In this document: one piece after another, positions 1 through 38,839 of the stretch
Position numbering within the stretch: position 1 is the first letter of the stretch
Layout: each line of letters starts with the position of its first letter
Assembly: GCA_947628585.1 (NCBI GenBank)
Contig: CANRAL010000009.1
Location: 1-38,839, forward strand
Origin: an uncultured Bacilli bacterium
Lineage (GTDB): Bacteria > Bacillota_I > Bacilli_A > RF39 > UBA660
Direction: 5' to 3'
DNA: 38,839 nt
The notes under the pieces: generated by a model
The model's input: only the letters and a program-made list of their open reading frames with translations
Database searches by the model: none
What the model was told of the DNA's origin: nothing
Translations under genes and position numbers: made by a program

Positions 1-181
1 GTAAAGAAAAATATATAGAAATTATAGAAAAATAAAGAAAAAAACAGGTAGTTTGTATATAAACTATGCACACTACCATAAATTATCTGTGGGATTAATT
101 ATTTTAAAAATATTTTCCATTTTCAACCTCAATTTATAAATTTTCAGATTTTTATTATATATTAACGTTATTTTTTGTCAA

Positions 182-206
182 GAAAAAAGATTAGTTCCCT
201 AATCCT
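182..206 (-). terminator. Rho-independent terminator after rpoE
   Basis: Minus-strand hairpin GATTAG-GGAA-CTAATC followed by a U-run. Confidence 0.8.
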
Positions 207-643
207 TATAAATTTTGTTCTTCTTCGTCACCATCAATAATAACTAAATCCGACAAGTCATCTTCTTCAGTATCATCGGTTTCATCATCTTGATCATAAA
301 ATATATCATCTTGATTTTCTTCAGTTTCTTCCTCTTCTACAGGATTTTCTTCATATTCTTCATCATCTAATTCATCATCCAAAACAATATCTAAAGCATG
401 ACGTGATTGTAAATCCCAATAACCACTATCTAGCATAACAAATTTTTTATTCGTTGACATTAATTCAAAAAAATCCATTATATGACTTTCTAAATAATCA
501 TCTGGTAATTCTAAAGTTTTACAAACCTTTTTAAAAATATCATTTAATTTCATTTTCTTGCCAGATTCTTGTAAAATATAATAAGCTATATCATCATAAC
601 TCATCATTTCTAATTCCTCTTTAGGTATTTCACTTAATTTCAT
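206..643 (-). CDS. rpoE: RNA polymerase delta subunit
   Basis: N-terminal HARE-HTH-like domain, very acidic Asp/Glu tail, adjacency to argS. Confidence 0.9.
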   Translation of the reverse strand: MKLSEIPKEELEMMSYDDIAYYILQESGKKMKLNDIFKKVCKTLELPDDYLESHIMDFFELMSTNKKFVMLDSGYWDLQSRHALDIVLDDELDDEEYEENPVEEEETEENQDDIFYDQDDETDDTEEDDLSDLVIIDGDEEEQNL

Positions 644-655
644 AATTTTTCCTCC

Positions 656-2281
656 TTACATTTTTTCTGGGGGTATAACCCCAATTAAGTCAAGTGCATT
701 TTCTAAAGTAATTTTAACAGCTTTAATTAAATCCAAATTTTCTTTAGTTTCTTGTTCGTCTGCCACAAGAATTCTATTTTTACTATAAAAAGCATGAAAT
801 ATCGTTGCTAAATCATAAACGTATTTAGTTATTAAATGCGGTAACTCTTTTAAAGCCGCATTTTTTACTACTTCAGGAAATTCATATACTTTTTCTAAAA
901 CATTATATGCATCTTCATTATCTAATGTCCAATATTTTTCTATTTTTTCCGTATTTTCTTTTTCTTTTAATATAGAACAAATTCTAGCATAAGCATATGA
1001 TACATAATAAACAGGGTTTTCATTATTTTTAGCTTTAGCTTCCGTTAGGTCAAAATCCATTTGAGTATCTAAACTATATCGTGAAAAGAAATAACGAGCA
1101 GCATTGACGCCAACTTCTTCCATTAGTTCCTTTAGAGTAACAGACTTTCCAGTCCTTTTACTCATTTTAACAACTTCCCCATTTTCAACTAAACGTACTA
1201 ATTGTAAAAGTTTAACATCTAATTTTTCCGTATCTTGATTAAAGGCTTTCATACTACTTTTAAGTCGGGCCACATAACCATGATGATCCGTTCCTAAAAT
1301 ATCAATTATTTTATCATAACCTCGGCCATATTTATCTAAATGATAAGCAATATCTGGTACTAAATAGGTATACTCCCCATCTTCTTTTTTTAAAACATGA
1401 TCTTTATCATCTAATAAACTACTACATTTAAACCAAATGGCTCCATCTTTTTCATAAGTATAACCTTTTTGGGCTAAATTATCTAAAACTTCCGCGGGAC
1501 TATATTTATCTCTAATTGCTTTTTCACTAGTAAATATATCATAAGTTATACGATATTCTTTTAAATCATTAATTATTATATCTAATAATTCTTTAGTACC
1601 CAATTCTTTAAAATAATCAAGACTATTATTTAATAATTTATCTTTATTTTCATCATATAATTTTTGAGCTATTTTTTTTATTTCAGCACCATAATAACCA
1701 TTCTCCGGCATACTACCTTCTACATTACATAATTTCTTATATTGATAAATTATAGATAAAGCTAAATTAGTTATTTGGTTGCCGGCATCATTTATATAAT
1801 ATTCTTTAGTAACATTAAAACCCGAAAACTTCAAAATCCGAGCTAGGGAATCACCATAAGCGCCCCCGCGAGCATTTCCTAAATGCAATATTCCCGTTGG
1901 GTTAGCACTAACAAATTCAATATTATATTTTTTTCCTTTTCCAATAAGAGAACTTCCATAATTTTTGCCTTGTTCTAAACATAATTTTAAATTATTTAAT
2001 AAATAATCCTTTTTTAGAAAAAAATTAATAAAGCCCGGTTCTTTTATTTCCACATTCAAAATATTAGTATCAGTTTGCCAGTCCATATTCTTAACTATTT
2101 TCTTAGCAATATCCAAGGGACTTTGACTCATTACTTTTGTTAATTTTAAAGCTATATTACATGAATAATCCCCATTTTCATTATTCTTAGGCTTAGTAAT
2201 TTCAATATTTATATCGTTTATTTCTAATTTTTTTAAACTGGAAATTATTAAGTCAATCAGTTTTTCTTTCATTTTTTTCAC
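656..2281 (-). CDS. argS: Arginyl-tRNA synthetase
   Basis: Class I signature SANPTGILHLGNARGG and KMSKR-type motif (VKMSKRTGKSVTL). Confidence 0.97.
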   Translation of the reverse strand: MKKMKEKLIDLIISSLKKLEINDINIEITKPKNNENGDYSCNIALKLTKVMSQSPLDIAKKIVKNMDWQTDTNILNVEIKEPGFINFFLKKDYLLNNLKLCLEQGKNYGSSLIGKGKKYNIEFVSANPTGILHLGNARGGAYGDSLARILKFSGFNVTKEYYINDAGNQITNLALSIIYQYKKLCNVEGSMPENGYYGAEIKKIAQKLYDENKDKLLNNSLDYFKELGTKELLDIIINDLKEYRITYDIFTSEKAIRDKYSPAEVLDNLAQKGYTYEKDGAIWFKCSSLLDDKDHVLKKEDGEYTYLVPDIAYHLDKYGRGYDKIIDILGTDHHGYVARLKSSMKAFNQDTEKLDVKLLQLVRLVENGEVVKMSKRTGKSVTLKELMEEVGVNAARYFFSRYSLDTQMDFDLTEAKAKNNENPVYYVSYAYARICSILKEKENTEKIEKYWTLDNEDAYNVLEKVYEFPEVVKNAALKELPHLITKYVYDLATIFHAFYSKNRILVADEQETKENLDLIKAVKITLENALDLIGVIPPEKM

Positions 2282-2604
2282 TCTTTCAATTCAATTTTCA
2301 TAATTATTTCATCTTCAGCTAGTTTATATTTTAAAACCAAACCAGAAGAAGAAAATTCATAAGAACTTAAAACGGAAAATTCAAACCTCTTATCACCGTT
2401 CAAAATGATTATACCTAAATTATTAACAAAATCAATACTAAATATAACATCTTTATCTTTTTTTTCATAAATTTTACTATTTAAGTCAATTTGATGATGA
2501 CCATATTCATTATCAAACTCCAAAAATTGGTTCTTTTCATAGTTAAATTTAGAAATTTTTTCTTCTAAAACTATTTTTTTATTATTTATTAACGTTAAAT
2601 TCAT
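2278..2604 (-). CDS. DUF1934 / YwiB-like beta-barrel protein
   Basis: 108 aa ORF directly upstream of argS-rpoE, as ywiB is in B. subtilis; assigned mainly by context. Confidence 0.6.
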   Translation of the reverse strand: MNLTLINNKKIVLEEKISKFNYEKNQFLEFDNEYGHHQIDLNSKIYEKKDKDVIFSIDFVNNLGIIILNGDKRFEFSVLSSYEFSSSGLVLKYKLAEDEIIMKIELKE

Positions 2605-2726
2605 AAATAACCTCTTTCATTTGTAACAAATTATAACATGCAAGAAATATTTTGCAAGAAAAATTTTTCCCAATATTAAAGTTTAAAAATTAGTTATTTA
2701 ATCCATACTAACTTTTAGGTGGTAAT

Positions 2727-4667
2727 ATGCGTTTTTTTAAATTTAGTTTCAAAATGCTTATATTCATTTGTATATCTTTAATAATTTGTTTAACTGGACT
2801 ATATATTTATGCTTATTTAAGTCCAAAATTAGATTTGAAAACCAGTGGTTCACTATTTATATATGATAATAATGAAGACTTAGTATATCAAGGTTCTAGT
2901 TCTAATGAATGGGTTAATATTGATGAGGTTAATCCTAATTTAATAAATGCCGTTATAGCTATTGAAGATAAAAATTTTTACAAACATCATGGTTTTGATT
3001 ATTTAAGAATCGCCAAGGCAATGTATTTAAATATTAAAAATAAAGGAATAGTGCAAGGAGCATCCACAATTTCTCAACAATATATTAAAAATTTATATTT
3101 AGATTTTGATAAAACATGGTCCCGCAAAATTGAAGAGGCTTTTTTAACTTTAGAACTTGAAGTACATTATGAAAAAAATGATATTTTAGAAGGATATTTA
3201 AATACGATTAATTATGGTCAAGGTAACTATGGAATTGTTAATGCAGCCAGTTATTATTTTAATAAAAAAGTTAATGATTTAACTCTTGAAGAAGCTTTAA
3301 TTCTCGCCGGGATTCCTAAAAATCCTAGTAAATATAATCCCGTTAGTAATTATGAAGCAGCAGTTTCTAGAGCGATGCTAGTTGCAAAGGCTATGCTTAA
3401 TAATAATTATATTGATAAAGAAACTTATGATAATTTATTTAAAGAAAAATTAGAAATATATGGGGAAAGAAAAGATAATAATTTACAAATGTTAATGTAT
3501 TACCAAGATGCAGTTTTAAAAGAATTAGAAAATTTAAATGAAATTCCTAAATCATTTATTGATTCCGGTGGTTTAAAAATATATACTACACTAGATATGG
3601 AAATGCAAACCAAATTAGAAGAAAATATTTTAAAAAATGCTACCACGGATGATGCGCAAATTGCTAGTGTTATAGTAGATCCTTCCACAGGAGGAGTTAT
3701 GGCTTTAACTGGAGGGATGGATTACGCTAAAAGTCAATATAACCGGGCTATATCTAGTCATCGGCAAGTGGGTTCAACTATGAAACCTTTTCTTTACTAT
3801 GCAGCTTTAGAAAATAATTTAACAATGGCTTCAACCTTTAGTAGCGAGGCTACCACATTTAATTTAGCTAATGGAAAAACGTATTCTCCAACTAATGCTG
3901 GAGATATTTATGCTAATAAAAATATTACTATGGCCGCAGCTGTTGCCTTCTCGGATAATATTTATGCGGTTAAAACTAATCTTTTTTTAGGAGTTGACAA
4001 AATGATTGAAGTAGCAAATAGAACCGGAATAAAAGCGCAATTTAAAGAAATAGCTTCTTTACCTTTAGGGACTACGGAACTTAATATTTTAGATTTTGCC
4101 AATGGTTATGCAACTTTTGCATCGGGAGGTTATAAACGCGAAACATATTTTATTGAAAAAGTTGAAGACTTAAATGGCAATATTCTATATGAAAGAAAAA
4201 AAGAAAATAAGTTAGTATTAAATCCTAATTATACTTATATTTTAAATGAAATGTTAACTAATACGACAAATGCTAAGTTTACGGATTATACGACCCCCAC
4301 TGCCTTAACTATTTCTTCTATTTTAAGTAATAAATATGCTATCAAAACTGGTACAAGTAATGCCGATTATTGGATAGTTGGTTATGATAGTGATATATTA
4401 ATGTTAACTTGGATGGGTTATGATGAAGGTAAAACAGTGAGCCAAAGTATTCGAAAAAGTGCAAGAAATATTTGGGCAAATACCATGGAAGATATAACAG
4501 AGAATAAAGAAATGCATTGGTATGAAACACCACATAATGTCGTATCTGTACCCTTAAATGCTGTTGATGGTACAAGCACTAATGATACTGGAAAAATAGC
4601 ATTATATTATTTTGTTAGAGGAACAGAACCCAAATATAATGTAGAACAATACGTTAATGGAAATTAA
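2727..4667 (+). CDS. Class A penicillin-binding protein (GT51 + transpeptidase)
   Basis: N-terminal TM segment; GT51 motifs EDKNFYKHHG and GASTISQQYIKN; SxxK (GSTMKPF), SDN and KTGTS. Confidence 0.95.
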   Translation: MRFFKFSFKMLIFICISLIICLTGLYIYAYLSPKLDLKTSGSLFIYDNNEDLVYQGSSSNEWVNIDEVNPNLINAVIAIEDKNFYKHHGFDYLRIAKAMYLNIKNKGIVQGASTISQQYIKNLYLDFDKTWSRKIEEAFLTLELEVHYEKNDILEGYLNTINYGQGNYGIVNAASYYFNKKVNDLTLEEALILAGIPKNPSKYNPVSNYEAAVSRAMLVAKAMLNNNYIDKETYDNLFKEKLEIYGERKDNNLQMLMYYQDAVLKELENLNEIPKSFIDSGGLKIYTTLDMEMQTKLEENILKNATTDDAQIASVIVDPSTGGVMALTGGMDYAKSQYNRAISSHRQVGSTMKPFLYYAALENNLTMASTFSSEATTFNLANGKTYSPTNAGDIYANKNITMAAAVAFSDNIYAVKTNLFLGVDKMIEVANRTGIKAQFKEIASLPLGTTELNILDFANGYATFASGGYKRETYFIEKVEDLNGNILYERKKENKLVLNPNYTYILNEMLTNTTNAKFTDYTTPTALTISSILSNKYAIKTGTSNADYWIVGYDSDILMLTWMGYDEGKTVSQSIRKSARNIWANTMEDITENKEMHWYETPHNVVSVPLNAVDGTSTNDTGKIALYYFVRGTEPKYNVEQYVNGN

Positions 4668-4717
4668 TATTGCCGAATTAAAAAATAAATATTATAATTT
4701 AATAGAAGGTGATTATT

Positions 4718-5332
4718 TTGAAAGTTATAAATGTCGTAAATTTTTCTTCTAATTTGATAACTAGTATTATTTCCTTAATTATTGGGGTTATATTATTTTC
4801 TAGACCTGATTTGGTAACTATTGCTATTTCTTATGTTTTAGGTACTTTATTAATTATATGTGGCATTGGTAAAATAATATTTTATAGTTATCAAAAAGGA
4901 AAAGATACTAATACATCAACCGGAATGTTAGTAAGTGGAATTGTTTTGATATTCTTTGGATTAATGTGTATCTTTTTTTCAAATATAATCGAACAAATAA
5001 TTAGATTTATAATTGGTGGATTTATATTATTATCTGGTATAAATAGATTAATTAAAGCTATAAATGTCGAAAATAAAAAAGACTATCGATTTATAGCATC
5101 TATAATAGTTTCTTTAATTTTAATCTTTATTGGAATTTATGTTATATTTATTTCTAATTTAGTTTTTTCTTCTTTAGGTATTATATTAATAATTTATTCC
5201 GTAATAGAAATTATAAATTATATTATAATGGCTAGTAATAGTAATGTAGTTTTAGAAAAAACAAGTGATTCAAAATTAAAAACTATTGAAGTAAAAGAAA
5301 AGAAAAATAATAAGAAAAAAGATAAAAATTAA
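4718..5332 (+). CDS. DUF308/HdeD-like multi-TM membrane protein
   Basis: Hydrophobic repeats with Lys-rich tail. Probable TTG start at 4718 after AGAAGG (track ORF starts at 4709). Confidence 0.6.
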   Translation: MKVINVVNFSSNLITSIISLIIGVILFSRPDLVTIAISYVLGTLLIICGIGKIIFYSYQKGKDTNTSTGMLVSGIVLIFFGLMCIFFSNIIEQIIRFIIGGFILLSGINRLIKAINVENKKDYRFIASIIVSLILIFIGIYVIFISNLVFSSLGIILIIYSVIEIINYIIMASNSNVVLEKTSDSKLKTIEVKEKKNNKKKDKN

Positions 5333-5337
5333 ATCAA

Positions 5338-5368
5338 TAAAAAATATGTTTCAAACGAACATATTTTT
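5338..5368. terminator. Bidirectional terminator between convergent DUF308 and noc genes
   Basis: AAAAATATGTT-tcaaacg-AACATATTTTT inverted repeat with flanking A/T tracts. Confidence 0.75.
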
Positions 5369-6455
5369 AATTTTTTTTAATACTAATTATTATTTTATAT
5401 TCATCAGGTAAATCTTCTTCATTAATTGAAGATTTTGTTAAGTCTAAATTTAGACTATTTATTTTATTTTTAACTTCTTCTATATATGGTGAAATTAAAT
5501 TTTGAGATTCATTTGGTTCTAATGAATTAGGTGTAGAATCCAAAAAGTCTAACATTTCGATTTCTTCTTCAGCAGCTGCCATATTTTCCGAAGGAGCTAC
5601 AGGATTAATTTCAGGACTAATACTTGGAGTTACTTCTTCATCGCCCATAGACATATTTGCCGCTTCATCTTCTAAAAAGTTAAAAAATTTATTTGGTGCT
5701 TGTTGAGGTTTACTAGAAAAAATATTGCCAAATATACTTTTAGGTTGTCCGGTTTCTCCTTCATTTGGATTTTCCGTAACTGGTTCTACATTATTACTAT
5801 TAATATTAGTAGTATTATTAGTACTTTCCATTTCTGGATTAATGGTTTCTTCAATATTCATTTTTTTCAATTCCTCTTCTAATTGTTTAACTGTTAGTCT
5901 TTCAGTTAAAATTCTATTTAACATTTTCTTTTGTTCTTCTTTATCTTTCAACTTTAGTAAACTCCGTGCATGCCTTTCACTAATTTTTTCATTCAAAACA
6001 GCATCTTGAACGGTTTCATCTAAAGAAAGTAATCTTAATTTATTAGAGATAGCACTTTGGGATAATCCCATTTTTTTGGCTAACATATCTTGAGTCATAT
6101 ATCCCTTATCTAACAAAGCTTGATATGATCTTGCTTCTTCAATTGCTGTTAAATCTTTTCTTTGAACATTTTCAACAATTGCTACTTCGGCACTGGTATT
6201 ATCATCCATTGATGTTATTACCGCGGGAACAGATGCTAACCCAGCCATCATCGCTGCTTTATATCTTCGTTCACCTGCAATTATTTCATATTTATCTTGG
6301 ACTCTCCGAAGCACTAAGGGTTGAATTATTCCATGTTGTTTAATTGAATCAGCAAGTTCTTTCAAAGAACTTTCATCAAAAGATAATCGTGGTTGAAAAC
6401 GATTTGGTATTATATCTTCAATAGGTACTTGCAAAATTTTATTTTCATTATCCAC
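5367..6455 (-). CDS. noc: ParB/Noc-family CTP-dependent DNA clamp protein, Noc-type
   Basis: GERRYKAAMMAG and ENVQRKDLTAIEEA ParB motifs; HTH GLSQSAISNKLRLL...ISERHARSLL; located next to rsmG as noc is in B. subtilis; C-terminal segment of Noc type. Confidence 0.85.
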   Translation of the reverse strand: MDNENKILQVPIEDIIPNRFQPRLSFDESSLKELADSIKQHGIIQPLVLRRVQDKYEIIAGERRYKAAMMAGLASVPAVITSMDDNTSAEVAIVENVQRKDLTAIEEARSYQALLDKGYMTQDMLAKKMGLSQSAISNKLRLLSLDETVQDAVLNEKISERHARSLLKLKDKEEQKKMLNRILTERLTVKQLEEELKKMNIEETINPEMESTNNTTNINSNNVEPVTENPNEGETGQPKSIFGNIFSSKPQQAPNKFFNFLEDEAANMSMGDEEVTPSISPEINPVAPSENMAAAEEEIEMLDFLDSTPNSLEPNESQNLISPYIEEVKNKINSLNLDLTKSSINEEDLPDEYKIIISIKKN

Positions 6456-6498
6456 TTATATCAACCCTTTACTATCTATAGAATATTTTAACTTATTC

Positions 6499-7212
6499 TT
6501 ACTTTTTTTGCAATGGCTTTTTACTAATTTTTTCAAATGGTCGTAATTCATTTATAAATGTTTTTGCTACTTTTTTGACCTTTATTAATGTTCTTTTATT
6601 ATTTTCCTTAAATAAATAAAATTCTAAAATATTATCAATTGTTCCTTTCATAACTTGAATACTATATTCTCCATCAATTATTTCAGTATTTATATCCCCT
6701 TTCATTGCTATAAAAAATTTATTTTCTTTAACAAGAGGCAATGCTAATTCAGATAAAATATTTAATGAAGTAACCGCTCTCGCTACAACTAAATCAAAAA
6801 AATTTAAATTATTTAAAGCATATTTTTCGACTCTATCATGAATAATTGTAACATTTTCTAAATTTAATTTCTTGGTTATATAAGATAAAAAAGTTGTTTT
6901 TTTATTATTAGAATCTAATAATGTTACTTTTAAATGAGGATAAAATATTTTTAAAACTATTCCGGGAAAACCCGCGCCACTACCAATATCTAATAAATTA
7001 TCAATTGTTTTTAAATCTATAATTTTTACTATTGTTAAAGAATCATAAAAGTGTTTTAAATAAACATCTTCTTCATTAGTTATCGCAGTTAAATTAGTAT
7101 GTTTATTATACTCTATTAATTCATAATAATATTTATCTAATAAATCTAATATTTCGGTTGTTACTTCAATATTAAGTTTTTTTACATTACTTATAAATTC
7201 ATCTTTATTCAT
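6499..7212 (-). CDS. rsmG: 16S rRNA m7G527 methyltransferase RsmG
   Basis: LDIGSGAGFPGIVLKI SAM motif, VVARAVTSL, adjacency to mnmG. Confidence 0.95.
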   Translation of the reverse strand: MNKDEFISNVKKLNIEVTTEILDLLDKYYYELIEYNKHTNLTAITNEEDVYLKHFYDSLTIVKIIDLKTIDNLLDIGSGAGFPGIVLKIFYPHLKVTLLDSNNKKTTFLSYITKKLNLENVTIIHDRVEKYALNNLNFFDLVVARAVTSLNILSELALPLVKENKFFIAMKGDINTEIIDGEYSIQVMKGTIDNILEFYLFKENNKRTLIKVKKVAKTFINELRPFEKISKKPLQKK

Positions 7213-9067
7213 TATTATATTCCTTTTTTAAATAAACGGATAAAACAGAAATATCCACGGGATTTACTCCACTTATCCGAGATGCTTGAGCGATAGTTTT
7301 GGGTCTTACTTTAATAAGTTTTTGCCTTGCTTCAGTGGCTAAATTTTTTACTTTTGCGTAATCTAAATCATCAGGTATTTCTTTTTCTTCTAGTTTTAAC
7401 ATTTTTTCAACTTCTTTAAAAGCTTTTTTGATATACCCTTCATATTTTACTTCTATTTCTACTTGTTCCATTATTTCTTTAGTTAAATCTAATTTTAAAA
7501 AATTATTATTTAAAAATTCTAATGATATTTCTGGTCGTTTTAATAAATCATAAAAATTAATATTATTATGAGGAAGACTTAAATTATTATCTTGAAAAAT
7601 TTGTTTATTTATTTCAGTTAAATTTAAATATGTTTTTCTTAATAAAGCTAATACTTCACTCAATTTTTCTTTTTTATTTAAATATTCTTGATATTGTTCA
7701 GAAGTTATACTACCAACATTATGAGCATATTCCCTTAATCTTAAATCCGCATTATCACTGCGAAGTAAAAGTCTAAATTCTGCTCTACTAGTTAACATAC
7801 GATATGGTTCAATTGTTCCTTTTGTAACTAAATCATCAATTAATACCCCGATGTAAGCATCACTTCTTTTTAAAATTAAAGGTTCGCGATTAGTAATTTT
7901 TAAACAAGCATTAATCCCAGCAATAATTCCTTGTCCAGCGGCCTCTTCATATCCACTTGTGCCATTTATTTGACCAGCCGTAAATAAATTTTCAATTATT
8001 TTATTTTCTAATGATGGTTTTATTTGTAAAGGATCAATAGCATCATATTCAATTGCATAAGCATATTTGGTTATAACGGCATTTTCTAAACCATGAAGAC
8101 TATGAACCATAAGTTCTTGAACATCTCTTGGCATACTTGTAGAAAACCCTTGTAAATACCAGTCATCATAATATAAACTTTCAGGTTCTAAAAATAATTG
8201 ATGTCTTTCTTTATCTGCGAAACGGACAATTTTATCTTCTATTGAAGGACAATATCTTGGACCAATTCCCGTTGCATAACCACCATACATTGCCGATTTA
8301 TTTAAATTATCTCTAATAATTTTATGGGTTAAGTCATTAGTATATACTAAATAACATGATTGTTGCTTAAAAACATCATATTTATAATCATCATCAAAAG
8401 AAAACTTCCAGGGATGCAAATCCCCTTTTTCTTCTTGCATAACACTAAAATCGATAGAATCTTTTTTTATTCTTTGAGGTGTACCAGTTTTTAATCGCAT
8501 TATCTTTAAACCATATTCTTTTAGTTTGTCGGATAAATAATTACTTCTTTTTTCGCCATGGGGTCCTCCAGGGGTATTTTCACTACCTACCAAAATATTT
8601 CCTTTTAAATAAGTTCCTGTCGTTAAAATAACTGCTTCACTCCTAATTTTTTCGCCACCCGCGGTAATAACTCCTTTTACTTTATTTTCTTCAACTATTA
8701 AATCTTCTATCATTTCTTCTTTTATTTCGAGATTTAAAGTATTTTTTAAAGCATTTAACATATTTTTAGGATAAGTTATTTTATCAGCTTGACAACGTAA
8801 TGAACGAACAGCCGGTCCTTTAGAATTATTTAACATTTTTATTTGTAAATGCGAAATATCGGCGATTTTTCCCATTAAACCCCCAAGAGCATCTACTTCT
8901 CTAACTATTATACCTTTAGCTGTTCCTCCAATAGAAGGATTACAAGGCATATCTCCAATATTTTTTATATTTCCCGTAACTAATAAAGTTTTATGTCCCA
9001 TTTTGGCAGCAATATGAGCAGCTTCGCATCCTGCATGACCACCACCAACAACAATTATATCGTACAT
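7205..9067 (-). CDS. mnmG: tRNA uridine-5-carboxymethylaminomethyl modification enzyme MnmG (GidA)
   Basis: DIIVVGGGHAGCEAA FAD motif; CNPSIGGTAKG; GQINGTSGYEEAAGQG. Confidence 0.98.
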   Translation of the reverse strand: MYDIIVVGGGHAGCEAAHIAAKMGHKTLLVTGNIKNIGDMPCNPSIGGTAKGIIVREVDALGGLMGKIADISHLQIKMLNNSKGPAVRSLRCQADKITYPKNMLNALKNTLNLEIKEEMIEDLIVEENKVKGVITAGGEKIRSEAVILTTGTYLKGNILVGSENTPGGPHGEKRSNYLSDKLKEYGLKIMRLKTGTPQRIKKDSIDFSVMQEEKGDLHPWKFSFDDDYKYDVFKQQSCYLVYTNDLTHKIIRDNLNKSAMYGGYATGIGPRYCPSIEDKIVRFADKERHQLFLEPESLYYDDWYLQGFSTSMPRDVQELMVHSLHGLENAVITKYAYAIEYDAIDPLQIKPSLENKIIENLFTAGQINGTSGYEEAAGQGIIAGINACLKITNREPLILKRSDAYIGVLIDDLVTKGTIEPYRMLTSRAEFRLLLRSDNADLRLREYAHNVGSITSEQYQEYLNKKEKLSEVLALLRKTYLNLTEINKQIFQDNNLSLPHNNINFYDLLKRPEISLEFLNNNFLKLDLTKEIMEQVEIEVKYEGYIKKAFKEVEKMLKLEEKEIPDDLDYAKVKNLATEARQKLIKVRPKTIAQASRISGVNPVDISVLSVYLKKEYNNE

Positions 9068-9075
9068 TTAGACAC

Positions 9076-10428
9076 CTACTTTCCTAAACAAAATTTACTA
9101 AAAATATTGTCTACTAATTCATCACTATAACTTTCCCCAATTAATTCTCCTAGATAATTCCAAGCATCTTTTAAATCAATTTCTATAATATCTACTTCCA
9201 ATTTATTTAAATAAGCATCATAGGCACTATTTAAAGAATCCATTGCTTTATTAATCAAAGTTATTTGGCGAATATTAGTTAAATAACTCATATTATTATT
9301 AACAATATTATTTAAATTAAATCGATTTTGAATTTCTTTTTTTAAATTATCTAATCCATTTAACTCTTTAGTATTACCTACTACATAAGAAGTATTTAAT
9401 TTTTTATAATCTAATTTAGTTATTAAATCACTTTTATTAATAAAAACAATTACTTCTTGTTTTTTTAATTCATCTAAAATTTTTAATTCCTCATTTGTTA
9501 CATCTTCATTATTATTTAAACAAAAAATAACTAAATCGGCTTTTTGAGCTACTTCTTTACTTTTTTCTACCCCTATTTTTTCTACGACATCAGAAGTATC
9601 ATGAATTCCCGCGGTATCCAAAAAAGTTAATTTTACTCCATTTAAAGAAATACTACCTTCTACAATATCCCTCGTCGTTCCCGGAATATCGGTAACTATT
9701 GCTTTTTCTTCATCTAGTAAAAAATTTAAGATACTACTTTTACCAACATTAGGACGTCCAATTATGGCTACTTTAATTCCTTCATTTATTATTTTTCCGT
9801 TATTAGCATCATTTACTATTTCTTGTAATTCTTTTTTAAAAATAGTTAACTGCTTTTCTAATAAATTATTTGTCACTACTAATTCATCTTCATATTCAGG
9901 ATAATCTATATTTACTTCAATATTAGCAATTATATCTCCCATCTTTTCCCGAATATTTTTGATTTTTTGAGTTAATTTTCCACCTATATTATTTAAAGCT
10001 AAAACTCGTTTAGCATCATTTTCGGCCATTATTAAATCATTAACACTTTCAGCTTGTAAAAGATTAATTCGGCCATTTAAAAATGCTCTTTTCGTAAATT
10101 CCCCAGGAGTTGCTAATCGACAACCGTTTTTAATTAAAAGTTCAACTATTTTCATAGTTGTATTAATTCCTCCATGACAATTTATTTCAACAATATCTTC
10201 TTTAGTATAAGTTCTCGGAGATAACATTATGGAAAGTAATACTTCATCGATTAATTCTTCATTATCATAAATATGACCATATAAAATACTATGACTAGCT
10301 TCTTTAGTCAAATCTTTTTCCTTAAATATTTTATTAGCTATTTTTATTGCATCTTGCCCAGATATTCGCACAATAGAAATTGCCCCAATTCCTGGACTTG
10401 TAGCAATAGCACATATAGTATCTTCCAT
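9076..10428 (-). CDS. mnmE: tRNA modification GTPase MnmE
   Basis: METICAIAT-type start (MEDTICAIATSPG), GRPNVGKSS, DTAGIH, C-terminal FSKFCLGK. Start placed at 10428 behind GGAG. Confidence 0.97.
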   Translation of the reverse strand: MEDTICAIATSPGIGAISIVRISGQDAIKIANKIFKEKDLTKEASHSILYGHIYDNEELIDEVLLSIMLSPRTYTKEDIVEINCHGGINTTMKIVELLIKNGCRLATPGEFTKRAFLNGRINLLQAESVNDLIMAENDAKRVLALNNIGGKLTQKIKNIREKMGDIIANIEVNIDYPEYEDELVVTNNLLEKQLTIFKKELQEIVNDANNGKIINEGIKVAIIGRPNVGKSSILNFLLDEEKAIVTDIPGTTRDIVEGSISLNGVKLTFLDTAGIHDTSDVVEKIGVEKSKEVAQKADLVIFCLNNNEDVTNEELKILDELKKQEVIVFINKSDLITKLDYKKLNTSYVVGNTKELNGLDNLKKEIQNRFNLNNIVNNNMSYLTNIRQITLINKAMDSLNSAYDAYLNKLEVDIIEIDLKDAWNYLGELIGESYSDELVDNIFSKFCLGK

Positions 10429-10517
10429 AATTTTCTCCTTCAATAGGTGTATTATACCACTTTTTTTCTTAAAGAAATAATAATTATTATATATAACTTA
10501 TACTTATAATAAAATAC

Positions 10518-10544
10518 AATTTATAACTAATTTAATTATAAATT
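10518..10544. promoter_or_regulatory. Inverted repeat upstream of XRE regulator (candidate operator)
   Basis: AATTTATAA-N9-TTATAAATT perfect 9-bp arms upstream of the HTH gene; base composition is permissive. Confidence 0.3.
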
Positions 10545-10583
10545 ATTGTTATAGAATAAATTTAGAAGGATTTTGGTGAAGTT

Positions 10584-10916
10584 ATGGAAAATCTAAGAAT
10601 TATTCGCGAAAAACAAGGTAAAAGTCAAGTTAATGTTGCTGTAAATATTGGAGTTGCTCAAGAAATGATTTCATCTTATGAATCAGGCAAATCACTTCCT
10701 AGTGCTAAAACTTTAATCAAATTAGCCAATTATTTGAATACAAGTACAGATTATTTATTAGGATTAACAAATGATCCTACACCTATAAAATTATACTCTC
10801 GAAGTAATTTATCTAATGAAGAAATAAAATTTTTAACAAAATTTGCTCAACTAGCGGTTGAAGATCAAATTAAACTTATTGGTTATATGGATGCTTTAGC
10901 CCACATTGCCAATTAA
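10584..10916 (+). CDS. XRE-family helix-turn-helix regulator
   Basis: LRIIREKQGKSQVNVAVNIGVAQEMISSYESGKSLPSAKTLIKLANYLNTSTDYLLG. Confidence 0.9.
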   Translation: MENLRIIREKQGKSQVNVAVNIGVAQEMISSYESGKSLPSAKTLIKLANYLNTSTDYLLGLTNDPTPIKLYSRSNLSNEEIKFLTKFAQLAVEDQIKLIGYMDALAHIAN

Positions 10917-10927
10917 AAAGTCAGATA

Positions 10928-11533
10928 TTATTCTGGCTTTATTACTACATGGCGATTAGGTTCTTCTCCTTCACTTTCCGTTTTAACTCCTTTAAAATTA
11001 GTTAAAATGTTATGAACTATTCTTCTTTCATATGCATTCATATTTTCCATATGAACTTCCATTTTTGTTTTAACGGCTTCTTTAGCCATTTTTTTAGCTA
11101 AATATTCTAAATTTCTTTGTTTTTTATTACGATAATTTTCAACATCTAAAACTACTTTAAAATTAACTTTATATTTTGCTAAAAGCATTTGTTTAACTAA
11201 TATTTCTAAGGCCTTTAAAGTTTGACCATTTTTACCAATCAAAATAGCATTATGATTAGAATATATCTTTAATATATTGATACCATCTTTTTTTTGAATT
11301 TCAAAATTTACTTCAAGACCTAAACCCTCAATTAATTCTTTTAAATATTCTTTAGTTACTTGATATAATTCTTCTTTCTTAATAACAGTAACACTCACAG
11401 TACTTCCCTTAAATAATTTTCCTTTATTTTCGGTTACTGTATAAACGATTTCATCAGTTGTTAAATTATTTTCTTTTAATATTTCGTTAAGTACTTCCGC
11501 GGTTTCTTTACCTTCTTTTATGATCGTTTCCAT
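10928..11533 (-). CDS. jag: Jag/KhpB-like RNA-binding protein (Jag-N, KH, R3H)
   Basis: KH motif ILIGKNGQTLKALEILV; R3H region ERRIVHNILTNFKGVKTESEGEEPNRHVVI. Start placed at METIIKEG (11533). Confidence 0.93.
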   Translation of the reverse strand: METIIKEGKETAEVLNEILKENNLTTDEIVYTVTENKGKLFKGSTVSVTVIKKEELYQVTKEYLKELIEGLGLEVNFEIQKKDGINILKIYSNHNAILIGKNGQTLKALEILVKQMLLAKYKVNFKVVLDVENYRNKKQRNLEYLAKKMAKEAVKTKMEVHMENMNAYERRIVHNILTNFKGVKTESEGEEPNRHVVIKPE

Positions 11534-11597
11534 ACTTCTTCCTTCTTTCTTACGCTTATTATAAAACAAAGTAGCCTAAATTTCAAATTTTTCTTAT

Positions 11598-11634
11598 ACA
11601 AAAAAAGAATAGCCTCGATGAACTATTCTTTTAC
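11598..11634 (-). terminator. Terminator between yidC and jag, overlapping the yidC stop
   Basis: Minus-strand AAAAGAATAG-N10-CTATTCTTTT plus U-run. Confidence 0.8.
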
Positions 11635-12606
11635 TTTAGCTTTTAATATCTTTTTATTTTTTTTCTTATCTTTATTAAATAAACCAAAAATCATATTTTG
11701 AATTGATATAAAGGCATAAGTTGTAATCCAGTAGAAAGATAAAGCAGTTGGAAAATTAAGAGATCCATAAACGATAATAACTAACATTACATATAACATT
11801 ATTTTCATTTGTTTAGCCATATCTTCTGTTTGACTAGGATTACTATTCATTGTTTGTTTAAATGAGAAGTATGTAGAAACACCAATTAATATTAATAATA
11901 ATAAATACATATAATTTCCGGATTTAATTCCCACTAAAGGAGTTGTTCCAAGTTGAAAACCTAATAATGATTGTTCATAAATTACAGGAATACGATATAT
12001 AGCTTGTAAAAAAGCAAAAAATAATGGTAATTGTAAAAATGATACTAAACAACCTGTCACAGGATTAATTTTATATTTTTTATAAACTAACATTGTTTCT
12101 TGACTCTTAGCCATTAAGGAATCATTATCCGTACGGTTCCGATATTTTCTTTCTATTTTTTCTATTTCGGGTTGAGCTTTTTGCATATTTTGACTTTGTT
12201 TAACGGTTTTAAAACTAAATGGTAATAATATTAATCTAATAGCTAAACCAATTAATATTACGGAAATACCCATATTTTTAACAAGATATCCTAATTTAAT
12301 TATCAAAAATGCTAGAGGTTTAACAAAGAAAAATTCCCATAGACCATTACTATCATTAGAATTAATTTTATAATCTTCACAAGTTGGTAATTCACTTAAA
12401 GGAATGTTTAATTGATCCCCATACTTTTCATATATCTTATATAATTCTCCATCTTTTTCAGGCAAACACAAAATGTTTTTTTGTAACATTTGACCAGTTT
12501 CATCATATTTAACAATTTGTTTATCCTCATTAATTATATAATTAGAATTACCACACCCTGTTAACAATAAAAATAAACAACAAATAATAATAATTTTATT
12601 TTTCAT
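11623..12606 (-). CDS. yidC: Membrane protein insertase YidC (SpoIIIJ/OxaA lipoprotein type)
   Basis: Lipoprotein signal LLLTGCGN; YidC/Oxa1 TM core; adjacency to rnpA. Confidence 0.95.
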   Translation of the reverse strand: MKNKIIIICCLFLLLTGCGNSNYIINEDKQIVKYDETGQMLQKNILCLPEKDGELYKIYEKYGDQLNIPLSELPTCEDYKINSNDSNGLWEFFFVKPLAFLIIKLGYLVKNMGISVILIGLAIRLILLPFSFKTVKQSQNMQKAQPEIEKIERKYRNRTDNDSLMAKSQETMLVYKKYKINPVTGCLVSFLQLPLFFAFLQAIYRIPVIYEQSLLGFQLGTTPLVGIKSGNYMYLLLLILIGVSTYFSFKQTMNSNPSQTEDMAKQMKIMLYVMLVIIVYGSLNFPTALSFYWITTYAFISIQNMIFGLFNKDKKKNKKILKAKVKE

Positions 12607-12931
12607 TATCTTCCTTTCGTAATAGATTTCCTAATTCATTAACCTTTTCTTCAAAACTTAAAGAATTATAATCCTTCTTTATCATTATAATATAATCTGT
12701 ATTATTTTTAAATAAACTTTTATTTAAATCAATAATATTTCGTAATTGTCTTTTTATTTTATTTCGCGTAACTGCATTACCCCATTTCTTACTAACAGCG
12801 ATACCAAAATGAGGTTTATAGGTATCCTTTTTTAAATAAAAAATTTTATAATAATTATTATAAAAAAAATTTCCTTTATGGATAATTTCATTAAAAAGAC
12901 TATTTTGTTTAACAACTTCATACTTTTTCAT
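12596..12931 (-). CDS. rnpA: Ribonuclease P protein component
   Basis: RnpA signature GIAVSKKWGNAVTRNKIKRQLRNI; between rpmH and yidC. Confidence 0.95.
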   Translation of the reverse strand: MKKYEVVKQNSLFNEIIHKGNFFYNNYYKIFYLKKDTYKPHFGIAVSKKWGNAVTRNKIKRQLRNIIDLNKSLFKNNTDYIIMIKKDYNSLSFEEKVNELGNLLRKEDNEK

Positions 12932-12965
12932 TAAAACACCTTATAGGAAAATGATACAATAAAAT

Positions 12966-13100
12966 TTATTTTGTATTAATTAAATTTTTACGACCTTTTT
13001 TTCTTCTATTATTTATAACATCTTTATGTTCTTGCATTCTAGCTCTAAAACCTTGTTTTTTAGCTTTTCGATGATTATTTGGTTGAAATGTTCTTTTCAT
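12966..13100 (-). CDS. rpmH: 50S ribosomal protein L34 (not in the ORF track)
   Basis: Manual translation of minus strand: MKRTFQPNNHRKAKKQGFRARMQEHKDVINNRRKKGRKNLINTK*. Confidence 0.96.
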   Translation of the reverse strand: MKRTFQPNNHRKAKKQGFRARMQEHKDVINNRRKKGRKNLINTK

Positions 13101-13202
13101 TATATATTCTCCCTTTCCTTTTTAGCCCTTGTATTATAATATTAAAAGAGTATTCAAGTCAAGCCTAAAAAATACTTTTGGTTAATAACTTCATTTTATT
13201 TG

Positions 13203-13390
13203 AAATATTTTTTTTATTTATTAACATTTTAATAAAGTTATCAACATAATTAACAACATCAACATTATGTTATTTTAACATTGTTGTTAATTTGTTGATA
13301 TTGTTAACAAATATTTTGTTGATAATGTTGATAACTTCATTTTTCTATGGTTTCACCAACACTTTTTTGTTGATAACTTTGTTGATAACT
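13203..13390. other. oriC: oriC: DnaA-box cluster with AT-rich segment
   Basis: Exact TTATCAACA-type boxes at 13238-13246 (+) and 13317-13325, 13326-13334, 13368-13376, 13380-13388 (-); one-mismatch boxes at 13250-13258, 13282-13290, 13293-13301; between rpmH and dnaA, where gene strand flips. Confidence 0.93.
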
Positions 13391-13409
13391 GGTTAATAAG
13401 ACTTTTTTC

Positions 13410-13438
13410 TTGTTTGTTTTAGAAAAATGTATTACAAT
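13410..13438 (+). promoter_or_regulatory. Putative dnaA promoter
   Basis: TTGTTT-N17-TACAAT, 34 bp upstream of dnaA ATG. Confidence 0.55.
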
Positions 13439-13471
13439 TTATCTAGGAAGTAGTGATAGTGGGGTGAGGGT

Positions 13472-14830
13472 ATGAAAACTGAAGACTTATTTGATCAATT
13501 TTTGATGGAGATTGCCGGACAAGTCACGCCAAGTCTTTATGGTGTATGGTTTTCAAAATTAAAACTCGTATCTATCACCGATAATCTTATAACATTTAAA
13601 GTTCCAATGCCGATTCATAAAACTTATTTAAAAAATAATTATGATACTATAATTAAAGAAACATTTTATTCTTTAACCGGGATAAAATATAATGTAGAAT
13701 ATTTATTAGAGGAAGAACTGGAAAATAAAAAACAAGAAGAAATAACTAATGTAATCGAAGAACCCCCAGAAAAAATAATGTGGAAAACTAATTTAAATCC
13801 GAAATATACCTTTGATAATTATGTAGTAGGGGATACCAATAGATTAGCTTTTGTTGCCGCCCAGGCCGTGGCTAAGAATCCAGGAGAAATACATAATCCT
13901 TTATTTATATATGGACGAAGTGGGTTAGGTAAAACCCATTTAATGCAAGCAATAGGTAATTATATAGCTCAAAATTCCAATTTAAAAGTTATTTATACCA
14001 CCAGTAATGAATTTATGAGTGATTTCACTGGTATAGCAACAATAGATAAAGGCGTAGATAGTATGAATTATGCCAACGAATTTAAAAATAAATACCGGAA
14101 TGTTGATGTTTTAATAATTGATGATATTCAATTTTTAGTAGGAGCAGAAAAAACCCAAAATGAATTTTTTCATACCTTTAATGAATTACATCAAGCTAAT
14201 AAACAAATAATTATTAGCAGTGATAAAAGTCCCGATGATTTAAAGAAAATTGAAGATCGCTTACGAAGTCGTTTTATGTGGGGATTACCTGTAGATATAT
14301 ATCCTCCAGATTTTAACTTAAGATGTGAAATAATAAAAGCCAAAATTAAAAATACCAGTATTGAAAATAAATTAAATAATGATGTTATCGAATATATTGC
14401 CAATGCTTGTGTAAATGATGTTAGGCATATTGAAGGGACAATTAATCGGCTTTTAGCTTATACCGCGATGATGGTACCCGATAAAATTACTTTAGATTTT
14501 GCTGTAGAAGCTTTAAAAGATTATGTTAATACTAATATATTTATTAACAATACAATTGCTTCAATTCAAAAAGCAGTTGCCGATTATTTCAATATTACAG
14601 TTGAGGATTTAAAAAGTAAAAAGAAAAATAATATGATTGTTAAATGTCGCAATATAGCTATGTATTTATGTCGAATGGAAACTGAAGAAAATTTAATGAA
14701 AATTGGTTTAGAGTTTGGAGGAAGAGATCATTCAACAGTTTCCATAGCATTAGAAAAAATGACTAAAAGCTTAAAAACTGATGAAAACTTGAATAAAATG
14801 TTAGAAGAGATAAAAGGAAAGTTAAAATAA
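13472..14830 (+). CDS. dnaA: Chromosomal replication initiator DnaA
   Basis: GRSGLGKTHLMQAIGN Walker A, VLIIDDIQFL Walker B, GGRDHSTVSIA DnaA-box binding motif. Confidence 0.99.
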   Translation: MKTEDLFDQFLMEIAGQVTPSLYGVWFSKLKLVSITDNLITFKVPMPIHKTYLKNNYDTIIKETFYSLTGIKYNVEYLLEEELENKKQEEITNVIEEPPEKIMWKTNLNPKYTFDNYVVGDTNRLAFVAAQAVAKNPGEIHNPLFIYGRSGLGKTHLMQAIGNYIAQNSNLKVIYTTSNEFMSDFTGIATIDKGVDSMNYANEFKNKYRNVDVLIIDDIQFLVGAEKTQNEFFHTFNELHQANKQIIISSDKSPDDLKKIEDRLRSRFMWGLPVDIYPPDFNLRCEIIKAKIKNTSIENKLNNDVIEYIANACVNDVRHIEGTINRLLAYTAMMVPDKITLDFAVEALKDYVNTNIFINNTIASIQKAVADYFNITVEDLKSKKKNNMIVKCRNIAMYLCRMETEENLMKIGLEFGGRDHSTVSIALEKMTKSLKTDENLNKMLEEIKGKLK

Positions 14831-14960
14831 TGTTAATAAATATTCCTTTAAAATAAATAAAATTAGCAAAAGAGAATAATTTATTAACAAATTAACCTTA
14901 TAACAATAATTATTATTTATATAAATAAAAGAAAAAATGATAAAAGAAGGAGAGAGAAAA

Positions 14961-16082
14961 ATGAAATGGAGTATTGAAAAAAATATTTTACTAGAAGCTT
15001 TAAATGATGTTACTAGAGCTTTAACCCAAAGAACTACTATACCAGTATTAAATGGGATAGTATTCGAAATTGATAAAAAGGGAATAGATTTATTAGCTAG
15101 TGATAGTGAATTATCAATAAAAGTTCATATTGATAGTAGTGATATTAAAAATATTGAAGGAGAAGGTAAGATTATTATTCAAAGTAAATCTTTTGTGGAA
15201 ATGATTAAAAAAATGCCAACCAATATTATTAATTTTGAAGTTGAAGATGATTTAAAAATAAAAATTTATTCTGATACAAATCAATATCGTTTAAATGGCT
15301 ATAATCCTATGGATTATCCTAATATTAGTATGGAACCAAATGATAAAGCTATTATTTTAAAGGCAACCATAATTAAAGAAATAATAAATCAAACAGCTTA
15401 TGCCTTATCTAATCAAGAAGTAAGACCATTATTAACTGGTTTAAATTTAAAAATAAATGGTGATATTTTAGAATGTATAGCTACTGATTCTTATCGTTTA
15501 GCTAAAAAGAATATTCGATTAGATAATATAATAGAAAATAGTATTAATATTGTTATACCTGGGAAAAGTATTATTGAATTAGAAAAAATCTTGGGTGATG
15601 ATGAAGAAAACATTGAAATGTATATATTTAAAAATAAAATATTATTTAAATATAAAAATATTTCTTTATTAAGCAATTTATTAGAAGGTGCTTATCCCGA
15701 AACAAGTCATTTTATTCCATCTGATTTTATTTATATGATAAATTTAAAATTACAAGATTTTTATGATGCTGTAGATCGGGCGGCATTACTTGCTGAAAAT
15801 AAAGAAAAAAATATTATTAAAGTTCATATAGAAGATAAAAACATGATTATTACTAGTGCTTCAAATGAATTGGGTAATGCTGAAGAAAAAATAAATATTG
15901 ATAGTAATACAAAAGAAAGTTTAAATATTTCTTTTAGTTCTAAATATATGTTGGATGCTTTAAAGGTTATAAAAGAAGAAAATATTTTCTTATTACTTAA
16001 TACTGATGATAAACCAATTATTATTAAACCTGTAACAGATGAATCCTTATTAGAACTTATATTACCTATAAAAACTTATTAA
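14961..16082 (+). CDS. dnaN: DNA polymerase III beta clamp
   Basis: MKWSIEKNILLEALNDVTRALTQRTTIPVLNGI; directly downstream of dnaA. Start 14961 behind AAGGAGAG. Confidence 0.97.
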   Translation: MKWSIEKNILLEALNDVTRALTQRTTIPVLNGIVFEIDKKGIDLLASDSELSIKVHIDSSDIKNIEGEGKIIIQSKSFVEMIKKMPTNIINFEVEDDLKIKIYSDTNQYRLNGYNPMDYPNISMEPNDKAIILKATIIKEIINQTAYALSNQEVRPLLTGLNLKINGDILECIATDSYRLAKKNIRLDNIIENSINIVIPGKSIIELEKILGDDEENIEMYIFKNKILFKYKNISLLSNLLEGAYPETSHFIPSDFIYMINLKLQDFYDAVDRAALLAENKEKNIIKVHIEDKNMIITSASNELGNAEEKINIDSNTKESLNISFSSKYMLDALKVIKEENIFLLLNTDDKPIIIKPVTDESLLELILPIKTY

Positions 16083-16086
16083 AATT

Positions 16087-16125
16087 AAGAAAAAGAATTT
16101 AAAAAAATAAAAAATTCTTTTTTTC
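16087..16125 (+). terminator. Terminator after dnaN
   Basis: AAAGAATTT...AAATTCTTT arms followed by T-run. Confidence 0.65.
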
Positions 16126-16191
16126 TTACTTTATTCGACAAATTTTTTAATAAAAATATGTATAATATAAGACATTTCAAGGGGGAATATT

Positions 16192-16623
16192 ATGTCTTAT
16201 ATAAATGAAAATACATTATTTATTATGAAAAAACATGAAAAAGTAGAAATAATATCTTTGGATGGTAAAATTGAAACTAAAGAGCATATTACTAAAATTT
16301 TAGATGAAAGTTGTCTATATTATGGAAGTAGTTTAGAAGGAAGAATAAAATCTAGTAAATATTTAACTAAATTAAGTAGTAAGGTGCCAATTATTTTAAA
16401 TGAAAAAGAAAATTTAATTTTGTTTCCTATATATTCTATGCGTAATGAAGTGGGTTTATGGTTTATATATAATAATATAATGAATTATCGCAAAGTAAAA
16501 AAATATGTTGAAGTTACGTTTAAAAATAATGAGAAAGTTTTATTTTTAATATCTTATAATATATTTTATAATCAAATGTTAAAATGTGGAAATTTATTAG
16601 CTATCTTTTCTTTAAAAAAATAG
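16192..16623 (+). CDS. ComK-like competence transcription factor homologue (compact, 143 aa)
   Basis: Matches remembered B. subtilis ComK core in order: ILDESCLYYGSSLEGR (IVDRSCRFFGSSYAGR), YLTKLSSKVPIILNEKENLILFP (YEVTKISHKPPIMVDPSNQIFLFP), VEVTFKNNEKVLFLISYNIFYNQM (TEVTFSNGKTMELPISYNSFENQV). Confidence 0.88.
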   Translation: MSYINENTLFIMKKHEKVEIISLDGKIETKEHITKILDESCLYYGSSLEGRIKSSKYLTKLSSKVPIILNEKENLILFPIYSMRNEVGLWFIYNNIMNYRKVKKYVEVTFKNNEKVLFLISYNIFYNQMLKCGNLLAIFSLKK

Positions 16624-16736
16624 GAGAATATATGAATTTTGCCTTTTAAAAACATTTTAAATATGTTATAATTAATATGCATATAGATATACATATTGCA
16701 ATAAAAATTTAAATTTTGACAAAAAAGAGGCTAAAA

Positions 16737-17834
16737 ATGAAAATTAGCAAATTAAAACTAACAAATTTTCGTAATTATGAAAACCTAGATTTAGATTTAG
16801 GTAAACAATTAAATATTATCTATGGGGAAAATGGTAGTGGTAAATCTAATTTGGTGGAAGCTATTTATTTATTAGCCTTAACAAAATCATTTCGTTTAAC
16901 AAGTGATAAACATTTAATTCAAAAGGGGAAAGAATTAGCTATTGTTGAGGGAAAAATTTGGAAAAATGAAGATTCCTCTTTATACAAAGTAAATATTAGT
17001 AACGATGGAAAAAAGGTAGAAATTGATAATAATAAAATTAATAAAATTAGTGAATTTGTTACTAAAATTCAAATTATTCTTTTTTATCCTCGGGATACGG
17101 AGTTAATTAATTCTTCACCAAACGAAAGAAGAAGATTATTAAATATTGAAATTAGTCAAATTTTTAAAGAATATATGATTTTATTAAGTAATTATAATAA
17201 AATATTAAAACAGCGTAATGCTTATTTAAAACAATTATATTTATATGGCAATGCTTCTCGGGATTATTTAGATATATTAACTAAGAAATTACTAGAATAT
17301 GGTAAAAAAATTTATAAATATAGATGGGAATTTATTAGTTATCTTAATGAATATATTACCGATGTTTATGAAAAAATTTTTGGTTCGGGAAAATTAAAAA
17401 TTGTATATCATTCAAGTTTTAATAAAACGGAAAAAGAATTGTTAGATACGTACCGTAAAATTTATAGTAAAGAAATGGCTAATGGTAAAACTTTATTAGG
17501 AGTCCATCATGATGATTTTGAATTTTTATTAGATGGTAATAAATTAAAAGAATGGGGAAGCCAAGGACAATTAAAAAATGCCATTTTGTCCTTTAAAATT
17601 GCGGAAATTAATATGATAAAAGAAATATTAAAAGATTATCCAATATTAATTTTAGATGATTTGTTTAGTGAATTAGATGTTAAGAAAATAACGAATATTT
17701 TAAATTTATTAAACAAAGATGTTCAGACTTTTATTACAACAACTGAATTAAGTAAAATACCTGATGAAATAAAAAATAAAAGTCGGATATATGAAGTTAT
17801 AAATGGCAAAATAAGGGAGGAAAATTATGAATAA
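16737..17834 (+). CDS. recF: DNA replication/repair protein RecF
   Basis: [48 protein letters not shown]. Start 16737 behind AGAGG (track 16716). Confidence 0.96.
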
Positions 17835-19749
17835 AGACATTCATTATACTGATAATGATATTCAAGTATTAGAAGGATTAGAAGCTGTAAGAAAAAGACC
17901 AGGTATGTATATTGGTACTACGGGTGAAAAAGGATTACATCATTTAGTTTGGGAAATTGTTGATAATGCTGTAGATGAAGCTCTTGCAGGTTTTTGTGAT
18001 GATATAGAAGTTATAATAGATAAAGGAAATATAATTGAAGTAAGAGATGATGGTCGAGGAATGCCAACCGGAATTAATCAAAAAACGGGTTTATCAACAA
18101 TTGAAACCATATTTACGGTTTTACACGCTGGCGGAAAATTTGGTGGTGAAGGTTATAAAGTTTCCGGAGGACTTCATGGTGTAGGGGCTTCTGTTGTAAA
18201 TGCTTTGAGCGAATGGTTGGAAGTAACTGTTTATCGAGATAAAAAAATCTATTTTCAAAGATTTGAAAATGGGGGAAAACCGGTTGAAGAATTGAAAGTT
18301 ATTGGTGATTGTGATGAAAATAGAACTGGAACAACTGTCCGTTTTAAAGCTGATGCCCAAATTTTCACTGAAACAACTGTTTATGATTATGATACCCTTT
18401 ATAAAAGATTACAAGAAATTTGCTATTTAAATAAGGGGTTAAGAATAAATTTATATGATTTAAGAGAAGATGAAAAAAAAGATACTTTTCTTTATAATGG
18501 TGGGATTATTGAATATGTTCAAAAATTAAATAAAAATAAAACGCCATTACATGAAGATATTATATATTTGGAAGGAACTACTAATGGTATTCAAATTGAA
18601 GTAGCATGCCAATATAATGATAGTTATATTCCAACTATTTATTCTTACACTAATAATATTAATACTTATGAGGGTGGAACCCATGAAGATGGTGTAAAAA
18701 ATGCTTTAACTAGAATTATAAATAACTATGCCAAAAATGCTAAAATTATAAAAGAAGGAGATAATAGTTTAACTGGCGATGATGTTCGTGAAGGTTTAAC
18801 TATGATTATTTCTTGTAAACACCCTGATCCTCAATTTGAAGGCCAAACCAAAACAAAATTAGGAAATATAGAAGTTCGTAAAATAGCCAATGATATTTTT
18901 GCTGAAGGATTTGAAAGATATTTATTAGAACATCCCGATGTTGCTAGATTAATTGTTGATAAATGCTTAACGGCATCTAGAGCAAGAATTGCTGCGAAAA
19001 AAGCTCGGGAAATGACTAGAAAAAGTGACTTAGATACGCATGTATCATTCGGGGGAAAACTAGAAGATTGCCAAGAAAAAGATCCATCAACATGTGAAAT
19101 ATTTTTAGTCGAAGGGGATAGTGCAGGTGGTTCTGCTATTAAAGGGAGAGATAGTATTCATCAAGCCATATTACCTTTAAAAGGAAAAATTTTAAATGTT
19201 GAAAAAGCTCGATTAGATAAAGCTTTAAGTAATGATGAAATTAGAACAATAATAACTGCTTTTGGGACGGGAATTGGTCAAGAGTTTGATATTAATAAAC
19301 TTAGATATGACAAAATCATTATTATGACCGATGCCGATGTTGATGGAGAACATATTAGAGTTTTATTATTAACTTTATTTTATCGGTTCTTTAGACCAAT
19401 TGTTGAACAAGGTCATGTATACGCGGCCAATCCGCCATTATATTGTATTAAGCATGGTAAAACAATTAAGTATGTGCTTAATGATGAAGAAAGAGATGAA
19501 TACTTGGCTAAGTTAAATGAAAAAAATACAGCTTATTCTTTATTAAGAATGAAAGGTTTAGGGGAAATGGATCCTGAAGAATTAAATGAAACAACTATGG
19601 ATATTAATAAAAGAATTTTAAGAAGAATTACTGTAGATGACATTATTGAAGCAGACGCTGCCTTTAGTAAATTAATGGGTGAGGAAGTTGAACCTCGGAG
19701 AAAATTTATTGAAGAAAATGCCTTAAGGGTAGAAAATTTGGATATATAG
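17827..19749 (+). CDS. gyrB: DNA gyrase subunit B
   Basis: [36 protein letters not shown]; partner of gyrA. Confidence 0.98.
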
Positions 19750-19761
19750 GAGGGTTTATTT

Positions 19762-22263
19762 ATGGAAGATGAAGTATTTGAAGAAGAAACAAATAAAGAT
19801 CGTTTAACTGAAAAAAATATTGTAAATGAAATAGAAAAATCTTTCCTTGATTATTCAATGAGTGTTATAACATCTCGGGCTTTACCAGACTTACGTGATG
19901 GCTTAAAACCGGTTCATAGAAGAATTTTATATTCAATGTTAGAAAATGGTTTAACTCCTGATAAACAACATCGTAAAAGTGCCACGATTGTTGGGGATGT
20001 AATGGGGAAATATCATCCTCATGGCGATTCTTCAATTTATGATGCTATGGTTAGAATGGCTCAAGATTTTAACTACCGTTATATGCTAGTTGATGGTCAT
20101 GGTAACTTTGGTACTATCGCGGGAACTGCTGCTGCAGCCTATCGTTATACGGAAGCAAGATTAGCCAAAATATCCTTAGAATTATTAAGAGATATTAATA
20201 AAAATACTGTTGATTTTGATAATAACTATGATGATACAAGAAAAGAACCTGTAGTATTGCCAAGTAGATTTCCAAATGTTTTAGTAAATGGAACAATGGG
20301 TATTGCTGTAGGTATGGCTACTAATATACCTCCCCATAATCTAGGGGAAGTAATCGATGGTTGTATCGCGGTAATTGATAATCATGATATTGATACTTTA
20401 GGATTAATGCAAATAATTAAAGGACCAGATTTTCCTACTGGAGGTATAATTTTAGGTAATTCGGGAATAAAACAAGCTTATGAAACTGGTAGAGGTAGTG
20501 TAACTATAAGAAGTAAAGCTACAATTGAAGAAAAAAATGGTCGTCAATTTATTATAATTGATGAAATACCATATGGTGTAAATACTGATGAATTAAAACG
20601 AAAAGTTGCTGAATTAGTTCATAATAAAGTTTTAGATGGTATTTCCGATTTTCATATTGATTTAAAATATGGAGTAAAGATAACAATTACTTTGAAAAAA
20701 GATGCTAATGCTCAAGTAGTATTAAATAATTTATATAAACATACTGCTTTTCAAAGTAATTTTGGCATAATTTTCTTAATGTTAGATCATGGTGTTCCTA
20801 GAACTTTAAGCTTAAAAGAAATTTTAACAAAATATGTTGATTATCAAAGAGAAATAATTATTAGAAGAACAAAATTTGATTTAAATAAAGATGAAAAAAG
20901 AGTTCATATTTTAGAAGGTTTAAAAATTGCTTTAGATAATATTGATGAGGTTATTAAAATTATTCGGGGAGCAATGGATGATGAAGAAGCTAAACAAAAA
21001 TTAATGCAAAAATTTGGCTTATCTGATGCTCAAACTTCGGCAATATTGGAAATGCGGTTACGTCGTTTAACTGGTTTGGAACGTGATAAAATTGAAAGTG
21101 AACTTGCTGATTTAATGAAAGAAATTGATTATTTACGTTCTTTACTCGCGGATCCTAAGAAGATAGATGGCGTAATTAAAGATGAAATGACCGAAATTAA
21201 AGAAAAATACGGTGATGATAGAAGAACTAAAATTGATTTGACAGCTATCGACTATATTGAAGATGAATCTTTAATACCTAATGAAGATGTTTTAATAGTT
21301 TTGACAGATAAAGGATATATTAAACGGACAACTTCTGATACTTTTAAATCACAACATCGTGGTGGAATGGGTATTAAGGGAATGCAAACTAATGATGATG
21401 ATTTTGTTAAGACTATGTTAAATTTATCAAGTCATGATTATGTTATGTTTTTCACTAATAAAGGAAAAGTATACCGTATTAAAGGATATGAAATACCTGA
21501 ATTTTCTCGCCAATCTAAGGGATTACCAATTATTAATTTATTAAATTTGGAAAAGGATGAAATTGTAACTTCAATTATAAAACATAGTAAAGAAGATAAT
21601 ACAAAATATTTACTATTTGCTACTAAGAAAGGTGTTGTAAAAAGAACATTATTATCTGAATTTGATAATATAAGAAATTCTGGTAAAAAAGGTATTACAT
21701 TACATCCAAATGATGAGTTAATCGCTGTTCGTAAAACAACAGGTGATAATTTAGTATTATTAGGTTCTAGCTTAGGTCGAATGGTTAAATTTAATGAAAA
21801 TGATATTCGCGTAATGGGAAGAACCGCAAGTGGCGTAAAGGGAATAAATATACCTGATGCTAGTTGTATATGTTGTGAAATAGTAAATGAAAGTGATACA
21901 ATATTATTAGTAACTGAAAAGGGTTATGGAAAACAAACAAAAGTTTGTGAATTTAGAGAAACAAAAAGAGGCAGTAAAGGTGTAAAAGCTTTAAATATAA
22001 CAGATAAGAATGGAGCAATAGTTGATATAAAAGTTGCAACTAACGATAAAGATATTATACTAATTACAAACGTTGGAATGACAATGCGGATGCCAATAGG
22101 TCAAGTAAATACTTTAGGACGTAATGCTCAAGGTGTTCGTCTTATGAAATTAAAAGAAGGTCAATTAATTTCATCAATAAGTTTAGTTGATCCTGAACCT
22201 TTAGAAAATACTGAAGAAAATGTTGAATCAGAAATTGATGTTTCACGTGAAACATCAGAGTAA
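19762..22263 (+). CDS. gyrA: DNA gyrase subunit A
   Basis: [34 protein letters not shown] catalytic region, GyrA C-terminal blades. Confidence 0.98.
22239..22254. promoter_or_regulatory. parS: parS site 1, inside gyrA 3' end
   Basis: Exact 16-bp TGTTTCACGTGAAACA palindrome, extending to 22 bp. Confidence 0.95.
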
Positions 22264-22322
22264 AAATTTATAATGTTTTAAATAACTTTATAGAAATATT
22301 CAATATGCAAACAATACATTTT

Positions 22323-22359
22323 AAAAAGGTAGATAATAGAAACAATTATCTACTTTTTT
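22323..22359. terminator. Terminator after gyrA
   Basis: GTAGATAAT-agaaaca-ATTATCTAC flanked by AAAAAG and TTTTTT. Confidence 0.9.
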
Positions 22360-22521
22360 ATTAAAATTAAATTAGTTATTTTTTAATTAAAATATGAAAT
22401 TTTTATTTTACCATAATTTAGTTAATTTTTGTTTTTTACGTAAATCATCAAATCAAATCATCACTTTTTATTATCTTTATGGACAAGTAAATAAATCATT
22501 ATAAGCTTTAAAAAATATTTT

Positions 22522-22553
22522 ATTAATAATGTTTCACGTGAAACATTATTAAT
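22522..22553. promoter_or_regulatory. parS: parS site 2 in a perfect 32-bp palindrome
   Basis: ATTAATAATGTTTCACGTGAAACATTATTAAT; core at 22530-22545. Confidence 0.96.
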
Positions 22554-22628
22554 GTTTGTTCAATAGTTTATTTCACTTTTAAAACATATAAAAAATATAT
22601 AATATTAACTGAACAGTTTTATTTATAA

Positions 22629-22654
22629 TTATATGTTTCACGTGAAACATATAA
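22629..22654. promoter_or_regulatory. parS: parS site 3 in a perfect 26-bp palindrome
   Basis: TTATATGTTTCACGTGAAACATATAA; core at 22634-22649. Confidence 0.96.
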
Positions 22655-22710
22655 AAAAATCAACTATTAAATAACTAAATAGAAAGTTAATAAAAACAAA
22701 TGTTTGTATA

Positions 22711-22739
22711 TTGATTTAACAAATAATATTTGTTATTAT
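22711..22739 (+). promoter_or_regulatory. SRP RNA promoter
   Basis: TTGATT-N17-TATTAT; predicted start matches the SRP RNA 5' stem at about 22746. Confidence 0.8.
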
Positions 22740-22745
22740 ATTGAC

Positions 22746-22816
22746 GTGCAACAAATATATTGTAATCTGGTCAGAATCGGAAGATAGCAGCCACGTCAAT
22801 CCCTATTTGTGTGCAC
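22746..22816 (+). ncRNA. ffs: Small bacterial SRP RNA (4.5S type)
   Basis: Conserved apical domain GGTCAG-AATC-GGAA-GAT-AGCAGCC; closing helix GTGCAACAAATA/TATTTGTGTGCAC. Confidence 0.93.
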
Positions 22817-22835
22817 TTTTTTTAGGAGTAAAATT

Positions 22836-23252
22836 ATGAAAGAACAATATATGTTAGAAGCATTTAAAGAAGCCAAAAAGGCTTTTAAAAATGCCGAAAT
22901 TCCTGTAGGCTGTGTAATAGTAAAAAATAATAAAATTATTACAAAATCCCATAATAGTCGAGAAAAAAAACATAATGTTTTAGGCCATGCGGAAGTAATT
23001 GCAATAACGAAAACAACTAAAAAATTAAAAACATGGAAATTGGATAATTGCGATATGTATGTTACGTTAAAACCTTGTACGATGTGCGAAAATATTATTA
23101 AACAAGCTAGAATTCGTAATGTTTATTATTTACTAGATAAACTAAGTTTTAAAAAAGAATACTCTAAAACTAATTTTTTATTAATTGATGATACATATGA
23201 ATATAAAGAATTATTAAGTAGTTTTTTTGTTAATAAAAGAAATAAAAAATAG
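22836..23252 (+). CDS. tadA: tRNA-specific adenosine deaminase TadA
   Basis: HAEVIAI and PCTMCENII zinc/deaminase motifs. Start 22836 behind AGGAG; the track GTG start is inside the SRP RNA. Confidence 0.93.
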   Translation: MKEQYMLEAFKEAKKAFKNAEIPVGCVIVKNNKIITKSHNSREKKHNVLGHAEVIAITKTTKKLKTWKLDNCDMYVTLKPCTMCENIIKQARIRNVYYLLDKLSFKKEYSKTNFLLIDDTYEYKELLSSFFVNKRNKK

Positions 23253-23285
23253 AAAAATATGGTATAATGGAATTGGAGGCAACTT

Positions 23286-24896
23286 ATGAGTTATAAAGTT
23301 CTATATCGAAAATATCGTCCCAACAATTTTGATGAAATAGTAGGACAAAAAGCCGTAGTAAGAATATTACAAAATTCCATTGTAAATAATAAAATATCAC
23401 ATGCTTATTTATTCGCTGGACCGAGAGGAACAGGTAAAACAAGTATGGCTAGAATATTTGCTAAAACAATAAATTGTGAAAATAATAAAAATGGTCTTGC
23501 CTGTGGTAAATGCCAAAATTGTTTAAATTTTAACGAAAGTCCTGATATAATTGAAATTGATGCTGCTTCCAATAATGGTGTTAATGAAATAAGGGAATTA
23601 ATAAATAATGTTAAAATAATGCCATCAGAATCAAAATATAAAGTATATATTATTGATGAAGTCCACATGTTAAGTACATCAGCCTTTAATGCATTACTGT
23701 TAACTTTGGAAGAACCACCAAGTCATGTTATTTTTATATTAGCAACAACTAATATCGAAAATGTTCCGATTACAATAATATCTCGATGTCAAAAATATGA
23801 ATTTTATCGCATAAGTAATGAATTAATAACTGAACATTTACAAAAAATATGTGATCAAGAAAAGATAGAATATGATATTGATGGTTTAAAGGAAATTACA
23901 GAATTAGCTGATGGTGGTTTGCGAGATGCTCTAAGTATGTTGGATCAGTTATCAAAGGAAAATAAAAAAATAACGTTGGATTTGGTAATAAAAGAATTAG
24001 GATCAATATCCTTACTTAAAATTAAAGATTTAATTGAAGCATTAGACGCTAATGATATAGATAAAGTTGATTTAATAATTGATGACTTTCAAAAAACAAA
24101 TTTAAATTATAAAATAGTTATTAAAAAAATTGTTGAAATATTAAGCCAAAAGGCAATTATTGTTTTAAAAGATGGTTCTAAAACAAATTTGAATTATAGT
24201 AATATAAAAAATATAATATTTGAACTTAATGACTGCTTAAACAAAATTAATATAAATGTTAATCCTTATATAATTATTAAAATGATATTGTTAAACTGTT
24301 GTAAGGGAGAAAATAATTTTAAAGAAAAAGTTAATAATAACGAAATAGTAACAAAATTAGAAAAAAATAACATTAATACAAAAGAAATAAATAAAGAAGA
24401 AAAAGACGATTTAAATAAGTCTAATAATATAAAAGAAAATAATGATGAATTAAATAAATTGAAACAAATTAGAATTAATAATTGCTTTGTTAATGTAAAT
24501 AAAGAATGTTTATTGAATATAAAATCTAAATGGGAAGAATTTTTGAATGGCTCATCAAAGTTAGTAAAAGGATTATTGACAGATTCTATGCCAGTCGCGG
24601 CATCGGAAGATTATTTAATTTTAACAAGCGGCATTGTTCATCAAAGCGATGAGATAAATCGGGAAAGAAGTAATATTGAACAAGAGCTAAACAATTTTTT
24701 ACAAAAAAAATTAAAATTAATAGCCTTGTCCAATGAGGAATGGGCTATGGAAAAAGAAAAATATATTAGTAATTTAAAACAAGGAAAAACTTATGAATTT
24801 ATAGAAGAAGAAAAAACGAAAAAAGAAGACACTACCATAAATTTAGAAAAATTGGCTAAAAATTTATTTGATGAAAGTAAAATAGAAATAAAATAG
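23286..24896 (+). CDS. dnaX: DNA polymerase III subunits gamma/tau
   Basis: YRKYRPNNFDEIVGQ, GPRGTGKTSMARIFAK, CGKCQNC zinc module, DEVHMLSTSAFNALLLTLEEPP. Confidence 0.98.
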   Translation: MSYKVLYRKYRPNNFDEIVGQKAVVRILQNSIVNNKISHAYLFAGPRGTGKTSMARIFAKTINCENNKNGLACGKCQNCLNFNESPDIIEIDAASNNGVNEIRELINNVKIMPSESKYKVYIIDEVHMLSTSAFNALLLTLEEPPSHVIFILATTNIENVPITIISRCQKYEFYRISNELITEHLQKICDQEKIEYDIDGLKEITELADGGLRDALSMLDQLSKENKKITLDLVIKELGSISLLKIKDLIEALDANDIDKVDLIIDDFQKTNLNYKIVIKKIVEILSQKAIIVLKDGSKTNLNYSNIKNIIFELNDCLNKININVNPYIIIKMILLNCCKGENNFKEKVNNNEIVTKLEKNNINTKEINKEEKDDLNKSNNIKENNDELNKLKQIRINNCFVNVNKECLLNIKSKWEEFLNGSSKLVKGLLTDSMPVAASEDYLILTSGIVHQSDEINRERSNIEQELNNFLQKKLKLIALSNEEWAMEKEKYISNLKQGKTYEFIEEEKTKKEDTTINLEKLAKNLFDESKIEIK

Positions 24897-24908
24897 GAGG
24901 AATGAAAA

Positions 24909-25205
24909 ATGAATATGCAAAATTTAATGCAACAAGCGCAAAGATTACAAAGGGAGATAACTAAAAAGAAAGAAGAAATTGATAATGAAATATTTCCCGG
25001 GAAATCTGAATGGGTAGAATTAACCTTTAATGGAAAAAAAGAACTTAAATCTTTTAAAATTATTAAAGATGGTGACATTACTAATGATGATAAGGAACTT
25101 TTAGAAGATATGATTTTTCTTGCCATTAAAGATTCATTTAAAAAAATTGATGCTGAAGTTGAACAAAAATTAGGACAATATTCTGCAATGAATGGTTTGA
25201 TGTAA
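24909..25205 (+). CDS. YbaB/EbfC nucleoid-associated protein
   Basis: MQNLMQQAQRLQREITKKKEEI; position between dnaX and recR. Confidence 0.9.
   Translation: MNMQNLMQQAQRLQREITKKKEEIDNEIFPGKSEWVELTFNGKKELKSFKIIKDGDITNDDKELLEDMIFLAIKDSFKKIDAEVEQKLGQYSAMNGLM
24992..25005. promoter_or_regulatory. Noc-binding-site (NBS) palindrome
   Basis: Exact ATTTCCCGGGAAAT. Confidence 0.75.
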
Positions 25206-25206
25206 A

Positions 25207-25818
25207 ATGAAAAGTGTATATCCTGAACCAATTCAAAAGCTAATGAATTTTTTTAAAAAATTACCTGGAATTGGGGAAAAGAATGCAGAACGGATGGCTC
25301 TTTCAACTATTGAATTGGACGATGAAGATTTAAAAAATATTTCGTCGACAATTGAAACAATTAAAAAAGATATAAAAAATTGTTCTATATGTGGTCAATT
25401 AACTACGAGTGATATTTGTCCCATTTGTGCTGATGAAAATCGTAATCATAATCTTATTTGTGTTGTTGAAGATGCTAAAAGTGTTTTTAAATTTGAAAAT
25501 GTAGGAAATTATGATGGTGTTTATCATGTACTACACGGCTTAATTTCGCCAATAGAAAATATTGGACCCGAAAATATAAATTTGAGCTCCTTAGTAAAGA
25601 GAATTGAAAATTTAAAAAAACCGGAACTTATATTGGCTTTAAAGTCTACAGTTGAAGGCGAAACAACTACCTTGTATATCAAAAAAATATTTGAAAAAAA
25701 AGATGTAGTTATCTCTCGTCTTGCTTATGGTATTCCTATGGGAACCGAAATTGATTATCTAGATATAATAACTTTAGATAAAGCTTTAGAAGATCGAAAA
25801 AAGATTAGTGAAGAATAA
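25207..25818 (+). CDS. recR: Recombination protein RecR
   Basis: KLPGIGEKNAERMAL, four-Cys zinc motif CSICGQLTTSDICPIC, TOPRIM. Confidence 0.97.
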   Translation: MKSVYPEPIQKLMNFFKKLPGIGEKNAERMALSTIELDDEDLKNISSTIETIKKDIKNCSICGQLTTSDICPICADENRNHNLICVVEDAKSVFKFENVGNYDGVYHVLHGLISPIENIGPENINLSSLVKRIENLKKPELILALKSTVEGETTTLYIKKIFEKKDVVISRLAYGIPMGTEIDYLDIITLDKALEDRKKISEE

Positions 25819-25855
25819 TCATATGGACAACTCATATAATTGTAATGAGGTTAAT

Positions 25856-26050
25856 ATGAAAATAAAGACAGGTATTTTAATTGTTTTGAAAAAAGTAATT
25901 TTAGCATTTTGCTTTATTTATGGGTTTGATTTAATTGCATCGGGAATGAATTTATTTATTCCCCTTAATTTTATTACTATTTTAGTAGTGTCTATATTAG
26001 GATTACCAGGGTTATTAGCATTATTGGGAGTATATTTTATTTTAATATAG
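25856..26050 (+). CDS. BofA-like (pro-sigma-K processing inhibitor family) membrane protein
   Basis: Two hydrophobic segments ending ILGLPGLLALLGVYFIL; downstream of recR as in Bacillus. Start placed at 25856. Confidence 0.75.
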   Translation: MKIKTGILIVLKKVILAFCFIYGFDLIASGMNLFIPLNFITILVVSILGLPGLLALLGVYFILI

Positions 26051-26065
26051 TTGTAGGAGGATTAT

Positions 26066-26890
26066 ATGGCTGTAACTGAAAAAATAGATACATTAGTTAA
26101 TTTATATCATAATGATAAACTATCTCATGTATATTTAATAGAGACTAATAGTATTTCACAAGCAACAAATGATATACTGAACTTAAGCAAAAAAATTAAT
26201 TGTGAAAATGAATATGAAATAAATTGTCATAAATGTAATTTATGTAATTTAATTAATCAAAATTTTTTACCATCACTTATTATAATTGAACCTGATGGGA
26301 ATAATATAAAAAAAGAACAAGTAATTGATTTAAAAAAAAGATTTAGTTATAAAGCCTTATATACCAAAAATAATATTTATATTTTAAAAGAAGCTGATAA
26401 ATTAAATTTAACAGCTGCGAATACTATGTTAAAATTTATAGAAGAGCCGGGAGAAAATATATATGGTTTTCTTTTAACTAGAAATATAAATAATGTTATT
26501 CCTACGATTAAAAGTAGATGTGAACTTTTGAGTTTGCAATATGAAGATAATCAAATTAATGATATAGATGAATATAAGAAAGTAGCAATTGATTATATAA
26601 GTAAGATAGAACTAGAAAATTCTCCAAAAATTATGTATAATAGAAACGTAATTTTAAATAATTACTGTGAAAAAGAAAATATTATTAGAATATTTCAAGA
26701 AATGCTAAAAATTTATTTTGAGGCCTATAGTCAAAATAAAAAAATATTAGCATTAAATAAATTAACCAAAGTAGAATTACAAAAAAGAATAAATTTAATA
26801 ATAAAATTTTTATCTGATATAGACAGTAATGCTAATGTAGAATTGTTATTAGATAGATTTGTTATAGAATTGAGTGATGATTATGACTAA
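26066..26890 (+). CDS. holB: DNA polymerase III delta-prime subunit
   Basis: LSHVYLIE, CHKCNLCN, KEADKLNLTAANTMLKFIEEPGE. Confidence 0.9.
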   Translation: MAVTEKIDTLVNLYHNDKLSHVYLIETNSISQATNDILNLSKKINCENEYEINCHKCNLCNLINQNFLPSLIIIEPDGNNIKKEQVIDLKKRFSYKALYTKNNIYILKEADKLNLTAANTMLKFIEEPGENIYGFLLTRNINNVIPTIKSRCELLSLQYEDNQINDIDEYKKVAIDYISKIELENSPKIMYNRNVILNNYCEKENIIRIFQEMLKIYFEAYSQNKKILALNKLTKVELQKRINLIIKFLSDIDSNANVELLLDRFVIELSDDYD

Positions 26891-27647
26891 AGTTTATAAT
26901 GTAATTTTTAAAGGAAGTGGAAAGGCTTATAATTTTAAATCTGAATTAGATTTGAAAAAGGAAGATAAGGTAATTGTGGATACAGAAAATGGCTTACAAT
27001 TTGGAAAAATAATAGGATCTAATGAAAAAGCCGATTATTCAGATTTAAAAGATGTTGTTCGACTTGCAACCGATGAAGATTACGATTTATATTTAAAATA
27101 TTTAAAAGAAGCTGATGAGGCTCGCATAAAATGCTGTGAAATTGTTAAAGATTTAGGTTTACAAATGAATGTTTTAAGTGCTAGATTTTCTTTTGATCGT
27201 AGTCAATTATTGTTTGATTTTACTGCTGATGAACGAGTTGATTTTCGGGAATTAGCTAAAAAGTTAGCTAGTATATATCATACTCGAATTGAACTTCATC
27301 AAATTGGTGCTAGGGATAAAGCTCGTAAAGTCGGTGGGGTTGGAATATGCGGTCAAGAACTTTGTTGTAAAAGATATTTAGAAAAAATAGATGGAATATC
27401 AATGAATATGGCTAAAAATCAAAATTTAGCTTTAAATCCTAGCAAAATTAATGGTTGCTGTGGAAGATTAATGTGCTGCTTAGCCTATGAAGAAGATAAT
27501 TATGAAGAAAATTTAGAAGGTATGCCTCAAATAGGACATAAAATTAATACTCCTAAAGGAGAAGGACAAGTAATAAGTGTTAATATTTTAGAAAGAAAAT
27601 ATAAAGTATTAATTGATGGAGACAAAGAGGAATTTTATGTTGAATAA
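26883..27647 (+). CDS. ricT: PSP1-domain protein (RicT/YaaT-like)
   Basis: Cys-rich GGVGICGQELCCKRYL and NGCCGRLMCCLAYE. Confidence 0.92.
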   Translation: MTKVYNVIFKGSGKAYNFKSELDLKKEDKVIVDTENGLQFGKIIGSNEKADYSDLKDVVRLATDEDYDLYLKYLKEADEARIKCCEIVKDLGLQMNVLSARFSFDRSQLLFDFTADERVDFRELAKKLASIYHTRIELHQIGARDKARKVGGVGICGQELCCKRYLEKIDGISMNMAKNQNLALNPSKINGCCGRLMCCLAYEEDNYEENLEGMPQIGHKINTPKGEGQVISVNILERKYKVLIDGDKEEFYVE

Positions 27648-28359
27648 AATTGAAAAAAATGATTTGTTTGATTATCCTAATCGTTATATTTTTCAATATA
27701 AGGATGCATTTAAGTTTTCTTTAGATTCTATTTTACTTGCTGAATTTGTTAGGTTAAAAAATTCAAATTATATATTAGATATGTGTACTGGAAATGCGGT
27801 AATTCCTTTAATATTATCAACAAAAACTAAAGATAAAATAATTGCTTTTGAAGTTGAAAAGGAAATCTATGAATTAGGAAAAAAATCTATTTTAGAAAAT
27901 AAATTAGAAAACCAAATAAATATAATAAATGATGATATTAAAAACATAACAAATTTATTTCCTGGGAAATATTTTGATATAATTACCTGTAATCCTCCTT
28001 TTTTTAAAATTGATAATATTGAAAAAGAAAAAAATATAAATAATTTAAAAACTATTGCTCGTCATGAAGTAAAAATAAATCTATTAGAAATATTTAAGAT
28101 TGTTCATGAAGTTTTAAAAGATAATGGTACATTTTATTTAGTACATCGCTTAAATCGTTTAGATGAGATAATATTAGATGCTAATAAATTTAAGTTACAA
28201 GTGAAAGAAATTCAAATAATTTGTACTAAAGAAAATAATCCTAAAATAGGATTATTTAAAATTGTTAAGAATGGTAAAATTGGTTTAAAAATAAATAATA
28301 TTATAGATGTTAGTAAATTAACAACATATCAAAATTTATTTAAAGAGGTGGAAAAATGA
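27637..28359 (+). CDS. tRNA1(Val) (adenine-N6)-methyltransferase-like (YabB/TrmN6)
   Basis: DMCTGNAVIPLIL SAM motif and NPPF catalytic motif; position after ricT-like gene. Confidence 0.88.
   Translation: MLNKIEKNDLFDYPNRYIFQYKDAFKFSLDSILLAEFVRLKNSNYILDMCTGNAVIPLILSTKTKDKIIAFEVEKEIYELGKKSILENKLENQINIINDDIKNITNLFPGKYFDIITCNPPFFKIDNIEKEKNINNLKTIARHEVKINLLEIFKIVHEVLKDNGTFYLVHRLNRLDEIILDANKFKLQVKEIQIICTKENNPKIGLFKIVKNGKIGLKINNIIDVSKLTTYQNLFKEVEK
27956..27971. promoter_or_regulatory. NBS-like site in trmN6-like CDS
   Basis: TATTTCCTGGGAAATA, one mismatch to the NBS consensus. Confidence 0.5.
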
Positions 28360-28907
28360 AATTAATTGTCGGCCTAGGAAATCCTGAAAAAAAGTATGAA
28401 AAAACTCGTCATAATATTGGCTTTTGGCTTATAGATAGCTATTTAAAAGATGTTCATTGGCAAACTAAATTTAAAGGACTATTTTATAAGACGATAATAG
28501 CTGGGGAAGATATAATTTTTTTAAAACCTTTAACCTATATGAATTTATCTGGAAAATCAGTTAAAGAATATGTTAATTATTATAATATTGATTTAAATGA
28601 TATCCTAATTATTCAAGATGATTTAGATCAAGATTTTGGTAAATATAAGTTAAAGAAAAATAGTAGTTCGGGGGGACATAATGGCATAAAATCCATTATT
28701 AATGAACTTAACTCTATGGATTTTGCAAGATTAAAAATTGGTATAAAAAATAATAATCTGAGTGATACAATAGATTTTGTTTTAGGTAATTTTACCAAGG
28801 AAGAACAAGAAACATTAAAAAAATTATATCCCACCTTTGAAGAAATAATTAATTCTTTTATAAATAATGGTATTGAAAGGACAATGAACATTTATAATAC
28901 TAAATGA
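28356..28907 (+). CDS. pth: Peptidyl-tRNA hydrolase
   Basis: IVGLGNPEKKYEKTRHNIGF, DDLD, GGHNGIKSI. Confidence 0.97.
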   Translation: MKLIVGLGNPEKKYEKTRHNIGFWLIDSYLKDVHWQTKFKGLFYKTIIAGEDIIFLKPLTYMNLSGKSVKEYVNYYNIDLNDILIIQDDLDQDFGKYKLKKNSSSGGHNGIKSIINELNSMDFARLKIGIKNNNLSDTIDFVLGNFTKEEQETLKKLYPTFEEIINSFINNGIERTMNIYNTK

Positions 28908-28916
28908 TGGTGAATT

Positions 28917-31900
28917 ATGGATTTTTTAGATACAATATTTAAATATGATAATGATACGGAAATTTCGGGATTAACTTTAGAGTTATGTCTTTTGTATGCA
29001 ATTAAACTATATAAGCAAGATTCTAAAAACGTATTAATTGTAACTAATTCCCTATATGAAGCAAATAATTTTTATAATTGTCTTATGACTTATGAAAAAA
29101 ATGTATTATTGTTTCCCATGGATGATTTTTTGTCATCGATGATTGTGGCTGAAAGTCCTGATTTAAAATATAAAAGATTGGAAACATTATCTTTTTTAAA
29201 AGATCAAAAAAAGCATATTGTTGTAACAAATTTAATGGGTTATTTAAAATTTTTAACTGATAAAAATAGTGTTTCTACTTTTGAAATTAAGAAAAATTTG
29301 GATATTAAAAGAGATGATATAGTACTACAATTAGAAAAATTTGGCTATCATCGCGAATCGTTAGTAACGCAAACTGGTGAATATTCTGTTAGGGGATTTA
29401 TAGTTGATATTTTTTCCATTGATGAAAATCATCCCATTAGAATTGAATTAGATGGTAATTTTATTTCTGAAATAAGGTATTTTGATGAAGACAGTCAACT
29501 ATCCTTAAATGAGATAAATGATATTTTTATTAAACCAGTTGAGGAAATTAAAACAGATATTTTTAGTTCTTTATACGATTATGCTAATAATCCCAAAGTA
29601 ATATTTATTGATATAAATCAAATTAAAGCTTCTTATTTAAAACTTCAAGAAGATATTTTTAATTATCAAAATAATACTAATTCTAAAGAAAAAGTAATGT
29701 TTGATTTCGATGATATTAATCCTCAAGAAACCTTTTATTTAAATAGATTTGGTTCGGATGTAAATAATTATAATGCTAAAACAATAAGTAATTATAATTT
29801 AAATTTTGATCTTTTAAAAAACGATTATAATAAATATTTAAAAGAAGGAAAAGAAGTATTTTTTTGCTTAAATAAAAATAATCAAATTAAAAAAATAAAA
29901 GATTTAATTCCTGATGCTAAAATAATTAATCAAGAAATAAATAATGGTTTTATTATTGATAAATTTGTTATTATCGGAGCAAATGATTTAGAAGAAGTAA
30001 AAAAGAAAGTAATAAATTATAAAAATAATTATAAAATTGGTAAAAAAATTAAGAGTTTTGATCAATTGAATAAAGGTGATTATGTAGTTCATTTAGCCTA
30101 TGGAATAGGAATCTATCAAGGTATTAAAACTTTAAATGTAAGAGGAGCTACCAAGGATTTTTTAGAAATTGCCTATGAAGGAACGGATAAAATTTATGTT
30201 CCTGTAGAAAAAATTTCTAATATTTATAAATATTCTGATAAAGATGGATCAATTCCCAAATTAAATAAATTAGGAAGCTTAAATTGGTCAAAAACTAAAA
30301 AGTATATTGAAACTAAAATAAAAGATATATCCAAAGAACTAATTAGTTTATATCAAGAAAGAATTAAAGTAAAGACGGATTCTTATTTAGATTATCCTGA
30401 AGAAGAAGTTTTCGCGTCCGCATTTCAATATGATTTAACTGTCGATCAAGAAAAGACTATTAAAGAGATAAATAATGATTTGCGTAAATCTAATCCGATG
30501 GATCGATTATTATGTGGTGATGTTGGTTTTGGTAAAACTGAAGTAGCTATGCGAGCTATTTTTAAAACAATTTTAAATAAGCATCAAGTAATGTATTTAT
30601 GTCCTACGACTATTCTTTCTAAACAACAATATACAGTTGCTATGGAAAGATTTAAAGATTGGCCCATTGATATTGCTTTATTAAATAGACATGTTTCATC
30701 CACGCAAGCTAAAAAAATAATTGATAAATTAAAAAATGGCCAAATAGATTTAGTAATTGGAACGCATCGTTTATTAAGTGATGATATAAAATTTAAAAAT
30801 TTAGGTTTATTAGTAGTAGATGAAGAACAACGATTTGGAGTTACTCATAAAGAAAAAATTAAAAAAATAAAAAATGATGTAAATGTTTTAACTTTAAGTG
30901 CAACTCCTATACCTCGGACTTTAAAAATGGCTATGTCAGGTTTAAGAGATTTATCTATTATTGATACACCGCCAGTTAATCGTTATCCAGTTCAAACTTA
31001 TGTGGTAATTGAAGATGATTTAATTATAAGAGATGCTATTTATAAAGAATTAAGCCGAGGTGGACAAGTATTTATTCTTTATAATTATGTAGAAAGTATT
31101 GAAAAATATACAAATCATATTGCTACATTGATACCAGAAGCTAAAATTACTTTTGCGCATGGGCAAATGGAAAAAAATGAACTTGATAATATAATGACCG
31201 ATTTTATTGATCAAAAATATGATATTTTAATTTGTACTACCATAATTGAAAGTGGTATTGATATACCTAATGTTAATACTTTGATAATCCATGATGCCGA
31301 TCATTTTGGCTTAAGTCAGCTTTATCAAATAAGAGGACGGGTTGGCAGAAGTAATCGAATAGCGTATGCTTATTTAATGTATGCTAAAAATAAAGTGTTG
31401 ACGGAAACTGCCATAAAAAGGTTGGAAACAATTAAAGATTTCACGGAGCTTGGTAGTGGTTATCGAATAGCAATGCGTGATTTAAGTATTCGTGGTGCAG
31501 GTGATATTTTTGGCTCTTCGCAAGCCGGTTTTGTTGATTCCGTTGGAATAAGTTTATATATGAAAATGATTGAAGATGAAATGAAACGTCAACAAGGAAT
31601 AGAAGTTATGGAAGAAGAAGATACCAAAGCTTTACTTAATGTAACAACGCATATTAGTGATGATTACGTTAGTGATGAAGATGTAAAAATTGAAATTCAT
31701 CAAAAAATTAACGAAATTGATTCTTATGATAAATTATTAAAAATAAAAAAAGAATTGGAAGATCGTTTTGGTAAAATAAATAATGATTTATTAGTTTATA
31801 TGTATGAAGAATGGTTTGAAAAAATTTGTCAAAAATATAAGATAACCAAAGTAACACAAACTGATAGAGTAATTGAAATAGAATTACCTGAAGAATTATC

Positions 31901-32063
31901 TAGTACTATTAAGGGTGATAAATTATTACTAGAAGCGTTATCTTTATCACGTAGTTTCAATATTAAATATGTTAATAAAAGAATAATTATTCAATTATTA
32001 TATAAATCATTAGAAAAACATTTTATTTTTTATTTAGTAACCCTATTAGAAAAAATATTATAA
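28917..32063 (+). CDS. mfd: Transcription-repair coupling factor Mfd
   Basis: CarD-like domain GDYVVHLAYGIGIY, GDVGFGKTEVAMRA, DEEQRFGV, RGRVGRS. Confidence 0.97.
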   Translation: MDFLDTIFKYDNDTEISGLTLELCLLYAIKLYKQDSKNVLIVTNSLYEANNFYNCLMTYEKNVLLFPMDDFLSSMIVAESPDLKYKRLETLSFLKDQKKHIVVTNLMGYLKFLTDKNSVSTFEIKKNLDIKRDDIVLQLEKFGYHRESLVTQTGEYSVRGFIVDIFSIDENHPIRIELDGNFISEIRYFDEDSQLSLNEINDIFIKPVEEIKTDIFSSLYDYANNPKVIFIDINQIKASYLKLQEDIFNYQNNTNSKEKVMFDFDDINPQETFYLNRFGSDVNNYNAKTISNYNLNFDLLKNDYNKYLKEGKEVFFCLNKNNQIKKIKDLIPDAKIINQEINNGFIIDKFVIIGANDLEEVKKKVINYKNNYKIGKKIKSFDQLNKGDYVVHLAYGIGIYQGIKTLNVRGATKDFLEIAYEGTDKIYVPVEKISNIYKYSDKDGSIPKLNKLGSLNWSKTKKYIETKIKDISKELISLYQERIKVKTDSYLDYPEEEVFASAFQYDLTVDQEKTIKEINNDLRKSNPMDRLLCGDVGFGKTEVAMRAIFKTILNKHQVMYLCPTTILSKQQYTVAMERFKDWPIDIALLNRHVSSTQAKKIIDKLKNGQIDLVIGTHRLLSDDIKFKNLGLLVVDEEQRFGVTHKEKIKKIKNDVNVLTLSATPIPRTLKMAMSGLRDLSIIDTPPVNRYPVQTYVVIEDDLIIRDAIYKELSRGGQVFILYNYVESIEKYTNHIATLIPEAKITFAHGQMEKNELDNIMTDFIDQKYDILICTTIIESGIDIPNVNTLIIHDADHFGLSQLYQIRGRVGRSNRIAYAYLMYAKNKVLTETAIKRLETIKDFTELGSGYRIAMRDLSIRGAGDIFGSSQAGFVDSVGISLYMKMIEDEMKRQQGIEVMEEEDTKALLNVTTHISDDYVSDEDVKIEIHQKINEIDSYDKLLKIKKELEDRFGKINNDLLVYMYEEWFEKICQKYKITKVTQTDRVIEIELPEELSSTIKGDKLLLEALSLSRSFNIKYVNKRIIIQLLYKSLEKHFIFYLVTLLEKIL

Positions 32064-32096
32064 AAAATCAGAAGCAATTTGGTAACTGATTTTTTA
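32062..32096 (+). terminator. Terminator after mfd
   Basis: AAAAATCAG-N14-CTGATTTTT plus T-run. Confidence 0.8.
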
Positions 32097-32177
32097 ATTT
32101 TAAAAAGTAAGCTATTATAAGTATAAAATTTAAATAATACTCCAAACTAAATGATGAAATGAATTGGAGTGAAGTAT

Positions 32178-32693
32178 TTGAAAACGACTGGAGTAACAAG
32201 AAAAATTGATGAGTTAGGGCGAATTGTTATCCCTAAAGAAATTAGAAGAAATTTAAGTATTCGGGATGGGGAAAATTTAGAAATATTTATTGATAATGAT
32301 GCCATTTGTTTAAAAAAACATTTTCAAATTCATTCTTTTTTAGAAATTGGTAATAAGCTTATAAATTTATTATCTTCACTAATAGATGCCGAAATTTATA
32401 TAACTGATCGCGAAAAAGTAATTTGCTCAAGTATTAAATCTAATATCATAAATAAAAACATTAATGGTAAATTAATTAATTTAATTGATGAAAGGGAATC
32501 CTTTTTTAGTGTTGAAGCAGAAACTATAAACTTTGAAAATGAAAAAATAAATGGTTATTTTAGCATTGTTCCCATTATTTCTTCTATAGATTCTTTGGGG
32601 TTAGTAATTTTTAATTCTAAAAGATATGAAGATTATAAACTTTTAATTAAATTAATTGCGAAAATCTTAGCGGACAAGGTTGATATTTGTTGA
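32178..32693 (+). CDS. spoVT: SpoVT-like regulator (SpoVT/AbrB N-terminus + GAF-like C-terminus)
   Basis: KTTGVTRKIDELGRIVIPKEIRRNL; downstream of mfd. TTG start after GGAG. Confidence 0.85.
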   Translation: MKTTGVTRKIDELGRIVIPKEIRRNLSIRDGENLEIFIDNDAICLKKHFQIHSFLEIGNKLINLLSSLIDAEIYITDREKVICSSIKSNIINKNINGKLINLIDERESFFSVEAETINFENEKINGYFSIVPIISSIDSLGLVIFNSKRYEDYKLLIKLIAKILADKVDIC

Positions 32694-32718
32694 AATATCC
32701 CTTTTTTAATGCTAAAAT
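32690..32718 (+). promoter_or_regulatory. Promoter for T-box-HAD-metG unit
   Basis: TTGAAA-N17-TAAAAT with TGC extended -10; -35 overlaps the spoVT stop. Confidence 0.75.
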
Positions 32719-32725
32719 ATTGGTA

Positions 32726-32919
32726 ATTAACGAAGAAAAAATGGGTACTTGGGGAAATTTTAAAGAGAGTTTCTTATTTGGTGGAAGAGAAATAAAGGAA
32801 ACCAAGGAGTATGAATTTGGGAGTTAAATCGTAAAATCGCGTTAGGATTTAAAGAGCATGAATAGTCATGAATTAAGGTGGTACCGCGGGGAAACTCGTC
32901 CTTAGTTGATGACTTTTTT
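32726..32919 (+). promoter_or_regulatory. T-box riboswitch, predicted Met specific
   Basis: T-box AAGGTGGTACCGCGGG at 32875-32890 with CGTCCTT partner; AGAGAG/GGTGG Stem I elements; ATG in GGAGTATGAA specifier region; stem III CATGA-ATAG-TCATG; metG downstream. Confidence 0.93.
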
Positions 32920-32933
32920 CTTTGGGAGGCAGT

Positions 32934-33545
32934 ATGATAAAAAAAATTATTTTTGATTTAGATGGAACACTTATTAATTGGAAACCTCAATATTTATTAG
33001 CTTTTAAAAAAGTAATTGATGAATATAATCTTGATTTAGATTATCATCGTCAAGTGGAGTTTGCTTCAACTTATGAAAAAATTTATTCTAATTTTAATTT
33101 AGATGATTTTAAAAAACATTTTTATAATGTTTATGGTATTGATGTTCCTTTAGATTTTTTTAAAAAATACTTGAATTATTTAGGAAATGCCAGTGAAAAA
33201 AATTCCCGATTAATAAAACTTTTAAAAGATTTATCCCAAGATTATGAGCTTGGAGTATTAACTAATTGGTTTTTATCTAGTCAATATGAACGATTAAAAA
33301 AGGCCCAAATTGATGAATATTTAAAGCCAAATCCTAATAGTTATTTATTAGCAATTGGTAAATATTATCCTCAAGAATGTGTTATGGTAGGAGATTCTTA
33401 TAAAACGGATATTGAAGGAGCACTTAATATAGGAATGAATGGTATTTTAATTAGTAAGGATGATCGAATGTACGATGTTACAACTATTAAAAATATTTAT
33501 GAAATTAAAAAAGTTTTAAAGAAGGGTGAAATTTATGGAAAATAA
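32934..33545 (+). CDS. HAD-superfamily hydrolase (phosphatase-like)
   Basis: IIFDLDGTLINW motif I, GVLTNW, VMVGDSYKTDIEGALNIGM. Confidence 0.9.
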   Translation: MIKKIIFDLDGTLINWKPQYLLAFKKVIDEYNLDLDYHRQVEFASTYEKIYSNFNLDDFKKHFYNVYGIDVPLDFFKKYLNYLGNASEKNSRLIKLLKDLSQDYELGVLTNWFLSSQYERLKKAQIDEYLKPNPNSYLLAIGKYYPQECVMVGDSYKTDIEGALNIGMNGILISKDDRMYDVTTIKNIYEIKKVLKKGEIYGK

Positions 33546-35073
33546 AAAATATTATATTAGTACGGCAATAGCGTATACATCAGGTAAGCCTCATATTGGT
33601 AATACATATGAAATTGTTTTAGCGGATGCTATAGCTCGTTTTAAAAGATTACAAGGTTATGATGTTTATTTGCAAACTGGGACTGATGAACATGGAGAAA
33701 AAATAGAGCTTAAGGCTAAAGAAGCCGGAATTACGCCTCAAGAATTTGTAGATAATGTTGCTGAAGAAATAAAAAATATTTGGGATATTATGAATACTAG
33801 TTATGATAAATTTGTAAGAACTACCGATGAACATCATGAAAAAGTAGTTCAAAATATTTTTAAATATATGTATGATAAAGGAGATATATATAAGGGTGAA
33901 TATAAAGGTTTATATTGTACACCTTGTGAATCTTTTTGGACTGAATCGCAATTAGTGGATGGTAAATGTCCTGACTGTGGAAGAGAAGTTCAAGAAAAAG
34001 AAGAAGAAGCTTATTTTTTTAAATTATCAAAATATCAAAAACCATTAGAAGATTATATTGAATCACATCCTGATTTTATTCAACCGGTGGCTCGAAAGAA
34101 TGAAATGATAAATAATTTTATTAAACCGGGATTACAAGATTTATGTGTATCACGGACTTCTTTTTCCTGGGGAATACCTGTTCTTTTTGATCCTAAACAT
34201 GTTGTTTATGTTTGGCTTGATGCTTTAACAAATTATATTACCAATATTGGTTATGACATTAATAATGCTACGGAAGAATTTAATTATAAATGGCCCGCGG
34301 ATCTTCATTTAATTGGAAAGGATATTATTCGTTTTCATACTATTTATTGGCCATGCTTTTTAATGAGTTTGAATTTACCATTACCGCATAAAGTATTTGG
34401 GCATCCATGGTTAATTATGGCCGATGGTAAGATGAGTAAGTCAAAGGGTAACATAGTTTATGCTGATGATTTAGTAAAAGAGTTTGGTGTAGATGCCGTA
34501 AGATATTATTTTTTACACGAAATTCCTTTTGCTGCTGATGGTTTCTTTTCTCGAGAATTATTAATTGAAAAAATTAATAGTGATTTAGTTAATATATTAG
34601 GTAATTTAGTTAATCGGACAATAAGTATGAACTATAAATATTTTGATGGTATTATTCAAGAACTAACACCGTATGAAGAAGTAGATAACAATTTAATAGA
34701 AAATGTTAAAAATTTATTTACGGTTGTACCTGAAAAAATGGACGAATTACGCGTTGGTGAAACTATTGAAGAAATATTTAATGTATTACGGAAATGTAAT
34801 AAATATATTGATGATACCGCTCCTTGGATTTTAGCAAAAGATGAAACTAAAAAGGCTCGCTTAGGCTCAGTTTTACATATATTACTTGAAAGTATTCGAA
34901 TTTGTGCGGTATATTTACAAGCTTTTTTACCAGAAACTGCGGAAAAAATATTAAAACAATTAAATACGGAAACTAAGACAATGGAATCTACTTTATCCTT
35001 TGGTGAAGTTTTAAAACCAGGTGATAAATTAGGAGAACCAATTCATTTATTCGAAAGAATTGAAAATAAATAA
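33535..35073 (+). CDS. metG: Methionyl-tRNA synthetase
   Basis: YISTAIAYTSGKPHIGNTYE, CTPCESFW/CPDCGR zinc knuckle, KMSKSKGN. Confidence 0.98.
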   Translation: MENKKYYISTAIAYTSGKPHIGNTYEIVLADAIARFKRLQGYDVYLQTGTDEHGEKIELKAKEAGITPQEFVDNVAEEIKNIWDIMNTSYDKFVRTTDEHHEKVVQNIFKYMYDKGDIYKGEYKGLYCTPCESFWTESQLVDGKCPDCGREVQEKEEEAYFFKLSKYQKPLEDYIESHPDFIQPVARKNEMINNFIKPGLQDLCVSRTSFSWGIPVLFDPKHVVYVWLDALTNYITNIGYDINNATEEFNYKWPADLHLIGKDIIRFHTIYWPCFLMSLNLPLPHKVFGHPWLIMADGKMSKSKGNIVYADDLVKEFGVDAVRYYFLHEIPFAADGFFSRELLIEKINSDLVNILGNLVNRTISMNYKYFDGIIQELTPYEEVDNNLIENVKNLFTVVPEKMDELRVGETIEEIFNVLRKCNKYIDDTAPWILAKDETKKARLGSVLHILLESIRICAVYLQAFLPETAEKILKQLNTETKTMESTLSFGEVLKPGDKLGEPIHLFERIENK

Positions 35074-35089
35074 TATTTCCAGGGAAATA
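35074..35089. promoter_or_regulatory. NBS-like site between metG and tatD
   Basis: TATTTCCAGGGAAATA directly after the metG stop; one mismatch to the NBS consensus. Confidence 0.55.
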
Positions 35090-35101
35090 ATAGGTGATTT
35101 T

Positions 35102-35860
35102 ATGTTTACAGATAGTCATGCCCATATTTATTCTGAATATTATGATGATATTTCTAAAGTATTATCTCGGGCTAAGGAAAAGAATATTGGAAGAATTATT
35201 AATAATGGTGTTGATAATAAAACTAATAAAGAAGTATTATCAACAATTGAAGAATTTCCGGAAATATATGGGGCAATTGGAATCCATCCCGAGCATGTTC
35301 ATGAATATAGCATAGATGATATAAATTTTATAATAGATAATCTTAATAATCCTAAAATAGTAGCCATAGGTGAAATAGGTTTAGATTATCATTACGAAAA
35401 AGAATCTAAAGAAGCACAAATAAAATTATTTGAACGTCAACTAGCTATAGCCGAACAATATAATATGCCAGTTGTTATTCATAGTCGTGAAGCTACGCAA
35501 GATACAATTGATACATTGAAAAAATATCATGTAAAAGGAGTTATTCATTCCTTTTCCGGTAGTAAAGAAGTAGCAAATATTTATATAAAAATGGGTTTTT
35601 TATTAGGTATTAATGGCGTAATTACTTTTAAAAATTCTAATATTAAAGATGTTTATAAAGATATACCTTTAGAAAATATTATTCTAGAAACGGATTCGCC
35701 ATATCTTACACCACATCCTTATCGAGGTGAAAAAAATGAGCCTAGTTATATTTATGATATTGCAAACTTTGTTGCTGATTTAAAGCAAGTACCTATTGAT
35801 AAGCTAGCCGAACAAACTAATAAAAATATTAAAAAAATGTTTAGTAAAATTATAAATTAA
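35102..35860 (+). CDS. tatD: TatD-family DNase
   Basis: FTDSHAHIYSEYY, AIGEIGLDYH, VIHSREA, LETDSPYLTPHPYRG. Confidence 0.95.
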   Translation: MFTDSHAHIYSEYYDDISKVLSRAKEKNIGRIINNGVDNKTNKEVLSTIEEFPEIYGAIGIHPEHVHEYSIDDINFIIDNLNNPKIVAIGEIGLDYHYEKESKEAQIKLFERQLAIAEQYNMPVVIHSREATQDTIDTLKKYHVKGVIHSFSGSKEVANIYIKMGFLLGINGVITFKNSNIKDVYKDIPLENIILETDSPYLTPHPYRGEKNEPSYIYDIANFVADLKQVPIDKLAEQTNKNIKKMFSKIIN

Positions 35861-35953
35861 AAATAATAAAAAAATTGGACAATTAATAAATATTTGTCTA
35901 ATTTTTTTCATATAATAAAGAAATACCAATATTATCCAAAAAGGTTGGAAATT

Positions 35954-35982
35954 TTGACATTATTACTCATAAATGGTATAAT
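35954..35982 (+). promoter_or_regulatory. Perfect consensus sigma-A promoter
   Basis: TTGACA-N17-TATAAT with TGG extended -10. Confidence 0.88.
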
Positions 35983-35988
35983 GATATT

Positions 35989-36307
35989 GTTTCCATTAAG
36001 GAGGAAAGGTTGAAAAAATAATGACAAAATAAGCATGAAAAAAAGATTTTGAGAAAAAAATCGCAAAATTTCAAGTTTATAATAACAAAAATAAAATATT
36101 GTTGTAGGCATTGACTGAAAATTCTCAAACTAGAAAACAAGAAATGATTTTCACATAGATAAGGTTCCGTGCTCAATAAAGGCAACACTCATTTGTACAC
36201 CGAGAATAATCGACACATATAAAAATACGGGTTTAAGATAAGATTCTTAACACCACTCACCTCGCCGTGCTCTGTAGTGTACCTGCAACAAGTAGTTATT
36301 ATAAACA
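35989..36307 (+). ncRNA. Candidate structured RNA or long structured leader, family unassigned
   Basis: Consensus promoter; long-range arms GTTTATAATAAC (36075-36086)/GTTATTATAAAC (36295-36306) and TTGTTGTAGG (36099-36108)/CCTGCAACAA (36282-36291); local GC rise; no plausible ORF. Confidence 0.6.
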
Positions 36308-36325
36308 AAAAAGTTTAAAAGTCAA
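36298..36325 (-). promoter_or_regulatory. Near-consensus minus-strand promoter
   Basis: Minus strand TTGACT-N16-TATAAT. Confidence 0.6.
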
Positions 36326-36344
36326 TTTTTCAAATCAATTTGTG

Positions 36345-36364
36345 CCTTTCAGAGGACTGAAAGG
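36345..36364 (+). other. Stable hairpin in leader of 3D-domain gene
   Basis: CCTTTCAG-AGGA-CTGAAAGG, no T-run after it. Confidence 0.7.
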
Positions 36365-36390
36365 ACGATAGAAAGGAATGTTAGTTAAAT

Positions 36391-36930
36391 ATGAAAAAAT
36401 TAATCAATTATACAATTCGTTTAATATTGATTATTTTAATTGTTTTGGTAGCTAATACTTCAGTTAATATATATGAAAATAAAATTGAAAATACAAATGT
36501 AAATAATACAGTTAATTTATCTACAATGGCTTTAAAAGTTGTAGAAATTAATTTGGCAGATAAATTTACCGCGAAAGATACTTTTACTGGTGATTTAACG
36601 GGATATGCTTATAATTGTCCATTATGTGGTGGTACTTTAGGTTGTTTACCAAGTTATTATATAAAAGACGGAACTGTAACTTATCCTGATAATGATTACG
36701 GAGTTGTTCGAATTGTAGCATCAAGTAAAAATTTACCATGTGGTTCAATTGTTAGATTTAATAGTGATAAAATATCTAATGAAGAAACTTATGCAATAGT
36801 TTTGGATAGAGGGGTAAGAGGAAATGCCTTAGACTTACTTGTTCCTAGTGAAGAATATGCTTCAACTTATATTGGTCGTAGTTCTATAACATATGATGTT
36901 TTAAGAAATGGTTGGTCTAATGGAAGCTAA
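36391..36930 (+). CDS. Secreted 3D-domain protein (YabE-like position)
   Basis: N-terminal signal/TM; 3D-type core GYAYNC...YAIVLDRGVRGNALDLLV; between tatD and rsmA. Confidence 0.8.
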   Translation: MKKLINYTIRLILIILIVLVANTSVNIYENKIENTNVNNTVNLSTMALKVVEINLADKFTAKDTFTGDLTGYAYNCPLCGGTLGCLPSYYIKDGTVTYPDNDYGVVRIVASSKNLPCGSIVRFNSDKISNEETYAIVLDRGVRGNALDLLVPSEEYASTYIGRSSITYDVLRNGWSNGS

Positions 36931-37696
36931 AAAAAGTTTAGGTCAAAACTTTTTAATAGATAATAATATAATTAATTTAATAGCCGATTCTATCTCGGCT
37001 TCTTCTTTAGATTTAATAATTGAAATAGGTCCCGGGCAAGGGGCTTTAACTAAGGAATTGGTTAAAAAAAATTCTTTATATAGAGCTTATGAAATAGATA
37101 AGGATATGCAAGATTATTTAAAAGTTTACGAAAATGAAAGACAAAAAATTATTTATGAAGATTTTTTAAAAGCTAATCTTAGAGATGATCTTAAAAATCT
37201 TAATTATAATAATTTATTTATTGTGGGTAATTTACCTTATTATATAACTAGTCCTATTATTGAAAAAATAATAGATGAAGATTTATCTTTTGAAAAATTA
37301 GTAATAATGGTTCAAAAAGAAGTTGCTAATCGCTTTATGGCAAATCCTGGAACTAAAGAATATGGTTATTTTACTTTATTTTTAAAATATTATTTTGATA
37401 TAAATAGAATATGTGAAGTTAGTAAAGATAAATTTAGACCTATTCCTAAGGTAGATAGTACGGTTTTAGAGTTAACGATAAGAAAGAAAAATTTAGATAT
37501 AGATATTAAAATATATCAAGAATTTTTAAAGAAATGTTTTAGTCAAAAGCGAAAAACTTTAAAAAATAATTTAAAAGAATATGACTGGTATAAAATAAAA
37601 AATATTTTGGATAAACATAATTTATCAGAATCAATAAGAGCTGAAGAACTAAGTGAAGATATTTTAAGTGAAATATTAAAAGCTTTATATAACTAA
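36920..37696 (+). CDS. rsmA: 16S rRNA dimethyladenosine transferase RsmA (KsgA)
   Basis: KKSLGQNFLID, IEIGPGQGALT, VGNLPYYITSPI. Confidence 0.97.
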   Translation: MEAKKSLGQNFLIDNNIINLIADSISASSLDLIIEIGPGQGALTKELVKKNSLYRAYEIDKDMQDYLKVYENERQKIIYEDFLKANLRDDLKNLNYNNLFIVGNLPYYITSPIIEKIIDEDLSFEKLVIMVQKEVANRFMANPGTKEYGYFTLFLKYYFDINRICEVSKDKFRPIPKVDSTVLELTIRKKNLDIDIKIYQEFLKKCFSQKRKTLKNNLKEYDWYKIKNILDKHNLSESIRAEELSEDILSEILKALYN

Positions 37697-37758
37697 AGAG
37701 AAATATTAGAGAAATATTTTTCTTTTTTTATTCATATATTTTACTGGTGAATTGTAAC

Positions 37759-38532
37759 ATGGAAATTAAAAAAGGCGATTTAGTTACGCGAAGTAGCTAT
37801 CATAATGATATGGTTTTTAAAGTAGTAAATATAAAAAATGGCATATATTATCTAAAGGGAATTGAAGAAAGATTATATGCTGATAGTCCTATGGAAGATT
37901 TAAACATTTATGTGGAAGAAAATAAAGAAGAAGAGTTTGAAGTTGATCTAGAAACAAATACACTAGACCGAAGTGACTACTTTTATTTACCAGCTAAAAT
38001 ATTACATATAGATGGTGATGAAGAATATTTAAACAGATGTTTAAAGTTTTATAAAAAAAATAATATTATGGCTATTGGAAAAAAAATAAGTGAAAAAAAT
38101 ATGTATGAACAATTAAATCAACTATTAATTGAATATAAACCTGATATATTAATTGTAACCGGGCATGATGCCTTTTATAAAAAAAAGGGCGACAAAAATG
38201 ATATAAATAATTATAAAAATTCTTTATATTTTGTTAAAGCTGTTAAAGTCGCTAGAAGTTATGAAAAAAGTCATGAAAAATTAGTTATTATTGCTGGTGC
38301 TTGTCAAAGCGATTATGAAGAGTTAATTAAAGCAGGGGCTAATTTTGCCTCTAGTCCCAAAAGAGTAAATATTCATACTTTAGATCCCGCTATAATTGCA
38401 TCTACCATCGCTTTAACCGAAAGAAATAAAGAAATTGATTTAATAGAACTTTTAGAAAAAACAAAATATGGTAAAGATGGTATGGGCGGAATTATTTCTA
38501 ATGGTTTAATGTATGTTGGTTATCCAAGATAA
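37759..38532 (+). CDS. yabG: Sporulation-specific peptidase YabG-like
   Basis: KKGDLVTRSSYHNDMVFKV; VTGHDAFYKKK; GACQSDYEELIKAGANFASSPKRVNIHTLDP; position between rsmA and veg. Confidence 0.92.
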   Translation: MEIKKGDLVTRSSYHNDMVFKVVNIKNGIYYLKGIEERLYADSPMEDLNIYVEENKEEEFEVDLETNTLDRSDYFYLPAKILHIDGDEEYLNRCLKFYKKNNIMAIGKKISEKNMYEQLNQLLIEYKPDILIVTGHDAFYKKKGDKNDINNYKNSLYFVKAVKVARSYEKSHEKLVIIAGACQSDYEELIKAGANFASSPKRVNIHTLDPAIIASTIALTERNKEIDLIELLEKTKYGKDGMGGIISNGLMYVGYPR

Positions 38533-38543
38533 AGGGAGGAAAA

Positions 38544-38756
38544 ATGAATCTTAATATTGTTAAGGAAGAATTAAAGAAAAATTTAAATAAAAAAGTAAGA
38601 GTAAGTGTATTTGGTTTAAGAAATAGAGTAGACCACTACGAAGGAGTATTATATAAAATTTATCCTAATATTTTTACAGTATTAATACGAGGAGAAGAAA
38701 AAAGTTTTACATATCGGGATGTAATAACTGGTGAAGTCAAATTAAAATATTTGTAA
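38544..38756 (+). CDS. veg: Veg-family protein
   Basis: NLNIVKEELKKNLNKKVRVSVFGLRNRVDHYEGVLYKIYPNIFTV; downstream of yabG. Confidence 0.88.
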   Translation: MNLNIVKEELKKNLNKKVRVSVFGLRNRVDHYEGVLYKIYPNIFTVLIRGEEKSFTYRDVITGEVKLKYL

Positions 38757-38792
38757 AAAATATGTAACTATTCAGACTAAGTCATGTTAAAA

Positions 38793-38822
38793 CGAGAGCT
38801 TATAAAGAATGCTCTCTTTTTA
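38793..38822 (+). terminator. Terminator after veg
   Basis: GAGAGC-N10-GCTCTC followed by TTTTT. Confidence 0.85.
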
Positions 38823-38839
38823 ATTAAATAAAGTTTTAT

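What the first reader, a model, noticed from the sequence alone, without database searches (positions are those of the whole stretch)
35954..36390. Unexplained structured RNA locus upstream of the 3D-domain gene
A textbook promoter (TTGACA-N17-TATAAT with extended -10) starts a transcript near 35989 with no credible ORF for about 400 nt. Two nested long-range pairings enclose about 230 nt: GTTTATAATAAC/GTTATTATAAAC (12 bp perfect) and TTGTTGTAGG/CCTGCAACAA (10 bp with one G-U on the plus strand). Inside are TGAAAAT/ATTTTCA, GTACAC/GTGTAC and TTAAGA/TCTTAA pairs, a direct repeat CCGTGCTC (about 36167 and 36262), and a clear local GC rise in an AT-rich genome. No clear terminator precedes the 3D gene, so it may be a leader riboswitch or a stand-alone RNA.
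Basis: partly seen in the sequence, partly recalled or inferred. Interest (0 to 1): 0.72.

Follow-up and report, generated by a model that had tools for sequence, protein, structure and literature searches.

The report
Transposase-less IS110 element with bridge RNA
The 'unexplained RNA' is a 381-bp mobile element that has lost its transposase but kept the guide RNA of IS110 transposons, and across many gut bacteria that guide matches the start-codon side of ribosome-binding sites, which is where the copies sit.

Summary
Window 36008-36386, plus a duplicated AA core, is a transposase-less IS110-family insertion element of about 381 bp. It lies antisense between the native Shine-Dalgarno (SD) and the ATG of the 3D-domain gene. 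The structured RNA is encoded on the minus strand, with a TTGACT-N16-TATAAT promoter at 36325-36298, and is an IS110 bridge RNA. In full-length relatives the same RNA lies just upstream of an IS110 RNA-guided transposase. In this family's genomes, every copy with a readable left flank follows CATWWNT, the reverse complement of a start codon with its upstream bases. The RNA carries a matching segment, TATWWNT, whose variable letters equal the copy's own target in 30 of 33 copies (shuffle mean about 9.5). Inferred empty sites have an SD in 19 of 20 cases. IS900 is already known to target such sites. What I found no report of is a guide-only, presumably trans-mobilised, IS110 element with naturally reprogrammed start-codon guides. 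Transcription and mobility were not shown.

The parts
35954..35982 (+). Native sigma-70 promoter of the 3D-domain gene, not part of the element
   Evidence: the same promoter stands at the same place in empty relatives
35998..36004 (+). Native Shine-Dalgarno AAGGAGG of the 3D gene, now separated from its ATG
36006..36007 (.). One copy of the inferred core dinucleotide (AA on +, TT on the element strand)
   Evidence: removing the element and one core gives CCATTAAGGAGGAAA|ATATGAAAAAATT, against CCATTAAGGAGGAAAAATGAAA in relatives
36008..36386 (-). Transposase-less IS110-family element (right end at 36008, left end at 36386)
   Evidence: repeat copies; ends shared with transposase-bearing IS110s
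36387..36388 (.). Second copy of the inferred core dinucleotide
36298..36325 (-). Promoter of the bridge RNA, TTGACT-N16-TATAAT, inside the left end
   Evidence: 11/12 matches; conserved in copies
36095..36291 (-). Predicted bridge RNA body (transcript ends not mapped)
   Evidence: alignment A2 of 25 copies; covarying helices
36282..36291 (-). 5' half of closing stem P1 (pairs with 36099-36108)
   Evidence: 5 pairs with changes on both sides
36099..36108 (-). 3' half of closing stem P1
36221..36227 (-). Left target guide TATTTTT (TATWWNT in the family), reading the start-codon side of the target (CATWWNT)
   Evidence: 30 of 33 copies match their own target; at least 5-6 independent changes
36256..36263 (-). 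SD-like loop GAGGTGAG, putative right target guide
   Evidence: the transposase-group-2 RNAs have other SD-like sequences at this position; inference
36161..36166 (-). Left donor guide AACCTT, matching the element's right end CAACCTT
36128..36138 (-). Putative right donor guide GTTTTCTAGTT, matching the left end discontiguously
   Evidence: weak
36167..36174 (-).
36265..36272 (-).
36075..36086 (.). Subterminal inverted repeat arm, right
   Evidence: similar inverted repeats in full IS110 copies
36295..36306 (.). Subterminal inverted repeat arm, left; contains the minus-strand -10
36345..36364 (.). Palindrome CCTTTCAGAGGACTGAAAGG near the left end, shared with transposase-bearing copies
36371..36379 (+). 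SD-like GAAAGGAAT carried by the element, now the nearest SD to the 3D ATG
   Evidence: conserved at the left end of copies; function inferred
36391..36930 (+). 3D-domain gene (YabE-like position), target of the insertion

Best explanation
The locus is a non-autonomous IS110-family element of about 381 bp that keeps both ends and a bridge RNA gene but has no transposase. From its own promoter on the minus strand it would transcribe a bridge RNA. An IS110 recombinase supplied in trans would use that RNA to join the element's circular ends (donor loop) to a target (target loop). The target loop's guide UAUWWUU pairs with the gene-sense AAWWATG around a start codon, and a second, SD-like loop probably reads the Shine-Dalgarno side. 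The element therefore lands antisense between SD and ATG, and its own end carries AAAGGA, which may replace the lost SD. Shown here: mobility in evolutionary time, the ends, the empty site, linkage of the RNA to IS110 transposases, guide-target concordance, and covarying RNA helices. Inferred: transcription, trans-mobilisation, the SD-reading guide, and translation from the element's SD.
For: Second copy in the same genome at 95% and a third end elsewhere. Copies in 29 of 293 family genomes, including complete copies at 77-100% identity in other genera. In G012, G023, G094, G263 and G273 the same RNA lies just upstream of an IS110 transposase; the G012 one has PF01548 and PF02371, NCBIfam NF033542 'IS110 family RNA-guided transposase' and sequence homology to the solved IS621 recombinase. 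Full elements share the ends ACATTCCTTTC and TTTTCAACCTT. The orthologous tatD-3D leader is empty in same-genus genomes. Target CATWWNT occurs in 32 of 32 copies analysed; the variable guide letters equal the target in 30 of 32 there, against a shuffle mean of 9.5 and maximum of 19 in 20,000; one further mismatching copy, L110, is. Near-identical RNAs with different guides each match their own target in nearly all cases, and the two variable guide columns changed 6 and 5 times on the tree. Inferred empty sites have an SD in 19 of 20, against 12% of background sites, p = 2e-16. The donor loop carries AACCTT, the right end. A related group with transposases about half identical shows the same logic with longer guides, e.g. 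CATACTAAC, CATATTAAG, CATAATAAC. Helices covary: covariation score 0.276 against 0.143 shuffled, 0 of 500 as high.
Against: No cognate transposase (at 1e-20) was found in the window's own draft genome, only a distant IS110, although copies sit at contig breaks. The window copy's guide (TATTTTT) has one mismatch to its target (CATATTT). The right donor guide match is loose. SD distance from the core varies, so the SD-like loop is not proven to be a guide. Selection against insertions inside genes could contribute to the start-codon pattern. No expression data. The minus strand's folding energy alone is unremarkable (z = -1.4).
Confidence: 0.86

Rival explanations
1. A plus-strand leader riboswitch or cis-regulatory RNA of the 3D gene.
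For: Strong plus-strand promoter and plus-strand fold z = -2.6.
Against: Absent from the same leader in relatives, which go from promoter to SD to ATG in about 25 nt; the same sequence sits before unrelated genes and is tied to IS110 transposases.
Confidence: 0.03
2. A degenerate, immobile remnant of an IS110 that happens to keep the RNA end.
For: No cognate transposase in the draft genome; window guide mismatched to its target.
Against: Both ends kept; complete copies of the same size at 96-100% identity in several genera; guide-target concordance across copies and covarying helices imply continued selection. This one copy may still be inactive.
Confidence: 0.08
3. A mobile cis-regulatory module (portable 5' leader) kept because of its effect on downstream genes rather than a selfish element.
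For: Copies with a readable left flank lie just before a start codon and bring an SD-like GAAAGGAAT.
Against: Position is explained by the guide alone; downstream genes are unrelated; the orthologous sites examined at the 3D gene are empty.
Confidence: 0.05

Closest known systems
IS110-family bridge RNA systems (IS621, ISCro4; PMC11208160, PMC11208158)
   Same: Bridge RNA encoded in the left end upstream of the recombinase; [quoted passage not shown] donor guide matching the right end; core dinucleotide at both junctions; DEDD plus Tnp_20 recombinase in the full relatives.
   Different: No recombinase in this element; promoter lies inside the left end rather than being rebuilt across the circle junction; target is the ribosome-binding site; the SD-like loop precedes the left target guide.
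IS900 of Mycobacterium avium subsp. paratuberculosis (IS110 family; PMC8141618; Doran et al. 1997 from memory)
   Same: Target motif CATGNNNNNNTCTCCTT, i.e. reverse complement of SD plus start codon.
   Different: IS900 is a full 1,451-bp element with transposase, from another phylum; no paper in the searched library links it to a bridge RNA.
IS1111/IS110 seekRNAs (PMC11187229)
   Same: Two short guides to opposite target strands; natural reprogramming between close relatives; IS1111 elements also have subterminal inverted repeats, and top-strand complement before bottom-strand match.
   Different: Here the RNA is upstream of the transposase, as in the IS110 type, while the proposed guide order is IS1111-like.
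Prokaryotic MITEs (e.g. review PMC10969869)
   Same: Short, multi-copy, transposase-less, keeps parental ends, presumably mobilised in trans.
   Different: No terminal inverted repeats typical of MITEs; carries its own targeting RNA. IS110 is not named in that review.

Membership tests
IS110 family (autonomous element) | DEDD + Tnp_20 recombinase gene inside the element | tested here: not met
   No ORF of note in the element; no cognate transposase in the own draft genome. Present in full relatives.
IS110 family (ends and junctions) | Shared left and right ends with IS110 copies; no long target duplication, short core at both junctions | tested here: met
IS110 bridge RNA | Structured RNA in the non-coding end next to the recombinase in autonomous copies | tested here: met
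IS110 bridge RNA | Left target guide identical to the left target and covarying with it | tested here: met
   30 of 33 copies; near-identical pairs; the window copy itself has one mismatch
IS110 bridge RNA | Right target guide complementary to the right target | tested here: inconclusive
   SD-like loop in both transposase groups but SD spacing varies
IS110 bridge RNA | Donor guides matching the element's own ends | tested here: inconclusive
   Left donor guide AACCTT matches in the copies examined; right donor guide only loosely
IS110 bridge RNA | Transcribed and bound by the recombinase | not testable with these tools
   Promoter only
Riboswitch or known Rfam family | Rfam match at gathering score | tested here: not met
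MITE-like non-autonomous element | Multiple short copies with parental ends and no transposase | tested here: met
MITE-like non-autonomous element | Terminal inverted repeats | tested here: not met
   Only a 12-bp subterminal pair; ends ACATTCCTTTC and TTTTCAACCTT are not inverted repeats

The most novel reading that the evidence does not exclude
A class of guide-only IS110 parasites programmed against ribosome-binding sites: one loop imitates the Shine-Dalgarno, the other the start codon. They borrow recombinases in trans, retarget themselves by one- or two-letter guide changes, and re-supply an SD so that each insertion is nearly silent, acting as portable leaders.
Probability: 0.4. Interest if true: 0.78.

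Novelty: new variant of a known kind. Interest (0 to 1): 0.6.

Why it matters
Bridge RNAs were described in 2024 for autonomous IS110 elements. A natural element with only the guide RNA and the ends would be ready-made evidence that donor plus bridge RNA can move in trans. Its near-identical copies form a natural set of guide/target pairs showing how guides are reprogrammed. It would also give an RNA basis for the old observation that IS900-type elements insert into translation start sites.

Tried and rejected
Rfam at gathering score and relaxed: only noise at this locus, so no known riboswitch family. Plus-strand leader RNA: rejected by the empty orthologous leaders. Viral contigs for the RNA pattern, and plasmids and phages by blastn: no match; three IMG/VR contigs hold related transposases only. 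Core placement as CA/TG: rejected because it would need AAGGTTGAAAA at the empty sites, which relatives lack; TT/AA restores normal SD-ATG spacing. Intrinsic terminator for the minus transcript: none reached the scan's threshold; the A+T hairpin at 36046-36069 followed by U's on the minus strand remains only possible. Guide rewriting from the target was considered; guide columns change no faster than other loop columns, so it is not needed. A first try at the site table missed most start codons through a window error and was redone. Structure prediction of a protein was not needed.

Full report
Observation.

It is a mobile repeat. The stretch has a 95% copy elsewhere in the same draft genome and relatives in other genomes, often at contig edges. 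In a sample of 293 family genomes 29 have a match; complete copies of about 373-391 bp occur in several other genera. One of them (G235) is reported as 100% identical to the window's, and the alignment shows a single different letter, in the guide. Named copies are in uncultured Bacilli/Tenericutes MAGs. Orthologous tatD-3D leaders in same-genus genomes lack it: promoter, SD and ATG follow each other within a short leader. Removing 36008-36388 from the window gives CCATTAAGGAGGAAA|ATATGAAAAAATT, close to the relatives' CCATTAAGGAGGAAAAATGAAA.

It belongs to IS110. In G012 and G023 the reverse complement of 36093-36285 lies immediately upstream of an ORF beginning MFKTIYKNCAGIDVHK. That protein carries PF01548 and PF02371, is named IS110 family RNA-guided transposase by NCBIfam and resembles the IS621 and ISCro4 recombinases of solved structures. 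Transposase-bearing elements share the left end ACATTCCTTTC, the palindrome CCTTTCAGTCCTCTGAAAGG (in G094 and G263) and the right end TTTTCAACCTT. The window element has these ends but no transposase. The own genome has only a distant IS110 transposase, with the caveat that repeats break this assembly.

It carries a bridge RNA on the minus strand. A promoter TTGACT-N16-TATAAT (11/12) lies at 36325-36298.

The guide reads the start codon. On the element strand every copy with a readable left flank is preceded by CATWWNT, the reverse complement of the bases around an ATG. The RNA contains TATWWNT in an otherwise nearly invariant context. Across 32 copies the four variable letters equal the copy's own target in 30 (shuffles: mean 9.5, maximum 19 of 20,000); a 33rd copy, L110, mismatches as the window does. 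Pairs of RNAs that are 99-100% identical around the guide but differ in the guide itself mostly match their own targets, and the two variable guide columns changed 6 and 5 times on a tree built without them. The window copy is one of three with a mismatch (guide TATTTTT, target CATATTT); its closest twin has TATATTT, so either its guide mutated after insertion or one mismatch is tolerated. By the rule published for IS621 (PMC11208160) this segment is the left target guide.

Inferred empty sites are ribosome-binding sites: 19 of 20 have an SD against 176 of 1,439 background sites. A second transposase group, 47-49% identical to the first, behaves alike with longer guides such as CATATTAAG, CATAATAAC and CATACTAACC, and at the position of GAGGTGAG has other SD-like strings. 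I infer, but have not shown, that this loop is the right target guide. The donor loop carries AACCTT, the element's right end; the right donor guide is only loosely supported.

Known background. Bridge RNAs and seekRNAs are established for IS110 and IS1111 (PMC11208160, PMC11187229). IS900 has the target motif CATGNNNNNNTCTCCTT (PMC8141618), so targeting translation starts is known. Searches of the held library found no report of a transposase-less IS110 element that keeps its bridge RNA, nor of IS900's bridge RNA; most subscription papers and all preprints are outside that library. I therefore call it a new variant of a known kind.

Not shown: transcription, protein binding, mobilisation in trans, and whether the AAAGGA carried by the element (13 nt before the ATG) supports translation of the 3D gene.

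Noticed in passing
window 22740-22825 +: Bacterial small SRP RNA (RF00169, 52.7 bits).
   Followed up: no
window 37747-38756 +: ORFs that look like YabG (sporulation protease) and Veg, in the Bacillus order tatD-3D-ksgA-yabG-veg, in a 1.24-Mb genome; from memory, not tested.
   Followed up: no
L086 about 1130-2830: A 432-aa ORF resembling an ISLre2-type transposase (from memory) sits inside the left end of an IS110 copy.
   Followed up: no
L057 1879-3339: The gene downstream of the G235 copy belongs to a family with more than 25 matches in that one genome.
   Followed up: no
L004 3-578 -: A reverse-transcriptase-like ORF (by eye) lies near the G012 IS110 copy.
   Followed up: no
window 36371-36420 +: The element's GGAATG could start a short out-of-frame ORF overlapping the 3D start.
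   Followed up: no
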